A stretch of DNA of 64,000 nucleotides from Pseudooceanicola marinus (GTDB taxonomy: Bacteria > Pseudomonadota > Alphaproteobacteria > Rhodobacterales > Rhodobacteraceae). The notes under the pieces are model-generated. The model made no database searches. It saw nothing but the letters and a program-made list of their open reading frames with translations, and had not been told where the DNA came from. Shown in pieces: positions 1 through 64,000 of the stretch. The stretch spans positions 1 through 64,000 of the forward strand of contig NZ_PGTC01000021.1 in assembly GCF_002786295.1 (NCBI RefSeq). The letters run 5' to 3'. Both the position numbers and the translations under genes were made by a program. How positions within the stretch are numbered: the stretch's first letter is position 1; every line of letters starts with the position of its first letter.

Positions 1-567
1 CTGGATTTCGTCCATGACCAGTTCGCCAATGGCCAGCGCTTTCGTGTGCTCAATGTGGTCGACGACGTCACCCGTGAGTGCCTTGCGGCAATCCCGGACA
101 CTTCGATTTCGGGGCGCCGTGTGGCACGTGAACTGACGGCCCTGATCGAGCGCCGCGGAAAGCCGGGGATGATCGTCTCCGACAACGGCACCGAACTGAC
201 CAGTAACGCAATCTTAGCCTTCGCTGCCGCGCACCGGATCGAATGGCACTACATCGCGCCGGGAAAGCCGATGCAGAACGGCTTCGTGGAGAGTTTCAAC
301 GGACGGATGCGAGACGAGCTGCTCAACGAGACCATGTTCCGTAACCAGGCCCATGCGCGGATCGTGATTGCTGCCTGGGCCGCCGACTACAACACCGAAC
401 GCCCACACTCGGCCTTGGACTACCAGACCCCCGCCGACTACGCTCGAACCCTGACCACCGCAATCGCCCGCCCCGCTGCGCAAGATGAAAGCTCCGCGCG
501 TCGGGCGATTGCTCAACCTGCGCCGCTCGGCGTAAATACCAACCGGACTCCGGTCGCGGCTGGATGA
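1..567 (+). CDS. IS3-family transposase OrfB, 5' end outside window
   Basis: DDE integrase-type transposase of the IS3 family. The reading frame is open from base 1, so the gene begins upstream of the window. The three catalytic acidic residues are visible: LDFVHD at the edge, SDNGTE near position 180, and the E in [10 protein letters not shown] near 290. The C-terminus has the usual [14 protein letters not shown] block. Just after the stop, TGGCAGGTCA at 576-585 is probably the right end of the element, because the same ten bases follow the decayed copy at 12354-12880. This copy appears intact over the visible part. Confidence 0.88.
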
Positions 568-1005
568 AAGACCGGTGGCAGGTCACCGCAGCAATTCCCC
601 ATGCACGAAGGGCCGCGCACGCGTATCTCGATGAGCGCCGTGATATTTCACTGTAGGTGGTGCCGAGGAACCGCCCCTTTCCGGCCATCGACATTCGCCC
701 ACCCGACCGGTGGAACACCTTGCGCAGGACTGCTTCGCTCTGCGGGTATGTGCGCGCGATAGAACTCGGAGCATGCCTTCGCAAGCCGAGAGCCGGGCGA
801 GACACCCTACCCCATAAGAAAACTAGAGCGGCGCGGACTATGCTGCGCCCTTGCAGCGCAGCACCGCTAACCGGTCGTATCCAAGAGGAAGGAGCCTCGA
901 CCGGACCTTTTCTCACGGCCACATCACAGAACTGTTTACAAAACTAATAAAATAATACTTAATCCCCTCCATGGAGCAAGGAGAGGCTCCGAATGGGAGG
1001 AAATC
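568..1005. other. Intergenic region between IS3 end and ytfQ
   Basis: I see no convincing gene here. The last 80 bases are A+T-rich around 930-960, and GTTTACAAA lies at 934-942, a half-site also present upstream of frcB. CTCCATGGAG at 967-976 is a short palindrome. The ytfQ ribosome binding site GGGAGGAAATC directly precedes the ATG at 1006. The promoter of the sugar operon is probably in 920-970, but I cannot place -35 and -10 boxes with certainty. Confidence 0.5.
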
Positions 1006-1959
1006 ATGAAACTGAAGACAACGCTTCTGGCGTCTGCGATTGCGCTTGCCCCGATGGCCGCCATGGCGGCAGACCTGACCATTGGCTTCAGCCAGATCGG
1101 CTCGGAATCCGGCTGGCGCGCGGCGGAGACCACCGTCACCAGGCAAGAGGCCGAAAGGCGCGGCATCGACCTGAAATTCGCCGACGCCCAGCAGAAGCAG
1201 GAAAACCAGATCAAGGCGATCCGCAGCTTCATCGCGCAGGGCGTCGATGCCATCCTGATCGCGCCCGTCGTGGCCACCGGCTGGGATGAGGTGCTGGAAG
1301 AGGCCAAGGACGCCGAGATTCCCGTGGTCCTGCTGGATCGCACCGTCGATGCAGACGAGTCGCTCTACCTGACCGCCGTGACCTCGGATCTCGTGCACGA
1401 AGGCGAGGTGGCCGGCCAGTGGCTGGTCGACGAGATGAACGGCGAAGAGTGCCGCATTGTCGAGCTGCAAGGCACCACGGGCTCCTCCCCTGCCATCGAC
1501 CGCAAGACCGGGTTCGAGCAGGGTATCGAGGGCCATGACAACCTCGAGATCGTCCGCAGCCAGACCGGCGACTTCACCCGTGCCCAGGGTAAGGTGGTGA
1601 TGGAGAGCTTCCTCAAGGCCGAGGGCGGCGAGAACATCTGCGCGCTCTATGCGCATAACGACGACATGGCCGTCGGAGCCATCCAGGCGATCAAGGAAGC
1701 CGGGCTCAAGCCGGGCGAAGACATCAGGATCGTCGCCATCGACGCCGTGCCGGACGCGCACAAGGCCATCGCCGACGGCGAGATGAACGCCACGATCGAG
1801 CTGACGCCGAACATGGCCGGGCCTGCCCTCGACGCGCTCGAGGCCTATCTTGCCGACGGCACCGAGCCCGAGAAGTGGATCCAGACCGAATCCCGGCTGT
1901 TCACCGCCGACGATGACAACATGGCCATCTTCAACGAGAAGAAGGATCTCGGCTACTGA
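1006..1959 (+). CDS. ytfQ: Galactofuranose-type ABC sugar-binding protein YtfQ
   Basis: Periplasmic sugar-binding protein of the ABC-type pentose/hexose (CUT2) class, 317 aa. The first 21 residues are a signal peptide ending AMAA. The mature protein follows Escherichia coli YtfQ closely from the start (TIGFSQIGSESGWRAAE, QQKQENQIKAIRSF, VVATGWDEV, ELTPNMAGPA). In E. coli YtfQ binds galactofuranose, and the near-identical pocket-region strings make the same ligand class likely here. The start is fixed by the signal peptide and a GGGAGG site. It is first in the ytfQRT-yjfF operon and is followed by a strong hairpin at 1973-2000. Confidence 0.93.
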   Translation: MKLKTTLLASAIALAPMAAMAADLTIGFSQIGSESGWRAAETTVTRQEAERRGIDLKFADAQQKQENQIKAIRSFIAQGVDAILIAPVVATGWDEVLEEAKDAEIPVVLLDRTVDADESLYLTAVTSDLVHEGEVAGQWLVDEMNGEECRIVELQGTTGSSPAIDRKTGFEQGIEGHDNLEIVRSQTGDFTRAQGKVVMESFLKAEGGENICALYAHNDDMAVGAIQAIKEAGLKPGEDIRIVAIDAVPDAHKAIADGEMNATIELTPNMAGPALDALEAYLADGTEPEKWIQTESRLFTADDDNMAIFNEKKDLGY

Positions 1960-1972
1960 GCCCTGATCCACG

Positions 1973-2000
1973 GGGCCGGGCGGCGCTGTCCGCCCGGCCC
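1973..2000 (+). terminator. Hairpin after ytfQ
   Basis: An 11-bp perfect GC-rich stem (1973-1983 with 1990-2000) and a 6-base loop lie between ytfQ and ytfR. No U-tract follows, so it is more likely an mRNA-stabilising or partial-attenuation hairpin that raises binding-protein yield than a full terminator. Confidence 0.6.
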
Positions 2001-2048
2001 GATGCGACGCCTGCACGCGGCAGGGCCCCCGGCGGATAAGGTCCCCGA

Positions 2049-3563
2049 ATGACAGACACCCACACCCCCGACGCGCCGGTGCTGCACGCACGCGGCATCT
2101 CGAAGTTCTTCCCCGGCACCATCGCGCTGGACGACGTGGAACTGCGCCTCATGCCCGGCGAGGTCCATGCGCTTCTTGGCGAAAACGGTGCCGGCAAATC
2201 CACCCTGATCAAATGCCTGACCGGCGCCTATCGCCGCGACGCAGGCACCCTGCTGATGGACGGGCAGGAGATCCACCCGGTCTCCACCGCCGACAGCCAG
2301 CGCCTCGGCATCGGCACCGTGTATCAGGAGGTCAACCTGCTGCCCAACCTGACCGTGGCCGAGAACCTGTTTCTCGGGCGGCAGCCGATGCGCGGAGGCT
2401 TCATCGCGCGGCGGCGGATGAACGAAGAGGCCCGCGCCGTGCTGGCCGGCTACGGCCTGCGCATCGATCCGGCCGAGCCGCTCACCGCCTATTCGGTCGC
2501 CATCCAGCAGGTCATCGCCATCGCCCGCGCCGTCGAGATGTCTGGCAAGGTTCTGATCCTCGACGAACCGACCGCCAGCCTCGATCACGACGAGGTGCAG
2601 CTGCTGTTCGACGTGATCCGGCAGGTCAAGGCGCGCGGTCTGGCGGTGGTGTTCATCACCCATTTCCTCGATCAGGTCTTCGCGATCTCCGACCGCGCCA
2701 CCGTCCTGCGCAATGGACGCGTCGTGGGGGAATGCCTGCTGGCCGAGATGACCCAGCGCGACGTCGTCACCATGATGCTCGGCCGCCAGCTCGAGGCGCG
2801 GACCAAGGCGCGCGATGTCGGCCCGGCGGGCAAGACGCTGGTCGAGATCGATGATCTGGGAAAGCGCGGCATGATGGCGCCGTTTTCGCTGAACATTCGC
2901 GAGGGCGAGGTCGTGGGCCTTGCCGGTCTGCTCGGCTCCGGCCGGACGGAGACCGCCAACCTGATCTTCGGCGTGGAGCCCGCCGATCAGGGCCGCATCG
3001 CGCTGCGCGGGCAGGACATCTCCATCAAGAACCCGCGCGACGCGGTGGCGCACCGGTTCGCGCTCTGCCCCGAGGATCGCAAGATCGACGGCATCGTCGG
3101 CGACCTCTCGGTGCGCGACAACATCATTCTGGCGCTGCAGGCGCGGCAGGGCTGGATGCGCCCGATCCCCCGCGCCAAGGTGGAAGAGATCGCGCGAAGC
3201 TACGTGCGCGCACTCGACATCCGCCTGGCATCGCTCGACATGCCGATCCGGCTTCTGTCCGGTGGCAATCAGCAAAAGGCGCTCTTGGCGCGCTGGCTGG
3301 CCACCAATCCGGCCTTCCTGATCCTCGACGAGCCGACGCGCGGCATCGATGTCGGCGCACACGCGGAAATCATCACCCTGATCGAACAGCTGCGCGCCGA
3401 TGGCATGGCGCTGCTGGTGGCCTCCTCCGAGCTCGAGGAGCTGGTGGCCTATTCCACGCGCGTCGTGGTGCTGCGCGACCGGCAGCAGGTGCGCGAGCTG
3501 ACCGGCGATCAGATCACCCCCGACAATATCATCAACGCCATCGCAACCGAGGAGGTCGCATGA
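2049..3563 (+). CDS. ytfR: Sugar ABC transporter ATP-binding protein YtfR
   Basis: Double-cassette ATPase of the CUT2 sugar importers, 504 aa. The first domain has Walker A GENGAGKS at about residues 44-51 and Walker B LILDEPTASLD near 170. The second domain has the degenerate P-loop GLLGSGRTE typical of this family, the signature LSGGNQQK near 405, and LILDEPTRGIDVG. Cytoplasmic; it energises the YtfT/YjfF membrane pair. Its stop overlaps the ytfT start (3560-3563), indicating translational coupling. Confidence 0.93.
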   Translation: MTDTHTPDAPVLHARGISKFFPGTIALDDVELRLMPGEVHALLGENGAGKSTLIKCLTGAYRRDAGTLLMDGQEIHPVSTADSQRLGIGTVYQEVNLLPNLTVAENLFLGRQPMRGGFIARRRMNEEARAVLAGYGLRIDPAEPLTAYSVAIQQVIAIARAVEMSGKVLILDEPTASLDHDEVQLLFDVIRQVKARGLAVVFITHFLDQVFAISDRATVLRNGRVVGECLLAEMTQRDVVTMMLGRQLEARTKARDVGPAGKTLVEIDDLGKRGMMAPFSLNIREGEVVGLAGLLGSGRTETANLIFGVEPADQGRIALRGQDISIKNPRDAVAHRFALCPEDRKIDGIVGDLSVRDNIILALQARQGWMRPIPRAKVEEIARSYVRALDIRLASLDMPIRLLSGGNQQKALLARWLATNPAFLILDEPTRGIDVGAHAEIITLIEQLRADGMALLVASSELEELVAYSTRVVVLRDRQQVRELTGDQITPDNIINAIATEEVA

Positions 3564-4621
3564 CGTCCCAGACCATTGGCCCCCGCCCGTCCGTCATGAG
3601 GCGCATCCTGCCGCAGCTGGTGATCCTGGCCGTGGCGCTGGCGCTCAACGTGGCGGTGTTTCCGGAGTTCTTTGAGATCGACTTCCGCAACGGGCGGCTG
3701 TTCGGCAACCTGATCGACGTTCTGAACCGTGGCGCGCCGGTGGCGCTGCTGTGCATCGGCATGACGCTGGTGATCGCAACCAAGGGTATCGACCTGTCGG
3801 TCGGCGCCGTCATGGCCATCGCGGGCGCGGTGGCGGCCTCGGTGGTGGTGGACGGCCACGGCTGGGGCACCGCCCTTCTCGCCGCGCTGGCCGCGGGAGG
3901 GCTCTGCGGGTTGTGGAACGGGCTTCTCGTGGCCGTGCTGCGCATCCAGCCGATCGTTGCCACGCTGGTGCTGATGGTGGCCGGGCGCGGCATCGCGCAG
4001 CTGGTGACCGAGGGCAAGATCCTGACCTTCGACAATCCCGGGCTCATCCATCTCGGCGCGGGCACTGTGGCCGGGGTTCCGACGCCGATCCTGATCTGGC
4101 TGGCCCTGGGCGCGCTTGTCACCTTCGTGGTGCGCAAGACGGCGCTGGGGATGTTGATCGAAGCCATCGGCATCAACGAGCGCTCCTCGCGGCTGGCCGG
4201 CATCAACAGCCGCGTGCTGCTGGTCTGCGTCTATCTCGTGTCCGGCCTCTGCGCCGCGCTGGCGGGTGTCATCGTCGCGGCGGACATCAAGGGGGCCGAC
4301 GCCAACAACGCCGGGCTCTGGCTCGAGCTCGACGCGATCCTCGCGGTGGTGATCGGCGGCAACTCCCTGCTGGGCGGGCGGTTTTCCATCATCGCCTCGC
4401 TGATCGGCGCGCTGATCATCCAGTCCGTCAACTCGGTGATCCTGCTGTCGGGCCTGCCGCCCGAGTTCAACCTCGTCATCAAGGCGCTGCTGATCCTCGG
4501 CATCCTCGTGATCCAGTCGCCCCGCATCGGCAATTACATCTACCTGCTGAAAGCCTCCGGCCCGCAACCCGAGCCCGACGCCCCTGCCTCCCGCCCCACG
4601 AAAGAGGAGACCGCGCGATGA
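3560..4621 (+). CDS. ytfT: Sugar ABC transporter permease YtfT
   Basis: Integral membrane permease of the BPD_transp_2 family, 353 aa, about 8-10 hydrophobic segments. The family pattern TLVIATKGIDLSVGA lies near residue 75, and VVIGGNSLLGG near 260. It overlaps ytfR by 4 bases and yjfF by 4 bases (ATGA at 4618-4621). Together with YjfF it forms the heteromeric channel of the importer. Confidence 0.92.
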   Translation: MTSQTIGPRPSVMRRILPQLVILAVALALNVAVFPEFFEIDFRNGRLFGNLIDVLNRGAPVALLCIGMTLVIATKGIDLSVGAVMAIAGAVAASVVVDGHGWGTALLAALAAGGLCGLWNGLLVAVLRIQPIVATLVLMVAGRGIAQLVTEGKILTFDNPGLIHLGAGTVAGVPTPILIWLALGALVTFVVRKTALGMLIEAIGINERSSRLAGINSRVLLVCVYLVSGLCAALAGVIVAADIKGADANNAGLWLELDAILAVVIGGNSLLGGRFSIIASLIGALIIQSVNSVILLSGLPPEFNLVIKALLILGILVIQSPRIGNYIYLLKASGPQPEPDAPASRPTKEETAR

Positions 4622-5622
4622 TCCGGTCCACGCATCTGCCCCTCCTGATCACGCTGGCGACCTTCGTGTTGGCCTATGCGCTCTGCGCCTCGGCCTACCC
4701 GGCGATGCTGTCGCTGCGGGTGGTTGCGAACCTGCTGACCGACAATGCCTTCCTCGGGATCGCAGCGGTCGGGATGACATTCGTCATCCTCTCCGGCGGG
4801 ATCGACCTGTCGATCGGCTCGGTAATTGCCTTTACCGGCGTGTTCCTCGCGGTGATCCTGCGCGAGACCTCGATGCATCCGCTGGCGGCCTTCGCGCTCG
4901 TGCTGCTGCTGACCACCGCGTTCGGCACCGCCATGGGGGCGACGATCCACTATCTCGAGATGCCGCCCTTCATCGTGACGCTGGCGGGGATGTTCCTGGC
5001 CCGCGGCGCGGCCTATGTGCTCTCGACCGAGAGCGTGCCCATCACGCACGAGTTCTACGACACGCTTCAGGGCCTCTACTGGAAGGTCGACGGCGCGCGC
5101 TTTCGCCTGATCGGCGGTCTGATGGTGCTGACCTTCATCGTCGGCGCCCTCGTTGCGCATCGCACGCGCTTCGGGCAGAATGTCTATGCCCTCGGCGGCG
5201 GGGAGCAGGCGGCCAAGCTGATGGGTGTGCCGGTGGCCCGCACCACGATCGGCATCTACGCTGTATCCGGCGGGCTGGCGGGGCTGTCCGGCATCGTGTT
5301 CTCGCTCTATACCTCGGCCGGCTATTCGCTGGCGACGGTGGGGGTGGAGCTCGACGCGATCGCGGCGGTCGTCATCGGCGGCACGCTTCTGACCGGCGGC
5401 TACGGCTTTGTCGCCGGGACGTTCTTCGGCATTCTCATCATGGGGCTGATACAGACCTATATTGTCTTCGACGGCACCCTCTCGAGCTGGTGGACCAAGA
5501 TCGTGATCGGTAGCCTGCTCTTCGCATTCATCCTCCTTCAGAAAGGGCTGACGTGGGCGGCAAAGAAAAGGGCAGCGCAGGCAAGGATGCGCACAGCGAC
5601 TGGTTCCGCCGCTCTCTCATGA
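4618..5622 (+). CDS. yjfF: Sugar ABC transporter permease YjfF
   Basis: Second membrane permease of the importer, 334 aa. The frame is open much further upstream, but the ATG at 4618 overlapping the ytfT stop is the natural start, and the protein from there matches permease architecture: a first hydrophobic helix at residues 7-25, TFVILSGGIDLSIGS near 60, and VVIGGTLLTGGYG near 255. The stop at 5620-5622 overlaps an ATG for the downstream GntR regulator. Confidence 0.92.
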   Translation: MIRSTHLPLLITLATFVLAYALCASAYPAMLSLRVVANLLTDNAFLGIAAVGMTFVILSGGIDLSIGSVIAFTGVFLAVILRETSMHPLAAFALVLLLTTAFGTAMGATIHYLEMPPFIVTLAGMFLARGAAYVLSTESVPITHEFYDTLQGLYWKVDGARFRLIGGLMVLTFIVGALVAHRTRFGQNVYALGGGEQAAKLMGVPVARTTIGIYAVSGGLAGLSGIVFSLYTSAGYSLATVGVELDAIAAVVIGGTLLTGGYGFVAGTFFGILIMGLIQTYIVFDGTLSSWWTKIVIGSLLFAFILLQKGLTWAAKKRAAQARMRTATGSAALS

Positions 5623-6356
5623 CCCTGGTCACAGCGGGCGGCGCAGGGGCGGAACGCGCGTCCAATCACACGGCCTTCGTGGTGGACCAGCTTGGTCGCG
5701 CCATCGTTGCAGGCGAATACCCCGCCGAGACGATGATCCCGCTCGACCCCGACCTGTGCGAGATGTTCGGCGTCTCGCGCACCGTCGTCCGCGAGGCGAA
5801 GAAGACCCTGATCGCCAAGGGGATGATCCAGTCCAAGGCCAAGGTCGGCACGCATGTGCGGGCCGCCGACGGCTGGAACATGTTCGACGAGGACGTGCTG
5901 CGCTGGCACGCGACCGCACGCAACCCGACACGGTTCTTCGAAGAGCTCTATGAGATCCGGATGATCTTCGAGCCGGCCGCTGCCGCGCAGGCGGCGGGGC
6001 GCGTCAACCAGGTGGATCTGGACGCGCTGCACGCGATCTGCGACCGGCTCGCCGCCGCCGACACGCCGACGGAGTTCGCCCTTGCGGACTACGCGTTCCA
6101 CAAGCAGGTGCTGCGGCTGTCCGGCAACCGGTTCCTGCAATCCCTTGGCGATCTGGTGCAGACGGCGCTCTATTCGCTGTTTATGGCAGAGCATATCGGC
6201 GATTTCGCGGACCGCCGTGAAACCGTGGCCCAGCGCCACCGTGCCATCGTATCGGCCATCGCCTCCGGCGCCCAGACGGACGCCCGCGATGCCATGAGCC
6301 GGGTGATCCACGACGGCTATTCCAACGTCGTCCTGCGCGCGCCCATCCCGGGTTAG
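5553..6356 (+). CDS. GntR/FadR-family transcriptional regulator (DgoR-like)
   Basis: Winged-helix GntR regulator with a C-terminal FCD ligand-binding domain. The HTH is LCEMFGVSRTVVREAKKTL, and the FCD part contains the metal/ligand-type residues EELYEIRMIFEP and AFHKQVLRLSGN. The layout resembles E. coli DgoR and related sugar-acid regulators. Two starts are possible: GTG at 5553, preceded by GAAAGGG, or ATG at 5619, which forms an ATGA overlap with the yjfF stop and lacks a clear ribosome site. Placement as the last gene of the ytf operon suggests local control of it, perhaps by the imported sugar. Confidence 0.88.
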   Translation: MGGKEKGSAGKDAHSDWFRRSLMTLVTAGGAGAERASNHTAFVVDQLGRAIVAGEYPAETMIPLDPDLCEMFGVSRTVVREAKKTLIAKGMIQSKAKVGTHVRAADGWNMFDEDVLRWHATARNPTRFFEELYEIRMIFEPAAAAQAAGRVNQVDLDALHAICDRLAAADTPTEFALADYAFHKQVLRLSGNRFLQSLGDLVQTALYSLFMAEHIGDFADRRETVAQRHRAIVSAIASGAQTDARDAMSRVIHDGYSNVVLRAPIPG

Positions 6357-6677
6357 GGCGCCGGGTGAGGTGGGCTTTTGGCTGACGACACCGAGCCCCG
6401 TCCTCTTCTGTGGTTGCCGCCCGTAGTGCAAGAAGCTTTTGACCATATTAGCGTGTGATCGAGTGCGAACTTCTGTGAGGCCTTCATGATACGGCGTTTC
6501 CAGAAGCCGCGGGCCGGGACGGTGATCAGCAGATTGGGTCCAAATCTGGCTTTCGAGCTCAATGCTCGTAGCGACTAACTGGTTTTCCCAATCCAGATCT
6601 GTTCGATCATTTTGCCCATTCAGGTCGTCGTCTTCTCACACTCCCTCGGCACCGGCCCTAACGGTTCGACATGAGCA
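6357..6677. other. Non-coding stretch holding the 3' side of the first IS110 element
   Basis: No gene is supported. The half next to 6678 should contain the 3' non-coding end of the IS110-family element. That is where related (IS1111-group) elements encode their bridge RNA, but I could not delimit the element end or draw a convincing RNA fold by eye. Confidence 0.35.
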
Positions 6678-7706
6678 TCATGCCACGACCGCCATCGCCG
6701 GATCTCTGTAATCTTTATTCTTTGTCAGCATCGCCCAGATCTGGCGGGCCATCTTGTTGGCGAGCGCGATCGCGACCAGCATCCTGGGTTTGCGCGCCAG
6801 CATGCGTGACAGCCAGCTGCCCTCCGTAATTGTGCGCTGTCCGAGCCAGTTCAGTCGCGACATTGCGCCGATGATCAACAGGCGTCGGATATCGGCTTGA
6901 CCAGCCTTCGTCATGCGACCAAGGCGCTCCTTGCCTCCGGAGGAATGTTGCCGAGGAACAAGGCCCGACCAAGCCGCAAAGTTGCGCCCGATTTTGAATT
7001 CCACCATGTCGGGACCAAACGCTTCGACTGCAACGGCCGTCAGCGGTCCAACACCCGGCATCGTCTGCAGCCGGCGTGCTCTGTTTGACTGGGTGGCCAG
7101 CGTCTTGAGCTTCTTAGTGCGCTCAATGATGCGCGCGGTTTTCTCTGCGATTTGCCCGAGCAGGTCCAGGCACTCTTCCCGGATCAGCGCGTGCAAGTCG
7201 ACGGTCTCATCCTGCACAAGCGCCGTCATGCGATTGAGGTGGGACATGCCGACCGGAAACACATAGCCGTGCTTATACAGCAGAGCCCGTAAGGCGTTCA
7301 CATCAGCAGTCCGCTGATGCACCAGGTGTTCCCGGCCGCGGAAGACCGCCGCGCAAGACTGCTGCTCGACTGTTTTGGGCTCCACGAAACGCATCTCAGG
7401 CTGGCGTGCCGCAATGACAAGCGCCTCAGCATCGGCCGCATCATTTTTCTGCCGCTTCACAAAAGGGCGCACATATTGCGGTGCGATCAGCTTTACCTCG
7501 TGCCCAAGAGCTTCCATCTCACGGGCCCAAAAATGTGCGCTGCCGCACGCCTCGAAAATCACCATGCTGGGCTCGTGCTGCGCCATGGACGCGGGGAATT
7601 GCTTCCGCGTCAGCTTCTTGCGGAACTGGACTTCCCCCGTTCGAAGGGCACCATGAACTTGAAAAACTGCCTTTGCCAGATCGACCCCAATCATCAGATT
7701 CTTCAT
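6678..7706 (-). CDS. IS110-family transposase (DEDD recombinase), first copy
   Basis: 342-aa IS110-family recombinase. The N-terminal DEDD RuvC-like domain shows IGVDLAKAVFQVHG, FEACGSAHFW and KNDAADAEA. The C-terminal Transposase_20 domain shows TMPGVGPLTA and RQHSSGGKERLG with the serine expected for catalysis. The ATG at 7704-7706 was chosen because AGGAGG lies 8 bases upstream and the family starts here; the frame stays open to 7853 without homology. The gene appears intact. The element inserted into, or recombined with, an IS5-type element whose remnant adjoins at 7787-7920. Confidence 0.9.
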   Translation of the reverse strand: MKNLMIGVDLAKAVFQVHGALRTGEVQFRKKLTRKQFPASMAQHEPSMVIFEACGSAHFWAREMEALGHEVKLIAPQYVRPFVKRQKNDAADAEALVIAARQPEMRFVEPKTVEQQSCAAVFRGREHLVHQRTADVNALRALLYKHGYVFPVGMSHLNRMTALVQDETVDLHALIREECLDLLGQIAEKTARIIERTKKLKTLATQSNRARRLQTMPGVGPLTAVAVEAFGPDMVEFKIGRNFAAWSGLVPRQHSSGGKERLGRMTKAGQADIRRLLIIGAMSRLNWLGQRTITEGSWLSRMLARKPRMLVAIALANKMARQIWAMLTKNKDYRDPAMAVVA

Positions 7707-7745
7707 CTCGCCGTCCTCCTTCGCGTGTGGCGTTGAACACCACGA

Positions 7746-7768
7746 CCTTGGCACATTGCGATGCCGTC
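7746..7768 (-). other. Conserved 5' end motif of the first IS110 element
   Basis: On the minus strand GACGGCATCGCAATGTGCCAAGG lies about 40-60 bases upstream of the transposase start. The second IS110 copy carries almost the same string at 9251-9271. Conservation outside the gene in two diverged copies marks it as a functional element end rather than chance. Confidence 0.55.
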
Positions 7769-7786
7769 TAGGGAGGGCGGCAACCA

Positions 7787-7920
7787 CTACATCTGACTTG
7801 GCCAGCGGAGACGAAGAAGCTGATTGGGCGGCCGTTCGTGTCCGTGACGGCATGTAACTTGGTGTTCATGCCGCCCTTGGTTCGCCCGATCAGGCGACCG
7901 CGCCCCCTTTTTCGCGTCCA
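7787..7920 (-). pseudogene. IS5-family (IS427-type) transposase remnant
   Basis: On the minus strand the frame reads WTRKRGRGRLIGRTKGG, then MNTKLHAVTDTNGRPISFF and VSAGQV, the central block of IS427-group IS5 transposases. Homology stops abruptly after AGQV at about 7790, exactly where the IS110 left end begins, so the element was probably cut by the IS110 insertion. Upstream sequence to 8188 shows no further transposase. Confidence 0.75.
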
Positions 7921-8188
7921 GCCGATTTGTGAAACATGTATAACCGCCCCATGCGCAAGAGGGTTTTCGGAGCTTTATGACGCATCATCGGGTGCTGACA
8001 TGTATCCGGCCTCGTGATGCGGCCGTTTGTGCCGCGGGCCCGTATGGTGGTCGAGGATCAGGTCCAGATCAAAGCCGCGTGCTCGGTGGCACTCTGTTGC
8101 ACCCTGGGTGTCCCGACCCTGTCTCACGACGATTGCGCCATACTGCTCCTTGCCCTCTTACGCTCCGACGTTCCCCTGCCGCGGCGGA

Positions 8189-9217
8189 CTACGCCGCTAC
8201 GACCGGAGCCCTGTAGACGCCGCCGCGGGCCATGAGGGCCCAGACGATCCTCGCCATCTTGTTCGCAAGTGCAACCCGCACGAGCATTCCCGGCTTGCGT
8301 GCGAGCATGCCGCCCAGCCACGTCCCGGGCCTGGCCGCGGCATGAGTGTGCCGTTTGATGATAACGCTGTTGGCACCGATGATCAGCAGCCGCCTAAGCG
8401 AGCGTTCCCCCATCTTGGTCGTCGCCCCAAGACGCTGTTTCCCGCCGGTCGAGTGCTGCCGAGGTGTGAGACCGAGCCATGCCGCGAAGTCTCGTGCCCG
8501 GCAGAAATGCTCCGGCGGCGGAGCCAGTGTCGCGAACGCCGGGGCGATTAACGGGCCGATGCCGGGGATCGTCATCAGCCGTCGTGCCAAGTCGTTCTCC
8601 CGCGCCCGGCGGGCGATCTCCGCGTCAAGCTCGGCGATCCGTTCGTCGAGATGGCGCAGGACATCCACGAGGACCTGCAACGTCGGGCGTGCCGCCTCTG
8701 GCAGGCCACTGCCGGGCTCCTCGATCACCGTGATCAGCCGGCGCATGCTTGCGGCGCCCTGCGGGACGACCTCGCCGAACTCGGTCAGGTGGCCGCGGAG
8801 GGCATTGATCGTCTGGGTGCGCTGCCGGATCAGAAGTTCGCGCACCCGGAACACCGCAGCGGCACCCTGCGTCTCCTCGCTCTTTACCGGCACGAACCGC
8901 ATGTTCGGGCGCTGCGCTGCTTCGCAGATCGCTTCGGCGTCGGCCGCATCATTCTTTTGCCTGCGCACAAACGGTTTCACGTAGGCAGGCGGGATGAGCC
9001 GGACCTGATGGCCCAGCTTCCCTATCTCACGCCCCCAGTGGTGTGCCCCGCCGCATGCCTCCATCGCAACGGTGCAAGACGGCAGGCCGCCGAGAAACTC
9101 GGGCACCTGACCACGTCGCAGCGTCCTGCGCAGCACCGCGCGCCCCGACGCGTCGGCCCCATGCAGCTGGAATACATTCTTCGCCAGATCGAGCCCGATT
9201 GTGATGATCTTCGACAT
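8189..9217 (-). CDS. IS110-family transposase, second copy
   Basis: 342-aa IS110-family recombinase, the same length as the first copy but clearly diverged in sequence. It shows IGLDLAKNVFQLHG, MEACGGAHHW and KNDAADAEA in the DEDD domain, and TIPGIGPLIA and RQHSTGGKQRLG in the C-terminal domain. The start at 9217 has GAGGAG a few bases upstream; the longer frame to 9259 runs into the non-coding end. The element lies immediately upstream of the marR start and may supply or disturb its promoter. Confidence 0.9.
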   Translation of the reverse strand: MSKIITIGLDLAKNVFQLHGADASGRAVLRRTLRRGQVPEFLGGLPSCTVAMEACGGAHHWGREIGKLGHQVRLIPPAYVKPFVRRQKNDAADAEAICEAAQRPNMRFVPVKSEETQGAAAVFRVRELLIRQRTQTINALRGHLTEFGEVVPQGAASMRRLITVIEEPGSGLPEAARPTLQVLVDVLRHLDERIAELDAEIARRARENDLARRLMTIPGIGPLIAPAFATLAPPPEHFCRARDFAAWLGLTPRQHSTGGKQRLGATTKMGERSLRRLLIIGANSVIIKRHTHAAARPGTWLGGMLARKPGMLVRVALANKMARIVWALMARGGVYRAPVVAA

Positions 9218-9250
9218 GACCGCTCCTCGCTGTGGATCATCGCAGACCCA

Positions 9251-9271
9251 CCTTGGCACATCGATGCCGTC
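9251..9271 (-). other. Conserved 5' end motif of the second IS110 element
   Basis: Minus-strand GACGGCATCGATGTGCCAAGG differs from the first copy only by a short indel. It places the left end of this element at roughly 9275-9295, just before the marR operator. Confidence 0.55.
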
Positions 9272-9325
9272 GGGGGGCGGTCACACCATCAGAGCCGTTG
9301 AAATAGGATCATTACGAAAATATAT

Positions 9326-9339
9326 TTTCCAAATGGAAA
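9326..9339 (+). promoter_or_regulatory. Palindrome over the marR start codon
   Basis: TTTCC-AAAT-GGAAA is a perfect inverted repeat flanked by TATAT and TATATA. The marR ATG (9333-9335) lies inside it. Its size and A+T content suit a MarR dimer operator, so autoregulation of marR and the uvrA-like gene is likely. Confidence 0.55.
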
Positions 9340-9776
9340 CTATATATGCTGATGCGCTGGAAGACGCGCTTTCCTTGTTGCAATCTGAACTGGTTGCCCG
9401 ACGCAATCGGTTTACGCCCGAGACCTTGACTTGGGCTCAGTATGACGTCTTGGACGTCTTGCGTATCGAGGGCGCCCTGCGGCCGTCGGTCATGAGCGAA
9501 CGACTGGGTGTCGCGCGTCCGCAGCTTTCGAAGGCCTTGCGGGTGCTCAAGGATCTGGGGCTGGTGGATCAGTTCCCGGATGAGGAGGACCGGCGGGTTC
9601 AGGCGACCACGCTCAGCGCGCATGGCAAGGCCTTCATGGAACGCGCGGCCTTGCAGCGACGTGACGCCGCGCAACGGGTGGCGTCCGCCATGACGCTGGC
9701 TGAACAGGCATTGTTTGCCGAGCTTTGCAGCAAGGCGGTGCGCGGGTTGCAGACGGAAGTAAATGGAAATGACTGA
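9333..9776 (+). CDS. MarR-family transcriptional regulator
   Basis: 147-aa winged-helix regulator. TWAQYDVLDVLRIEGALRPS and MSERLGVARPQLSKALRVL form the DNA-binding region, followed by the wing DEEDRRVQATTLSAHG typical of MarR. Translation could begin further upstream at 9201, but those codons lie in the IS110 end, so the ATG at 9333 is preferred. It overlaps the UvrA-like gene by 14 bases and probably represses it in the absence of a small-molecule inducer. Confidence 0.88.
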   Translation: METIYADALEDALSLLQSELVARRNRFTPETLTWAQYDVLDVLRIEGALRPSVMSERLGVARPQLSKALRVLKDLGLVDQFPDEEDRRVQATTLSAHGKAFMERAALQRRDAAQRVASAMTLAEQALFAELCSKAVRGLQTEVNGND

Positions 9777-12045
9777 CAAGCCGATGCGCATCCTGCGCGC
9801 CCGTACGAACAATCTCAGGAATCTATCCGTCGAGATCCCCAAGGGGCGGATCGTGGTTTTCACCGGAGTCTCCGACTCGGGGAAATCTTCGCTTCTGTTC
9901 GACACCATCGCCGCTGAATCCCAACGCCAGCTGGCCGAAACCTATCCGAGCTTCGTGCGCAACCGGCTTCCGCATCATGGCCAGCCGGACGCGGACCGGC
10001 TTGAGAACCTGCCGGCATCGATTGTTGTCGATCAGCGTCGTCTCGGCGGGAATCGTCGATCCACGGTCGGGACCGCGACCGAAATCTATGCCCTCCTGCG
10101 TCTGCTTTTTTCCCGCATCGGCAAGCCGCATGTGGGTGAATCCAGCCTGTTTTCATTCAACAACCCGGACGGGATGTGCCCGCTATGCCAGGGGCTGGGG
10201 ACGGTGCGCAGGATCGACGAGGCCGCGTTGTTCGACCGCGACCGCACGTTGGACGAGGGCGCGATCCTGTTTCCGGGGTTCGAACCGGGGTCGTGGCGCT
10301 GGAAACGCTACGCCCTTTCCGGCTTCTTCGACACCTCGAAGCCGCTTTCCGCCTATAGCGACGAGGAATGGCGGCGCCTGACCGTCGAACAGGGAACGCC
10401 TGTCACCGACCCGAAACCAGGCTGGCTGAAAAGCACGGTTTATGAGGGCGTTCTGCCGCGTCTGCGGCGCTCTTTCCTGGACCGGGACGAGGCGGATAAC
10501 TCGGAGGGCGAGCGGGACGCGCTGAACCGCGTCACCACCAGCGGGCCATGCGACGCCTGCGGCGGCGGCCGTCTCAATCCGGCGGTGCTGTCCTGCCGGA
10601 TCGCGGGGCGCAATATCGCGGATTGCGCAGGGATGGAGGCCGGCGATCTGCTGGAGTTCCTTCGTGGGATCGATGTGCCCGAGATGCGCCCGGTGATCTC
10701 GTCGCTGACCGAGAAGCTCGAGAGCATGATCGATATCGGTCTCGACTATCTCAGTCTGGATCGCGGGACCTCGGGCCTGTCGGGAGGCGAGTCGCAGCGG
10801 ATCAAGATGATCCGGCATCTCGGCAGCAGCCTTGCCGATATCGCCTATATCTTCGACGAGCCGAGCGTCGGGCTTCATGCCCGCGACGTCGATCATCTTG
10901 GCCAATTGCTCGTTCGTCTTCGTGACAAGGGCAACAGCGTCCTTCTGGTCGAGCATGATCCCGATCTGATCGCCATCGCCGATCACGTGATCGATATGGG
11001 CCCCGGCGCCGGGACATCCGGCGGCAGCATCGTCTATCAGGGGGCGCTGGCAGGTCTGCGGCAGGCCGATACCCCGACCGGCCGCGGCTTTCGAAAATCT
11101 CGCAGCCTCAATCAAATGCCCCGCAGGCCCTCCGGCTGGATCGGGGTCCGCAACCAGTCGATGTTCAACCTGCATGACCTTTCCGTCGATATCCCCCTGG
11201 GTGTGATGACCGTGGTCGCGGGGGTTGCGGGCTCGGGGAAAACCACACTTGCCAGTCGCATATTGCCGGGCCTTCGCTCCGATGTCGTCGTCATCGATCA
11301 GGCCGAGCTGCGCGGGTCGTCCCGTTCCACGCCCGCCAGTTATCTCGGCATCATGGACGATATCCGCCGGGAATTCGCTCGATCCAGCAGGAAACCTGTC
11401 GGGCTGTTCAGCACGAATGCGGCCGGTGCCTGTCCGGTCTGCAAGGGGCGTGGGACGGTCAAGACCGATCTTGCCTTCCTCGATGCTGTCGAAACCACAT
11501 GCGAAGCCTGCGGCGGATCGGGTTATGGCGTCGAAGCCCGGTCAGTCCGGGTCGCCGGATGTTCCATCGATCAGGTCATGGGGATGCGCGCAGCAGAAGC
11601 CCGGGCCCTGTTCCGCCGTCACGGGGCGATCCTGGACGCGCTGGCCCGGTTGGAGCAGGTTGGGCTGGCCTACATGCAGATCGGACAGCGCCTTTCGACA
11701 TTGTCGGGCGGCGAGAGGCAGAGATTAAAACTGGCCGCCGAGCTTGGGCGCGCCGGCCGCATCTACGTCATCGACGAGCCGACATCCGGTCTTCACATGG
11801 CCGATGTGGATCGGCTGATAGGGCTGTTTCGGGCTCTGACCGACCGGGGAATTACGCTGATCGTCGTTGAGCACAATCTCGACATGATCGCGGCGGCCGA
11901 CCACATCATCGAGATGGGCCCCGGTGCCGGGCGGCGCGGCGGCAATATCATCTATCAGGGAGGCCCGGCCGGGCTGATCGCGGACAATCTTTCGATCACC
12001 GGACCTTATCTGGCCAGGGCCTTTGGATGCGACGTTCCAGCTTAA
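9763..12045 (+). CDS. UvrA-like ABC-ATPase, class of drug-resistance UvrA2/DrrC proteins
   Basis: 760-aa UvrA paralogue with two ABC modules. Module one has Walker A GVSDSGKSS near residue 38, zinc-type CPLCQGLG and CDACGGGR, signature LSGGESQR and IFDEPSVGLHARD. Module two has GVAGSGKTT, CPVCKGRG, CEACGGSG, LSGGERQR and VIDEPTSGLHMAD. It is about 180 residues shorter than canonical UvrA, fitting loss of the UvrB-binding/insertion region as in DrrC-type resistance proteins. Linkage to MarR supports a role in removing DNA-bound drugs rather than general excision repair. ATG at 9769 is an alternative start. Confidence 0.88.
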   Translation: MEMTDKPMRILRARTNNLRNLSVEIPKGRIVVFTGVSDSGKSSLLFDTIAAESQRQLAETYPSFVRNRLPHHGQPDADRLENLPASIVVDQRRLGGNRRSTVGTATEIYALLRLLFSRIGKPHVGESSLFSFNNPDGMCPLCQGLGTVRRIDEAALFDRDRTLDEGAILFPGFEPGSWRWKRYALSGFFDTSKPLSAYSDEEWRRLTVEQGTPVTDPKPGWLKSTVYEGVLPRLRRSFLDRDEADNSEGERDALNRVTTSGPCDACGGGRLNPAVLSCRIAGRNIADCAGMEAGDLLEFLRGIDVPEMRPVISSLTEKLESMIDIGLDYLSLDRGTSGLSGGESQRIKMIRHLGSSLADIAYIFDEPSVGLHARDVDHLGQLLVRLRDKGNSVLLVEHDPDLIAIADHVIDMGPGAGTSGGSIVYQGALAGLRQADTPTGRGFRKSRSLNQMPRRPSGWIGVRNQSMFNLHDLSVDIPLGVMTVVAGVAGSGKTTLASRILPGLRSDVVVIDQAELRGSSRSTPASYLGIMDDIRREFARSSRKPVGLFSTNAAGACPVCKGRGTVKTDLAFLDAVETTCEACGGSGYGVEARSVRVAGCSIDQVMGMRAAEARALFRRHGAILDALARLEQVGLAYMQIGQRLSTLSGGERQRLKLAAELGRAGRIYVIDEPTSGLHMADVDRLIGLFRALTDRGITLIVVEHNLDMIAAADHIIEMGPGAGRRGGNIIYQGGPAGLIADNLSITGPYLARAFGCDVPA

Positions 12046-12067
12046 TTAGGGTCAGGACTCGTTCTCT

Positions 12068-12221
12068 CTAAAGCCAGAAGATTACACTCGCAGCGAGTGC
12101 GATTGCTGAGCAGAAGATTTGTGGGCAGCGGTCATAACGGGTCGCAACCCTCCTCCAGTCTTTGGGCCTGCCGAACATGATCTCGATCCGGTTGCGGCGT
12201 TTGTAGGCAAGTGGCGTCTGC
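12068..12221 (-). pseudogene. IS5-family transposase C-terminal remnant
   Basis: The minus strand encodes AYKRRNRIEIMFG, RPKDWRRVATRYDRC and ASVIFWL followed by a stop, the C-terminus of IS427-type IS5 transposases. GAGTCCTGACCC at 12049-12060, directly beyond the stop, is probably the terminal inverted repeat. The N-terminal two thirds is absent. Confidence 0.8.
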
Positions 12222-12353
12222 GGCCCACATTTCAGGGCTGGCCAATAGCTATCTGACCCATGATGAGCTGGCGCCCTGCAGTAGGGCTGTGAGCGTCCGG
12301 CTTCCCCGCTTTGACGGGGTAATGGAGTGCCTGCTAGATGTCCACCAACGGTA

Positions 12354-12880
12354 GCCGGGCCGGATCGCAGGATGGTCTGCTACAAGGCGCGGAGTGAGCC
12401 GGCCACGGTGCTGCGTGGGCGGTTGCGAGAGCTGGCTAACGAGCGTCGACCGTTCGGTTATAGACGGCTCTTCGTCCTGCTGCGCGTGAGGGCGAGCCTT
12501 CCGACATTAACCGGATCTATCGGCTCTACCGCTAGGAGGGGCTGACAGTGCGCAAGCGAGAGGTCAGTCGCAAGGCTACCGGGACGCGAGCCTCGATTCT
12601 AGTCGAGACGCGTCCCAATGCCCGCTGGTCGCTGGATTTTGTCCACGACCAGTTCGCCAGAGGCCCGCGAGTCCGGGTGCTCAGCGTGGTCGACATTATT
12701 ACTCGGGAGCGCCTTGCCGCCATCCGGGACACTTCGATTTCGGGGCGCCGGGTCGCGCCCGCACTGACCACCGCAATCGCCAGCCCCGCTGCGCGAGATG
12801 AAAGCTCCGCGCGTCGGGCGATTGCTCAACCTGTGCCGATCGGCGTAAACACCAACCGGGCTCAAGTCGCAGCTGGATGA
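12354..12880 (+). pseudogene. Decayed IS3-family OrfB, copy related to 1-567
   Basis: A degenerate relative of the transposase at the left edge. It reads DRRMVCYKAR, RGRLRELANERRPFGYRRL, shifts frame near 12490, meets a TAG inside the IYRLYR-EEGL block near 12536, then continues [11 protein letters not shown] to TSISGRRVA. There it jumps straight to LTTAIASPAARDESS. Compared with the copy at 1-567, 318 bases are missing between two CTGAC pentamers, removing the second and third catalytic acids. The element is certainly dead. Confidence 0.88.
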
Positions 12881-12905
12881 AAGTTAAATGGCAGGTCAAG
12901 TTCAG

Positions 12906-13016
12906 TAGCCGATGCTGCTGAAGCCGTTTGCGAAACACAACTGCTCCCGCTTCATCCAGCCCGGCAAGACTGCAAAGGATCTTGCCCGAGTCAGTGCCCA
13001 GAATCTTGATGTCCAA
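12906..13016 (-). pseudogene. IS110-family transposase N-terminal remnant
   Basis: The minus strand from ATG at 13016 reads MDIKILGTDSGKILCSLAGL then DEAGAVVFRKRLQQHRLL, matching the start of the DEDD domain of a third, different IS110 lineage. Homology ends where the IS3 right end TGGCAGGTCA (12889-12898) begins, so the IS3 element truncated it. Confidence 0.72.
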
Positions 13017-13025
13017 CAGGTGCTA

Positions 13026-13199
13026 CTCTCCCGGGCGATCTCCGACTTGGTGCCGGTCCAGACATGGTGGAAGTCCCGGCGCAGGTGTGCCCAGCATGCG
13101 GCCTACCGGATGCGCACCGCGCCGGTGGCATCGGGCGCATAGAGCGCCTTGAAGCCCATATAGGCGTCCGCCTGAAGAATGTGGCGTAACTCGGCCAGA
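13026..13199 (-). pseudogene. IS66-family TnpC remnant
   Basis: The minus strand encodes LRHILQADAYMGFKALYAP, DATGAVRIR, stop, AACWAHLRRDFHHVW and GTKSEIARE. This is the central IS66 TnpC block, including the conserved AACWAH(L/V)RR motif. An in-frame TAG replaces the residue before AACWAH, and both flanks of the gene are missing. Confidence 0.75.
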
Positions 13200-13373
13200 G
13201 GCTTTCAGGGAGTTGCGCGGGCATGAAATCTTGTACATTGCGGCGCATAAGTCATTGATCTGCAATGAGCCGGAAAAGTACAACATCGTTGAAAGTATCA
13301 GCATTATCAATGGATCCGGCTATCCTCCCCGGTGCGCCACTTTCTTCATCCAGCTTTGAAAACATTGGGTAAA

Positions 13374-14167
13374 TCACCCAATTTTGAACTTGGTTCCGGC
13401 TGAGTTGGAGCTTTCCGTTCCCGATACGACCTTCTGAAGGTCCGCGCTCTTGCTGTAGCGCGCGGCCTCGCTTTGTGTTTCGTGTCCAAGGAACGCCATG
13501 CGCTGCTCGGGCGTGGCGCCGTTCTCCTTGAAGACCGAGGCACGGTGTTTTCTGATGCCGTGGGCGCTCAGCCCCGTGAGGCCCGCGTCGGTGTAAGCGC
13601 GGCTGAACCACTGGGCGGCACTCTTGTGCGAACGTGGAGCACCTTGCCGGGTCGTGAGGAAGGTCATGTGTCTCGGTGCAGCCGTCAGGCATCGAGCGAG
13701 GTGATCGTCTGCCTCATACCAGGCGGGCCCCGGAACCGTGAAGGGACACACGGCTTCGCTGCCTGATTTCTTGCGCCGGTAATGAGGCCAGCCATTGTGG
13801 ACCATCCCGGGCCCAAGGCGGCAGGCATCACCGATGCTGGCACAGGTCCGGTGCATCAGTTCAAAGGCAAGGCGCTGCTGGTCGACGGTGCAGGGCCGAG
13901 AAAGTGGTCTGAGGCCATATAGGCGCGCAGGCCTGCGCCAATCGACCCTGTTCGGTGATGGACGTGCGGAGGAGGCATGCGCTGATCGTGAGCGCTGAGC
14001 AGTGCGCTGTAGGCAGAGTGCCATTCCGGGTGGTCTGAGGGAAGGTCGGGCAGGGGCACCCCTTTCTTGCCCTTGGGGCGGAGATAGACGCGCGGGTTGC
14101 CGCTTGGAAACGTGCCCGATCTGTTGAGGTGCTTCAACCTGACGCCTCCCCGAACAATCCGTCGCAT
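13374..14167 (-). pseudogene. Phage-type tyrosine integrase with internal deletion
   Basis: The N-terminal part starts at ATG 14167 (MRRIVRGGVRLKHLNRSG, YLRPKGKKGVPLPDLP, YMASDHFLG). Near 13890-13905 the frame shifts, and the sequence continues as the catalytic domain with QRLAFELMHRTCASIGDA, AHGIRKHRA, FLGHET and ARYSKS. That gives the Arg, His-x-x-Arg, His and Tyr of the family. Relatives have roughly 90 more residues between these parts, so a central deletion plus frameshift has inactivated it. A 66-aa gene overlaps its 5' end, as is common upstream of such integrases. Confidence 0.8.
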
Positions 14168-14334
14168 GAATTCACCCCCTGATCTCCGGAGGGTAGGAGT
14201 GCCTCCGGGGGCGTTGCAAGGATCCGTACTGACCTCTCTCTCAGGACTTCGACAGCGCTGATGGGGATGCCACATTCTCTTGCGGCCTTGATTGCATTTC
14301 GGATCACGGCGGCGGATGCTCTTGCGGCGCTCAT
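14134..14334 (-). CDS. Small protein upstream of integrase, function unknown
   Basis: 66-aa product beginning SAARASAAVIRNAIKAA and continuing GIPISAVEVL, a pattern of short basic proteins that often sit directly before tyrosine integrases in alphaproteobacterial islands. The start overlaps the end of the methyltransferase fragment by 4 bases, and its own end overlaps the integrase start, so the three formed one operon. Whether it is an excisionase-like factor cannot be told from the sequence. Confidence 0.5.
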   Translation of the reverse strand: MSAARASAAVIRNAIKAARECGIPISAVEVLRERSVRILATPPEALLPSGDQGVNSCDGLFGEASG

Positions 14335-14727
14335 TTGCTCATCTCCCCTGCTTCCTCCTTCTCAGCCAACTGCCCACAATTCGCCTTCGCCACCGCCGCG
14401 GCGACGGGCGGGCAGACGGAGTTCCCCACGCAATTGACCTGTGTGTGCTTGGTGAAGCTGCGCCAGTCCCACGCGCCATCGCTGTCCTGCTCCCAGACGC
14501 CCTCGATGACGTAGTCGCGGGGGAAGCCCTGGGCGGTGAAGAGCTTCCGCGGGGTGAGCATGCGCATGCCGATGTCGGCGATGACGTAACGGGTGCCGGC
14601 GATGTCGAGGGTCACCAGGTTGCCGCCGTCCCAGGCGCCATGGGCGCGGAGGAACTCGGCCACTTCGCGCGCCTTGGCCGCATGCGCTTCGGTGAACGGC
14701 GGGGCCTGCCGGGCGGCCTGCATATGG
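14331..14727 (-). pseudogene. DNA C5-cytosine methyltransferase, C-terminal fragment
   Basis: The minus strand holds the last part of a Dcm-type enzyme: GNLVTLDIAGTRYVIADIG, MRMLTPRKLFTAQGFP (motif IX region) and QVNCVGNSVCPPVAAAVA (motif X). The catalytic PCQ motif and the AdoMet-binding half are missing. Plus-strand IS3 sequence begins at about 14728, so insertion or recombination with that element removed the 5' part. Confidence 0.8.
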
Positions 14728-15077
14728 GCCATCCACAAGTTCGGCCCGCCCGAGATGATGAACACGGATCAGGGCAGCCAGTTCACGTCCTTTGCCTGGA
14801 CCGAGCGGCCCCGTCAGTCCCATGTGCGGATATCGATGGATGGGAAAGGCCGGTTCCTCGACAATATCTTCATCGAGCGGCTGTGGCGTACCCTGAAATA
14901 CGAATGCGTCTACCTGCATGCCTGGGGGCCGGATCAGAGACGAAAGCGGCCATCCGGAAATGGATGACTTTCTACCAGCGCCCGCACTTAGCACTCGGCG
15001 GCGAGCCTCCGACGCTGGCCTATTGGCAGCGAAACGATATCAACCAACCCGATCAGCAGGTGCAAGGAGTAGCTTAA
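14728..15077 (+). pseudogene. IS3-family transposase C-terminal remnant
   Basis: Reads AIHKFGPPEMMNTDQGSQFT, then ISMDGKGRFLDNIFIERLWR and TLKYECVYLHAW, with the second D and the E of the DDE triad. It then shifts frame near 14930 and ends ETKAAIRKWMTFYQRPH and LALGGEPPTLAYWQR before TAA. It belongs to a different IS3 subgroup from the copies at 1-567 and 12354-12880. The frameshift and missing 5' half make it non-functional. Confidence 0.8.
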
Positions 15078-15113
15078 ATTGCGCCAGATCCTGTCCAAGA
15101 GATGGTGAGTAGC

Positions 15114-16466
15114 TCACAGGCGCGGCAGAGCCAGCCTGACGGTCAGCCCCCCGGTCCCGTTGTCCAGACGCACGGTGCCGCCGTGCCGCTGCACGATCTG
15201 TTCCACGATGGCCAGCCCCAGACCCGATCCCTCACCGTTGCGCAACTGTGAGAAGCGCCGAAAGGCGGCGTCCGTCTGATCCTCGGGGATACCCTCGCCG
15301 TCGTCTTCGATCAGCACGACGCATTTGTCGCCGTCTGGCAGTGTGCGTACCGCAATGCTGCGCAGGTCCGGTCCGCCGTGTGTCAAAGCGTTTTCCAACA
15401 GGTTCATGACAGCTTCACCCAGAAGCACCGGGTTGCCCGCGACCACCAGCGGATCGGGTGCCGTGTCCATGACGAAGTCGAGATCGCCTGACAGCGCCTT
15501 GGGTGCGAAGCTGCGACAGGTCTCTTCGACAACCCTGTTCAGATCCAAGGGGCTCATCGCCGTCCCGGTGTCGTAGCGCAGCCGTTCCAGGGACAGCAGC
15601 TGTTCCGACAGTCGGGCTGACCAGCGGGCGGCCTTGATCAGTTCGTGATGACGCGCGGTGCGGGCGGCCGGGTCGCGTACATCGGGCAGGGTTTCTGCCA
15701 GGGCCAGCACCGCTGCGGCCGGATTGCGCAGCTGATGCGCTGCATCCGAGATGAAGGCCTGATGGGTTTCGATGCTGTCTTGCACCTGTCCAAACAGTCG
15801 GTTGAGGGTGGAGACGATGCCTGACACCTCTTTCGGGACAGCACGGCGGATTGGCCCCAGATCGTCCGGTGAGCGTTTGCGGATCGCGTCCTGCAGGTCG
15901 TTGAGCGGGCGAAGCCCGATCTGCACGCCGAACCAGATCACCAGCGCCAGCGCTGTCATCAGACCAGCGATGAGCGCCGCGGCGCGCAGCGCGAGCTCCC
16001 GCGCAAAGGCGCGACGTTCGCTGACGCGCTGCCAGACCGTGACGACAGTCTCGCCGGAGAGGTTGCCGATGGTGCGGCTTTCGATCAGACGCAACACGCG
16101 CATTTCTTCGCCCCGGTATTGCGCGACGTAGTAGAAGGGCACGTCGCGCTCGACCTTCGTTTCCGGGCGGGGAGGGTAGGCGTAGCCGGTGACGTAAATG
16201 CCGCCCGGCCCGGTGACATGGTAGAACAGCTCGCCCCCGCCCGCGTCCGAGATCACGCGCCGGGTGCCGGGCGACAGCGCATCCCCTTCGGAGATCGCCA
16301 CATCTCGCGAAATCGCCAGTGCTGCGGACAACAGGCTGCGGTCAAAGAGCTCTTCGGAGGTGCGCTGTGCCACCTCGAACCGCCACCAGCCCAACAGCAC
16401 GGACACCAGAAGCAACGGCGGCAGGATCACGAGGACCAGCCGCATCCGCAGCGACAGCGCCTTCAT
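15114..16466 (-). CDS. tctE: Sensor histidine kinase TctE
   Basis: 450-aa inner-membrane kinase. Transmembrane helix at residues 8-25, a periplasmic domain with GIYVTGYAYPP, second helix near 165-185, HAMP, then the phosphoacceptor block ISDAAHQLRNPAAAV, N box MNLLENALTHGG and G boxes DDGEGIP and GSGLGLAIV. The domain order and periplasmic TctE-type N-terminus match the tricarboxylate sensor. ATG 16466 overlaps the tctD stop (ATGA), whereas the longer open frame has no signal. Next to tctC-tctA, it likely senses the same carboxylate. Confidence 0.9.
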   Translation of the reverse strand: MKALSLRMRLVLVILPPLLLVSVLLGWWRFEVAQRTSEELFDRSLLSAALAISRDVAISEGDALSPGTRRVISDAGGGELFYHVTGPGGIYVTGYAYPPRPETKVERDVPFYYVAQYRGEEMRVLRLIESRTIGNLSGETVVTVWQRVSERRAFARELALRAAALIAGLMTALALVIWFGVQIGLRPLNDLQDAIRKRSPDDLGPIRRAVPKEVSGIVSTLNRLFGQVQDSIETHQAFISDAAHQLRNPAAAVLALAETLPDVRDPAARTARHHELIKAARWSARLSEQLLSLERLRYDTGTAMSPLDLNRVVEETCRSFAPKALSGDLDFVMDTAPDPLVVAGNPVLLGEAVMNLLENALTHGGPDLRSIAVRTLPDGDKCVVLIEDDGEGIPEDQTDAAFRRFSQLRNGEGSGLGLAIVEQIVQRHGGTVRLDNGTGGLTVRLALPRL

Positions 16467-17134
16467 GTGTCGACGATCTCGAGCATGTAGCCCAGTCCGC
16501 GGGCTGTCTTGATCTTGATCCCAAAGGGGTCGAGCCGTTTGCGCAGGCGCGAGACATGCGGCTCGATCGCGCTGTCTTCGGCGTCCGACCCGGTGCCATA
16601 GACATGCGTGATCAGCTGCGCCTTCGACACGATCCGGCCGCGCCGTTCCAGCAGGCATTCCAACGTGGCGATTTCCTTGCGGGGGATATCCAGCGGCGTC
16701 TCATCCTGCAACAGCTGGCGGGATGTGCGGTCAAAGACGAGTGGGCCAAGTGCGTCGCGCGCGCTGAATTCAAGCTCCTTGCGCCGGGCCATGGCGCGCA
16801 GCCGCGCCTCGAGCTCGTCCATCTCGAAGGGTTTTGTAAGATAATCGTCCGCCCCGGCGTCCAGTCCCGCCACACGCTCTGCGGTCTCGGATCGAGCGGT
16901 CAGCAAGATCACCGGCGTCCCGTCGCCCCTGCGGCGCAGGGCCCGCAACACATCGAGTCCATCCATGCCGGCCAGGTTCAGATCCAACACCACAAGGTCG
17001 GCGCCCTCTTGCGACAGGAAGGCATCCGCTTCCGTTCCGTCATATAGAAGGTCTACCGCATGGCCCCGATCCTTCAACCTGAATGCGATACCTTGGGCGA
17101 GGGCTTCGTTGTCTTCGATGACGGCAATGCGCAT
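16463..17134 (-). CDS. tctD: OmpR-family response regulator TctD
   Basis: 223-aa regulator. The receiver domain has the acidic pair EDN at the start, the phosphorylation Asp in LVVLDLNLAGMDG at about residue 51, and the conserved Lys in LTKPFEMDE near 102. The winged-helix C-terminus has RKEIATLECLLERRGRIV and EPHVSRLRKRLD. Start at 17134 gives the family-typical MRIAVIEDNEAL. It is divergent from tctC with a 150-base intergenic region that contains direct repeats suited to an OmpR-type protein. Confidence 0.91.
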   Translation of the reverse strand: MRIAVIEDNEALAQGIAFRLKDRGHAVDLLYDGTEADAFLSQEGADLVVLDLNLAGMDGLDVLRALRRRGDGTPVILLTARSETAERVAGLDAGADDYLTKPFEMDELEARLRAMARRKELEFSARDALGPLVFDRTSRQLLQDETPLDIPRKEIATLECLLERRGRIVSKAQLITHVYGTGSDAEDSAIEPHVSRLRKRLDPFGIKIKTARGLGYMLEIVDT

Positions 17135-17154
17135 GGCTACTTCTTCAGCATGTT

Positions 17155-17217
17155 GCGCAAGTTTCGCGCAAGGTTGGGACGGCAATGTTGGCGCCATTGG
17201 AGGAGGGAATCATTCCC
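17155..17217 (+). promoter_or_regulatory. Candidate TctD-binding region upstream of tctC
   Basis: Two direct repeats spaced exactly 11 bases apart, GCGCAAGTTTC at 17155 and GCGCAAGGTTG at 17166, fit tandem binding by an OmpR-family dimer. Downstream, GGGAAT-C-ATTCCC at 17205-17217 is a perfect inverted repeat. Both lie between divergent tctD and tctC. Confidence 0.45.
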
Positions 17218-17285
17218 TTGAAATGATAATACCGCAAGGTGCCGATCCAAGGTCGGCGCCGGCATAGGTCTACGGGAGGACACCA

Positions 17286-18362
17286 ATGACCATCAAGCAA
17301 CTTGCAACCTCGGTTGCGGCAGCCACACTGATTGCAGCCCCGGCGCTGGCCGAAGTCGACATGTCCGGGAAAACGATCGAATGGGTTATTCCGTTTTCGG
17401 AAACCGGCGGCTCGGCCAAATGGGCGAACTTCTTTGCACCGCTGCTGTCCGAAGAACTGCCGGGCAACCCGACGGTCGTGGTGAAATTCATGCCGGGTGC
17501 AGGCTCGACCAAGGGCGCGAACTGGTTCCAGGAGCAGGAATACGACGACGGCACGCTGCTGTTCGGCACCTCCGGCTCGACCCAGTTCCCCTACCTGCTG
17601 GGCGATCCGCGTGTGCGCTATGAATACAGCGACTGGGTGCCGGTCATGGCCTCTGGCACCGGCGGCGTGGCCTATCTGAACGCCGAGGACGGCGAGAAAT
17701 TCGACGGATCCGCCAACAACCTTCAGGACATCGACTTCATCTACGGTTCGCAGGGCGCGACGCGCCTCGACTTGGTGCCGCTGCTGGCCTGGGAAATGCT
17801 GGGCATGAACGTGGAGCCGGTTTTCGGCATCAAGGGGCGCGGTGACGGCCGCCTGATGTTCGAACGCGGCGAAGCGACGATCGACTACCAGACGTCCTCG
17901 GGCTACCTCGGTGCCTCGGCGGATCTGGCCGAGCAAGGCAAGGCTGTGCCGATGATGACCTGGGGCGCACTGGACGACGACGGCAACATCGTGCGCGACC
18001 CCACCTTCCCGGACATCCCCACCTTCAAGGAAGTCTGCGAGGCCACCGACGGCTGCGAGACCTCCGGCGAGGCATGGGACGCGTGGAAAGCCTTCTTCGT
18101 GGCCGGGTTCCCGGTGCAGAAGATCGCCTTCCTGCCCGCTGGCACCCCGGATGACGTCGCCGCGACCTTTGCGGAGGCCTTTGACGCGGTGCGCTCGCGC
18201 GACGATTTCGCCGCCATCGCGGCAAAGCAGGTGGGCAAGTACGAGGTCTTCGTCGGCGAAGGCGCCAAGCGCGCCACCGAAACCGGCACTACCGTGTCGC
18301 CGGAGGCCAAGGCCTACGTCCAGAACTGGCTGCAAGAAGCCTATGGCGTGACGCTGGAATAA
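17286..18362 (+). CDS. tctC: Tricarboxylate-binding protein TctC (TTT family)
   Basis: 358-aa periplasmic receptor of the tripartite tricarboxylate transporter family. Signal peptide at residues 1-23 ends APALAE. The family hallmark region appears as EWVIPFSETGGSAKWANFF and KFMPGAGSTKGANWFQ. GGGAGG precedes the ATG. The protein belongs with the membrane gene at 18454 and is followed by a large hairpin. Confidence 0.9.
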   Translation: MTIKQLATSVAAATLIAAPALAEVDMSGKTIEWVIPFSETGGSAKWANFFAPLLSEELPGNPTVVVKFMPGAGSTKGANWFQEQEYDDGTLLFGTSGSTQFPYLLGDPRVRYEYSDWVPVMASGTGGVAYLNAEDGEKFDGSANNLQDIDFIYGSQGATRLDLVPLLAWEMLGMNVEPVFGIKGRGDGRLMFERGEATIDYQTSSGYLGASADLAEQGKAVPMMTWGALDDDGNIVRDPTFPDIPTFKEVCEATDGCETSGEAWDAWKAFFVAGFPVQKIAFLPAGTPDDVAATFAEAFDAVRSRDDFAAIAAKQVGKYEVFVGEGAKRATETGTTVSPEAKAYVQNWLQEAYGVTLE

Positions 18363-18372
18363 GCGCCGTTTC

Positions 18373-18416
18373 GGACGGTCCCGCCGCGCGGCCTCTGGCC
18401 TGACGCGGGACCGTCC
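18373..18416 (+). terminator. Hairpin between tctC and tctA
   Basis: Perfect 12-bp stem GGACGGTCCCGC (18373-18384) pairing with 18405-18416, followed by a pyrimidine-rich run with TCTTTTCTT. It probably works as a partial terminator that keeps receptor expression above that of the membrane component. Confidence 0.65.
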
Positions 18417-18453
18417 TCCTCTTTTCTTCACAACTCAATCGAAAGCCGGTGTG

Positions 18454-20484
18454 ATGGACCTTTTCGTCACCGCCCTGCCTGCGCTTGGCCAGGCATGGGC
18501 CATGATCTTGCAACCTGCCGTCCTGGGCTACCTTGTCCTCGGCGTCGTCATGGGCCTTGCCGTGGGCGTCTTCCCCGGGCTTGGCGGCATCGCGGGCCTG
18601 TCGCTGCTTCTGCCGTTCATGTTCGGCATGGACCCGGTGCTGGGGCTGGCACTGATGGTGGGGATGGTGGCCGTCGTGCCGACCTCCGACACCTTTGCGT
18701 CGGTCCTGATGGGCATTCCCGGCAGTTCGGCGTCACAGGCGACGGTGCTGGACGGGTTCCCGCTGGCGAAAAAGGGGCAGGCGGCGCGGGCGCTGTCGGC
18801 TGCCTTTACCTCGTCACTGTTCGGCGGGCTGGTCGGTGCGGCCTTCCTGACGCTGTTCATCGTGGTGGCGCGGCCGCTGGTGCTGGCCTTCGGCCTGCCG
18901 GAAATGCTGATGATCTCGATCCTCGGCCTGTCCATGGTGGCGGTTCTGGCGGGGCGTGTTGCGCTCAAGGGCCTTGCGGCGGCCGGTCTGGGCATGCTGA
19001 TCGGGACCATCGGCGAGGCCGACGCGGGCGGCAGCCTGCGCATGGCCACCTATGACATTCCCTACCTGACCGACGGGCTGCAGCTGGTGATCGTGGGCCT
19101 TGGCATCTTTGCCGTGCCGGAGATTGTCAGCCTGCTGCGCCAGGATCGCGCCATTGCCAAGAACGCCGAACTCGGCGCGGGCTGGGGCGACGGTGTGCGC
19201 GACTGGGTGGCCAACAAGTGGCTGTCGCTGCGCTGCTCGCTGATCGGCGTGGTCGTGGGTGTGATCCCGGGCCTCGGCGGGTCTGTCGTAGACTGGATCG
19301 CCTATGGCCACGCGGTGCAGACCACCAAGGACAAGTCGAACTTCGGCAAGGGTGAGATCCGCGGCGTCGTCGGGCCGGAAAGCTCGAACAACGCCAAGGA
19401 AGGCGGCGGTCTGGTGCCGACGCTGCTGTTCGGCATCCCCGGTTCTGGGTCGATGGCGATCTTCATCGGGGCGATTGCCCTGCTGGGGTCGGGCGACATC
19501 GAAGTTGGCCCGTCGATGCTGCGTGACAATCTCGACATCACCTATTCCATCGTCTGGCTGCTGGCGCTGGCAAACGTGGTCGGCACATTGCTGTGCATCG
19601 CGGCCTCGGGCGGGATCGCACGTCTGACCACGATCCGCTTCACCTATCTCGCGCCGTTCCTGTTCATGTTGATCAGCTTCGCTGCGTTCCAGTCTGGCCA
19701 GAACTTCGAAGACATCCTCGCGCTGTTCGCCATCGGTCTGATCGGCATCTTCCTGCGCCGCTTCGACTGGTCGCGCCCGGCCTTCCTGATCGGCTTCGTG
19801 CTGTCCAACCCGGTGGAGAAATTCTCCAACCAGGCGTTCCAGATCGCGTCCTTCCGCTTTCGCGACTCGTTCGAGGCAGGGATGCAATACATCTTCTCGC
19901 CGATCGTCATCGTGCTGCTGATCATCACGGTGGTGTCAGTGGTGCTGGGTCTGCGGCAGGCGAAATCCATCATGGCCGAGGGTGACGTCCAAGCCGGATC
20001 GAAGCGCGCGCCGCTGGTCTTCCTGATGGTTCTTCTGGCCTATGTCGTGGCCGCGCTGATCAACGCGAACATGATCCCCGACTACAACATGACCGACAAG
20101 ATCGTGCCGTTGGTCGTGGGGGGCATCACGCTGGCTGCCGTGCTGATCGTGCTGGTGCAGATGCTGCTGCGCCCGGAGACCGACAGCATCTTCGCCGACA
20201 AGGAAATGGCCGGAGAGGACGCCGACGCGCCCTATGGGCTGTGGTCGACGCTGGCGTGGTTCGCCGGGCTGATCGCGGCAACCTACGTGCTTGGCTTCAT
20301 CCTCGCGCTGCTGGGCTTCCTCGTGTCGTTCCTGCGGGTGCGCGCGCAGGCGGGCTGGCCGAAGACGCTGATCCTCACCGCCGCCGGCATCGCGCTGATG
20401 TGCGTGATGGCCGGGGCGCTGAACCGCGATTTCCCGCCGGGACTGCTGCAGGACGTGACCGACCTGCCCTGGCCGATGAACTGA
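18454..20484 (+). CDS. tctA: Tripartite tricarboxylate transporter membrane protein, TctA-TctB fusion
   Basis: 676-aa integral membrane protein. Residues 1-510 form a TctA domain with about 12 helices and the duplicated family motifs VFPGLGGIAGLSLLLP and VIPGLGGSVVDWIAYGH, plus PESSNNAKEGGGLVPTLLFG. After a polar linker near 515-525 (MAEGDVQAGSKRA), a second part of about 150 residues with four helices looks like TctB, which is normally a separate gene. No separate tctB exists nearby, so the fusion completes the transporter. A GTG at 18451 directly precedes the ATG chosen. Confidence 0.88.
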   Translation: MDLFVTALPALGQAWAMILQPAVLGYLVLGVVMGLAVGVFPGLGGIAGLSLLLPFMFGMDPVLGLALMVGMVAVVPTSDTFASVLMGIPGSSASQATVLDGFPLAKKGQAARALSAAFTSSLFGGLVGAAFLTLFIVVARPLVLAFGLPEMLMISILGLSMVAVLAGRVALKGLAAAGLGMLIGTIGEADAGGSLRMATYDIPYLTDGLQLVIVGLGIFAVPEIVSLLRQDRAIAKNAELGAGWGDGVRDWVANKWLSLRCSLIGVVVGVIPGLGGSVVDWIAYGHAVQTTKDKSNFGKGEIRGVVGPESSNNAKEGGGLVPTLLFGIPGSGSMAIFIGAIALLGSGDIEVGPSMLRDNLDITYSIVWLLALANVVGTLLCIAASGGIARLTTIRFTYLAPFLFMLISFAAFQSGQNFEDILALFAIGLIGIFLRRFDWSRPAFLIGFVLSNPVEKFSNQAFQIASFRFRDSFEAGMQYIFSPIVIVLLIITVVSVVLGLRQAKSIMAEGDVQAGSKRAPLVFLMVLLAYVVAALINANMIPDYNMTDKIVPLVVGGITLAAVLIVLVQMLLRPETDSIFADKEMAGEDADAPYGLWSTLAWFAGLIAATYVLGFILALLGFLVSFLRVRAQAGWPKTLILTAAGIALMCVMAGALNRDFPPGLLQDVTDLPWPMN

Positions 20485-20493
20485 TCCAACAGG

Positions 20494-21591
20494 ATGAATG
20501 ACATGACACAGACAGGGATTCCCTACGTCTTCATGCGCGGAGGCACCTCTCGCGGGCCGTATTTCAATCGCGCCGATCTTCCCGAGGACCGCGAGACGCT
20601 GGCCGAGGTGCTTTTGGCGGTCGTCGGGTCGGGCCACGCGATCAACATCGACGGCATTGGCGGCGGTGTCGCCGTCACGACCAAGGTGGCGATGCTCTCG
20701 CCGTCAGACGATGACTGGGCCGACGTGGATTACTTCTTTGCCCAGGTCTCGGTCGAGGATCGGTTGGTGGACTTCAAACCCACCTGTGGCAACATCCTGT
20801 CGGGCGTCGGTCCGGCCGCGGTGGAGATGGGGCTTGTCGCGCCCACCGGCGACGAGACAGAGGTGCGCATTCGCGCCGTCAACACAGGCGCGCGCGTGCT
20901 GGCGCGGGTCCAGACGCCGGGCGGCGCGATGCGCTACGGCGGAGACGCGGCGATTGCCGGGGTGCCTGGCACGGCGGCGCCCATTGCGCTGAACTTCATG
21001 GGCGTGGTGGGATCGTCCACCGGCGCGTTCCTCCCCACAGGCAACCTGCGCGACAGCTTCGACGGGATCGAGGTCACCTGCATGGATGTGGCCATGCCCA
21101 TGGTGATTGCCCGTGCGGCGGATTTCGGCCTGAGCGGGTATGAAACCGTTCAGGAGCTGGACGACAACCGCGACTTCTTTGCCCGGATGGAGGCGGTGCG
21201 CCTGCAGGCAGGGGCCGCGATGGGTATGGGCGATGTCTCGCAATCGGTGACGCCGAAATTCGGCTTGCTGGCCCCCGCACGGGATGGCGGTACGATCTGC
21301 ACCCGCTACTTCATGCCTTGGACGACGCATCCCTCAATGGCGGTGACCGGATCGCAATGCCTGGCCTCCTGCGCCTTGACGCCGGGGACCGTGGCGGACG
21401 GTCTGCTGGACCGCCCGGCGCAGAGCCCCGCCAATGTCGTGCTGGAACATGCCTCCGGTACCATCGAGGTGCTGGTGGACTTCGAGCTAAACAACCAGTT
21501 CAAGCTCAACTCTGCCGGTCTGCTGCGGACCGCCCGCAAGCTGGCGGATGGCCGTGTCTATGTGCCCGCAACCGTCTGGGGAGGGAAATGA
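20494..21591 (+). CDS. GalD/PrpF-type isomerase (4-oxalomesaconate tautomerase family)
   Basis: 365-aa protein of the PrpF superfamily. Strings typical of the Pseudomonas GalD tautomerase are PYVFMRGGTSRGPYF, INIDGIGGG, KPTCGNILSGVGPAA (nucleophilic Cys region), GAFLPTGNLRDSFDG and QSVTPKFGLLAPA. Such enzymes move a double bond in unsaturated tricarboxylates; PrpF relatives interconvert trans- and cis-aconitate. Between tct and tcu genes, a role in feeding an aconitate isomer to the TCA cycle is plausible. The exact substrate is inferred, not shown. Confidence 0.83.
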   Translation: MNDMTQTGIPYVFMRGGTSRGPYFNRADLPEDRETLAEVLLAVVGSGHAINIDGIGGGVAVTTKVAMLSPSDDDWADVDYFFAQVSVEDRLVDFKPTCGNILSGVGPAAVEMGLVAPTGDETEVRIRAVNTGARVLARVQTPGGAMRYGGDAAIAGVPGTAAPIALNFMGVVGSSTGAFLPTGNLRDSFDGIEVTCMDVAMPMVIARAADFGLSGYETVQELDDNRDFFARMEAVRLQAGAAMGMGDVSQSVTPKFGLLAPARDGGTICTRYFMPWTTHPSMAVTGSQCLASCALTPGTVADGLLDRPAQSPANVVLEHASGTIEVLVDFELNNQFKLNSAGLLRTARKLADGRVYVPATVWGGK

Positions 21592-21592
21592 C

Positions 21593-22408
21593 ATGCCGGT
21601 GATGAACCTGCTGGTGGCCTTCAACGGGTCGGACGGATCGGTGGCGGCGCTGCGCTATGCGGCGGCGCTGGCGAAACGCTTCGATGCCCATGTGACGGCT
21701 ATGCTGGCGCATACGACACATGAGGTGATCGACCGTCGGTCCCGCTGGATCCCGCGCGAGGCCCGCGCCCTGCTGGAGGCCGCCAACACCGGTCTGTTGC
21801 AGGAGATCGAGGCGCGCTTCGAGACAGAACGCGCGGCGCTCGGGCTGTCCAGCGCGCTCCAGCTCAAGGAGGTGACAGGGCGTGTCGATGCCGTGTTGTC
21901 GGAAGCCGCGCGGCATTACGACATGCTCGTTGTCGGCAACCATTCCGACACCGATGACGAGCATGTCACCTTGCATCCGGATCGCATCGCATTGCTGTCG
22001 GGGCGCCCGGTGATCGTGGTCCCGCGCGGCTATGACGCGGGGGCCGATCACGGCCATGCGGCGCTTGTGTGGGACGGCGGGCGTGCCGCGGCGCGTGCCC
22101 TGTCGGACAGCCTGCGCCTGCTTGAAGACGATGGCCAGGTCAGCGTTCTGACGGTCGGGCCGCGCCGGGACTGGCCGGTGGCGGATCTTCTGCGCCATCT
22201 CGACCGGCACGGCGTCAGCGCCGTTCATGAAGAGTGGCCCAGCACGCATCCTGTCGCAGACACCGTGCTGTCGTGGTGTGGCAGGCACGACCCCGCATTG
22301 CTGGTGCTGGGGGCCTATGAGCATTCCAAGTTCCGTGAGGATTTCCTTGGCGGCGTGACATCGGAGATCCTGTCGCGCACCACGATCCCCGTCCTCCTCT
22401 CTCACTGA
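21593..22408 (+). CDS. Universal stress protein, tandem-domain UspA family
   Basis: 271-aa protein starting MPVMNLLVAFNGSDGSVAAL and ending in a second half with VSVLTVGPRR and GAYEHSKFREDFLGGVTSEI, the UspA nucleotide-binding region (G-x2-G-x9-G(S/T) type). Start at 21593 lies one base after the upstream stop with GAGGG as ribosome site. Usp genes often travel in carboxylate operons, but the role here is unknown. Confidence 0.82.
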   Translation: MPVMNLLVAFNGSDGSVAALRYAAALAKRFDAHVTAMLAHTTHEVIDRRSRWIPREARALLEAANTGLLQEIEARFETERAALGLSSALQLKEVTGRVDAVLSEAARHYDMLVVGNHSDTDDEHVTLHPDRIALLSGRPVIVVPRGYDAGADHGHAALVWDGGRAAARALSDSLRLLEDDGQVSVLTVGPRRDWPVADLLRHLDRHGVSAVHEEWPSTHPVADTVLSWCGRHDPALLVLGAYEHSKFREDFLGGVTSEILSRTTIPVLLSH

Positions 22409-22424
22409 CGTCAAGGAGCTAGAT

Positions 22425-22583
22425 ATGAACGATTTCGAACACATCAGCCGCATCCGTCAGGAGCTGGAAGCCCTGCGCAAGGATCTGTGTCACCGCATGG
22501 AGCAGGCGCAGGACCAGGGTGATCTGAACCTCTTGCACGAGCGCGTCAGCCGGGCGATCAAGGCGCTTTCGGGACAAGGCTGA
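22425..22583 (+). CDS. 52-aa hypothetical protein
   Basis: Short ORF starting MNDFEHISRIRQELEALRKD with AAGGAG seven bases upstream, sitting between usp (16 bases) and the dehydrogenase (9 bases). It is highly charged and predicted helical, with a heptad-like spacing of I, L and L (IRQELEALRKDL, LNLLHERVSRAI). The strong ribosome site and tight spacing argue that it is translated. I do not recognise a family. Confidence 0.6.
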   Translation: MNDFEHISRIRQELEALRKDLCHRMEQAQDQGDLNLLHERVSRAIKALSGQG

Positions 22584-22592
22584 AGGCGTGCC

Positions 22593-23567
22593 ATGAAGGT
22601 CCATATCCTCGATGACTGGTTCGATACGCTGCGTGGTCTGCCGTGCTTTGACCTGCTGAAAGGCCATGACGTCACGGTGTGGACCGATCATGAGCCCGAT
22701 CCGGCGAAACTGGCGGAACGGCTGGCAGAGGCAGACTGCGTCGTGCTGTTCCGTGAGCGGACACAGGTTACCGGGGAACTGCTGCAACGGCTGCCCAGGC
22801 TGCGTCTGATCTCGCAGCGGGGGCAGTATCCGCATGTGGATGTCGCGGCCTGTACCGACCATGGCGTTCTGCTGTGTTCCAATAGGGGCGGCGAGGGCGC
22901 AAACCACGCAGCGGCCGAACTGACATTTGCGCTGATCCTGTCCGCCATGCGCCAGTTGCCGCAGCAGATGGCCAGCGTGAAGGCAGGTGGCTGGCAAATG
23001 GGGGTCGGGCGCAGCCTGCGTGGACGCCAGTTGGGCCTTTATGGCTACGGACGCATCGGGCGGGTCGTGGCCGACTACGCCCGGGCCTTCGGAATGGAAG
23101 TGGTCTGGTGGTCCTCAGAGGCAGGCCGGGCGCGGGCAGAGGCGGATGGCGAGAGCGTTGCCACCTCGCGCGCGGCGTTCTTTGCCGACAGTGACGTGGT
23201 CTCCCTGCATCTGCGACTGACGCCGGAGACGCGCGGCATCGTCACCGCGCAGGACCTTGCCGTGATGGGGCCGCGCGCCGTGCTGGTGAATACCTCGCGG
23301 GCCGGGCTGATCGCGCCCGGCGCTCTGTTGCAGGCGCTGAAGGCTGGGCGGCCGGGGATGGCGGCGGTGGATGTCTTCGACAGCGAACCGTTGACCAACG
23401 CTGCTGATCCGTTGCTGTCCCATCCCAACTTGATCGCCACGCCGCATATCGGTTTTGTCACTGAAGACGAGTTCGACAAGCAGTTTGCCGATATCTTCGA
23501 ACAGGTGAACGCCTATGCGGCGGGCGCGCCGATCCACATGATCAACCCTTCCGTCGTCGCGCGATAA
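22593..23567 (+). CDS. D-2-hydroxyacid dehydrogenase, NAD-binding
   Basis: 324-aa protein of the D-isomer-specific 2-hydroxyacid dehydrogenase family. The nucleotide motif GLYGYGRIGRVV is near residue 150. Catalytic residues are seen as Arg in VNTSRAGLI, Glu in VDVFDSEPLT and His in ATPHIGFVT. It would interconvert a 2-keto and a D-2-hydroxy acid in the cytoplasm. Its end overlaps the convergent AbrB-like gene by 26 bases. Confidence 0.87.
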   Translation: MKVHILDDWFDTLRGLPCFDLLKGHDVTVWTDHEPDPAKLAERLAEADCVVLFRERTQVTGELLQRLPRLRLISQRGQYPHVDVAACTDHGVLLCSNRGGEGANHAAAELTFALILSAMRQLPQQMASVKAGGWQMGVGRSLRGRQLGLYGYGRIGRVVADYARAFGMEVVWWSSEAGRARAEADGESVATSRAAFFADSDVVSLHLRLTPETRGIVTAQDLAVMGPRAVLVNTSRAGLIAPGALLQALKAGRPGMAAVDVFDSEPLTNAADPLLSHPNLIATPHIGFVTEDEFDKQFADIFEQVNAYAAGAPIHMINPSVVAR

Positions 23568-24567
23568 GCCCCGCCACCACGGGCGCGCCGACGATCACGA
23601 TCACGATGCGCGTCAGGTGGTGCGTGATGACGAATCCCAAGTCTGCGCCGGTCACGATGGCCAGCACCGTCATCTCGGCCTGACCGCCAGGCGCAAAGGC
23701 CAGGAAGGCTGGCACCGGATCGCCGAGACCAAGGCCCGTGACCAAGGCGGTGAACCCCGCCGCGAGCAGCGCCAGCAGCAGCACATAGGCCACGCCCGCC
23801 GCGACCACGCGTGTCAGCTCGCGCCATGTCACGCCGAGGAAATGGATGCCAATACCGCAGCCGATAAAGAACTGCGCCGCGAGGATTGCCTCTGCCGGGG
23901 GGCGGAAATGGACCACGCCGGTCAAGGACAGGATTGCCGTGACGATCATCGGCCCGAGGATCGAGGCCCCGAAGAGGCCCAGTCGCTCTCCGCCTTTCCA
24001 GCCGATCACCGCCGCCAGCCCCATGATCGCCAGCTCGTGCCATGGCAGATCCGCCACCGGCGCACCGATTGGATTGCTTAGTTCAGCGCCGTAAAAGTGA
24101 CCGAGGAAGAGCGGCGCCAGCGTCACGATCAGCAGCACACGGGTTGCGTGGATGAGTGACAGGGCGCGCGGATTGCCGCCCGCTTCTGTGCCGAAGATGA
24201 CCATGTCCTGCAGGCCGCCCGGCATCGCCGCGTAATAGGCGGTGGGCAGGTCAAAGCCCCAGATTCGCCGAAAGAACGGCACGCCCGCCACTGCGATCAG
24301 CGCAATGAAGATAGGCACCAGTGCCACCGACATTGCCATGCGCGGTAGCTCTGCAATCACCTCTGGCGTGATCGACGCACCCACGGCCACACCGAGGATC
24401 GTGCGGGCTGCGACGGACACCTGCCCGAAGCCTTTCAGCGGCAGATGCAGAAGCGCCCCGGCCAGGCAGAAGGCCATTGGCCCAAAGAGGAAGGGCAGGG
24501 GAAGGCCGAGCCACCAGAACAGCCCGGTGCCAAGGGCTGCAATCACGAAGGTCAGCGCGCGGCGCAT
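23542..24567 (-). CDS. AbrB-family (COG3180) membrane protein
   Basis: 341-aa protein with about 9-10 hydrophobic helices in two similar halves, each beginning with a glycine-rich motif (PFLFGPMAFCLAG and FGASILGPMIV) and carrying TAYYAAMPGGLQDM or FLAFAPGGQAEMTVLA. This duplicated pattern defines the Gram-negative AbrB-dup family, sometimes named after ammonia monooxygenase in databases. It is not related to the Bacillus AbrB DNA-binding protein. ATG 24567 was chosen because the upstream frame enters the divergent promoter. The function is unknown; a carboxylate transport role is possible. Confidence 0.8.
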   Translation of the reverse strand: MRRALTFVIAALGTGLFWWLGLPLPFLFGPMAFCLAGALLHLPLKGFGQVSVAARTILGVAVGASITPEVIAELPRMAMSVALVPIFIALIAVAGVPFFRRIWGFDLPTAYYAAMPGGLQDMVIFGTEAGGNPRALSLIHATRVLLIVTLAPLFLGHFYGAELSNPIGAPVADLPWHELAIMGLAAVIGWKGGERLGLFGASILGPMIVTAILSLTGVVHFRPPAEAILAAQFFIGCGIGIHFLGVTWRELTRVVAAGVAYVLLLALLAAGFTALVTGLGLGDPVPAFLAFAPGGQAEMTVLAIVTGADLGFVITHHLTRIVIVIVGAPVVAGLIARRRKG

Positions 24568-24632
24568 GTGGGGCTGTGTGAGATGTTGGCGCAAAACGTC
24601 CTCCGAATGGCTTGACGCGAAAATGAATACGA

Positions 24633-24652
24633 TTGTATCCAGCTGGATACAA
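24633..24652. promoter_or_regulatory. 20-bp perfect palindrome, GntR operator
   Basis: TTGTATCCAGCTGGATACAA equals its own reverse complement. It lies 30 bases upstream of the GntR start and 66 bases upstream of the divergent AbrB-like gene. The GTAT-ATAC half-sites resemble those of FadR/VanR-subfamily GntR proteins, so it is very probably the operator of the adjacent regulator, controlling both directions. Confidence 0.7.
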
Positions 24653-24681
24653 GAATCGATTTGAGCGAATGGAGGGTGACC

Positions 24682-25362
24682 ATGACAGCCGACGACGGCA
24701 CGCCACAGGGCAACAGCGCCTATGCCCGCCTGCTTATGGAACTGCGCGAGGGGCGCCTGAACCCGGGCGATCGTCTGCGCGAAACCGAATTGGCAGAGCG
24801 TCTGGGCATGTCGCGCACCCCGGTGCGCGAGGCCATCCGTCAGCTCGAGGCGGACGGGATCGTCACCCATTTGCCCCGGCAGGGCGCGAGCATCCGCAGC
24901 CTCGACTACGCAGAGGTCATGGAGCTTTACGAGATGCGCGCCGTGCTCGAAGGCACCGCCGCTCGGCTGGCCACGCGGGCGGCCTCGGATATCGAGATCG
25001 AGGAGCTTTTTGAAATGAACCGACAGATGAAATCGCTTGGCAGCGCGCCAGAGGCTTTCATCCTGAACCGACAGTTTCATGCCGCGCTGCTGGATGCCTC
25101 CAAGAACCGATTTCTCACGCGGTCGATCCACGCGCTGCAACGCGCGCTGATGATCCTCGGCCCGACGACCCTGACCGAACCGGACCGGGCCGAGAAGGCG
25201 GTGGAAGAGCATTTCGGCGTGCTCGATGCGATCAAGGCGCGCGACGGTAGCCTGGCCGAGGCCGCCATGCGCGCCCACATCGAGGCAGCCCAGCGCGTCC
25301 GCGTTCGGGCCCTGCGCGCCCGTCCTGATCAAACGCCCAGCTACGATGGAGACCTGCTGTGA
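24682..25362 (+). CDS. GntR-family regulator of the tcu genes
   Basis: 226-aa regulator, HTH ELAERLGMSRTPVREAIRQL near residue 40, followed by an FCD domain (MELYEMRAVLEGTAARLA, HAALLDASKNRFL). ATG 24682 has GGAGGG upstream. The stop overlaps the tcuA start by 4 bases, so it is the first gene of the tcu transcript and likely autoregulated through 24633-24652. In Salmonella tcu is controlled by a LysR protein, so regulation differs here. Confidence 0.88.
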   Translation: MTADDGTPQGNSAYARLLMELREGRLNPGDRLRETELAERLGMSRTPVREAIRQLEADGIVTHLPRQGASIRSLDYAEVMELYEMRAVLEGTAARLATRAASDIEIEELFEMNRQMKSLGSAPEAFILNRQFHAALLDASKNRFLTRSIHALQRALMILGPTTLTEPDRAEKAVEEHFGVLDAIKARDGSLAEAAMRAHIEAAQRVRVRALRARPDQTPSYDGDLL

Positions 25363-26753
25363 CCTCTGACAGTCCAGACATCGCTATCATCGGCGGCGGC
25401 AATGCGGCCCTCTGTGCAGCCATCACCGCAGCCGAGGCCGGTGCGCGCGTGCTGATCCTCGAAACCGCGCCAAAGCCCTATCGCGGCGGAAACTCCCGCC
25501 ACACCCGCAATTTTCGCTGCATGCACCACGGCCCGCTCGGGCCGCTGGTAGACAGCTACACCGAAGAGGAATACCTCGCCGACCTGATGAAGGTCACCGG
25601 TGGCAAGACCGACGAAGGCCTCGCGCGGCTGGCCATCCGCTCCTCCGAAGAGTGCCTGCCATGGATGCAGGACCACGGTGTGCGCTTTCAGCCGTCGCTG
25701 TCCGGCACGTTGTCACTGGCACGCACGAATGCCTTTTTCCTTGGCGGCGGCAAGAGCCTGGTGAATGCCTACTACCGCACCGCCGAACGGCTGGGCGTGC
25801 AGGTCGAATATGAGGCCGCGGTCACCCATCTGGACCTCGACGATGATCGCGTGACGCGCATCGACTACACGCAGAACGGCAAGAGCCACTCGATTGCGCC
25901 GAAATCCGTCGTCGTTGCGTCGGGTGGGTTCCAGGCCGATACCGACTGGCTTGCGCGTGCATGGGGGCCTGCGGCGAAGAACTTCCTCATTCGCGGCACG
26001 CCCTACAACCGTGGCGTCGTGCTGGCTGACCTGCTGGATCAGGGCATCGAACAGGTGGGTGACCCGACGCAATGCCATGCCGTGGCCATCGACGGCCGCG
26101 CGCCGAAGTTCGACGGCGGCATCGTCACCCGCCTGGACTGCGTGCCGTTTTCCATCGTGGTGAACAAGGACGCGCAGCGCTTTTACGACGAAGGCGAAGA
26201 CGTTTGGCCCAAACGATACGCCATCTGGGGCCGGCTGGTGGCCGCGCAACCCGATCAGGTGGGCTATGTGATCATCGACGCCAAGTCGCTGGAATTGTTC
26301 ATGCCCTCGGTCTTCCCGCCGATAAAGGCCGACACGCTGGAAGAGCTGGCCGACAAGATGGGTCTGCCCGCCGACGCGCTGGTGCAGACCGTGGCTGAGT
26401 TCAACAACAGCTGTGGCGACACGTCCCAGTTTCACCCGACCGAGCTGGATGGTGTCTCGACCACCGGCCTCAACCCGCCCAAGACCAACTGGGCCCGCCC
26501 GATCACCGAACCGCCGTTCTATGGCTACTCGCTGCGCACCGGCGTGACCTTCACCTATCTCGGGCTGAAGGTGGATGGCCGCGCGCAATGCGCCATCGGC
26601 AATCGCCCGGTCAGGAACCTCTGGGCCGCCGGGGAAACCATGGCCGGGTCAATCCTCGGCCAAGGCTATCTTGCCGGGTTCGGCATGACCATCGGAACCG
26701 TCTTTGGACGCATCGCAGGCAAGGAGGCCGCCGCCCATGCAAATGCAACCTGA
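25359..26753 (+). CDS. tcuA: FAD-dependent tricarballylate dehydrogenase TcuA
   Basis: 464-aa flavoprotein of the fumarate reductase/succinate dehydrogenase type. FAD motif IIGGGNAALCAAITAAEAG is at the N-terminus and RGGNSRHTRNFRCMH follows. VRFQPSLSGTLSLARTNAFF and GDPTQCHAVAIDGRAPKFDG are characteristic of TcuA. It oxidises tricarballylate to cis-aconitate; electrons pass to TcuB. It begins with GTG overlapping the GntR stop and overlaps tcuB by 17 bases. Confidence 0.91.
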   Translation: MTSDSPDIAIIGGGNAALCAAITAAEAGARVLILETAPKPYRGGNSRHTRNFRCMHHGPLGPLVDSYTEEEYLADLMKVTGGKTDEGLARLAIRSSEECLPWMQDHGVRFQPSLSGTLSLARTNAFFLGGGKSLVNAYYRTAERLGVQVEYEAAVTHLDLDDDRVTRIDYTQNGKSHSIAPKSVVVASGGFQADTDWLARAWGPAAKNFLIRGTPYNRGVVLADLLDQGIEQVGDPTQCHAVAIDGRAPKFDGGIVTRLDCVPFSIVVNKDAQRFYDEGEDVWPKRYAIWGRLVAAQPDQVGYVIIDAKSLELFMPSVFPPIKADTLEELADKMGLPADALVQTVAEFNNSCGDTSQFHPTELDGVSTTGLNPPKTNWARPITEPPFYGYSLRTGVTFTYLGLKVDGRAQCAIGNRPVRNLWAAGETMAGSILGQGYLAGFGMTIGTVFGRIAGKEAAAHANAT

Positions 26754-27804
26754 TCTGCTGCAGGAGGCCCGTCGTCAGGCCGAGATCTGCAACGCCTGCC
26801 GTTACTGCGAAGGCTATTGTTCGGTCTTCCCGGCGCTGCATGCCGAACGCGCCTTTGCAGATGGGGATCTGACGCAACTGGCCAACCTGTGCCACAACTG
26901 CCGGGGCTGCTACTACGCTTGCCAATATACGGCCCCGCACGAGTTTGACCTGAACCTGCCTCAGGCGCTGGCCAATATACGGCAGGACAGCTGGGAGGAA
27001 CTTGCCTTCCCGCGTGCCGCCGGCAAGGCGTTCCAGAAGAATGGCGCGCTGATTGCACTGGTGACGGTGCTGGGTTTTGCCCTGCTGTTCTGGGCCGCGC
27101 GTGCCCTGGCCTCGGTGGGCGGAGAAGGGTTCTATGCCGTACTGTCCCACAATGCGATGGTTGCTATCTTCCTGCCTGCCTTCCTGTTTCCGCTGGTCAG
27201 TATCGGCGTCAGCTTGCGCCGCTACTGGCGGCATGTCGGGGCAGGGCCGTTGCGTCCCGGCCAGGTTCTCGCGGCCTTGCGCAGCGCGGCGCAGATGAAG
27301 AACCTGAAGGGTGGCCACGGCGACGGCTGCAACTTCGAGGACGAAGACCGGTGCACCCACGCCCGCCGCGCCGTGCATCAAGCGGTGATGTATGGTTTCC
27401 TTCTATGTTTTGCCGCGACCAGCGTCGCAACGGTCATGCACTATGTGTTCGGCATGCCCGCGCCGTACGGGCTGTTTTCCGTGCCGAAACTGTTGGGAAT
27501 CGCGGGTGGTCTGCTGCTGACCGTTGGCTGCGTCGAGATGATCCGGCTGAAGCTGCGCGCGGATCGCCATCTTGGCGCGGTGCGCGCTTTTGGCGGCGAG
27601 CTTGCCTTCATCGGGTTGCTGGGTTTCGTGGCCTTCAGTGGGCTGGCGCTCTATGCGCTTGGCCAGACGCCTGCGATGCCGATACTGCTGGTGCTGCACC
27701 TCGGCGCCGTGCTGGCCTTCTTCCTGCTGACGCCGTTCACCAAGATGGCGCATGGCTTCTATCGCCTTGCCGCCCTGACGGTCGATGCGCAGCGCAAGGG
27801 GTGA
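26737..27804 (+). CDS. tcuB: TcuB/CitB-type electron-transfer membrane protein
   Basis: 355-aa protein. The N-terminal part has two cysteine clusters, CNACRYCEGYCSVFP and CHNCRGCYYACQY, ligands of two iron-sulfur clusters. Six or so hydrophobic helices follow, consistent with a b-type cytochrome/quinone-linked domain, with HHis-rich helix starts such as HQAVMYGFLL. In the Salmonella system TcuB reoxidises the FAD of TcuA and passes electrons to the quinone pool. AAGGAGG precedes the ATG. Confidence 0.9.
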   Translation: MQMQPDLLQEARRQAEICNACRYCEGYCSVFPALHAERAFADGDLTQLANLCHNCRGCYYACQYTAPHEFDLNLPQALANIRQDSWEELAFPRAAGKAFQKNGALIALVTVLGFALLFWAARALASVGGEGFYAVLSHNAMVAIFLPAFLFPLVSIGVSLRRYWRHVGAGPLRPGQVLAALRSAAQMKNLKGGHGDGCNFEDEDRCTHARRAVHQAVMYGFLLCFAATSVATVMHYVFGMPAPYGLFSVPKLLGIAGGLLLTVGCVEMIRLKLRADRHLGAVRAFGGELAFIGLLGFVAFSGLALYALGQTPAMPILLVLHLGAVLAFFLLTPFTKMAHGFYRLAALTVDAQRKG

Positions 27805-28498
27805 GGGTGGCCCGGGGCCGACATGGCTCCAGTTTCCTGCCGCTGTGGCCTCCGAGCCGACCAATCAGCCGCTTCGGCAGCTGTCGGGCGATCACAAATA
27901 AGAGGTCGCTTAGCGGCAAGCGGATGCGACCGGGCTGGCAGGCCATGAGGTGACGCTGTTGCTGATCCTCGAGGGGCTGACCCAGTCGTTGCCGCTGCAT
28001 GGTCAGGCCGCCGTCGCGGCAGCTAAGGCGCTGGTGTCAGTCGTGTCAGCAGAAAGTCCATGAACACTCGCTGAGCTAGGCCGGTAATATGGGGTATGCT
28101 CTTAGGTTCGCTGAACCTGCAAGACGTGCATAGTCTATGCACAGACCGGGAACATCGCCCGGATGGGGGTAGGCTTTGGGGGCGCTTTCCATATTCTGCG
28201 CGGGGAGGTGCCCCCTCCTACGGGGCAGGTCGCAGGTTCAAAGACCTGCAGGGTCACTGTGAGATGAGTGCTTTATGGAGCTTTTCGGGCTGTTTGACAC
28301 GCCAGGGGGGCCGTCTCCAGCCGCACCACTAGGCGCTTCCAGCCCTGACCTGCCGTTCAGTCCCTTGCCGATCGCCGCGGTGCAGCTTCACCAGACCGGC
28401 CATTCGTCCATCGCGCAGCATTTTCGGAGGGCCAAAGGTCGGCAGTGCGGACGAAGCGGACGCGGGCACTTAACCAGCCATTGTCCGCTTCGCGTGCC
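27805..28498. other. Intergenic region with small palindromes and a LysR-like remnant
   Basis: No intact gene is seen in 690 bases. On the minus strand 28023-28079 reads LAQRVFMDFLLTRL then TPAP and a stop, like the last residues of LysR regulators, probably a gene remnant. GGTTC-GCT-GAACC lies at 28105-28117, GTGCATAG-T-CTATGCAC at 28126-28142, and a 6-bp stem hairpin GCAGGT-ACCTGC near 28231-28250. Confidence 0.4.
28126..28142. repeat. 17-bp inverted repeat
   Basis: GTGCATAG-T-CTATGCAC is a perfect 8-bp inverted repeat around one base. It lies in a gene-free stretch, 324 bases past tcuB. An operator of a lost or distant gene is possible. Confidence 0.4.
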
Positions 28499-29251
28499 TC
28501 AGAGTTTGTTGATCGAGTTTCCGCCATCCGCGATCATTGCGGTCCCGGTCACGAAAGACGCATAATCAGACAGAAGGAAGAGAGCGGCCCGCGCGATCTC
28601 GGACGGATCGGCCATGCGCTTCAGCGCGTGGAAACCCCGCACGATCTCATGGTAGCCGGCATCCTCGCCAGCCATCGGCGTCATGGTGCCTCCAGGCAGG
28701 AGCGCGTTCACGCGGATGTTCTCGGGCCCATGTTCCGCCGCCAAAACCTGCGTCATGCCGATCAGGCCCGCCTTTGCCGCGGCATAGGCGCCCATGCCGG
28801 GCAGCCCGATCGTGTGCCCGACAAAAGAGGACGTGAAGACAATCGAGCCGCCGCCGCGTTTGCGCATCGCCGGTATCTGGTGTTTTGCTGCATAGAATCC
28901 GCTGTTGAGGTTCACTGACATCACTCTGTGCCAGTTGCTCTCCTCCATGGAGGGGATAGGCGCAATGTCCCCTGTAGTGCCTGCATTGTTGAAGGCGCCA
29001 TCAAGACCACCGAAGCGCTCTTCTGCGCGTTTCACCAGTGCTTCTGCATACCCATTTTCTTCAACGTCTCCGGCGATGAAATCCGCCTCGCCACCGTCAG
29101 CCGAAATTTCGTTGACGGTTTTCTCAAGCAGATCAACTCGGCGCGCACCGAGGACAAGTCTTGCGCCCTCCGCCGCGAAGAGCCTTGCAGCCGAGGCACC
29201 GATGCCGCTGCTTGCGCCGGTAATGATGATTGTCTTGCCTTCCAGAAGCAT
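28499..29251 (-). CDS. SDR-family NAD(P)-dependent oxidoreductase
   Basis: 250-aa classical short-chain dehydrogenase. Cofactor motif TGASSGIG at residues 11-18, NNAG near 88, catalytic Ser in VFTSSFVG, and YAAAK near 155. Start 29251 has GGAG upstream and gives the usual MLLEGKTIIITGA opening. The substrate is not apparent; it stands alone between two non-coding stretches. Confidence 0.88.
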   Translation of the reverse strand: MLLEGKTIIITGASSGIGASAARLFAAEGARLVLGARRVDLLEKTVNEISADGGEADFIAGDVEENGYAEALVKRAEERFGGLDGAFNNAGTTGDIAPIPSMEESNWHRVMSVNLNSGFYAAKHQIPAMRKRGGGSIVFTSSFVGHTIGLPGMGAYAAAKAGLIGMTQVLAAEHGPENIRVNALLPGGTMTPMAGEDAGYHEIVRGFHALKRMADPSEIARAALFLLSDYASFVTGTAMIADGGNSINKL

Positions 29252-29796
29252 TTCAGTCTCCGTCTGATGATGTGTCGGAAACTGCTTAGGCAATGGCAGG
29301 CTGCTCGATCGACCCGGTTCCTGCGCAAATGCCTCTCGTTCAAGTGATGTCACCAGCCATTCGCTCATGGTGCGGCATTTGGGAGTTCGGGCTCAAAGCC
29401 GTCATGCGGCGGCGCAGCGCGAGGCACACGCGTGGTTGCCCCAAGCGCGCCGTCGCTCCCGGCCCTGAGCTGCCGTTCAGGGCAAGTTCTGCTGATGACC
29501 TTTCACAGCCCTTTCCTGCCCTTTGCCTCGAGATGCCTCGTCCAGCGGAGCTGGACCTTCATCCGAGAGCGCGGACAAACAGTGTGCGGACGAGGCTGCC
29601 GATGACCCGACTTGCGCCTGCGGACCATAGGGCTATCATCGGGTAGAGTTTGAAAGGCTGAACACCCGATGAAGTCTGCGGACCGAACCATCTGAATAGC
29701 TCCCTGTGCGAAGGCGCAGGGGAATAGCGTGCCGCCACCGGCGGTCGCGGCTGGCTTGCGTGTGAGGACACAAGCCATTCATTCAGAGGTTTGAAA
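29252..29796. other. Intergenic region between SDR and catB
   Basis: No gene is supported. CCCTGTGCG-AAG-GCGCAGGG near 29700-29722 can form a hairpin upstream of catB, which might be a leader structure. The rest is G+C-rich sequence of the mosaic kind seen elsewhere between blocks. Confidence 0.35.
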
Positions 29797-30432
29797 ATGC
29801 AGAACTACTTCGAGAGCCCTTTCCGGGGCATCACCTTGGACAAACAGGTTACCAACCCCAACATTCTGGTCGGACGGTTCAGCTACTACTCAGGCTACTA
29901 TCATGGCCATAGCTTCGATGACTGTGCCCGCTATCTGTTGCCAGACGAGGGCGTTGACCGCCTGATAATCGGGAGCTTCTGCTCGATAGGGTCCGGCGCT
30001 GCCTTCATCATGGCGGGAAATCAGGGCCATAGATACGACTGGGTTAGCACGTTTCCATTCTACTGGATGTCCGACGTGCCTGAATTCAAAGGCGCTGAGA
30101 ACGGGTTCCGCCCAGCCGGTGACACGATCATCGGCAGTGACGTGTGGATTGGCTCCGAAGCCATCGTCATGCCGGGGGTCAAGATCGGCGATGGTGCCGT
30201 CATCGGAACGCGCGCCGTGGTGACGAGGGATGTCGAGCCCTACTCCATCGTTGGCGGGCATCCGGCGAAGGAGATCCGGAAGCGGTTTGATAGCGGTTTA
30301 GTCGAGCTTCTGCTCGAACTGCGGTGGTGGGAGTGGTCAGAAGACCAGCTGAGTATTGCGATGTCGCTTCTAACCAGTGACGACATCGAAGCTCTACACG
30401 CGCATTGGAGTACCCATATCCGACGAGGCTGA
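29797..30432 (+). CDS. catB: CatB-type chloramphenicol O-acetyltransferase (XAT)
   Basis: 211-aa left-handed beta-helix acetyltransferase. The protein opens [11 protein letters not shown] and carries [40 protein letters not shown] and [12 protein letters not shown], the catalytic His region of CatB/Vat enzymes, then [18 protein letters not shown] hexapeptide repeats and [18 protein letters not shown]. Length matches CatB (about 210). It would transfer acetyl from acetyl-CoA to chloramphenicol or a related hydroxyl compound. ATG 29797 follows AGAGG; a TTG two codons earlier is in frame. Confidence 0.88.
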
Positions 30433-30438
30433 CTCCAC

Positions 30439-30475
30439 GCGCGCGCCATCAACCTTATGGCTTTGTGGCGCGCGC
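30439..30475 (+). terminator. Hairpin after catB
   Basis: GCGCGCGCCA (30439-30448) pairs perfectly with TGGCGCGCGC (30466-30475) around a 17-base loop, 7 bases past the catB stop. There is no U-run, so termination strength is uncertain. Confidence 0.5.
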
Positions 30476-30628
30476 AATCGTCCACATCGGGCTCTAAGGG
30501 GCCGATCGCTGTATCCCGCCTCCAACGCAGCTCACGGGGCGCGTAAGGTGGGGCGTAAAGTTGAGCAAGCGGTACAAGCTTAACTTGCAGTTTCGTTGCA
30601 TGCTGGTCACCGCAAAATAAGATAACGC

Positions 30629-31855
30629 CTATTTTTGTAGGATCAGGTTTGCGTTCCCCGACTTTCCTGGGCGGGAGGCGGGCTTCCTGCCGGCTTTTGG
30701 TCTTGCGAGCCATGGGCCGATCCGACACAGGAAGATAGCGAAGGCGCTTGTCCACAAGATGGCTGACAAGCCGATCCCATCAATGTCCCATGGTAGACCG
30801 TACTGGTGGGCAACTCGGATTATAGTTGCGCCGCAAACCATCGCGAAGGCGACGGTCAGGGCGTGACCGGCGATAAGGGGCCGTCCAGTGTGTCCCATGG
30901 TGGCCCGTATCATCACCGCCATGGTCATGCCACCGATGGCTCCAATGCCAAAGACATGGGCGGTGACGATGGGGGCGGCGAAGTCCAGAAGGGCTGTAGG
31001 GATGGTTGCGAAGCCAAGTGGTACGGCCAGGTAGGCGATGTGCAGCATCAGCAGCAGGGGAGAACGCCACGTCACAAAACTACGCCAGCGTAGCATACGC
31101 ATGAGGTGCAGGGGAGCTGCAACGCCGCTCGCAAGTGCGGTTGCAGGGTGAAATGGGGCCATGCTCCAAAGAAGCAATGCTGCGACACCAAACAGGATAC
31201 AGATGCCGTCAAATTGGTTGAAAGCGACGGGCATTCGCAGTGAACCTTGTTGCGCCAGCCAGTTGCGGGTGAAGCTGGGGATTATTCGTCCCCCGATCAG
31301 CATGATCAGAATGATTAGCAGGGCAATCCCCGAGCGACGACCCATGTCAGCAATGCCTGCGGTCATGGCCTCGATGTGGAAAAGCAGGTTTGCGCACCAG
31401 AGCAGAGACACGGGCACCAAGACCTTGAGGTTTCGCCAGTTCTTACCAGCCACGATCTCCCGCGCGATCATGGCCACGACCGCTAGCAGGAACAACTGGT
31501 CCAGCGCGGCGACCAAGGGCGCGCCTATCGGCAGAAGGCCCGCAACCGCAAATCGACCGAGGATCCAAATCGCCAGCAGAATTGCTAGGGGCCCGCCGCG
31601 CGTCGGCATCCTGCCGGTCCAATTGGGCACGGCGGTGAAGAGGAAGCCTGCGACGACGGCCGAGCCGTAGCCGAAGATCATCTCGTGAATATGCCAGTCT
31701 GTGGGAGCGAAGGGGCTGTCCACGCTCAAATCGCCGTGCCAGATGAGCCACCACAGAGGGATTACAAAGACGGCGAAGCCGCCGGCGGCGAGGAAGAAAG
31801 GGCGAAACCCGCAGCTGAACAGAGCGGGCCCTTCATAGGTGTCGCGCGTTTTCAC
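30629..31855 (-). CDS. nnrS: NnrS-family protein
   Basis: 408-aa integral membrane protein with about 12 helices. It opens ALFSCGFRPFFLAAGGFAVF and contains DWHIHEMIFGYGSAVVAGFL, both highly characteristic of NnrS, a haem- and copper-containing protein linked to nitric oxide stress in denitrifiers. GTG at 31853-31855 was chosen because AAGGAA lies upstream and the N-terminus then fits the family. It lies downstream of the pseudoazurin gene but beyond a terminator. Confidence 0.9.
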   Translation of the reverse strand: MKTRDTYEGPALFSCGFRPFFLAAGGFAVFVIPLWWLIWHGDLSVDSPFAPTDWHIHEMIFGYGSAVVAGFLFTAVPNWTGRMPTRGGPLAILLAIWILGRFAVAGLLPIGAPLVAALDQLFLLAVVAMIAREIVAGKNWRNLKVLVPVSLLWCANLLFHIEAMTAGIADMGRRSGIALLIILIMLIGGRIIPSFTRNWLAQQGSLRMPVAFNQFDGICILFGVAALLLWSMAPFHPATALASGVAAPLHLMRMLRWRSFVTWRSPLLLMLHIAYLAVPLGFATIPTALLDFAAPIVTAHVFGIGAIGGMTMAVMIRATMGHTGRPLIAGHALTVAFAMVCGATIIRVAHQYGLPWDIDGIGLSAILWTSAFAIFLCRIGPWLARPKAGRKPASRPGKSGNANLILQK

Positions 31856-31879
31856 TATCAATTCCTTTCCGAAAACAAT

Positions 31880-31904
31880 CGGGCGGCGCCATTGGCACCG
31901 CCCG
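31880..31904 (-). terminator. Rho-independent terminator after pseudoazurin
   Basis: On the minus strand an 11-bp stem with one mismatch and a 3-base loop is followed by ATTGTTTTCGG. It sits between the pseudoazurin stop and the nnrS start. Confidence 0.7.
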
Positions 31905-31931
31905 GATCGTTGTGCGACGCAAAGCGTCGGG

Positions 31932-32360
31932 TCATTCGACCTGAGCGATGAGATCGGCCATGCGGGCCTGGGCCTTCCCGCGCTGCCTGACTGCCTCGGC
32001 TTCATCGAGGTTCACCGGCGCGCCGACCTGGATCAGGGCGACCATGCCCATGGCGTAATGCGGTGTGCACTTGATCCCATAGACACCTTCTGCATCCACG
32101 GTCAGCTCGAATTCTGCGTTGATCTTGGATTTGAAACCTTCGACACCGTCGGGAACCATACCTTCGATCGCCTCGACGTTGTGACCCTTGTCTGTTGGGA
32201 TGAAGTGGATGACGTCGCCGGGCTGAGCGGCCACGAAGGCCGGTTCGAAGACCATGGCACCCGCCTCGCCTTTGTTCAGCATGTGCACCTCGATCGTTTC
32301 TGCCTGGGCGAGTGTGGCGGTCAGGGCGAGGGCGGCAGTCATCATCAATTTGGTGAGCAT
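31932..32360 (-). CDS. Pseudoazurin, blue copper electron carrier
   Basis: 142-aa periplasmic cupredoxin. Signal peptide 1-20 ends LAQAE. Type 1 copper ligands are His in DKGHNVEAI and Cys, His and Met in [12 protein letters not shown], the exact pseudoazurin spacing. It would carry electrons from the bc1 complex to NirK. Its promoter region contains a box (32430-32443) closely matching the one before nirK, supporting joint control. Confidence 0.93.
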
Positions 32361-32429
32361 CGGAGCTTCCTTTCATATGTCCGGTTGCGTTCTCTGGCCC
32401 CTATGTGCGTTAAGTCCGCAAATCGAACA

Positions 32430-32443
32430 TTGCTCTGAAACAA
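32430..32443 (-). promoter_or_regulatory. NnrR/FNR-type box before pseudoazurin
   Basis: TTGCTCTGAAACAA on the plus strand, 70 bases from the pseudoazurin start and 16 bases from the regulator start. The following ACTCCG also matches the sequence after the nirK box. Confidence 0.5.
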
Positions 32444-32459
32444 ACTCCGGACACGAAAC

Positions 32460-33155
32460 GTGCCCAAGCTCGACGAAAGCCTTCTGCTGGATCTCCCCCC
32501 ATTCTCCCTGCTGGAGCGGTCGCAGATTCGCGAGATCCTGAATCGCGCGGTGTCGAAACGCTACGAGGAAGGAACGGCGATCTTCCGGGAGGGCCACGAC
32601 GCCGACCGCTTCTACCTTCTGCTGGATGGCTACCTGCGGGTCGTGCGCTCCACCCCTGGTGGGGATCAGGTGATCGTGCTGCATATATCACCCGGGCAAC
32701 TGTTTGGCATCGCGCCCGCGCTCCGACGGGACACCTATCCGGCCACCTCCATTGCCGCCGCCGAATCGATTGCATTGTCCTGGCCGGTCAGCCTGTGGCC
32801 CGAGTTCGTGGCGAATTACCCCGGGTTTGCGACTGAAAGCTACAAGACCCTCGGCGAACGGCTGGGACAGATCCAGGAGACACTGACCGAAATGGCCACC
32901 CAGGCCGTCGAAAAGCGCGTTGCCTGCGCGCTGCTGCGCATGGTGAACCAGTCTGGTCGCAAGAGCGATGCGGGGATCGAGATCGCGTTCCCCGTGACAC
33001 GCCAGAACATCTCGGAGATGACGGGGACGACCTTGCACACAGTCAGCCGCCTGCTGTCAGCCTGGCAGAAAGACGGAGTCGTCAGCTCGACGCGCAAGCA
33101 TATCGTCGTGACAGACCCGCATCGGCTGGTGGTGCTAAGCGGCTTGCAAAGCTGA
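32460..33155 (+). CDS. nnrR: Crp/Fnr-family nitric-oxide regulator, NnrR/Dnr type
   Basis: 231-aa regulator with a cyclic-nucleotide-like beta-roll (GTAIFREGHDADRFYLLLDG) and C-terminal HTH NISEMTGTTLHTVSRLLSAW. The N-terminus has no Fnr cysteine cluster, fitting NnrR/Dnr, which respond to NO through haem. Starts with GTG at 32460. Its place among nir and nor genes and the NnrR boxes nearby make it the likely activator of the island. Confidence 0.88.
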   Translation: MPKLDESLLLDLPPFSLLERSQIREILNRAVSKRYEEGTAIFREGHDADRFYLLLDGYLRVVRSTPGGDQVIVLHISPGQLFGIAPALRRDTYPATSIAAAESIALSWPVSLWPEFVANYPGFATESYKTLGERLGQIQETLTEMATQAVEKRVACALLRMVNQSGRKSDAGIEIAFPVTRQNISEMTGTTLHTVSRLLSAWQKDGVVSSTRKHIVVTDPHRLVVLSGLQS

Positions 33156-33179
33156 CCCCGCGCCAGCGCGCAGCGCTTC

Positions 33180-33386
33180 TCAGTCCAGAAGGGCCGAGAG
33201 TTCCCGCCGGAACTGCTCTTCGTCCAGATCATACTCCAGACAGGCATCCGTGATCGAGTGAAAGGGCGCGATCGGGCACCCGGGGCAAAGCATCCGGTGG
33301 GCCAGAAAAACCGACGCCATCTGCGGCCAGGCCGAGAACAGCTCAGACAGAGACAGGTTGGGGTCGTCGAAGTCGAGCGAGCGCAT
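33180..33386 (-). CDS. DUF1858 domain protein
   Basis: 68-aa protein with the motif MLCPGCPIAPFHSI, the two-cysteine signature of DUF1858 proteins found next to nitric oxide and hybrid-cluster genes. ATG 33386 has AAGGAC upstream. It is divergent from norC across a perfect NnrR box, so both are probably induced together. Biochemical role unknown. Confidence 0.82.
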   Translation of the reverse strand: MRSLDFDDPNLSLSELFSAWPQMASVFLAHRMLCPGCPIAPFHSITDACLEYDLDEEQFRRELSALLD

Positions 33387-33435
33387 GGCGTGTCCTTTCA
33401 GACCCATATGCTGCGTGCATCTTTCGTCCGCTTCT

Positions 33436-33449
33436 TTGCGATTGCGCAA
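33436..33449. promoter_or_regulatory. Perfect NnrR box between DUF1858 gene and norC
   Basis: TTGCG-ATTG-CGCAA matches the consensus TTGCG-N4-CGCAA of NNR/NnrR. It is 63 bases upstream of norC and 50 bases upstream of the DUF1858 start. Confidence 0.8.
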
Positions 33450-33511
33450 TAAGTGGCCCAATGCCCCCGCCTAGACATCCGGTATCCGCAACAATCTGTC
33501 GGGACCGCGAC

Positions 33512-33964
33512 ATGTCAGAATTACTTACGAAATCGCGGGCCAGGAACGTGTTCTACGGGGGATCCATTTTCTTCGTTGTCGTGTTCGTGGCCCTGACGGC
33601 GCAGAGCCACCGCCACATCGTCGAGCAGTCCACGGCGGGCATGCCGCTCACCGAAGAGGTGGCCTTGGGCAAGCACGTTTGGGAACGCCACTCCTGCATC
33701 AACTGCCACACGCTGCACGGTGAGGGTGCCTATTTCGCCCCCGAGCTTGGCAACGTGATGACCCGCTGGGGCGCGCAGGACGACCCGGAGCTGGCCTACG
33801 AGATCCTCGACGGCTGGATGCAGGCACAGCCCTCGGGCATCGAGGGCCGCCGCCAGATGCCGCGTTTCGAGATCACCGAGGAGGAGATGCGCGCGCTCGC
33901 CGAGTTCCTCCGCTGGGCCGATCAGACCGACACACAGAACTGGCCGCCGAACGACGCGGGTTGA
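33512..33964 (+). CDS. norC: Nitric oxide reductase subunit C
   Basis: 150-aa membrane-anchored cytochrome c. One N-terminal helix (NVFYGGSIFFVVVFVALT) anchors it, and CINCH at about residue 66 binds haem c; a distal Met occurs in RRQMPRFEI. It accepts electrons from cytochrome c or pseudoazurin and passes them to NorB. Start 33512 gives the standard short cytoplasmic tail. Confidence 0.94.
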   Translation: MSELLTKSRARNVFYGGSIFFVVVFVALTAQSHRHIVEQSTAGMPLTEEVALGKHVWERHSCINCHTLHGEGAYFAPELGNVMTRWGAQDDPELAYEILDGWMQAQPSGIEGRRQMPRFEITEEEMRALAEFLRWADQTDTQNWPPNDAG

Positions 33965-33987
33965 TCGACGGACAGAGGAGAATACCG

Positions 33988-35343
33988 ATGAAATACAAAA
34001 CTCAGAAGGTTGCCTACGCCTACTTCATCGTGGCGATGGGGCTTTTCGCGATCCAGGTGCTTGGCGGGTTGCTGGCCGGCTGGATCTACGTCTCGCCGAA
34101 TACCTTGTCCGAGCTGCTGCCGTTCAATGTCATTCGCATGATCCATACCAATGCGCTGATCGTCTGGTTGTTGCTGGGCTTCTTTGGCGCGGCCTATTAT
34201 CTGGTGCCCGAGGAAAGCGAGCGCGAGATCTTCTCGGTCAAGCTGGCCTACATCCAGCTGGCCATCCTGGTGGTCGGTACCCTCGGCGCCGTCGGATCCT
34301 ACCTCGTGGGCATCCACGGCGGGCGCGAGTTCCTGGAACAGCCCCTGTGGGTCAAGTTCGGCATCCTCGTCGCCGCCGTGATCTTCCTCGTGAACGTTTC
34401 TCTGACCTTCCTGGCCGGCCGCAAGACGGCGATCACCAACATCCTGATGATGGGGCTCTGGCTGCTCTGCCTGCTGTGGGTCTTCGCCTTCATCAATCCC
34501 GACAACCTGTCGCTGGACAAGATGTACTGGTGGTTCGTCGTGCACCTGTGGGTCGAAGCCACGTGGGAACTGGTCATGGCCGCGATCCTCGGCTTCCTGA
34601 TGCTGAAACTCACCGGCGTCGACCGCGAGGTGATCGAGAAATGGCTCTATATCATCGTCGCCACGGCGCTCTTCTCGGGGATCCTGGGGACCGGGCACCA
34701 CTTTTACTGGATCGGCACGCCGGGCTACTGGCAGTGGGTCGGTTCGATCTTCTCGACCTTCGAGGTGGTCCCCTTCTTCGCAATGATGTCCTTTGCCTTC
34801 CTGATGGTCTGGAAGGGCCGGAAGAACCACCCCAACAAGGCCGCGCTGCTGTGGTCGCTGGGATCGTCCACCGTGGCCTTCTTCGGGGCCGGTGTCTGGG
34901 GGTTCCTGCACACGCTGCACGGGGTGAACTACTACACCCACGGCACGCAGATCACCGCCGCGCACGGGCACCTGTCCTTTTACGGGGCCTATGTCGCCCT
35001 GAACCTGGCGATGTTCAGCTATGCCATGCCGCTGCTGCGGGGCCGCGCGCCCTATAACCAGGTGCTCAACATGGCCAGCTTCTGGCTGATGACGGGGGGC
35101 ATGGCCTTCATGACCTTCACCCTGACCTTCGCCGGCACGATCCAGACGCATATGCAGCGCATCGTGGGCGACTACTACATGGATGTGCAGGATCAGCTGG
35201 GCCTCTTCTACCTGATGCGCTTTGGCTCCGGTGTGGCCGTGGTTCTTGGGGCCATCCTCTTCATCTACTCGATGCTCGTGGTGCGCCGTGAGGTGGTGAA
35301 ACCCGGCCCCGTGGTCAAAGACGCAACCGTTCCGGGAGAATGA
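33988..35343 (+). CDS. norB: Nitric oxide reductase subunit B
   Basis: 451-aa catalytic subunit of the haem-copper oxidase superfamily, 12 helices. RMIHTNALIVWLLLGFFGAA holds a haem-ligand His. HLWVEATWELVMAAILGF, TGHHFYWIGTPGYWQWVG and HGHLSFYGAYVALN contain the FeB and haem b3 ligand histidines and the conserved Glu residues. It reduces two NO to N2O in the inner membrane. GAGGAG precedes ATG 33988. Confidence 0.95.
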   Translation: MKYKTQKVAYAYFIVAMGLFAIQVLGGLLAGWIYVSPNTLSELLPFNVIRMIHTNALIVWLLLGFFGAAYYLVPEESEREIFSVKLAYIQLAILVVGTLGAVGSYLVGIHGGREFLEQPLWVKFGILVAAVIFLVNVSLTFLAGRKTAITNILMMGLWLLCLLWVFAFINPDNLSLDKMYWWFVVHLWVEATWELVMAAILGFLMLKLTGVDREVIEKWLYIIVATALFSGILGTGHHFYWIGTPGYWQWVGSIFSTFEVVPFFAMMSFAFLMVWKGRKNHPNKAALLWSLGSSTVAFFGAGVWGFLHTLHGVNYYTHGTQITAAHGHLSFYGAYVALNLAMFSYAMPLLRGRAPYNQVLNMASFWLMTGGMAFMTFTLTFAGTIQTHMQRIVGDYYMDVQDQLGLFYLMRFGSGVAVVLGAILFIYSMLVVRREVVKPGPVVKDATVPGE

Positions 35344-35347
35344 TCCG

Positions 35348-36142
35348 ATGAAAGACCTGAACACCCCCGACCTGCCGTTCTACCAACCCGTCGCGGATGA
35401 ATGCGCGGTGTTCGAAATGGCCCAGGCAAAGGTTCTGCCCCTTCTTCTGAAGGGGCCGACCGGCTGCGGCAAGACGCGCTTCGTCGAGCATATGGCGGCG
35501 CGTCTCGACCTGCCGCTTTACACGGTGGCCTGCCATGACGATCTGTCGGCCGCCGATCTGATCGGGCGCTACCTGCTGAAGGGCGGCGAGACCGTCTGGG
35601 TCGACGGGCCGCTGACCCGGGCGGTGCGGTCGGGCGGGATCTGCTACCTGGACGAGGTGGTGGAGGCGCGCAAAGATGTCACCGTTGTGCTGCACCCACT
35701 GACCGACGACCGGCGCCGGCTGGTCATCGACAAGACTGGCGAAGAGCTGGAGGCGCCGGAGAGCTTCATGCTCGTCGCCAGCTACAACCCCGGCTACCAG
35801 AACATCCTGAAGAAGATGAAGCCATCGACCCGTCAGCGTTTTGTCTCCGTCGGCTTCGACTTTCCCGCGCCCGAGGTCGAGGTGCCGGTGGTGATGCGCG
35901 AAAGCGGGCTGGCGGAAGACCAGGCCCGGTCCCTGGTGCGTCTGGCCGGCGGCATCCGCAAGCTGACGGGCATGGATCTGGAGGAGGGGGTCTCAACCCG
36001 CTTGCTGATCTATGCCGCCACGCTGATCGCAGCGGGTATGTCCATCGACCGGGCGCTTGAGGCCGCCATCGTCGAGCCCCTGTCCGACGAACCGGACGTC
36101 CAGCAGGCCCTGCGCGATCTCGCCAGCGCCGTTTACGGGTGA
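35348..36142 (+). CDS. norQ: NorQ/CbbQ-type AAA+ ATPase
   Basis: 264-aa MoxR/CbbQ AAA+ protein, Walker A GPTGCGKT at residues 36-43, Walker B CYLDEV near 98-103. It works with NorD to insert non-haem iron or activate NorBC. Four bases separate it from norB and four from norD. Confidence 0.93.
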   Translation: MKDLNTPDLPFYQPVADECAVFEMAQAKVLPLLLKGPTGCGKTRFVEHMAARLDLPLYTVACHDDLSAADLIGRYLLKGGETVWVDGPLTRAVRSGGICYLDEVVEARKDVTVVLHPLTDDRRRLVIDKTGEELEAPESFMLVASYNPGYQNILKKMKPSTRQRFVSVGFDFPAPEVEVPVVMRESGLAEDQARSLVRLAGGIRKLTGMDLEEGVSTRLLIYAATLIAAGMSIDRALEAAIVEPLSDEPDVQQALRDLASAVYG

Positions 36143-36146
36143 CATC

Positions 36147-38024
36147 ATGATCCACGTTCTCGATCTGATGGAGCCGGAGGAAACCATCGGCAACCTCTGG
36201 CATGACATGGCCACGCGCCGGGCGGGGGGCGATGCCGGCGCCCGCGCGGTCGACTTCGAGCGGATGCGCCCGAGCCTCGCCGCGCTCTTCCGGGCGCTGG
36301 GGGGCGGGGCGTCGGTCGAAATCGTGGTCTCTCCGCTGGCCGGTTCCGATCACCGGCCCGGTCTGTTGCGCCGCATCGGCACCCCGCGCGAGATTGGGTA
36401 CTTGGCCGATTTCGACGGCGAGCGTCTGCGGCTGCCACCGGTGATGGACGTCTTCTCGACACGGGCGCTGAACCGGGCTGCCTATCTCTGGCTGGCAGCC
36501 CTCGCGGCCTTTGCCGAGCGGCCAGAAAGGCAGGACGACCCCTATCGCAACGACCTGGCCCAGATCGCGGCAAACGAGGCCGCGATGGATCGTGCCTTTG
36601 CCGCCTGTCCCGGGCTGCGATCGGCTTATGGCGCGCTTTGCCTGGAAACCTGTGCGCTGCGGCAGCGTGGGGGGCTGCCTCGTCACGAGGCCTCCATCGA
36701 GCGCCTGATCCTGGATCAGATCGGGTGTCAGCGCGGCGAGGTCGAGGAACTGGCCACGCCCGCGCCACGCGGCTACCGAAGCTATGCCCCGGTGCCGATC
36801 TGGTTGCGCTTCCTGTCGCGCGGGGCGGGGAAGGGGGCCTCGGACAATGCCGAGGAACCCGGACCCGCGCCGGCATTCGCGGTGCCCAGCCGCAAGGAGG
36901 CCAAGCGCGAGGAGCGCGATCAGGCCAATCGCAACGACGGCTTCATCATCCATCGCTTCGAGACGATCATGTCCTGGGCCGAAAGCCTGAACATCAACCG
37001 GCTGGTGGATGACGACGACCAGGACAACGCCGCCAAGGCGGCCGAGGATCAGGACCACCTGACCTTTTCACAGAACATCAAACGCGCCGCGACCCGGCTG
37101 CGCCTGTCGCTGGACCTCTCGCCGCAGGATGCCGCGCATGAACGGCTGGCGGGCAGCTTCACCTATCCGGAGTGGAACCGCCGCACGGGTGACTACATGA
37201 CCGCCCATACCCGCGTGCTGGAAGCCCCCGCGAAGCCGCGTGCGGAATATGCCCCCGACCCGCGGCTTGTCGCGCGGGTGAAGCGCCAGTTCGCGCCGCT
37301 GCATCCGCGCCGCGTGATCTTGCCCCGGCAGATCGACGGTGATGACCTGGACCTCGACGCCTTGGTCACGTCGCGCACCGATATCGCCTGCGGGCAGGAG
37401 GGCTCGGACCGGGTCTGGCAGGCGGGGCGCGCCGTTGCGCGGGATCTTACTGTTGCGATCCTGATGGATTGCTCGCGTTCGACCGAAGCGGCCATCGGGG
37501 ATACGTCGGTCATAGAGGTCGCGCGCGAGGCCGTATCGGCCCTGGCCTCGGGCATCGACACGGCGGGCGACCGGCTGGGCATCTGGGGCTTTTCCTCCTT
37601 GCGCCGTGACCGGGTGTTCCTGCACCACGCCAAGACCTTTGCCGAACCGATGTCGGGCGAGGTCACGGCGCGCATCGGCGGGCTGACACCTGGCCATTAC
37701 ACGCGCCTCGGCGCGGCGATCCGCCATGTTTCTGGCCAGTTGGCGCATGAAGGCGCGACCCGCCGCCTGCTGTTGGTGCTGACCGACGGCAAGCCCAATG
37801 ATCTGGACCATTATGAAGGCCAGCATGGGATCGAGGACAGCCGCATGGCCGTTCGCGAGGCGCGCGCACAAGGGCAGGCGGTGCATGGGGTCATCGTTGA
37901 CCAGGATGGGCAGGACTGGTTCGCCCGCATCTTCGGGCGCGCGGGGTTCACCCTTCTGCCCCACCCCGAGCGGCTGCCGCGCGCGCTGCCGGAAATCTAT
38001 CAAACCCTGACCATGGAGAGCTGA
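36147..38024 (+). CDS. norD: NorD, von Willebrand A domain activation protein
   Basis: 625-aa cytoplasmic protein with a C-terminal VWA domain whose MIDAS motif DCSRS is at about residue 440, followed by GFSSLRRDRV and LLVLTDGKPNDLDHYEG. The frame is open upstream, but ATG 36147 right after norQ gives the family start MIHVLDLMEPEETIG. It partners NorQ in maturing nitric oxide reductase. Confidence 0.92.
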   Translation: MIHVLDLMEPEETIGNLWHDMATRRAGGDAGARAVDFERMRPSLAALFRALGGGASVEIVVSPLAGSDHRPGLLRRIGTPREIGYLADFDGERLRLPPVMDVFSTRALNRAAYLWLAALAAFAERPERQDDPYRNDLAQIAANEAAMDRAFAACPGLRSAYGALCLETCALRQRGGLPRHEASIERLILDQIGCQRGEVEELATPAPRGYRSYAPVPIWLRFLSRGAGKGASDNAEEPGPAPAFAVPSRKEAKREERDQANRNDGFIIHRFETIMSWAESLNINRLVDDDDQDNAAKAAEDQDHLTFSQNIKRAATRLRLSLDLSPQDAAHERLAGSFTYPEWNRRTGDYMTAHTRVLEAPAKPRAEYAPDPRLVARVKRQFAPLHPRRVILPRQIDGDDLDLDALVTSRTDIACGQEGSDRVWQAGRAVARDLTVAILMDCSRSTEAAIGDTSVIEVAREAVSALASGIDTAGDRLGIWGFSSLRRDRVFLHHAKTFAEPMSGEVTARIGGLTPGHYTRLGAAIRHVSGQLAHEGATRRLLLVLTDGKPNDLDHYEGQHGIEDSRMAVREARAQGQAVHGVIVDQDGQDWFARIFGRAGFTLLPHPERLPRALPEIYQTLTMES

Positions 38025-38025
38025 C

Positions 38026-38199
38026 ATGAAACGCATCCTCGCATCCGTCCTTCTTCTGCCCACGACCGTGCTGGCCGAAAGCTTCGAACGTCCGATCCCG
38101 CAGCCGCAGACAGAGTCGGCTGAGGTCTGGTTTCTGATCAGCTCGATCGCGCTGGTGCTGTCGCTGGTGGCCGTGCAGATGCTGGTGAGCCGGCGATGA
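38026..38199 (+). CDS. 57-aa membrane protein in nor operon
   Basis: Starts one base after norD. Signal-like N-terminus MKRILASVLLLPTTVLAES, a short polar stretch and a hydrophobic helix EVWFLISSIALVLSLVAVQM. Its stop overlaps the next start by 4 bases. Position and size suit the small NnrT/NorF-like proteins of denitrification operons, but homology cannot be shown from so short a sequence. Confidence 0.7.
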   Translation: MKRILASVLLLPTTVLAESFERPIPQPQTESAEVWFLISSIALVLSLVAVQMLVSRR

Positions 38200-38414
38200 G
38201 ACCCGGGCGTGGGCTTCTGGCCGCGCTCTACCCCTTCGGGGCGGGCGCGACGGGGGTGAACCTGTTCTTCGCCTCCCTCATCGGCTCCTGGCTGGGCTGG
38301 CCCGTGCTGGCACCCTGGCAGGCGGCCCTCGGGGGGCTGGTTCTCGGCCTTCCGGCGACCTATGCCTTTGCCCGTCACATCACGGCGCTGATGGAGAAAG
38401 CGGAGGGAAAATGA
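38196..38414 (+). CDS. 72-aa two-helix membrane protein in nor operon
   Basis: Two hydrophobic segments (LLAALYPFGAGATGVNLFFA and LGGLVLGLPATYAFARHI) joined by a short loop with SWLGWPVL. Overlaps both neighbours by 4 bases, so it is co-translated with the 57-aa protein and nnrU. Possibly NnrT-like; not firmly recognised. Confidence 0.7.
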   Translation: MRPGRGLLAALYPFGAGATGVNLFFASLIGSWLGWPVLAPWQAALGGLVLGLPATYAFARHITALMEKAEGK

Positions 38415-39100
38415 CCGGATGGAGCGAGTATGCCTTGGCGCTGGCGATCTTCGTGACCAGCCACTTCCTGCCGCGCGTCGGCGGGCTGCGTGAGCGCCTG
38501 ATAGGAACTTTCGGGCGGCGCGTGTATTTCGCGGCCTACGGGATGTTGTCCCTTTGTCTGCTGGCCTGGCTGATTGTGGCGGCAGGGCGCGCACCCTACG
38601 TCGCACTCTGGCCGCAGCTGCCCTGGACCCGGTGGGTGCCGAATGTCGTGATGCCCGTCGCCTTTGTGCTGGCCGTCTGCGGGATCGGGCTGCCGGCGGC
38701 GGTCACGCTGGGGGGCAAAAGCAAGGCGCGGTTCGATCCGGCCAATCCCGGTTTTGCCGCCATCACCCGACATCCGCTGTTTCTGTCCCTCGCCCTGTGG
38801 TCGGCGGCGCACTTGTTCCCGAACGGCGACCTGGCCCATGCGATCCTCTTCGGCAGCTTTTTCGCCATGGCGCTGGCGGCGATCCCCGCCTTTGACGCCA
38901 AGGCCCGGCACTGCCTCGGAGATCAGGCAGAGGCCTATTTCCGCGCCACCGCGTTGCTTTCGCCTGTGCCGCTTTTCGACGGCGCATGGCGCCGGTCCAA
39001 TGATCGCCGGCTGGCCCTGCGGGCCGTGCTGGGGCTGGTCCTATGGCAGGGGGCACTGCAATTGCACGACCTGGCAGGCGTGTCGCCTTTTCCGCTCTGA
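38411..39100 (+). CDS. nnrU: NnrU-family membrane protein
   Basis: 229-aa protein with six or so helices, GGKSKARFDPANPGFAAITR and HPLFLSLALWSAAHLFPNGD, the NnrU domain core related to isoprenylcysteine methyltransferase-like membrane folds. NnrU is required for full nitric oxide and nitrite reduction in Rhodobacter. Last gene of the nor operon. Confidence 0.88.
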   Translation: MTGWSEYALALAIFVTSHFLPRVGGLRERLIGTFGRRVYFAAYGMLSLCLLAWLIVAAGRAPYVALWPQLPWTRWVPNVVMPVAFVLAVCGIGLPAAVTLGGKSKARFDPANPGFAAITRHPLFLSLALWSAAHLFPNGDLAHAILFGSFFAMALAAIPAFDAKARHCLGDQAEAYFRATALLSPVPLFDGAWRRSNDRRLALRAVLGLVLWQGALQLHDLAGVSPFPL

Positions 39101-39102
39101 CG

Positions 39103-39116
39103 TTGATTTTGCGCAA
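39103..39116 (+). promoter_or_regulatory. FNR/NnrR-type box upstream of hemN
   Basis: TTGAT-TTTG-CGCAA combines an FNR half-site and an NnrR half-site, 35 bases before the hemN start. Confidence 0.55.
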
Positions 39117-39150
39117 CGTCGAGGGCGCCGAAAAGACACATACGGGGCGT

Positions 39151-40506
39151 ATGAAACAGATCGACCGCCTCAGATCCCTGGGCCTTTTCGACGCCCGGGT
39201 GCCCCGCTACACCTCCTATCCCACGGCGCCCGTCTTCTCTCCCGAGGTCGGCGCGGCAGAGCAGGCCCGCGCGCTCGCGGCGCTGAACCCGGGCGAGCCG
39301 GTCTCGGTCTACCTGCATATCCCCTTTTGCGAGCGCCTGTGCTGGTTCTGCGCCTGCCGAACCCAGGGCACACAGACCCTGTCGCCGGTCGAAAGCTACA
39401 TCGGCACGCTGGAGCAGGAACTGGCCCTTCTCAGGGACACTCTGCCCGCAGGACTTCGGATGGGGCGGATGCATTGGGGCGGCGGCACGCCGACGATCCT
39501 GCCGCCGGCCCTGATCCATCGGCTGGCCCGCGCGGTGAGGGCGGTGTTCCCCGAAACTGACGACTGGGAGTTCTCGGTCGAAATCGATCCCACCATGGTG
39601 GACCGCGCCAAGATTGCCGCTCTCGCCGAAGAGGGCATGACCCGCGCCAGCATCGGCATCCAGGATTTCGACCCTAAGGTGCAGCAGGCCATCGGTCGCA
39701 TCCAGCCCTTCGACATCACGCGGCGCTGCGTGGAGGACCTGCGTGCCGCGGGGATCGTGTCCCTGAACGCTGATCTGGTGTACGGGTTGCCGCATCAGGA
39801 CATCGTCCGGCTGGATGACACGGTGACGAAGGTGCTGGAGCTTGTGCCCGACCGGGTCGCGCTCTTCGGCTATGCCCATGTGCCGTGGGTGTCCAAGCGG
39901 CAGAAGCTGATCGACGAAACGGCGCTGCCAAGAGAGTTGGAGCGGTATGCCCTCGCCACCCATGCCGCCGATCGTTTCGTGGCGGCCGGGCAAGTCCCCA
40001 TCGGTATCGACCATTTCGCACGCCCAGGTGACGGGCTGCAGCGCGCGGCCGCCACAGGCCACCTGCGCCGCAATTTCCAAGGCTATACCGATGATACCTG
40101 TCCGACGCTGATCGGCCTGGGCGCCTCCTCGATCTCGCGCCTGCCGGCGGGCTATGTGCAGAACGCCGCAGCGACCGCCGCCTACATCCAGCGGATCGAG
40201 GCCGGGAAGCTGGCAGGCGCCCGGGGACACGTGATGACCCCCGACGACCTACTGCGCGCCCGGGCCATCGAGATGCTTATGTGCGATTTCCGCCTGGACC
40301 GCGCCGCTCTGCGCGAGACATTCGGTGCCGCCGCCGAAACGCTTGATCCGGTCGTTGCGGAGGTCGCCGCGCATTTTGGGGATTTCGTCGCACTGAGTGA
40401 GTCTGGGCTGCGGATCACCGCCGCGGGTCGCCCGCTGACGCGGATCATCGCCAGCGCCTTCGATGCCCATGTGCCGGAAGGGATGCGCTACAGTCAGGCA
40501 TCGTGA
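39151..40506 (+). CDS. hemN: Oxygen-independent coproporphyrinogen III oxidase
   Basis: 451-aa radical SAM enzyme. YLHIPFCERLCWFCACR contains the CX3CX2C cluster ligands at about residues 60-67. YTSYPTAPVFS and the GGGTPT SAM-binding motif are also seen. It converts coproporphyrinogen III to protoporphyrinogen without oxygen, supplying haem for nitric oxide reductase during denitrification. ATG 39151 fits the family start MKQIDRLRSLGLFDARVPRY. Confidence 0.93.
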   Translation: MKQIDRLRSLGLFDARVPRYTSYPTAPVFSPEVGAAEQARALAALNPGEPVSVYLHIPFCERLCWFCACRTQGTQTLSPVESYIGTLEQELALLRDTLPAGLRMGRMHWGGGTPTILPPALIHRLARAVRAVFPETDDWEFSVEIDPTMVDRAKIAALAEEGMTRASIGIQDFDPKVQQAIGRIQPFDITRRCVEDLRAAGIVSLNADLVYGLPHQDIVRLDDTVTKVLELVPDRVALFGYAHVPWVSKRQKLIDETALPRELERYALATHAADRFVAAGQVPIGIDHFARPGDGLQRAAATGHLRRNFQGYTDDTCPTLIGLGASSISRLPAGYVQNAAATAAYIQRIEAGKLAGARGHVMTPDDLLRARAIEMLMCDFRLDRAALRETFGAAAETLDPVVAEVAAHFGDFVALSESGLRITAAGRPLTRIIASAFDAHVPEGMRYSQAS

Positions 40507-40534
40507 CGGGGCGGGCGTGCTGCGGGTGCGGGGC

Positions 40535-41335
40535 CTAGAGGTCCCGCACTAAGCGAAATCCCAGGTGATCCGGTGGTAGGCCTACCGCACATCCACCGGC
40601 ACGCGCGTCCCGGATGAAGTCGACAATGGCGGCGCGGTGGAGACCGCCCGCGATCCGAACCCAGCAATAGGCTTCGCTGGAGGCGACAGTGCCGTCCGGG
40701 GCCAGGGTCCCGTTCATCATGCAGCCGTTCGTCCATTCCCAGACGTTGCCTGACAGATCGGCAAGGCCGTTGGAATTGATGCCGAAGCCGCCGGCAGGGC
40801 GCAGCGCCGGGCTGGAGGTGCCGCGCAGAAGAACGCCGGCCTTGTACCGGGCCAGCATCCGCTGACCGGGGTCCAGATCGCCCGGATCGGCCACGGCGTC
40901 TCCGTAGCGTTCGGCGGCGGCAAGCTGCCATTCAAGATCCGTGGGCAGGCGCCATGTCTCTCCGGTCACGTCCGAATACCAGGCGGCGAAGGCGGTGGCG
41001 TCCTCCCAGTTCACCTGGGTTTGGGGCAGATCAACCCCTGAACCGGGGGCCGGATCACAGTCGCCCGCCGCAACACAGGCGGCATACTGGGATTGAGAGA
41101 CTTGGTATTTCATGATCGCAAAGCCCCCAACCCGCAGAGACACGGTTCGTGGGGTGCTGGCCTTGCCGGCCAGCTCGAAGTTGCCGAAGGGGCGATAGTC
41201 GATCGTGCCGCTGGCGACGGATACGGTCTCAACCGGGACGAAGGGAGGCGCGGGGTCGTGCCGCAGGGGCCAAGCCACGGCCGCGGCAAGCGCGACGAAG
41301 CCGATCGCGATGGCGGGAAGGGCAATCTGTCTCAT
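40535..41335 (-). CDS. nirV: NirV, formylglycine-generating-enzyme-like protein
   Basis: 266-aa protein with an N-terminal hydrophobic segment (IALPAIAIGFVALAAAVA) and an FGE-sulfatase/SUMF1 domain: MKYQVSQSQYAACV, QVNWEDATAFAAWYS, WRLPTDLEWQLAA, NVWEWTNGC and HLGFRLVRDL. NirV lies just after nirK in Rhodobacter and relatives; its role is unclear. It is expected to be periplasmic. Confidence 0.9.
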   Translation of the reverse strand: MRQIALPAIAIGFVALAAAVAWPLRHDPAPPFVPVETVSVASGTIDYRPFGNFELAGKASTPRTVSLRVGGFAIMKYQVSQSQYAACVAAGDCDPAPGSGVDLPQTQVNWEDATAFAAWYSDVTGETWRLPTDLEWQLAAAERYGDAVADPGDLDPGQRMLARYKAGVLLRGTSSPALRPAGGFGINSNGLADLSGNVWEWTNGCMMNGTLAPDGTVASSEAYCWVRIAGGLHRAAIVDFIRDARAGGCAVGLPPDHLGFRLVRDL

Positions 41336-41359
41336 GTCCGGTCTCCTGTTGTCAAAAGA

Positions 41360-41385
41360 GGGGCGGCCAATCCTTTGGCCGCCCC
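41360..41385 (-). terminator. Terminator between nirK and nirV
   Basis: An 11-bp perfect stem (41360-41370 with 41375-41385) and a 4-base loop, followed on the minus strand by CTCTTTTG. It should reduce nirV expression relative to nirK. Confidence 0.7.
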
Positions 41386-41419
41386 GTCCGGTCGATGGTG
41401 TTGTCTAGGCCGGTCGACG

Positions 41420-42568
41420 TCACGGCAGGGCGGTCTTACCCTCATAGGCGGCGTTGTATTCGACCGGCGCCTGCACCTGTTCCATCAGGTCGTTGTTCCA
41501 GTCGCCCTCGACGATCACGTGCGCCGTGGCGCCAAGGTTCACGGCCTCGATCAGGTTGTGGTTCACGTAGGCATAGACCCCGGGCTGGCGGAATTCGTAG
41601 AGCGCCGCCCCCGCGGAGCCGCCGCGGATGAACCAGGTCTCCAGGTCGCGTTCCGGGGGGTTGTTGAACTTGCCGGTTTCCCAGACCAGATCGCCATGGC
41701 CCCCGATGAGGTGCGGGCGCGTGTCCCGGTTCGCCTGGCTGTGGACGAAGAGGACCTTCTCGCCCTGCGCCGCATGCAGCGCATTGTCGCCGGTCAGTGC
41801 GCCGATCTTGCCGTTGAAGACAACGTGGCTCGGGATCAGGCCGTTCATCACCTCCAAGGTATCCGGATAGCTTTCGCCGACATCCGCGAACCGCTTGAAA
41901 TTGCCCTGCGCATCGCGGGGAATGTAGAAATCGTTCTCCCCGATGTAGAACACGCGGTCATACCGCACCGGATCCCCGTTGTGGTCGGTCAGCCCATTGC
42001 GCGGCAGAACCATGATCGCACCGGACATGCCGCTGACGACGTGCCAGGGGATCATCGGGCCACCAGGGGCGCAGTGGTAGACAAAGGTACCCGGGCGTGT
42101 GGCCTTGAAGCGCAGCGTGGTCTTCTCGCCGGGGTTCACCAGGGTGAGGGACCCACCCCCCAGTGCGCCGGTGGCGGCGTGGAAGTCGATGTTGTGCTGC
42201 ATCAGGTTTTCGGGCGAATTGTACAGGTTCAGCTCGACGTAGTCGCCCTCGTGGACCACCATCATCGGCCCCGGTATCGACCCGTTGAAGGTCATCGCCT
42301 GAAGGAAGGCACCGTCACCTACATCGACCTCCTTCTCAACGATCTGCATCTCGAACTCGACGATGCGCGGTTCGGCGGGGGCCACCTGTTCATGCTCATG
42401 TACCATCGGCGGGCGGATCAGGCGGCGCTTGATGCGTTGCAGGCTCGACAAGTCGGCCGGCGGGGCCATGGAGGTGTCCATGATTTCCTCGGTCTTGGCG
42501 GCCTGGGCGAGCATGGGGAGCGCGGCGATGCCTGCGACACCCATCATTGCGGCTCTTCTCGTCAGCAT
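41420..42568 (-). CDS. nirK: Copper-containing nitrite reductase NirK
   Basis: 382-aa periplasmic enzyme with a Tat-like or Sec signal beginning [18 protein letters not shown]. Two cupredoxin domains carry the copper ligands in [18 protein letters not shown] (type 1 and type 2 His) and [16 protein letters not shown] (Cys, His, Met, His). It reduces nitrite to NO with electrons from pseudoazurin. The RR pair could support Tat export. A box at 42634-42647 lies 66 bases upstream. Confidence 0.95.
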
Positions 42569-42633
42569 CTCACTTTCCTTTCCCGTGGTGGTGCTGTTTG
42601 AGACGAGCCTAACGGTCCGGCCCTCTCGGAACG

Positions 42634-42647
42634 TTGCGCTGGAACAA
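42634..42647 (-). promoter_or_regulatory. NnrR-type box upstream of nirK
   Basis: Plus-strand TTGCG-CTGG-AACAA, one full and one degenerate half-site, 66 bases from the nirK start. The flanking ACACCG mirrors the pseudoazurin promoter. Confidence 0.6.
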
Positions 42648-42716
42648 ACACCGACGTGGTCCCCTGAACAGTTCGCAAGTTGCAGTTAGCCTGTTCTCCA
42701 AACGAGGAGACAGACG

Positions 42717-42812
42717 ATGCGAAAAAGCCGTTTCAGTGAAGGGCAGATTATTGGCCTCCTGAAGGAGTACCAGGCCGGGATAGGCGCCAACGCGAACGGC
42801 CGAAATGCGTAG
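42717..42812 (+). pseudogene. IS3-family OrfA N-terminal remnant
   Basis: MRKSRFSEGQIIGLLKEYQA followed by G and a few unrelated residues, then TAG. This is the start of an IS3-family OrfA with its GAGGAGA ribosome site; everything downstream is lost. It lies just upstream of the nirK promoter without disturbing the box. Confidence 0.75.
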
Positions 42813-42949
42813 CTAGCGGTCGGCGTGCGAACTTCCCTGGATGACCGGTGGATGCCGAAAACAACCAATGACATCGGCGCTGTGGGGGGGAGGCAGATTC
42901 AACAGAGGCCAAGCCTATCAGGCGCCAGGCTCGGTCAAGCTTTCTCCGA

Positions 42950-43648
42950 TCAAGGGCATGCCAGGTTCGTCTGTGGCTGCGGGAGGCTGAAGAGCGCAAT
43001 GAAGTCTCGGCACTGAGCAGCATCGCCGAAGGTTTCCACGCCCGCAGCCTCTGGCGCCACGTCCCCGTAGAAGACAGCCGCGAGGGGGGGCGCGGCTTGC
43101 GCTTTGAAGCGGATGTCAGCCCGTTCCGCCGCGCCGCGTTCCACTGGCATGGCGCCGTCATCCAGTCGTGCGGTGAACTGCGCCGTCCCGATTTCAAAGA
43201 CTATGACCAGGGAGGTGCCGCGTGCGGCTGCCGTATCCAGCATGGTGCGCAATGACAGCATGAAGGAGACAGGGGAGAGTGGCAGCGTCGGGTCGTGCAA
43301 TGGCGATGCGGCGGCCCAGCGACCGATCTCCTGCAGGATCGGCTCGGCCGCGTATCCCCATTCCGTCAGGCCATAAAGCTGCGCCGGAGTTGGCTGGGGG
43401 GCGGTGGACCGAACGATGACACCATTGGCCTCCAGGCCGGCAAGGCGTTCTGCCAGCACCTTGGCGCTGACCCCTGGAAGATCTGCGCGGATATCACTGA
43501 AACGGCGCGGCCCGAACATGAGTTCTCGCACGATCAGCATCGCCCAGCGTTCGCCGAGAAGTTCAAGCCCGAAGGCCGTGCCGCAGGCATCTGCATACCA
43601 CCGTCCGTGGGGGGATTTCGCCAACTCGGTTACTTTTTGTTTCTTCAT
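42950..43648 (-). CDS. HxlR-family transcriptional regulator
   Basis: 232-aa protein. The HxlR winged helix covers GRWYADACGTAFGLELLGER, FGPRRFSDIRADLPGVSAKV and LAERLAGLEANGVIVR. The C-terminal 120 residues resemble the SCP2-like extension found in longer HxlR members. ATG 43648 is preferred; ATG 43669 is possible. It is divergent from the VOC/GST operon and probably controls it. Confidence 0.85.
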   Translation of the reverse strand: MKKQKVTELAKSPHGRWYADACGTAFGLELLGERWAMLIVRELMFGPRRFSDIRADLPGVSAKVLAERLAGLEANGVIVRSTAPQPTPAQLYGLTEWGYAAEPILQEIGRWAAASPLHDPTLPLSPVSFMLSLRTMLDTAAARGTSLVIVFEIGTAQFTARLDDGAMPVERGAAERADIRFKAQAAPPLAAVFYGDVAPEAAGVETFGDAAQCRDFIALFSLPQPQTNLACP

Positions 43649-43715
43649 AGTTGCTTTTTGTAATCTCATGCCGCTACGCTGTCCATAATTACGATACGGC
43701 AAGGGAGGAATGGCA

Positions 43716-44150
43716 ATGCCGCAAATGATCTTCGTGAACCTGCCGGTCGCGGACCTGAGGCGATCTGTCGAATTTTACGAGGCCATCGGCTTTTCCCGGG
43801 ACCCGCGGTGCAGCAACGACCAGGCGGCCAGCATGGTCCTGTCGGACACCATTTGCGTGATGCTGCTGACCCATGAGTTCTGGGCAACTTTCACGTATCG
43901 TCGCCGCGTCGATCCGGCGCAGGAGGCGCAGGTGCTGCTTTGCATCAGCCGTGAAGACAGGGCTGCCGTTGATGCCATTACCGAAGCGGCGGTCTCTGCC
44001 GGGGGCATGGCCGACCCTTGCCCGGTGCAGGACCACGGCTTCATGTATGGACGTAGTTTCGCGGATCCCGATGGCCATATCTGGGAACCCATGTGGATGA
44101 GTGCCGAGGCCGTCGAGAAGGGCCCGGCGGAGGTGTCCGATGCCGGTTGA
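43716..44150 (+). CDS. VOC-family (glyoxalase/bleomycin-resistance-like) protein
   Basis: 144-aa protein with one VOC pair of beta-alpha-beta-beta-beta units: FVNLPVADLRRSVEFYEAIG and YGRSFADPDGHIWEPMWM, where the terminal Glu is a usual metal ligand. GGAGG is 7 bases before ATG 43716, better placed than the ATG at 43710. Its stop overlaps the next gene. Confidence 0.85.
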   Translation: MPQMIFVNLPVADLRRSVEFYEAIGFSRDPRCSNDQAASMVLSDTICVMLLTHEFWATFTYRRRVDPAQEAQVLLCISREDRAAVDAITEAAVSAGGMADPCPVQDHGFMYGRSFADPDGHIWEPMWMSAEAVEKGPAEVSDAG

Positions 44151-44859
44151 TCCCGAAGCCGCCATCACCATCACCGCCTACGACTGGGTGCCGGACTTTG
44201 CCCAAGGGCAGGTCCGCGATCTGCGAGTACGCTGGGCACTTGAGGAAACGGGCCAGAACTACGCCGTTCGCTATCTCTCACAAGGGCAACAGAAGGAAGC
44301 CGCGCACCGCGCGCTGCAACCGTTCGGCCAGGTTCCGACCTACGAGGAGGGTGACCTCACGCTGTTCGAAAGCGGGGCGATCGTCTGGCATATCGCAGAG
44401 CGGTTCCCCGGTCTGCGGCCGACAGAGCCAGCGGGGCAGAGCTTGTCGCTGGAATGGCTGTTTGCCGCGCTGAACACCCTGGAGCCGCCGATCATGGATC
44501 GGGCACAGATGACGATCTTTGAAGTGGCCGAGCCCTGGGCGGGGCCGCGCCTGCCCAGCATCGACGAGCGGATCAACGAACGCCTGCAGGAGGCGTCCGA
44601 TCGCCTCGGCACCGCGGAGTGGCTCGGCGGCAGTTTCTCTGCCGGCGACCTGATGATGGTCAGCGTCCTGCGGATCATCGAGGGCGAGGGTCTCGTCGAA
44701 GCCTTTCCCAACCTCGCCGACTATGTCGCGCGGGCCACCGAACGGCCGGCCTTCCAGCGGGCCCTGTCCGATCAGCTTGCCGGCTTCACGGGCAATCCGC
44801 CGCCCGGTTTCGACGAATGGATGGCGGACCTCAGAGCAAAACAAGGAGAGCTCGCATGA
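44140..44859 (+). CDS. Glutathione S-transferase-family protein, first
   Basis: 239-aa GST-like protein: thioredoxin-fold N-terminus with RDLRVRWALEETGQNYAVR and QPFGQVPTYEEGDLTLFESG (cis-Pro and Glu-Ser glutathione-binding pair), then an all-helical C-terminus ending FQRALSDQLAGF. GGAGG precedes ATG 44140. Paralogous to the GST at 45214. Confidence 0.86.
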   Translation: MPVDPEAAITITAYDWVPDFAQGQVRDLRVRWALEETGQNYAVRYLSQGQQKEAAHRALQPFGQVPTYEEGDLTLFESGAIVWHIAERFPGLRPTEPAGQSLSLEWLFAALNTLEPPIMDRAQMTIFEVAEPWAGPRLPSIDERINERLQEASDRLGTAEWLGGSFSAGDLMMVSVLRIIEGEGLVEAFPNLADYVARATERPAFQRALSDQLAGFTGNPPPGFDEWMADLRAKQGELA

Positions 44860-45209
44860 CCTACGTTGCCGGATTTCTGACCCCGGTCCCGAACGGGAAC
44901 AAGCAGGCCTACATCGAAAGTGCCCGCAAGGCCTGGCCGCTCTTCAAGGAATATGGGGCCCTGCAAATCATGGAGACCTGGGGCGACCAAGTTCCCGCGG
45001 GCGAGCACACCGATTTCAGGCGGGCCGTCGCGTTGGAAGACGGCGAGACGGTCTGTTTCTCGTGGATGATCTGGCCCGACAAGGAAAGCCACGACAGGTG
45101 TGGCGCCAGCATGGCAACCGATCCGCGCTGGCAGGAGATGGACATGCCCTTCGATGGCAAGCGCATGATGTGGGGCAGCTTCACGCCGATCTTCGAAGAC
45201 AAGGCCTGA
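44856..45209 (+). CDS. DUF1428 family protein
   Basis: 117-aa protein opening MTYVAGFLTPVPNGNKQAYI and ending KRMMWGSFTPIFED, the pattern of DUF1428 (YbaA-like) dimeric ferredoxin-fold proteins. ATGA overlap with the preceding GST and AAGGAG site. Function unknown. Confidence 0.84.
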   Translation: MTYVAGFLTPVPNGNKQAYIESARKAWPLFKEYGALQIMETWGDQVPAGEHTDFRRAVALEDGETVCFSWMIWPDKESHDRCGASMATDPRWQEMDMPFDGKRMMWGSFTPIFEDKA

Positions 45210-45213
45210 CGCC

Positions 45214-45867
45214 ATGAACCAGACGGCACCAGAGCAGCTGACGATCTGGACCTTCGACTGGGTGCCGGAGGGGCCGCGGGGCTATGTGCGTGACCTGCGG
45301 CTTGGCTGGGCCTGCGAAGAGGCCGGGCTGAGCTATCGCGTGGGCTCCGTGCCCTTCGAGGATCGCGGGGCGGAGCATCTTGCCATGCAGCCCTTCGGGC
45401 AGGTGCCGTATCTGACGGACGGAGATGTCAGCCTGTTCGAAAGCGGCGCCTGCCTGCTGCACCTCTCGGAGAAGAGCGAAACGCTCATGCCGCGGGAGAG
45501 GGCACTGCGGGCGGAAACCGTGTCCTGGGTCCTCGCGGCCCTGAACTCGGTCGAGATGTTCAGCGTGCCCTGGTGGTTCGTCGGACTGTCGTCCCCGCCG
45601 GAGAACCCCTTGGAGGGCTGGCTGCGGGCCCGTCTCGCTGTGCTGGAAGACGTCCTGACGGCACGCGACTGGCTGGTGGATGGTCGCTTTACCGCGGCGG
45701 ATCTGATCCTGGCCGACGTCCTGCGTCCGCCCTGGATACGGGGGATCGGCGACTATCCCGCAACCGATGCCTACATCGATCGGATTTGCGCGCGGCCAGC
45801 CTTTGCCAGGGCACATGCGGACCAGATCGCGCATTTCTCCAGGGCCGACAAGACCCGCGAGGCATGA
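45214..45867 (+). CDS. Glutathione S-transferase-family protein, second
   Basis: 217-aa paralogue of the GST at 44140. Both share the opening pattern TFDWVPEG-x3-YVRDLRLGWA and QPFGQVPYLTDGDVSLFESG. Tandem duplication with divergence is likely. It overlaps a broken hydrolase gene at its end. Confidence 0.86.
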   Translation: MNQTAPEQLTIWTFDWVPEGPRGYVRDLRLGWACEEAGLSYRVGSVPFEDRGAEHLAMQPFGQVPYLTDGDVSLFESGACLLHLSEKSETLMPRERALRAETVSWVLAALNSVEMFSVPWWFVGLSSPPENPLEGWLRARLAVLEDVLTARDWLVDGRFTAADLILADVLRPPWIRGIGDYPATDAYIDRICARPAFARAHADQIAHFSRADKTREA

Positions 45868-46217
45868 ACGGCGGCTTGCCGTTCCTTGCCGCAAGGCGTC
45901 CAGTGATCGGGGTGGAACAGCAGGGCCATGGACGGACCGGCGGGCATGACGCGCCGATGTCTCTGGATGCGATGCGGGCAGACACCCTGGCCGTGCTGGA
46001 CGCGCTCGACGTTGAGCGGGTTCACGCGGTGGGCTTCTCTATGGGTGGCATGCTAGCGCTGGATCTGGGTGTTTTCGCGCCCGAGGAGCTTGCCACGCTC
46101 GCGGTTCCGAGTCTGCTCGCCCTTGGAGACAGTGACTTCACCCCGGTCGCGCGTGGCGCGCATAGGGGCAGAACAGGATCTGCTCGAACGGTTGCGACCA
46201 ATTCAGGATCAGGTTGA
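45864..46217 (+). pseudogene. Alpha/beta hydrolase, truncated and internally deleted
   Basis: Reads FLAARRPVIGVEQQGHGRTG, MRADTLAVLDALDVERVHAV and GFSMGGMLALDLGVFAPE, the nucleophile-elbow part of an alpha/beta hydrolase. It then jumps to LATLAVPSLLALGDSDFTP, normally about 80 residues later, before losing similarity. The first 50-60 residues with the oxyanion HG motif are missing too. An ATGA at 45864 lets it be translated with the GST, but the product would not fold normally. Confidence 0.75.
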
Positions 46218-46457
46218 GCACTTAGGCGCGCGAGATCCTGATTTTGACCTCAAAACCTTCATGGATGCTGGTTGGGAGTCGTGGTGGCGAGAGGCCATTT
46301 CGGTGCGCTCTTCGTGCGCCCGAGTAACGATTAAAGCGGAGCTGGCGGCAGGTACAAAGATAGACATGTAACCTCCGGTCCAAACACGCCGTTCATGAAG
46401 CGCGCAGCAGATGATCGCTCCCAGCCCGTCCACGACCTTCGTGCCTCGGACCCGGCA

Positions 46458-46473
46458 CCGACACGAAGGGTGG
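46458..46473 (+). repeat. Dispersed repeat, copy 1
   Basis: CCGACACGAAGGGTGG also occurs, with one change, at 49148-49180 (reverse strand) and 60345-60377. Confidence 0.5.
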
Positions 46474-46777
46474 AAAGTGTGAATTGGCCACCGTGCATCG
46501 CGAAACGGCGCAGGCCGCGGAAGCGGACTTCTCTCCCGTAGGGGAGTTCATGAGCTGGCTTCAACAGATGCGTGTCGTTGTTCCAAACACCAGGCATGGC
46601 CATTCGCCATTTTCGGCCCGCCTCCTCCTTTGGCTGCGTGAAGCGTGACCGCAGCCGGAAGAGGACCAAGCAAAGCCCGGTTCAAAGTCAACTCACACCG
46701 ATGGCATGCGATATCTTGTGATCTGGTTGAGTTCGTGCGGTATGGATTGTGCATGTACGCCTCGTTTCAAACCCCAA

Positions 46778-46809
46778 GACCAACAGACCAACAGACCAAC
46801 AGACGAACA
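46778..46809 (+). repeat. Tandem octamer repeat
   Basis: GACCAACA three times followed by GACGAACA, about 60 bases before the AraC-type gene. Copy-number change could alter promoter spacing. Confidence 0.7.
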
Positions 46810-46869
46810 GGTCACAGGGGACTCAATTCGCCCTGTTTATGCAAATTGGGGCTGGGATAATGATGTCAC

Positions 46870-47934
46870 ATGATTCTGGTCCCGCTGCCTGCCGTTGTCG
46901 CGATCCTGCTTGGTTTCCTGCTCTGCCTTGTTGCGACCCGGCGAGAGCGCAGGTTCCGCGCCATCTCTGTGTTTCTCGCGGTCAGCATCGCACTCATGAT
47001 CGTAGTCAGCCTGCGTTGGAGTTTTGACGCCCCGATTTTCCGCTTTCTGCAACCAGTGATCGCGGCACTGTTGCCACCGACGGCGTGGTTGTGCTTTTCG
47101 GGGCTCAGGGGCGGGAGACGACGTCCGGTCTGGCCGCATTTCCTCCCCGTCGCCCTGGTCTTTTTCTTGTCCCTGCTGTGGCCCCGTTTTCCGACACCGA
47201 TTGACGCTCTGCTGGCAGGCTTGTTCCTCGGCTACGGCTGCGCCCTGATATGGCGCGGTATGGGGAGTGAGGAAGGCTTTGCTGCCGCGCGTCTGGGCGA
47301 GCCTGTGAGGCCTGGCCGTGTCGCAATTCTGGTCGGGATCTTGTTGCTGCTCTCAGGGACGGTCGATCTTGCCATCGCCTTCGATGTCGGCCTGAGCAGG
47401 GGCGCGCATATCGGGCTGATTGTGAGCCTTGGCAATATGCTGACCTTGCCTTTGATCGCCGGGGCGGCGCTTGTCGTGGCGCGCAGCCTGCCCGAGACCG
47501 AAGATCCCCCTCAGGAGGAGGCCGAGACGACGCCCGATATGCGGGACGTGCCGACGGCCGATGATGCGCATGTTCTGACCGAGGTTCATCGAATTCTGAG
47601 AGAACGCCATCTCTACCGCGACCCCGATCTGACGCTGGAGCGGCTGGCGCGGCGGGTCGGCATTCCGGCCCGGCATATTTCGCAGGCGATAAACCGTAAA
47701 CTCGGGCGGAATGTCTCTCAGGAAATCAATCAGTGGCGTATCCGCGAGGCCCAGACGCTTCTCGAGCAAACCGACCGCGCCGTGACGGCGATCATGTTCG
47801 ACTGCGGCTTTCAAACAAAATCGAATTTCAACACCACCTTCCGGCGCTTGACGGGTTTGTCGCCCAGCGACTGGCGCCGCCGGGCGACAAACGACCTCAG
47901 CGCGGGGGCATCGAGCGATCCAGAAACGCCGTGA
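46870..47934 (+). CDS. AraC-family regulator with membrane-embedded N-terminus
   Basis: 354-aa protein. Residues 1-205 contain about seven hydrophobic helices starting ILVPLPAVVAILLGFLLCL. Residues 240-340 form an AraC DNA-binding domain with LTLERLARRVGIPARHISQA and VTAIMFDCGFQTKSNFNTTF. Membrane-bound AraC regulators sense signals at or in the membrane. Its end overlaps the convergent hydrolase gene by 38 bases. Confidence 0.88.
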   Translation: MILVPLPAVVAILLGFLLCLVATRRERRFRAISVFLAVSIALMIVVSLRWSFDAPIFRFLQPVIAALLPPTAWLCFSGLRGGRRRPVWPHFLPVALVFFLSLLWPRFPTPIDALLAGLFLGYGCALIWRGMGSEEGFAAARLGEPVRPGRVAILVGILLLLSGTVDLAIAFDVGLSRGAHIGLIVSLGNMLTLPLIAGAALVVARSLPETEDPPQEEAETTPDMRDVPTADDAHVLTEVHRILRERHLYRDPDLTLERLARRVGIPARHISQAINRKLGRNVSQEINQWRIREAQTLLEQTDRAVTAIMFDCGFQTKSNFNTTFRRLTGLSPSDWRRRATNDLSAGASSDPETP

Positions 47935-48913
47935 CCCTGTCCAGCACCTCGGCGTGAATCGCGGCTCGGCCCTGCTCTTTGCCATCGCGACAAACGATCC
48001 CGTCACCCGGGTCTTCCGTTTCGATCAGCGCTTCCGCGCCCGGTTTGCAAAGCTGAAGAAAGCTGAAATGCATCGCGTCCGGGAGTATGATTGTTTCCGT
48101 GGTCTCAGAGGGAAGATACCGCGCCAGCCAGCCGGTTTCCTGCTCGGCAGGCAAATCGCCGATGTCGATCCCTGCTCCGATCAGCAGCGCGGGAACCGTT
48201 ATCCCGGCAACGCTTTCCGGCGTAAAGCCGCGCGCCATCCCCAGATCAAGCGTGACAAAGGCCCGGATGCGCGGATCGTGCATATCCTGTCCGAGTGCGG
48301 GGGCGGTTAGATTCAGGTCGTCCAATGCGCAAGCCCTCGAACGGGGGCCCGAGGCGCACTCCTGCGCGAAGAGATCAGGATCGAACCGCGCGCCGGCCAG
48401 TGCCGTGACGCTCCAGCCGCCGAGCGAATGGCCAATGGCCGCGATACGCCCCGGGTCGATGGCGCCGGCCAGCGCGGGATCTCCTGCCAGCGCATCGATG
48501 ACCCGGCTGAGATCGCGCGGACGCTCCCTCAGCATTGCGGCCTGTTGCGGATCGCGGTTGAAATGCGTGGTTCCGGGATGGTCCGGCGCGGCCACGGCAT
48601 AGCCGTCTTTGGCCAGCTCCTCCGCCAGCCAGCTCAGGTTGCGCCAGGTGCCACCATAGCCATGCGAGAGCACGACCAGCGGATGCGCCCCTTCCGAGGG
48701 CTGCGCATTGCGGAGAACCTTCGTGCCGACAAAGGCCGGGGTTTCTCCGACGATGGTTTCGGGTCCAGCCTCCGTGCTCGGATACCAGAGTGCGACATTC
48801 AGTGGACGCGGGGTTTCGCCGCCGATCCCAATGGTGCGAAAGCCGACGGAATCGGCCTGGGCAATGGATGTGAGGGCGATCAGCGCAATGGCGCTCAGGG
48901 ATATTTTTAGCAT
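47897..48913 (-). CDS. Secreted alpha/beta hydrolase (dienelactone hydrolase/PAF-acetylhydrolase-like)
   Basis: 338-aa protein with signal peptide 1-20 (ALTSIAQA). LNVALWYPS opening, HPLVVLSHGYGGTWRNLSWL, DGYAVAAPDHPGTTHFNRDP and nucleophile motif GHSLGG are typical of predicted dienelactone hydrolases of COG4188. A late His in DAMHFSFLQLC may complete the triad. Likely periplasmic esterase; substrate unknown. Confidence 0.86.
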   Translation of the reverse strand: MLKISLSAIALIALTSIAQADSVGFRTIGIGGETPRPLNVALWYPSTEAGPETIVGETPAFVGTKVLRNAQPSEGAHPLVVLSHGYGGTWRNLSWLAEELAKDGYAVAAPDHPGTTHFNRDPQQAAMLRERPRDLSRVIDALAGDPALAGAIDPGRIAAIGHSLGGWSVTALAGARFDPDLFAQECASGPRSRACALDDLNLTAPALGQDMHDPRIRAFVTLDLGMARGFTPESVAGITVPALLIGAGIDIGDLPAEQETGWLARYLPSETTETIILPDAMHFSFLQLCKPGAEALIETEDPGDGIVCRDGKEQGRAAIHAEVLDRVTAFLDRSMPPR

Positions 48914-49286
48914 TTTCAGGTCATTCCTTGGTCCAGACCTGAGCAGGCATACAGGCCAGAAACGGACTATGAGACCTGAAACGCGATTCAGGACCGGCTT
49001 GTTGAGCGAGATCCGCCTCAACCCAAAGGCCCGCTCTGTCCGCATGGCTGACCTTTGGTGATAGAGCGATGCTGACCGAACATACCCGTGAGCAAGCTTC
49101 AGTTCCAATGACCGCTTCCTGCGCTTCGCTGCCGTTCGACCAGGACGCAGCGAATGGCCGCTCCCCGCCCTTCGTGTCGGTCTTGGATCTCATGTTGCAT
49201 AATGCATGAAGGGCATCCAGATGGCTGCTCACCGCGCTCCGCGGTGACTGGTGCGCACGGCAGGCTGGGTTGCACGAATTGGTTGG
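48914..49286. other. Intergenic region
   Basis: No gene is seen. It carries the second dispersed repeat at 49148-49180. Confidence 0.4.
49148..49180 (-). repeat. Dispersed repeat, copy 2
   Basis: The reverse complement begins CCGACACGAAGGGCGG and continues GAGCGGCCATTCGCTG, resembling 60345-60377 over about 33 bases. Confidence 0.5.
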
Positions 49287-50156
49287 CTACTCAGCGCTCT
49301 GGCCGGTCAGCCAACGGGAGAACGTGCTCATCGCTGGGGTGGCAGGCCTGTCAGACGGCCAGGCGAGGTAGTAACTTCCGACCGAAACGGTGACCCCAAA
49401 CGGCTGCGCCAGGCGACCCTGCGTGATGTAGCTTTCGAACATCGAGATCGGCAGCAGCGCAACGCCCGCGCCTGAGGTTGCCAGTTCGGCGAGTGCCACC
49501 GAGCTGTCGAAGACCGGCCCGGTGACAGGCGGGCAGGGCACGCCCGCGGCCTCGAACCAGCCCGGCCATTCGGCGCTTCGGTAGCTGCGCAGGAGTGTGA
49601 CCTGCCCGAGGTCCGAAGGGTGCAGGAGCCGTGACGCAACGCCAGGCGCGCAGAGCGGCGCCATCGGTGCGTCTGCCAGCGGGATCGCATCGTGGCCGGT
49701 CCAGCCTCCGGTGCCGAAGCGGATCGCCATGTCGAGCCCTTCGCGCAGGATCTCCACGCGGTTGTTGTTGGTGGAGATCCTGAGGTCGATCTCGGGATGG
49801 GCCTGCCGGAACGCCTCGAGCCTTGGCATCAGCCAGCCCATCGCGAAGGTCGTGTTGACGCCGACCTTCAGCACCTCGATGTCGCGCCGCCCGCCGAGCC
49901 GGTCGAGCACCCGCGCCATCGCGTCGAAGCCATGTTCGAGCACGGGGAAGAGCAGGCGGCCCTCGTCAGTCGGCACCAGCCCTTGTGATGTCCTCAGGAA
50001 CAGCGCCGCGCCTAGCAGGTCCTCAAGTCGTGCGACTTGGTGGCTGACGGCAGCTTGGGTGACGCGCAGCTCGATCGCGGCCTTGGTGAAGCTGCCCTGG
50101 CGCATGGCGACCTCGAATACGCGCAGGGCATTGAGCGGCAGGTCGGGGCGGTCCAT
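49287..50156 (-). CDS. LysR-family regulator of beta-lactamase (AmpR/BlaA-like)
   Basis: 289-aa LysR protein. The HTH is LNALRVFEVAMRQGSFTKAA and TQAAVSHQVARLEDLLGAAL. The C-terminal ligand domain has KVGVNTTFAMGWLMPRLEAF and FGTGGWTGHDAIPLADAPM, close to AmpR-like regulators that sense cell-wall fragments. It is divergent from the class A beta-lactamase gene, the usual layout of LysR-controlled beta-lactamases. Confidence 0.9.
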   Translation of the reverse strand: MDRPDLPLNALRVFEVAMRQGSFTKAAIELRVTQAAVSHQVARLEDLLGAALFLRTSQGLVPTDEGRLLFPVLEHGFDAMARVLDRLGGRRDIEVLKVGVNTTFAMGWLMPRLEAFRQAHPEIDLRISTNNNRVEILREGLDMAIRFGTGGWTGHDAIPLADAPMAPLCAPGVASRLLHPSDLGQVTLLRSYRSAEWPGWFEAAGVPCPPVTGPVFDSSVALAELATSGAGVALLPISMFESYITQGRLAQPFGVTVSVGSYYLAWPSDRPATPAMSTFSRWLTGQSAE

Positions 50157-50196
50157 GGCAGTACCTCAGCTAATGGTAGGCCATAAGATTTGTCGT

Positions 50197-50250
50197 TTGA
50201 TGGCTGCGATCAAGCCGAAATATATAGTCCGCATGACATCATTTGATGTC
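50197..50250. promoter_or_regulatory. LysR operator candidates between regulator and beta-lactamase
   Basis: TTGAT-N7-ATCAA at 50197-50213 contains the T-N11-A pattern of LysR sites. GACATCA-TT-TGATGTC at 50235-50250 is a perfect inverted repeat closer to the lactamase start at 50295. Confidence 0.6.
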
Positions 50251-50294
50251 GCCTCCCAGGCGCCAGTGGCGCAGATCCTGAAAGGAATGGTCTC

Positions 50295-51176
50295 ATGCGG
50301 TTCCCCGCTTCCGTCCTGTCGCGTGTCGCGACAGGGCTCACTCTCGGCCTGTTCATGGCCACCGCCTCCCTCGCCGAAACGCCTGTCGAGGCGCTCTCGA
50401 ACACCGTCGCCCGGATCGAAGAGCAGCTCGACGCCCGCGTCGGTCTCTCGCTTGTGGAGACCGGCTCGGGGTGGTCCTGGTCGCACCGCGAGGACGAGCG
50501 TTTCCTCATGAACAGCACGGTCAAGGTGCCGGTCTGCGGCGCCATCCTCGCACGCTGGGACGCGGGCACGCTGTCGCTCTCCGAAGCGCTGCCGGTGCGC
50601 AAGGCCGACCTTGTGCCCTATGCGCCGGTCACAGAGACGCGGGTCGGCGGCACCATGACCCTCGACCAGCTCTGCCTCGCGGCGATCGACATGAGCGACA
50701 ACGTGGCGGCGAACCTCCTGATCGGGCATCTCGGCGGGCCGGAGGCAGTGACGCAGTTCTTCCGCAGCGTCGGCGACATTACGAGCCGTCTCGACCGCAT
50801 CGAGCCCGAGCTGAACGACTTCACGCCTGGAGACGAGCGGGACACCACGAGCCCGGCCGCCATGTCCGAGACGCTGCGGGCGCTGCTGCTGAGCGACGCG
50901 CTGTCTCCGCAGGCCCGCGGGCAGCTGGCGGAGTGGATGCGCCACGGCGGCGTGACCGGCGCATTGCTGCGCGCCGAGGCCGACGACGACTGGCTGATCC
51001 TCGACAAGTCGGGCAGCGGAAGCCACACGCGCAACCTCGTCGCGGTGATCCAGCCTGACGGCGAGGCGCCCTGGATCGCGACGATGTTCGTCTCGGATAC
51101 GGACGCGGAGTTCGAGGCTCGCAACGAGGCGCTGAAGGACCTGAGCAGGGCGGTGGTCGCTGTTGTTCGAGAGTGA
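50295..51176 (+). CDS. Class A beta-lactamase
   Basis: 293-aa serine beta-lactamase with a signal peptide ending SLAE at residue 27-28. Active-site motifs are STVK (catalytic Ser near residue 74), SDN in DMSDNVAANLL, EPELN in the omega loop (general-base Glu) and KSGSGSHTRN in the KTG position. Overall it resembles the Rhodobacter capsulatus and CARB-related group. It hydrolyses penicillins in the periplasm; range cannot be judged from sequence. Confidence 0.93.
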   Translation: MRFPASVLSRVATGLTLGLFMATASLAETPVEALSNTVARIEEQLDARVGLSLVETGSGWSWSHREDERFLMNSTVKVPVCGAILARWDAGTLSLSEALPVRKADLVPYAPVTETRVGGTMTLDQLCLAAIDMSDNVAANLLIGHLGGPEAVTQFFRSVGDITSRLDRIEPELNDFTPGDERDTTSPAAMSETLRALLLSDALSPQARGQLAEWMRHGGVTGALLRAEADDDWLILDKSGSGSHTRNLVAVIQPDGEAPWIATMFVSDTDAEFEARNEALKDLSRAVVAVVRE

Positions 51177-51501
51177 AGTCTCTCGGGCGCGGCTTCCGCT
51201 CTGAGCCAGAAGAAGCGTTGGGCCGGGGCGCAGCGCGACATCGCGCGCTTGCGCAGCTGCCAGTGCCGGTGGACCTTACGGACAGGGTCTTGAGATCGAA
51301 GCGCCCTTGCAGCGCATCGAAATGGACGAGTGGCTGAACTCAAACGCAAAATCGCCTGACGGACGGAGACCCGTTACCGACGTCCAGAGCCTGATTTCGC
51401 GTCCGATTTGCCGCAGGGACGCGGGAGGGAAGAACGACGAAGGCCGGACCTTCGCAAGAAGAGCCGGCCTTCGAAAGCCTGGGGTGCCGTGATGTTTGCG
51501 C
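51177..51501. other. Intergenic region after beta-lactamase
   Basis: Non-coding as far as I can see; no hairpin with a U-tract recognised. Confidence 0.35.
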
Positions 51502-51822
51502 TCAGTCCAGTTCTGCCGCGCGGGTTGCGGCGATCTTGTTCAGGGCCTCGAGGATCTGGGCTGGGTCGCCGGCCGCATAGGCTGCGCCAAGGGCTTCGAT
51601 CTCCTGTTTGAGGGTGTCAAAGCTTTGTTTGACCTCGGCGAACATCAGGGGCATGCGCTCGTGGCGGTCGACGAAGGCGTCGATAGTCGTCGCCAGCAGG
51701 TAGAAGGCGGCCGCATGGTCGGGGATCTCGGCGGCCTTTTGCCACGACATCTGCGAAGCTGCCCGGTAGGCATGGATACCGTTGCCCTGTTCGGCGAGCG
51801 TCTCCAGAAGCGGGGTGAACAT
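51502..51822 (-). CDS. 106-aa hypothetical protein at the end of the TRAP-pyr operon
   Basis: Mostly helical small protein (SWQKAAEIPDHAAAFYLLA, VKQSFDTLKQEIEALGAAY). AAGGAG lies 8 bases before ATG 51822, 32 bases after pyrE. I do not recognise a family. Co-transcription with pyrimidine genes suggests an accessory role. Confidence 0.72.
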   Translation of the reverse strand: MFTPLLETLAEQGNGIHAYRAASQMSWQKAAEIPDHAAAFYLLATTIDAFVDRHERMPLMFAEVKQSFDTLKQEIEALGAAYAAGDPAQILEALNKIAATRAAELD

Positions 51823-51854
51823 AGGTGTCTCCTTTCGGAACGGGACGTGAAGGG

Positions 51855-52565
51855 TCAGAAGGAAAGACTGCCGACGCCGCCATGGGCGGCCGACCAGTCG
51901 AGAGGGGCGTCGATGAAGGCCCGCAGCGCATCCAGCGCCGGGCGGGGGAAGCTGTCGCGGGTCTCGGCCTCGGCCAAGATGTCGCCCCAGTTGGCCAGGG
52001 CATGCAGGCGCAGGCCGTGCTGGTCCAGCGCGACACGGGTCTCGGGGAAGATGTCGTAGTGGAACAGCATCAGCACGTGCGACACCTTCAGCCCGGCTTC
52101 GCGCAGGGCCTGACAGAAACGGATCTTCGAGGCGCCGTCGGTGGTCAGATCCTCGATCAGCAGGACCCGCTGGCCTGGGGTCGAGACGCCCTCGATCCGC
52201 GCCGCCGGGCCGAAGCCCTGGGCGCGCTTGCGCACGTATTGCATCGGCAGGCCGGACAGGGCCGCGATCCAGGCGGCGAAGGGGATGCCGGCCGTTTCGG
52301 CGCCGGCGACAGCATCGATGCGGTCGCGCCCGATCTCGGAGTCCAGGATCTCGGTCGCGAAGCCCATCATCATCTCGCGCAGCGCGGGGTAAGAGATTAC
52401 CTTGCGGACATTGATGTAGACCGGGCTGGCCACGCCGGAGGACAGGATGAAGGGCCGCTGGTCCGCGCATTCCACGGCGCCGATGTCCAGCAGCGCCCGC
52501 GCGGTGCGGCGGGCAAAGTCTTTGCGGGTCTCGGGCGAGAGCTGCATTGGCAGGGCTTCCTTCAT
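51855..52565 (-). CDS. pyrE: Orotate phosphoribosyltransferase
   Basis: 236-aa type I phosphoribosyltransferase. ILSSGVASPVYINVRKV and the PRPP motif VLLIEDLTTDGASK at about residues 137-150 identify PyrE. It converts orotate and PRPP to OMP. Overlaps the upstream M20 hydrolase by 4 bases. Length is somewhat above the usual 210-220 residues, with a C-terminal extension LDALRAFIDAPLDWSAA. Confidence 0.9.
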   Translation of the reverse strand: MKEALPMQLSPETRKDFARRTARALLDIGAVECADQRPFILSSGVASPVYINVRKVISYPALREMMMGFATEILDSEIGRDRIDAVAGAETAGIPFAAWIAALSGLPMQYVRKRAQGFGPAARIEGVSTPGQRVLLIEDLTTDGASKIRFCQALREAGLKVSHVLMLFHYDIFPETRVALDQHGLRLHALANWGDILAEAETRDSFPRPALDALRAFIDAPLDWSAAHGGVGSLSF

Positions 52566-53842
52566 TCTTCCGCCTCCAGATAAGCGGAGAGGATCGCCGT
52601 GCCTACGAGGAAATCGCCGATTTCCATCGCTTCGTCGGGATTGTGGCTGCCATTGCGGTTTCGCACGAAGACCATACCGGCGGGAATGCCCGCTTGGGCG
52701 AAGATCGCCGCGTCATGGCCGCCGCCCGAGGGCATGGTGAAGGGCTCGTCCGTGACCCGGGCCATGGCTGTCTCCAGCCCGGCGATGACGGTGGGGTCCA
52801 TAAGGGCAGGGGCCACGGCCACCTCGGCGCCGGTGTCGAAACGCACGCCACGGCTACGGCCGATGTCGTCCATCTGCTCGCGCAGGTAGGCGCGCATCTG
52901 GTCGAGGATCGCCGCATCCTGCGAACGGATGTCGAGCGAGAAGCCCAGCTCGTCCGGAATGCGCGAGATCGCGTGCGAGGCCGGGTCGGTGCCCACGATG
53001 CCCGAGGTCAGCACCAGGTCGCGCCCGGTCCGTAGTAGGTGATCCCAGGTATCGTCCAGCCGGTGCATCAGTTCGGCGAAGGCCAGCACCGGGTCGTGGC
53101 GGTAGGCGCGGGGCACGGCGCCGGAGTGCCCGGCCTCGCCGATGCAGCGCACCAGCCGGTGGCGGAAGTTGCCCCGGATGCCCGAGACGACGGCGGCGGG
53201 CAGGCCCCGTTCGACCAGCAGCGGGCCCTGCTCGATGTGCAGTTCCAGGTAGCCTTCGATCTTTGACAGGTCGCAGATCGGGGTCCGCGCGGCCAGCGGC
53301 GCGGTGTCGATGCCCAGGCCGTCCAGGTGATCACGCAGCGAGCGGCCATCGCCCTTGTGGGCCGCGGCAAGCTCCGCGTCGGGCAATTGCCCGGTCAGCA
53401 TCTTGGAGCCCAGGTAGCAGGCGCCGAACCAGGCGCTTTCCTCGCCGCGCATGGCCAGGCATTTGACCGGGCGCCGGAAGGAACGCCCGCTGCGCGCGGC
53501 GCGGATCAGGACGATCAGCCCCGCCACGACGCCCGCCAGGCCATCGTAGTTGCCGCCCATGGGCACGCTGTCGACATGGCTGCCGATCAGCACCCAGCTT
53601 TCCGCCTGCGCATCCTTGGGCAGGCAGAACAGCAGGTTGCGGCCTGCGTCTTCTTCGACGTGCAGGCCCTCGGTGCGGGCGAAATCGGCCAGCCAGTCCA
53701 GCGTCCGCGTCTCGATGTCCGAAAAGGCAGGGCGGCTGACGCCCGCGCTGTCGGGCGAGAGGGCGCGAATGCCGTCGAAGACCTGCGCCGCCAGGGCGCC
53801 CATGGCCGCATCGTCGTGGCCCTTGAAGGATTGCAGCATCAT
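52562..53842 (-). CDS. M20-family N-carbamoyl-amino-acid hydrolase (ureidosuccinase/HyuC-like)
   Basis: 426-aa zinc amidohydrolase. Metal ligands are seen in GSHVDSVPMGGNYDG, RGEESAWFGACYLGS, HIEQGPLLVERGLP and SGGGHDA. This order is that of HyuC/AmaB, allantoate amidohydrolase and beta-ureidopropionase. Between pyrD and pyrE the best guess for its substrate is N-carbamoyl-L-aspartate, giving aspartate, CO2 and ammonia. Start ATGATG overlaps the pyrD stop. Confidence 0.85.
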   Translation of the reverse strand: MMLQSFKGHDDAAMGALAAQVFDGIRALSPDSAGVSRPAFSDIETRTLDWLADFARTEGLHVEEDAGRNLLFCLPKDAQAESWVLIGSHVDSVPMGGNYDGLAGVVAGLIVLIRAARSGRSFRRPVKCLAMRGEESAWFGACYLGSKMLTGQLPDAELAAAHKGDGRSLRDHLDGLGIDTAPLAARTPICDLSKIEGYLELHIEQGPLLVERGLPAAVVSGIRGNFRHRLVRCIGEAGHSGAVPRAYRHDPVLAFAELMHRLDDTWDHLLRTGRDLVLTSGIVGTDPASHAISRIPDELGFSLDIRSQDAAILDQMRAYLREQMDDIGRSRGVRFDTGAEVAVAPALMDPTVIAGLETAMARVTDEPFTMPSGGGHDAAIFAQAGIPAGMVFVRNRNGSHNPDEAMEIGDFLVGTAILSAYLEAEE

Positions 53843-54765
53843 GCGGCCTCTCCGCCCGGGATCTGCACCGAGCCGATGATCTCGCCGAGCGAGGTGACGC
53901 CCTGCGCCTGCATCCAGTCCGAGAGTTCTGCGATCAGCCGGGCCATGACGGTGGGCGACTGGAAGGTGGCGGTGCCGACCTGCACGGCGGCGGCGCCGGC
54001 GATGAGGAATTCTAGCACGTCGTCCAGCGTGGCGATGCCGCCGCAGCCGATCACCGGCACGCGGCAGGCGTGGGCGCATTGGTAGGTCATGCGCAACGCT
54101 ATGGGCTTCACCGCGGGGCCGGACATGCCGCCCATGACGTTGCCCAGCCTGGGCTGCCGGGTGCGCACGTCGATGGACATGCCAAGCGCAGTGTTCGCGG
54201 TGACGATGGCATCGGCGCCCTCGGCTTCGGCGGCCAGGGCCACGGCGACCGGTTCTCCGGTGTTGGGCGTCAGCTTGGCCCAGAGCGGCAGGTCCGTCTC
54301 GGCCCGCAGGCGGCGCATCACTTCGGCGGTGGTGTCGGGACGCATCGCGAAGGCGTTGCCGTCTGCCTCGATGTTCGGGCAGGAAATATTGGCCTCGATC
54401 GCCGCCACGCCGGGCAGCGAGACCTCGGCGGCGAGGCGGGCGAACTCATCCATCGAATGGGCCGAGATCGAGACCACTAGCGGCGCCTTGTAGTCGGACC
54501 AATAGGGCAGCATCCGGTCGCGGAAATCGTCGATCCCTTTGGACGGGATGCCGATGGCGTTCAGCATGCCGCCCTGCAGGTCGCAGACCCGGGGCGTCGG
54601 GTTGCCGGCGCGCTTGCCGTGCATGATCGTCTTCAACACATGGGCGCCCAGCACATCCAGGTCGAAAACATCCGATAGATCCTCGGAGAAGGTGCCGGAG
54701 GCGGGCATGATCGGGTTGGCGAAGGTCAGCTCGCCGACTTTGACGGAGAGGTCGGAGGTGCTCAT
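53839..54765 (-). CDS. pyrD: Dihydroorotate dehydrogenase, class 1B catalytic subunit
   Basis: 308-aa FMN enzyme with VKVGELTFANPIMPASGTFS, GNPTPRVCDLQGGMLNAIG, SISAHSMDEF, ANISCPNIEADG and PVIGCGGIATLDDVLEF. The short soluble form without a membrane anchor, paired with PyrK, is class 1B. The active-site base position is NISCPN (Cys), as in class 1. It can use NAD through PyrK. Overlaps pyrK by 4 bases. Confidence 0.92.
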   Translation of the reverse strand: MSTSDLSVKVGELTFANPIMPASGTFSEDLSDVFDLDVLGAHVLKTIMHGKRAGNPTPRVCDLQGGMLNAIGIPSKGIDDFRDRMLPYWSDYKAPLVVSISAHSMDEFARLAAEVSLPGVAAIEANISCPNIEADGNAFAMRPDTTAEVMRRLRAETDLPLWAKLTPNTGEPVAVALAAEAEGADAIVTANTALGMSIDVRTRQPRLGNVMGGMSGPAVKPIALRMTYQCAHACRVPVIGCGGIATLDDVLEFLIAGAAAVQVGTATFQSPTVMARLIAELSDWMQAQGVTSLGEIIGSVQIPGGEAA

Positions 54766-55607
54766 GCGATGGCCTCCGAGATGGGAAAGACTGGACCTTC
54801 GCGGCAGACACGGCGGTGGACGACCTCGTTGCCTTCGCGGAAGGGGCGGACGCAGGCCTGGCACATGCCCAGGCCGCAGGCCATCTGCTGCTCCATGGCG
54901 ATTTCGCCGGGGATGCCATGCTTCTGGCCCAGGCGCTGCAGCATGGTCAAAAGACGGCGGGAGCCGCAGGTGTAGAAGGCATCGACACTGCCTGCGGCGA
55001 TGCGCGCCTCAATCAGGGCTTCCAGCGCCGGCACTTCGGACGAGCCGTCTTCGTCATGCACCACGATGACCTCGGCGCCGTAGCTGCGGAAGAGGTCGAC
55101 CGACATGGCCAGTTCCGGGCTGCGGGCCGAGCAGATCGCGGTCAGGCTGCGGCCCTGTTGCTGTGCCATCCGGGCGAGTGGCGCCAGGGTGGCCAAGCCC
55201 ACGCCGCGCGCCACCAGCATCAGGTTCTGCCAGGCGTCGGGCATGGTGAAGCCCTGGCCCAGCGGGCCCAGCACGTTCAGCGTGTCGCCCGCGCGCAGGG
55301 TGGCCAAGCCACGGGTGCCGGCGCCTGCGATCTTGTAGAGGAACTGCAACTGCTCTGCGTGGGCGTCGTAGCCGTAGATCGACATCGGGCGGCGCAGGAA
55401 GGGGTGCTCGCCCTCGGGTACTGGGCAGAGCAACTGGAAGAACTGGCCCGGGGCGCAGTCCAGCACCTCGGCCGGGGCGTCCAGGGTCAGCAGGCGGTAC
55501 TCGCCGTTGACCGGCATGTTCGAGAGTACGATGGCCCGGGCCTCGGCGCAGCGTGCGGTGACACCGGGCGAGGGGGGGACGGACAGGATTGAGGGGATGA
55601 GGGTCAT
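54762..55607 (-). CDS. pyrK: Dihydroorotate dehydrogenase electron-transfer subunit PyrK
   Basis: 281-aa FAD/2Fe-2S protein. FAD-binding FLRRPMSIYGYD, NAD-binding GVGLATLAPLARMA (with RGVGLA in place of GGIG), and cluster ligands CGLGMCQAC plus a Cys 12 residues on (RRVCREGPVF). It moves electrons between NAD(H) and PyrD. Starts just downstream of the TRAP permease gene, 28 bases away. Confidence 0.91.
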   Translation of the reverse strand: MTLIPSILSVPPSPGVTARCAEARAIVLSNMPVNGEYRLLTLDAPAEVLDCAPGQFFQLLCPVPEGEHPFLRRPMSIYGYDAHAEQLQFLYKIAGAGTRGLATLRAGDTLNVLGPLGQGFTMPDAWQNLMLVARGVGLATLAPLARMAQQQGRSLTAICSARSPELAMSVDLFRSYGAEVIVVHDEDGSSEVPALEALIEARIAAGSVDAFYTCGSRRLLTMLQRLGQKHGIPGEIAMEQQMACGLGMCQACVRPFREGNEVVHRRVCREGPVFPISEAIA

Positions 55608-55635
55608 GAGAGGACCTTTCGGGGAAGTGCGCGGA

Positions 55636-56919
55636 TCAGCCGTAGATCAGGCGTGGCACGAAGAGGGATATCTGCGGGATGTAGGTGATCAGCAGGAGCA
55701 CGATCACGTTGACCAGCACGAAGGGCCAGACGCCGCGGATGATGTCGGCCACCGGTTTGCCCAGGGTCGAGGAGGCGACGAAGATGTCCAACCCGAAGGG
55801 TGGGGTGATCATGCCCAGGCAGACGTTGAAGGTGACCAGCATCCCGAAGTGCACCGGATCGATGCCGAAACTCTGCGCCACGGGGTAGAGCGGCGGCACG
55901 AGGACCAGCAGGGTCGAGTTCGGGTCGATGAACATGCCGGCGATGAAGAAGCAGATGTTCACCGCGATCAGGAAGGCGATGCGGCCGGCGTCGGCGCTGT
56001 CCAGCAGCCCCAGGATCGCCGTCGGTACCTGCGCCAGCGTCACGAAGAACGAGATCAGACCCCCCATGGCCAGCAGCACGAAGATGATCGAGGTGTTGAT
56101 CGCGCTGTCTTCGGTGATCTTGACCAGGGCGCCCCAGTTCAGGCTGCGGAAGACTAGGGTCTCGACCAGGATGGCATAGACCACGCTGACGGCGGCGGCC
56201 TCGGTGGGGGTGATCACGCCCGAGTAGATGCCGCCCAGGATGATGACCGGCATGCCAAGCGCCCATTTCGCGTTCCAAATGGCGCGCAGGCGGGCGCCCC
56301 AGGGCAGGCGGTCGCTGTGGCTGACGTTGTCGCGGCGGGCCTGGATCTCGACGAAGATGGCAAAAGCCACGCCGAGCACCAGGCCCACGCCCAGCCCTGC
56401 GGCGAACAGCTGCGAGATCGATGTGCCGGTAATCCAGCCGTATACGATCAGCGTGATTGAGGGCGGGATCAGCAGAGCGGTTTCGGCGGAGGAGACGAGC
56501 AGCCCCAGCGAGAACTTCTCGGAATACCCGGCCTTCCGCATCTCGGGGTAGACCATGCGGCCCATGGCCGCGACGGTGGCGGGGGCAGAGCCTGAGACGG
56601 CGCCGAAGGCCATGGAGCCGCCGACCACCACGTGGCCGATGCCGCCGCGGCTGTGACCGACCAGCGCGGTCACCACGCCCACCAGCTGGCGGGCGATCTG
56701 GCCCGAGCCCATGAGGTTGGCCGCGAAGATGAAGAAGGGGATGGCCAGCAGAGTCGAATGGTCGATTCCGCCGACGATCTTCTGCACCACCGCCGCATCG
56801 GGCAGACGGCCGTAGAAGGCTTCCTTGTAAGCCAGCGCGGGCAGGCCCAGCACCAGGAACATTTCGAAGCCGGCGACAAGCAGCAGCACGGCAAGAAGGA
56901 GGATGAGGGCGAGGATCAT
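55636..56919 (-). CDS. dctM: TRAP transporter large permease (DctM type)
   Basis: 427-aa protein with about 12 helices. FFIFAANLMGSGQIARQLVG, GHVVVGGSMAFGAVSGSAPA, SAETALLIPPSITLIVYGW and ITPTEAAAVSVVYAI are canonical DctM motifs. ATG 56919 overlaps the dctQ stop, excluding the longer open frame. Confidence 0.93.
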   Translation of the reverse strand: MILALILLLAVLLLVAGFEMFLVLGLPALAYKEAFYGRLPDAAVVQKIVGGIDHSTLLAIPFFIFAANLMGSGQIARQLVGVVTALVGHSRGGIGHVVVGGSMAFGAVSGSAPATVAAMGRMVYPEMRKAGYSEKFSLGLLVSSAETALLIPPSITLIVYGWITGTSISQLFAAGLGVGLVLGVAFAIFVEIQARRDNVSHSDRLPWGARLRAIWNAKWALGMPVIILGGIYSGVITPTEAAAVSVVYAILVETLVFRSLNWGALVKITEDSAINTSIIFVLLAMGGLISFFVTLAQVPTAILGLLDSADAGRIAFLIAVNICFFIAGMFIDPNSTLLVLVPPLYPVAQSFGIDPVHFGMLVTFNVCLGMITPPFGLDIFVASSTLGKPVADIIRGVWPFVLVNVIVLLLITYIPQISLFVPRLIYG

Positions 56920-57413
56920 TCTGCCTGCTCCTGTGCGTTGAAACGGTCGATGATACCGAACAGGCTGAGGCCATAGCGCAGCGCCAGCAGCAGGAATCCC
57001 ACGACGGGGGCGAGGTAGATGTAGCCCATGGGCACGCCCAGCGTGGGCGAGGCCTGGCCGGACTTCAGGACGAATTGCACCAGGCTGAAAGCCAACCAGG
57101 CCAAGTAGAGGCCAAAGAACAGGCCGCAAAGGTCGATCAGCTTGCAGACCGCGCGGATGGCGCCGGCCGGTAGACGTTCGCGTAGGTTGGTGATGCCGAC
57201 GTGCTTGCCGCGTTCAAGCGCCAGGCCCAGGGCCAGGAAAACGAGGAAGAGGTTCATCATCCGCACCGCTTCCTCGACCCAGGCGAAGCGCGAGGCGAAG
57301 GTGCCCCCGATTTCGCGGGTGACGACAGAGCCGGTGTAGAGAACCACCATTGCAAGGAAGAGAGCCACCAGAAGGCTGCGCTCGATCGTCCTCAGCAGGG
57401 TCAGGAATTTCAT
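56916..57413 (-). CDS. dctQ: TRAP transporter small permease (DctQ type)
   Basis: 165-aa protein with four helices, including FAWVEEAVRMMNLFLVFLAL and ALERGKHVGITNLRERLP, the DctQ core. ATG 57413 follows a GC-rich gap from dctP containing a hairpin. Confidence 0.92.
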   Translation of the reverse strand: MKFLTLLRTIERSLLVALFLAMVVLYTGSVVTREIGGTFASRFAWVEEAVRMMNLFLVFLALGLALERGKHVGITNLRERLPAGAIRAVCKLIDLCGLFFGLYLAWLAFSLVQFVLKSGQASPTLGVPMGYIYLAPVVGFLLLALRYGLSLFGIIDRFNAQEQAE

Positions 57414-57471
57414 GGGATGTGCCTCGTACAGTCGGGGCGGGCCGCCTGAAGAAGTGGGGCCGGAAGGGGGA

Positions 57472-57495
57472 GGGCCCGCCGCGAAGGACGGGCCC
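57472..57495 (-). terminator. Hairpin between dctP and dctQ
   Basis: GGGCCCG (57472-57478) pairs with CGGGCCC (57489-57495). No U-run; probably tunes receptor versus permease levels. Confidence 0.5.
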
Positions 57496-57519
57496 GGGGA
57501 GCGAAGCCGTGGAAACGGC

Positions 57520-58530
57520 TTAATGAAGGGCCTCGTAGGCTTCTTCGTAGGTGGACAGCAGGGCCTTGCCGGTGTCGCCGGCCTTGGCGACATAGGCCTC
57601 GGAGGCCGGGCCAAAGGTGGCTTCGCGCAGCGCGGCGCGTTCTTCCTCACCGGCGACGCGGACGTTGGTGCCGGCGGCCTCGATGGTTTCCAGCGCTTCT
57701 TCCACAGCGGCGGCCTTGTGGGCGGTCAGCTCGGGGATGACTTCGTGGAAGGCGGTGGTGATCACCTCCTGGTACTCGGCCGGCAGGCTGTCCCACCACA
57801 TCGGGTTGAACAGCACGACGTCCTCCATCGCGCCGTGATCAGAGACCACGAGGTACTCCTGCACCTCGTAGAACTTCATGTTCATGATGGTATCCAGCGG
57901 GTTCTCTTCCCCGTCCACGACGCCGGTCTGCAGCGAGGTGTAGAGCTCGCCGAAGGGCAGGGCGATGGCCGAGGCCCCAAGGGCGTTGAACTGTTCGATC
58001 AGGATCGAGCTGTCCATGACGCGAAACTTCTGGTCGGCGAAGTCGGCCAAGGTGTCGAGCGGCTTGTTCGAGGTGAACTGCTTCTTGCCGTTGGGCCAGA
58101 GCGTCACGGCGAACATGCCCTTGTCCGAGAAGGTGTCCAGCAGCGCCTGGCCGAAAGGACCGTCGCGCAGTTCCTGCGCCTTGGCGTCGTCTTCGGGCAG
58201 AAGGTAGGGGATGTCCATGATCGACACGGCCGGGTTGAAGCCGCCGAGGAAAGCGGCGGGGGCCACGGTGCCCTCGATGGTGCCTAGCTGGACGCCTTCG
58301 TTCATCTGGCGCTGGTTGCCCAGCTGGCCCTGCGGGAAGATCTGGAACTCGACCTCGCCGTCGGTGCGCTCTTTCACCAGTTCGGCAACCTTCTCAAGCG
58401 TCACGTTGCGGCTTTGCGCCGGGCTTTCGAGGTGACCGATTTTGGCGACGTATTCCTGCGCCTGCGCGCCGGAGGCCAGAACCAGGCCCAGTGCGGTCAG
58501 TCCGGAGAGGACGGTGGTTTTGCGGAACAT
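57520..58530 (-). CDS. dctP: TRAP transporter solute receptor (DctP type)
   Basis: 336-aa periplasmic binding protein, signal peptide 1-25 ending SGAQAQ. YVAKIGHLESPAQSRNVTLE, EVEFQIFPQGQLGNQRQMNE and the Arg/Asn carboxylate-binding region GQKFR-like DQKFRVMDSSILIEQFNALG then GVVDGEENPLDTI identify DctP. The Arg in QKFRVM normally clamps the substrate carboxylate, so an organic acid such as orotate or a ureido acid is possible. Confidence 0.92.
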   Translation of the reverse strand: MFRKTTVLSGLTALGLVLASGAQAQEYVAKIGHLESPAQSRNVTLEKVAELVKERTDGEVEFQIFPQGQLGNQRQMNEGVQLGTIEGTVAPAAFLGGFNPAVSIMDIPYLLPEDDAKAQELRDGPFGQALLDTFSDKGMFAVTLWPNGKKQFTSNKPLDTLADFADQKFRVMDSSILIEQFNALGASAIALPFGELYTSLQTGVVDGEENPLDTIMNMKFYEVQEYLVVSDHGAMEDVVLFNPMWWDSLPAEYQEVITTAFHEVIPELTAHKAAAVEEALETIEAAGTNVRVAGEEERAALREATFGPASEAYVAKAGDTGKALLSTYEEAYEALH

Positions 58531-58606
58531 CTGTGACTCCCTGTCATGCTCATCTTGTCTGATGCCTGAAGGATCACGATGGTCGTGCAAGGGGTCAACG
58601 GAAAAA

Positions 58607-58620
58607 TCTAAAAAATGAGA
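58607..58620 (+). promoter_or_regulatory. Putative operator, copy 1
   Basis: TCTAAAAAATGAGA, 77 bases upstream of dctP. The same 14 bases recur at 59844-59857 upstream of the XRE regulator. Confidence 0.6.
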
Positions 58621-58690
58621 CGGCAGGGAAAATTTATCGGATGGTCAGCTTTAGGTCGTCTAGTTTTTGAGCGGAGGGGGTGACGGCCGC

Positions 58691-59572
58691 TTAGCGAATC
58701 CCGTGCCGTTCGATCAGCGCATCGACGTGGTCGGCAGCCTCGCGACCCTTGAGCGAGCTGGTCCAGAGGCGTTGGGTGATCCCTTCGTGCAGCTCCAGCG
58801 CCTCGGGGGCCGAGGTGATCAGGCCGACACCGATCCCGATGTTGGGGTTATGGCCCAGCCGGAAGGGCGAAATGGTCAGAGTCGACTCGCTGCCCTTGCG
58901 CACGATCTGGAAAGAGGTCGCGGGAATCGGCTCGCGCGCGACGCCGACCTGGATTCCGATGAGCGGTTCACGCAGCATCGCCGAGATATGCTGTGCTTCG
59001 CGCAGGGCCATGCGGCGGCGGGCGTCCAGCGTCGCGGGGGGCAGCTCGCTGCGGCCGATCAGGCCCTCGCGCAGGAAGCGTTCGATGTCCGCGTCCGAGA
59101 TGATCGAGGCCAGGTGCGGCCGGCGTTGATCGAAGCGCGTCTTTCTTTTCTTCAGGATATCAAGGATCTGATCGACATCCTTCCCCTGGTCGGCGGTGGT
59201 CGATTCGCGCATCACGTCTGCCAGCACGGCGTCATAGCCGCCCGTGGTGACCAAGTAGGAGATCGGGCTGAAGAGGCCGATGATCTGCTCGCTATCCTCT
59301 TCGATCTGGCGCATCCGCTCGAAGAAGCTGACGGCGTTGTCGACATATTCGATGCCCACGCCCAGCAGGGAGGGCAGGGAAACCTGCAGTTCGTCCGCGA
59401 TGGCGGTCAGCATCTCGATCTTGGCGATTTCGCCTTTTTCGGCGCGGTAGAGCGCTGCGCGAGAGATGCCGAGGCGGGCGGCCAGATCCTCTGGCGACAG
59501 GGCGCGGCCTAGCCTGTGGGCGCGCAACCGGGCGCCCAGCTCGACGAAATTCACCTTGTTTGCCTGCGTCAC
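58691..59572 (-). CDS. XRE-family regulator with C-terminal sensory region
   Basis: 293-aa regulator. HTH LSPEDLAARLGISRAALYRA at about residues 26-45, then EKGEIAKIEMLTAIADEL. The C-terminal 200 residues resemble short-chain acid-responsive XRE proteins, with FRLGHNPNIGIGVGLITSAP. GTG 59572 has GGAGGGG 7 bases upstream; the frame is open a little further. It is transcribed away from an A+T-rich region and likely controls the dctPQM-pyr operon directly downstream. Confidence 0.83.
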   Translation of the reverse strand: MTQANKVNFVELGARLRAHRLGRALSPEDLAARLGISRAALYRAEKGEIAKIEMLTAIADELQVSLPSLLGVGIEYVDNAVSFFERMRQIEEDSEQIIGLFSPISYLVTTGGYDAVLADVMRESTTADQGKDVDQILDILKKRKTRFDQRRPHLASIISDADIERFLREGLIGRSELPPATLDARRRMALREAQHISAMLREPLIGIQVGVAREPIPATSFQIVRKGSESTLTISPFRLGHNPNIGIGVGLITSAPEALELHEGITQRLWTSSLKGREAADHVDALIERHGIR

Positions 59573-59933
59573 GGGCTGGCCCCTCCGGATCTTTCTGACG
59601 GTCCTTGTGGCTGGCGGCGCAATGCGCCCCGGCCATGGTCCGTCTCGGAAATGATCCAATCACGAGATGCAAGCCTCTGCAATCCCAGCTGGATTCGATG
59701 ACTCTCCAAGTTTTGAAGGGAAAACGTCGGCTTTCAGACGAAGGGATCAGGCGCCAATCAGCTGCATTTTTTTAGATCTTCCACATTTGGCGCCCCCTTT
59801 TTGGGCGATTTTTCCCATTTTTTGAGAAGAACGTGCCGCGCAGTCTAAAAAATGAGAGCTGGCGCTTGAATCTCGCGCCGCCTGCCGCTCGGAACTGGGG
59901 CCGAAGTCGTATGCGAAGAAGAGGACATCCCTC
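59573..59933. other. Promoter region of XRE regulator with operator copy
   Basis: A+T-rich stretch at 59760-59860. CGCCC-GGGCG stem followed by ATTTTTCCC (near 59790-59815) could be a terminator. TCTAAAAAATGAGA is at 59844-59857. Confidence 0.45.
59844..59857 (+). promoter_or_regulatory. Putative operator, copy 2
   Basis: TCTAAAAAATGAGA identical to 58607-58620, in the same orientation. It lies 272 bases upstream of the XRE gene start. Confidence 0.6.
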
Positions 59934-60012
59934 GTGATCAGTGTGTCCGGCCTGACGAAGCGGTTCGAAATGGACGGCGGTGCCTCCGTCTTGGCCCTGT
60001 CGCCCGTCACCC
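59934..60012 (+). pseudogene. ABC transporter ATPase N-terminal remnant
   Basis: GTG start after GAGGAC, then ISVSGLTKRFEMDGGASVLA and LSPVT, the opening of a nitrate/taurine-type ABC ATPase. Homology stops where the integrase remnant begins on the other strand, before Walker A. It may mark a former transporter next to the XRE gene. Confidence 0.55.
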
Positions 60013-60336
60013 AGCACATCTGCGGTCTGCCAGGCGGCAGTAATGCTCGGCTTCCTTAAGGGTCTGCCAACCTCCCCAGCTCATGAATTGATGCGCCGAG
60101 GCTCCACCCTCGGCTAGAGCGAATCCGCGGCTCTTTCTCAGGCTGTGTGCGCACTTCTCGACGCCGGCGGCGGTCCTGGGCATGAAGGCCGGGGCCTTCA
60201 CTTTCGACTGCCGAAACACCATCACTCCGTCGCGGTCGACGTGGCCAGGGCCGATAGACACCGCGTCGATAGGTCGGAAGCCCGTCCAGGAAATCACCTC
60301 GAAGCACACTGCCGACAGCGGCACGCCGGACCAATA
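60007..60336 (-). pseudogene. Tyrosine integrase catalytic-domain remnant
   Basis: Minus strand: CFEVISWTGFRPIDAVSIGP (catalytic Arg), VMVFRQSKVKAPAFMPRT, then directly AHSLRKSRGFALAEGGASAH and EAEHYCRLADRR (His-x-x-Arg and Tyr). About 45 residues between FMPRT and the HxxR box are missing. It belongs to a different subfamily from the integrase at 13374-14167. Confidence 0.75.
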
Positions 60337-60344
60337 GCCAGGCG

Positions 60345-60377
60345 CCGACACGAAGGGCGGACAGCGGAGGCTCGCTG
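60345..60377 (+). repeat. Dispersed repeat, copy 3
   Basis: Begins CCGACACGAAGGGCGG and continues ACAGCGGAGGCTCGCTG, matching 49148-49180 at most positions. Confidence 0.5.
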
Positions 60378-60537
60378 CGCAATCGAATACCCTGCGCGGG
60401 TCCGCCGAACCGACACTCGACAGTTCGCAACTCAGCTTCACGCAACGCCGCTGCAAGATCGCTTCGCGCTCACTTCTACGGATCATTCGGAGCAGAAGAC
60501 AAATGCGCGCATCCCGCAATGCGATGACCGGAGGGCT

Positions 60538-61701
60538 TCACTCCACAAGGTAGCGTGCGACGATCGGACGATAGCCCGCACCGAGCGCGCAGGCCTTGGT
60601 TCCCAGCGTGCCGGCGACGATCTGCGGGCGGTGGATGCCCCTCGCGTCCCAGACCGCAACGAGGGCGTCGACCCGCGACACCAACGTCTCCCGCACCTCG
60701 GAGGGAAAGCTGCCGTCGATGACGATGACGGGAACATCGAGGACGGCCACGAGGGTCATGCTGGCCGCCGCGATCTGCCGGGCCGTCTCTTCGATCCAGG
60801 TCGCTTTCAGGTCGTCGAAGCCGAGCCAGGCATCCTGCTTCAGCAGCGACGCCCCATCCCCGGGACTGCGCGCATCGAGGCGACGTTCGAGACTGTGGAT
60901 CGAGGCGAACTCGACCATCTGTGTCATGGCACCGTCCGCCCCCGGCACGGGCAGCGAGGCCAGGGCCCCGGCATTTCCGCGCGTCCCGAGATAGAGGCGC
61001 CCGTCGATGACGATACCGCCCCCCAGGAAGGCGCCGACATAGATATAGCCGAAATCCGGCAGGTCCCGCGCGGCACCGAAAAGATGCTCGCCATGGCAGG
61101 CGAGAGAGCCGTCATTGCCGACGAAGGCGGGCAGCCCGAGCGCTTCGGAGAAGGCTTCCTGCGCCGGGAAGTCGCGCCAGGCCTGCATCTCGGCCTGGGG
61201 GGCGTCGAGAAGGTCCAGCCAGTTCCACAGGTCGAAGGGCATCCCGATTCCGATCCCCGCGATGCGCTCTCTCTGCTCCGGCGTCAGGATCTTGCCGAAC
61301 GCCTCGAGCCCGGCCCGCGCGAGGTCGAGGCATAGCGAGGGCGTCGGATAGGCATAGGTGGCCGTGCGCTGGCCCAGCACCCGCCCCTCGAAATCGATGA
61401 GGATCAGGTCGGAACGCCGCCTGCCGATCCGCAACCCGATCGAGAACGCGCCGTTCGGATTAAGGCTGATCGGCCGCGACGGCTTGCCGATCCCGCCCCG
61501 AACGGGCGCGCCGCGCTGGACGAGTCCCTCGGCCTCAAGCTTGCGGGTGATGACCGAGGCCGATTGAACGGAAAGATCCATCCGCCGGGCGATCTCGGCC
61601 GCCGGCGTTGGCCCTTCCTGCCGGAGCAGGTTCAGGATCGCCCGTTCGTTCGCGCTGCGCTCCTGCGCGGCGGCCAGGCGATCTTGCAGCATATCGTCCA
61701 T
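60538..61701 (-). CDS. ROK-family transcriptional regulator
   Basis: 387-aa NagC/XylR-type regulator. HTH AAEIARRMDLSVQSASVITR near residue 40, then an ROK kinase-like sensor with GIGIGMPFDL, LPAFVGNDGSLACHGEH and YIYVGAFLGGGIVIDG. The zinc-binding CXCGXXGC motif of canonical ROK proteins is not evident after TRGNAGALASLPV. It is divergent from frcB and likely represses it until the sugar binds. Confidence 0.9.
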   Translation of the reverse strand: MDDMLQDRLAAAQERSANERAILNLLRQEGPTPAAEIARRMDLSVQSASVITRKLEAEGLVQRGAPVRGGIGKPSRPISLNPNGAFSIGLRIGRRRSDLILIDFEGRVLGQRTATYAYPTPSLCLDLARAGLEAFGKILTPEQRERIAGIGIGMPFDLWNWLDLLDAPQAEMQAWRDFPAQEAFSEALGLPAFVGNDGSLACHGEHLFGAARDLPDFGYIYVGAFLGGGIVIDGRLYLGTRGNAGALASLPVPGADGAMTQMVEFASIHSLERRLDARSPGDGASLLKQDAWLGFDDLKATWIEETARQIAAASMTLVAVLDVPVIVIDGSFPSEVRETLVSRVDALVAVWDARGIHRPQIVAGTLGTKACALGAGYRPIVARYLVE

Positions 61702-61724
61702 GTCAGCCCCTCCCTTCGGCTATT

Positions 61725-61759
61725 TTTGTCAACCAGACTTTATAAAGCAAGTTTACAAA
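61725..61759. promoter_or_regulatory. ROK operator candidate between regulator and frcB
   Basis: TTTGTCAAC (61725-61733) and GTTTACAAA (61751-61759) form an inverted repeat with one mismatch around CTTTATAAAG (61738-61747), itself a perfect palindrome. Location and nesting suit a ROK or NagC-type operator. Confidence 0.55.
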
Positions 61760-61883
61760 AGGCATTGACGAGCGCTTTTTCGTTGGTCCATGCTCTGCCT
61801 GCCGACTGGAGGAGTCGGCCGCTTTCGGCAGTTCGGTGGGCTTGACCTGTCGCAACCGTGGGCAAAATTCAGGAGGAGACATC

Positions 61884-62900
61884 ATGAAATACGCAACGGC
61901 ACTCACGGCCATGGCGCTTGCCGTGTCCGGCGGCGCGGCGATGGCGCAGGACCAGACCACGGCCTGCCTGATCACCAAAACGGACACCAACCCGTTCTTC
62001 GTGAAGATGCGTGAAGGCGCGCAACAGAAGGCGGAAGAGCTGGGCATCGAGCTGATGAACTTCGCCGGCAAGTATGACGGCGACCACGAAACGCAGGCCC
62101 AGGCCATCGAAACCTGCATCGCCGCCGGAGCCGACGGTATCCTGCTGCTGGCCTCGGACACCTCGTCGATCGTGTCCTCAGTCGAACAGGCCCAGGAGGC
62201 GGGTGCCATCGTGATTGCCCTGGATACGCCGCTGAGCCCGGCGGATGCAGCGGACGCGACCTTCGCGACGGACAATTTCCGTGCCGGTGAGCTGATCGGG
62301 CAATGGGCCGCCGCCAAGCTGGGCGACGCGGCCGAGGACGCCCGCATTGCGTTCCTCGACCTGAATGTCAGCCAGCCCACGGTGGGCGTGCTGCGCGACC
62401 AGGGTTTCATGCAGGGCTTCGGGATCGATATCAAGGATCCGGGCCGCTACGGGGACGAGGATGACCCGCGCATCGTCGGACATGACGTGACGCAGGGCAA
62501 CGAGGAAGGCGGTCGCCGCGCCATGGAGAACCTGCTGGCGAAGGACCCCAACATCAACGTGGTCTACACGATCAACGAACCCGCCGCCGCTGGCGCCTAC
62601 GAGGCGCTGGACGCGCTTGGCCGGGCCGACGACGTGCTGATCGTGTCGGTCGATGGCGGCTGCCCGGGCGTCCAGAACATCCGCGACGGGGTGATCGGGG
62701 CGACGGCGCAGCAATACCCTCTGGACATGGCGGCCCTCGGGATCGAGGCGATCCACCAGTATGCTCAGGACGGCACGCTGCCGCAGCCGACCGAAGGCAA
62801 GGACTTCTTCGACACCGGGGTCGAGCTCGTGACGGGCGAACCGGTCGAGGGCGTCACGTCGATCACCGTGGACGAGGGGCTGGAGCGGTGCTGGGGCTGA
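61884..62900 (+). CDS. frcB: Fructose/ribose-type ABC sugar-binding protein FrcB
   Basis: 338-aa periplasmic receptor, signal peptide 1-21 ending [64 protein letters not shown] and [14 protein letters not shown] match rhizobial FrcB. AGGAGGAG precedes ATG 61884. The ligand is probably fructose, perhaps with ribose or mannose as reported for Frc systems. Confidence 0.9.
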
Positions 62901-62931
62901 TCCAGACCGCGACACGCCAAGCCTGAAAGAG

Positions 62932-62951
62932 CCGGGGCGCATGCGCCCCGG
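62932..62951 (+). terminator. Hairpin between frcB and frcC
   Basis: CCGGGGCGCATGCGCCCCGG is a perfect 20-base palindrome able to form a stem of 8-9 bp. There is no U-run. Confidence 0.5.
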
Positions 62952-62981
62952 TCATAACGCCTGTCACGGGAGGGACAGCTC

Positions 62982-64000
62982 ATGAGCCAGGATGACGCTT
63001 ACGAGGATGTCGTCAAAACGCGGCGAGAGGAGAGTTTCGCCTCGTTCGAAAGCCGGCAGAAGGGCCTGCTGCACAAGGTCCACGATGTCCTTCACGGGAA
63101 CCCCGCGCTGGTGCCGCTGATCGTCCTGCTGGCTTCGATCGCAGTCTTCGGGCTGCTGCTGGGATCGCGGTTCTTCTCGCCCTTCGCGCTGACGCTGATC
63201 CTGCAGCAGGTGCAGATTGTCGGCATCGTCGCAGCGGCGCAGTCGCTGATCATCCTGACCGCCGGGATCGACCTGTCGGTGGGGGCGATCACGGTGTTCT
63301 CCTCCGTCGTGATGGGCCAGTTCGCCTTCCGCTACGGGATCCCGCCCTCCATCGCGGTGGTGTGCGGGCTTGGGTTCGGTACGCTCTGCGGCGCGCTGAA
63401 CGGGCTGCTTGTCAGCAAGATGAAGCTGCCGCCCTTCATCGTCACGCTTGGCACGTGGCAGATCATCCTGGCGTCGAACTACCTCTATTCCCGGAACGAG
63501 ACGATCCGCTCTCAGGACATCGAGGCCAGCGCGCCGATCCTGCAATTCATGGGCACGCGGTTCGAGGTCGCCGGCGCGGTCTTTACCATCGGTGTGGTCT
63601 TCATGATCCTGCTGATGCTGGGGCTCGCCTGGGCATTGAAGAACACGGCCTGGGGGCGGCATGTCTATGCCGTGGGCGACGATGCCGAGGCCGCGGCGCT
63701 GTCGGGCGTCAACGTCCACCGCACCCTGATGTCGGTCTACATGCTGGGCGGCCTGATCTGCGGCTTTGCCGGATGGGCGCTGATCGGGCGGCTCGGCTCG
63801 GTCTCCCCCACCTCGGCCTACGAGGCGAATATCGAATCCATCACTGCCGTGGTGATCGGCGGCATTTCCCTGTTCGGGGGGCGTGGGTCGATCCTGGGCG
63901 CGCTGTTCGGGGCGCTGATCGTCGGTGTCTTCTCCCTGGGGCTGCGGCTTCTGGGGGCCGACGCGCAGTGGACCTACTTCTTCATCGGCGTGCTGATCAT
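62982..64000 (+). CDS. frcC: Fructose/ribose ABC transporter permease FrcC, 3' end outside window
   Basis: CUT2 permease open to the window end (339 codons visible). Long cytoplasmic start (DAYEDVVKTRREESFASFES), then helices with AAAQSLIILTAGIDLSVGAI, VSKMKLPPFIVTLGTWQII and ITAVVIGGISLFGGRGSILG, typical of FrcC. GGGAGGGAC precedes ATG 62982. The ATPase gene frcA is expected just beyond the window. Confidence 0.92.
   Translation, partial: MSQDDAYEDVVKTRREESFASFESRQKGLLHKVHDVLHGNPALVPLIVLLASIAVFGLLLGSRFFSPFALTLILQQVQIVGIVAAAQSLIILTAGIDLSVGAITVFSSVVMGQFAFRYGIPPSIAVVCGLGFGTLCGALNGLLVSKMKLPPFIVTLGTWQIILASNYLYSRNETIRSQDIEASAPILQFMGTRFEVAGAVFTIGVVFMILLMLGLAWALKNTAWGRHVYAVGDDAEAAALSGVNVHRTLMSVYMLGGLICGFAGWALIGRLGSVSPTSAYEANIESITAVVIGGISLFGGRGSILGALFGALIVGVFSLGLRLLGADAQWTYFFIGVLI

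Follow-up and report, generated by a model that had tools for sequence, protein, structure and literature searches.

What does a bacterium gain by keeping genes of pyrimidine synthesis, copies of which it has elsewhere, in one operon with a TRAP transporter? A 64,000-nucleotide stretch of the Pseudooceanicola marinus genome (contig NZ_PGTC01000021.1, hereafter the window) raises this question. TRAP transporters are driven by an ion gradient, and many TRAP binding proteins accept C4 acids. Some cells excrete orotate, which also occurs in the environment, yet to our knowledge there is little description of genes that would let a bacterium feed on it. Here, we show that the locus is conserved as a unit among relatives found through its binding protein, and we conclude that it is probably a regulated orotate-utilisation operon, in which imported orotate would be either salvaged via PyrE or broken down reductively.

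Gene content, conservation and regulator

The unit is located on the minus strand (59572-51502) and comprises an XRE regulator, dctPQM, pyrK, a class 1B pyrD, an M20 hydrolase, pyrE and a 106-aa open reading frame (ORF), which confirms the gene content, order and coordinates given by the first-pass annotation.

59844..59854, plus strand: TCTAAAAAATG motif, candidate operator, upstream of the XRE gene
58691..59572, minus strand: XRE-family regulator (HTH_31/HTH_3, Pfam profiles), GTG start
58607..58617, plus strand: TCTAAAAAATG motif, candidate operator, 77 bases before the dctP start
57520..58530, minus strand: dctP, TRAP solute-binding protein, predicted orotate binder (PF03480; 64% identity to PDB 4NN3)
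56916..57413, minus strand: dctQ, TRAP small permease (PF04290, 91.9 bits)
55636..56919, minus strand: dctM, TRAP large permease (TIGR00786, PF06808)
54762..55607, minus strand: pyrK, electron-transfer subunit of class 1B dihydroorotate dehydrogenase (PF10418 above cut-off)
53839..54765, minus strand: pyrD, class 1B dihydroorotate dehydrogenase (NF005574 and TIGR01037 above cut-off; presumed catalytic Cys129 and orotate-site residues kept)
52562..53842, minus strand: M20 carbamoylase-family hydrolase, predicted N-carbamoyl-L-aspartate hydrolase (TIGR01879 above cut-off; metal-ligand motifs)
51855..52565, minus strand: pyrE, second orotate phosphoribosyltransferase (NF001729 above cut-off)
51502..51822, minus strand: 106-aa helical protein of no family, co-conserved with the operon

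There is a 4-base overlap in each of four gene pairs (dctQ/dctM, pyrK/pyrD, pyrD/M20 and M20/pyrE), and the gaps measure 160 bases (XRE-dctP), 106 (dctP-dctQ), 28 (dctM-pyrK) and 32 (pyrE-106-aa ORF). DctP, DctQ and DctM pass their Pfam cut-offs. Among the operon proteins there is no PreA/PreT dihydropyrimidine dehydrogenase and no dihydropyrimidinase; PyrD reaches 135.9 with the PreA model, which has a cut-off of 335.

Relatives were fetched by DctP alone (n = 68; 65 with enough downstream DNA to assess), and neighbours were counted within 9.5 kb of dctP. Pyr-type genes are found near dctP in 51 of the 65 assessable relatives, with none nearby at the other 14 loci. The full order dctP-Q-M-pyrK-pyrD-M20-pyrE on one strand, for which the first-pass annotation had proposed a genome search, recurs in 43 of the 65, and because these were fetched by DctP alone the arrangement is more than chance. 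Within the 51 pyr-bearing loci PyrK is present in 49, PyrD in 50, M20 in 50, PyrE in 47 and PyrC in 18. At the sole M20-negative locus (L058) the hit failed the coverage limit and a 59% match is present, and four loci keep PyrK, PyrD and M20 without PyrE. The 106-aa protein has no family match in NCBIfam or Pfam; its model is a confident five-helix structure (pLDDT 91.4), and a homologue is present in 38 of the 51. Of 147 relatives, counting the window genome and one nearly identical to it, 10 have DctP, 10 have PyrD-1B and 7 have both (Fisher p 5e-8, kinship ignored). The operon is carried by, for example, Celeribacter persicus, Pseudooceanicola spongiae and Paracoccus albus, the last of which has it on a plasmid. 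Viral contigs scanned with DctP gave no relative. At locus L099 a desulfinase and a CoA-transferase were considered as operon members and rejected, given that an opposite-strand ORF intervenes.

In 47 of the 51 pyr-bearing relatives an XRE homologue lies no more than 9.5 kb from dctP. The TCTAAAAAATG motif has two matches in the window, both exact in a search that allowed one mismatch, and at least two were obtained in 7 of 100 shuffles. Searching the 260 bases before dctP at up to one mismatch, we found it at 18 of 26 loci where the XRE gene points the same way as dctP, at 5 of 25 where the two diverge and at 1 of 17 without XRE. We infer that the XRE protein controls the operon, and that the operon is induced.

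An extra set of pyrimidine enzymes

The PyrD protein passes two models of the class 1 type (NF005574, 333.6 versus a cut-off of 269; TIGR01037, 298.1 versus 270), is far under the class 2 models (TIGR01036, 63.8 versus 200) and has 5ue9, 5ksw and 1ep1 as its best PDB matches. The adjacent PyrK passes PF10418 (49.5 versus 23.9) and falls below all four NCBI PyrK equivalog cut-offs (best 130 versus 314). Seven PyrD residues (K45, N69, N126, C129, N131, N191 and T192) do not vary among the 54 operon homologues compared (4 rows duplicate a genome); following the lactococcal enzymes, we take C129 to be catalytic and K45, N69, N126, N131 and N191 to contact orotate. At L027, where a 48% identical homologue belongs to a cluster of the Rieske/XDH type, F69 and A192 are found instead. 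By cut-off, PyrK neighbour and kept residues PyrDK is of the class 1B type, and its activity is predicted to be NAD-linked.

The operon PyrE passes NF001729 (288.7 versus 245) and is just under TIGR00336 (101.8 versus 106.8), as is the canonical PyrE (106.2); its best PDB match is 4ohc, and it is 47% identical to the chromosomal copy. In an unrooted PyrE tree the three canonical copies, all of those included, cluster with support 1.0 apart from the operon copies.

The first-pass annotation had called these genes an extra set, a view that a genome lacking any other pyrD or pyrE would have contradicted. The genome has a class 2 PyrD (G000:C9:328241-329353; TIGR01036, 381.4 versus 200) and a second PyrE (C18:324171-324830; NF001729, 377.6 versus 245) elsewhere, together with two dihydroorotases. 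Hence, the operon genes as the cell's only pyrD and pyrE can be rejected. A class 2 PyrD was found in each of 7 operon-carrying genomes, and a search for PyrE in 47 genomes found two copies in 29. No PyrE besides the operon copy was found in G104 or in four Chelatococcus isolates, where the unit must therefore also serve biosynthesis. The operon has PyrD and PyrE homologues in common with de novo pyrimidine synthesis (pyrC, class 2 pyrD, pyrE), the canonical genes of which sit elsewhere in the window genome, but has in addition a TRAP uptake system and a hydrolase dispensable for synthesis.

The window operon has no dihydroorotase gene, and the first-pass annotation had expected this enzyme to come from elsewhere. 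Beyond the two host copies, 18 of the 51 pyr-bearing relatives carry an operon-borne pyrC, located between M20 and pyrE in 16 of them and, in the other two (Stappia), after M20 with no pyrE there. Both operon PyrCs scanned (L026 and L072) pass TIGR00856 (421 and 439 versus 293), and G040 has a truncated pyrC fragment at the pyrC site. With host copies elsewhere and pyrC in relatives' operons, the missing gene is not fatal to a pathway.

The M20 hydrolase passes TIGR01879 (260 versus 204), is below its top-scoring subfamily model PRK12891 (386.5 versus 461) and best matches 3n5f, an N-carbamoyl-L-amino acid hydrolase, in the PDB. Residues H89, D100, E134, E135, H202 and H400, presumably the metal-ligand and general-base motifs, are present in 55 of 55 proteins. 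So are two extra arginines, R223 and R227; R294 is present in 54 and R245 in 52, with lysine otherwise. The two best paralogues in the genome are about 27-33% identical to the operon protein, one having arginine at 227 only and the other at none of the four positions. The extra arginines fit a substrate with a second carboxylate, and together with the operon context they suggest an N-carbamoyl-L-aspartate hydrolase (ureidosuccinase). Ureidosuccinase activity has been known since the 1950s; we know of no sequence assigned to it, and no paper by that name was found in the open-access PMC literature.

Import substrate, pathway and alternatives

DctP shares 64% identity over 325 residues with PDB 4NN3, a TRAP solute-binding protein of Maridesulfovibrio salexigens with reported bound orotic acid (excerpt of PMC11668362); orotic acid is also among the ligands from the EFI survey in the excerpt of a TRAP review (PMC5812351). 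The residues described for 4NN3, in which lysine replaces the usual second arginine, are the same in the window DctP (K150, R170, F193 and N210, window numbering; excerpt of PMC11668362). K150 is present in the window protein and 73 of 73 relatives (4 rows duplicate a genome), and also in a 50% identical Paracoccus homologue from a different cluster, so it marks the clade and was rejected as proof of orotate binding. The host of 4NN3 is distant from that of the window. The fetched DctP nearest to 4NN3 (L092, a Desulfovibrio bin; 96% identical) heads dctPQM-M20-pyrC-pyrE with no adjacent pyrKD, whereas the window has pyrKD and no pyrC. The first-pass annotation had named orotate, dihydroorotate or carbamoyl-aspartate as the import; the identity to orotate-bound 4NN3 favours orotate, and as a prediction from sequence its uptake is well supported.

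In the proposed pathway, DctP would capture orotate in the periplasm and DctQM would import it, driven by an ion gradient. Cytoplasmic orotate would then be a branch point between salvage by PyrE and reduction by PyrDK. PyrE would salvage part of it to OMP and, with PyrF, to UMP, and PyrD-PyrK, NAD-linked and working in the reductive direction, would convert orotate to dihydroorotate. PyrC, which this strain would supply from a gene outside the operon, would open the ring to give N-carbamoyl-L-aspartate, which the M20 enzyme would hydrolyse to L-aspartate, CO2 and NH3. We infer a catabolic direction for these reactions; the gene set itself fits both fates proposed by the first-pass annotation, salvage to UMP and degradation to aspartate, and the flux may be catabolic, salvaging or both.

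The sole PyrE copies of Chelatococcus and G104 count against a purely catabolic role, as does the point that pure salvage would need only the TRAP transporter and PyrE. Further points against the proposed pathway are the 14 DctP loci with no pyr genes nearby, the lack of a dihydroorotase gene in the window operon, and the scores of PyrK and M20 below their equivalog and subfamily cut-offs. The sole PyrE copies speak, along with the presence of PyrE in 47 of 51 pyr-bearing loci, for an operon limited to salvage and biosynthesis, in which imported orotate (or dihydroorotate) becomes UMP, NAD-linked PyrDK stands in for the quinone-linked class 2 enzyme in biosynthesis, to advantage where oxygen is absent, and M20 has a side role. 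However, the conversion of orotate to OMP requires no PyrD, PyrC or M20, M20 is present in 50 of the 51 loci, four loci have PyrK, PyrD and M20 without PyrE, and two PyrEs are carried by 29 of the 47 genomes searched, all of which makes such a restriction unlikely. Alternatively, the true substrate might be dihydroorotate or N-carbamoyl-L-aspartate, with orotate bound through similarity, PyrC-PyrD-PyrE running forward to UMP and M20 degrading the excess. The PyrC, PyrD and M20 families all act on or near carbamoyl-aspartate, and C4 acids are common TRAP ligands, but the solved close relative 4NN3 had orotic acid bound (excerpt of PMC11668362) and two bins without the pyr block have uracil-catabolism-type genes instead; we regard this substrate as quite improbable.

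We give very little credence to a unit that handles another N-heterocyclic carboxylic acid with re-used pyr-like enzymes, given that the PyrD orotate-site residues are invariant in the operon homologues and altered in the protein of G002, and that PyrE passes an orotate phosphoribosyltransferase cut-off (NF001729). This idea is prompted by G002, of the same genus, in which pyrK-pyrD is grouped with Rieske oxygenase, asparaginase-family, TRAP permease and xanthine-dehydrogenase-like genes, and by a plasmid of Paracoccus seriniphilus, on which the 50% identical DctP accompanies maleate isomerase, Rieske and xanthine-dehydrogenase-family genes.

Known systems and significance

The orotate fermentation of Clostridium (Zymobacterium) oroticum uses dihydroorotate dehydrogenase (DHODH), dihydroorotase and ureidosuccinase. 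Its NAD-linked steps, from orotate through dihydroorotate and carbamoyl-aspartate to aspartate, are the same as those predicted here; unlike it, the window system is found in Proteobacteria that also have the quinone-linked class 2 PyrD, and unites TRAP import and a branch via PyrE within a single operon. The C. oroticum DHODH is of class 1B according to the title of a reference cited in PMC9326563, and an excerpt of PMC8107416 names this organism as the source of the first isolated DHODH. Reductive uracil (Pyd) catabolism follows a shared logic (reduction, ring opening, hydrolysis of the carbamoyl product) with uracil as substrate and other enzymes, and the operon would be its orotate counterpart. 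The host has a dihydropyrimidinase (TIGR02033, 583.3 versus 393.25) beside an M20 paralogue that best matches the allantoate amidohydrolase subfamily (690 versus 452); a separate contig encodes a PreA-like protein that scores 300.1, short of its cut-off of 335.

In bins L105 and L106 this TRAP set is directly followed, after dctM, by genes that we take to be URC1/URC4-type; the two share synteny and thus may represent one event. The URC pathway (URC1, URC4) is one of uracil catabolism (excerpt of PMC3869809). A search for the URC4-type DUF1688 (PF07958) was positive in both genomes of L105 and L106 and in 0 of 7 operon genomes, and the proposal that PyrE feeds a URC pathway in the operon genomes was rejected accordingly.

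Orotic acid as a ligand and the reactions are known singly, and a gene unit combining both was not seen among the literature matches listed. The operon is undescribed among the open-access PMC titles and abstract starts listed, and excerpts of PMC10041152 and PMC8745165 make no mention of it; the EFI survey (Vetting et al. 2015) may already cover the context of 4NN3.

The operon connects a TRAP ligand assigned by crystallography with a set of enzymes that is almost complete, and supplies a candidate gene for ureidosuccinase. We lean, if only slightly, towards a broader reading, in which many Alphaproteobacteria, together with some Betaproteobacteria and Desulfovibrio relatives as judged by metagenome-bin labels, have a reductive pathway dedicated to orotate that parallels Pyd and is sometimes plasmid-borne; the M20 subfamily with R223/R227/R245/R294 would be the ureidosuccinase gene, and the class 1B enzyme would let cells with a class 2 PyrD reverse the orotate/dihydroorotate step with NADH. 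Two plasmid records with the full block file the pyrD under pyrimidine biosynthesis, and it would be unwise to label the pyrD and pyrE of such clusters biosynthetic without further grounds. The operon would also explain why class 1B and class 2 dihydroorotate dehydrogenases are kept together in some Proteobacteria.

Operon genes and the canonical pyrimidine set

Nine co-directional genes on the minus strand (59572-51502) encode an XRE regulator, DctP, DctQ, DctM, PyrK, PyrD, an M20 hydrolase, PyrE and a 106-aa protein. Four gene junctions are 4-base overlaps, and the largest gap, 160 bases, lies just 5' of dctP. Family scans confirmed the gene names given in the first-pass annotation. PyrD is class 1 (NF005574, 333.6 bits vs a cut-off of 269) and falls under the cut-off of all class 2 models listed, PyrE exceeds the NF001729 cut-off, and the M20 protein exceeds that of TIGR01879 (hydantoinase/carbamoylase family) and stays under that of its best-scoring subfamily model. 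PyrK has the DHODB iron-sulphur domain and reaches none of the NCBI equivalog cut-offs for PyrK. The 106-aa protein (51502-51822), which had no match in the family scans, belongs to a helical family without a name (153 homologues found) that is co-conserved with the operon. Two further genes lie just downstream.

Genes downstream of the operon (window positions)
50295-51176 (+), class A beta-lactamase, RCP family; curated model, 656.6 vs cut-off 600 bits
49287-50156 (-), divergent LysR-type regulator; family scan

The operon pyr genes are an extra set beside the canonical genes of this 4.5-Mb, 99.66% complete genome, as had been proposed: a class 2 PyrD and a second pyrE are found elsewhere. 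The dihydroorotase missing from the operon, which was expected to come from another locus, is available from two.

Pyrimidine genes on other contigs (C9, C18) of the same genome
C9:328241-329353, class 2 PyrD; TIGR01036 381.4 vs 200
C18:322999-324048, canonical pyrC, paired with pyrE; TIGR00856 427.3 vs 293
C18:324171-324830, canonical pyrE, paired with pyrC; NF001729 377.6 vs 245
C9:83856-85058, type I dihydroorotase, over cut-off

All seven operon genomes examined encode a type I dihydroorotase that exceeds its cut-off as well as a homologue of class 2 PyrD, and six of them have a second PyrE.

Conservation and regulation

Scanning a DctP alignment against one genome per species gave 68 loci, of which 65 were assessable after L077, L079 and L107 were set aside for too short downstream DNA. 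PyrK, PyrD or M20 lies within 9.5 kb in 51 loci (pyr-bearing), and none of the three in the other 14. The pyr-bearing loci hold PyrK (49), PyrD (50), M20 (50), PyrE (47), PyrC (18), XRE (47) and the 106-aa protein (38). The gene order seen in the window recurs: dctP, dctQ, dctM, pyrK, pyrD, M20 and pyrE are all found in 44 loci; in 43 of these the order is kept on a single strand, the exception (L100) having pyrE on the opposite strand. Four loci keep pyrKD and M20 with PyrE absent. By record name the carriers include Rhodobacteraceae, Stappia, Martelella and Chelatococcus; metagenome bins account for the two from Betaproteobacteria and the two of Desulfovibrio type. DctP relatives also occur in eight plasmid records; among the four inspected, two (Nitratireductor sp. 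OM-1, Paracoccus albus) contain the whole block, one (Paroceanicella) the TRAP genes only and one (Paracoccus seriniphilus) a different cluster. Among 147 relatives including the window genome, DctP (E up to 1e-85) and class 1B-like PyrD (E up to 1e-30) are each present in 10, and 7 have both (Fisher p 5e-8, kinship ignored). Four Alloyangia/Salipiger loci have DctPQM (DctP 85-87% identical) without adjacent pyr genes, followed by phosphoglycerate mutase in L046 and by an ORF of similar size in L047, L048 and L052.

The sequence TCTAAAAAATG has two exact copies in the window, one 5' of dctP and one 5' of the XRE gene, and may be the XRE operator; 7 of 100 shuffles had two or more matches with one mismatch allowed. 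At the same stringency it lies 5' of dctP in 18/26 loci with a co-directional XRE gene, 5/25 with a divergent one and 1/17 without XRE, counts that are inflated by kinship.

Ligand and active-site residues

In PDB the DctP profile scores highest against 4NN3 (556.9 bits; runner-up 205.8), and window DctP is 64% identical to the printed 4NN3 chain across 325 residues. This Maridesulfovibrio salexigens protein is described as bound to orotic acid, with a lysine replacing the second conserved arginine of the other structures compared (PMC11668362), and orotic acid is listed among the TRAP ligands of the EFI survey (PMC5812351). Counted along the profile alignment, the lysine is K150 in window DctP; K150, R170, F193 and N210 are invariant in 73/73 fetched relatives (four rows duplicate a genome). 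K150 is no proof of orotate binding, because a 50% identical P. seriniphilus protein from another gene cluster has it too. That cluster (L113, plasmid p420573) also encodes maleate isomerase and isochorismatase-family, amidohydrolase, Rieske and xanthine-dehydrogenase-family proteins and probably serves uptake of a different N-heterocyclic acid.

In two bins with shared synteny (L105, L106), the TRAP genes directly precede genes for a GTP-cyclohydrolase-II-like protein (PRK07198 in L105) and DUF1688, which fit the URC1/URC4 pair. These possible operons for pyrimidine uptake and breakdown by the URC uracil pathway (PMC3869809) place another pyrimidine-breakdown module behind a related transporter, which supports a pyrimidine substrate. 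DUF1688 was not found in the window genome or six other operon genomes by a search that detects it in both positive genomes. In the host itself a dihydropyrimidinase gene adjoins that of an M20 paralogue, and a separate contig encodes a PreA-like protein under cut-off; together these are perhaps the uracil (Pyd) counterpart of the operon.

Related loci
L105:9860-15316 and L106:153-5529, related TRAP set with URC1/URC4-type genes
C9 of the window genome, about 560170-563140 (= L033:8169-11140), dihydropyrimidinase and M20 hydrolase
L027:5290-16886 (G002, same genus), pyrK-pyrD/Rieske/xanthine-dehydrogenase-like cluster

The PyrD positions that contact orotate in the lactococcal enzymes are invariant in 54 operon PyrDs (four rows duplicate a genome). 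In the L027 cluster, pyrK and pyrD (53% and 48% identical) stand beside genes for Rieske oxygenase and TRAP permease and for asparaginase-family, SnoaL-like and xanthine-dehydrogenase-like proteins; since its PyrD has phenylalanine and alanine at two orotate-site positions, it probably acts on a different heterocycle. Metal-ligand motifs are kept in 55 operon M20s (four rows duplicate a genome), with R223, R227, R245 and R294 near-invariant; one window-genome paralogue has arginine at 227 only, the other at none of the four. From sequence, these arginines fit, without proving, a second carboxylate on the substrate, as in carbamoyl-aspartate.

The dihydroorotase step and the proposed pathway

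The 18 operon PyrCs are E. coli-type dihydroorotase homologues, placed M20-pyrC-pyrE in 16 loci and after M20, with pyrE not found, in two Stappia loci. TIGR00856 scores are 439 for one of them (L072) and 421 for L026, outside the 18 with the same layout (cut-off 293). At L092, where DctP and 4NN3 share 96% identity, the order is dctPQM-M20-pyrC-pyrE. The dctPQM-pyrKD-M20-pyrC-pyrE block is complete in some lineages, and a remnant at the same place in G040 (198-base match, 45% identity, within a 101-aa open frame) suggests that pyrC was lost in at least one lineage, presumably tolerated as another dihydroorotase suffices.

pyrC remnant
L025, about 7205-7470 (G040; same contig as L108), truncated pyrC between M20 and pyrE

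Conversion of orotate to UMP takes just PyrE and PyrF. PyrDK and M20, in nearly all pyr-bearing operons, and PyrC, in a third, make sense if imported orotate is also broken down: it would be reduced to dihydroorotate, the ring opened to N-carbamoyl-L-aspartate, and this hydrolysed with release of aspartate, CO2 and ammonia. The class 2 enzyme is linked to the quinone pool and works in the oxidative direction; the reductive route requires an NAD-linked enzyme such as class 1B. The orotate fermenter Clostridium oroticum has a class 1B enzyme, according to a title cited in PMC9326563. PyrE copy number argues against a purely catabolic operon. In the 47 genomes of pyr-bearing loci (51 minus L058, L065, L062 and L081; E up to 1e-20), 29 have two copies, 17 one and 1 none. 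In four Chelatococcus isolates, and likewise in G104, the operon PyrE is the sole copy found and so must serve biosynthesis there.

The binding protein's ligand and the single reactions are already known; the cluster of TRAP uptake, PyrDK, PyrC, M20 hydrolase and PyrE was not found among the matches listed from the open-access literature. Imported orotate would be both salvaged to UMP and broken down, in a balance that probably varies by lineage.
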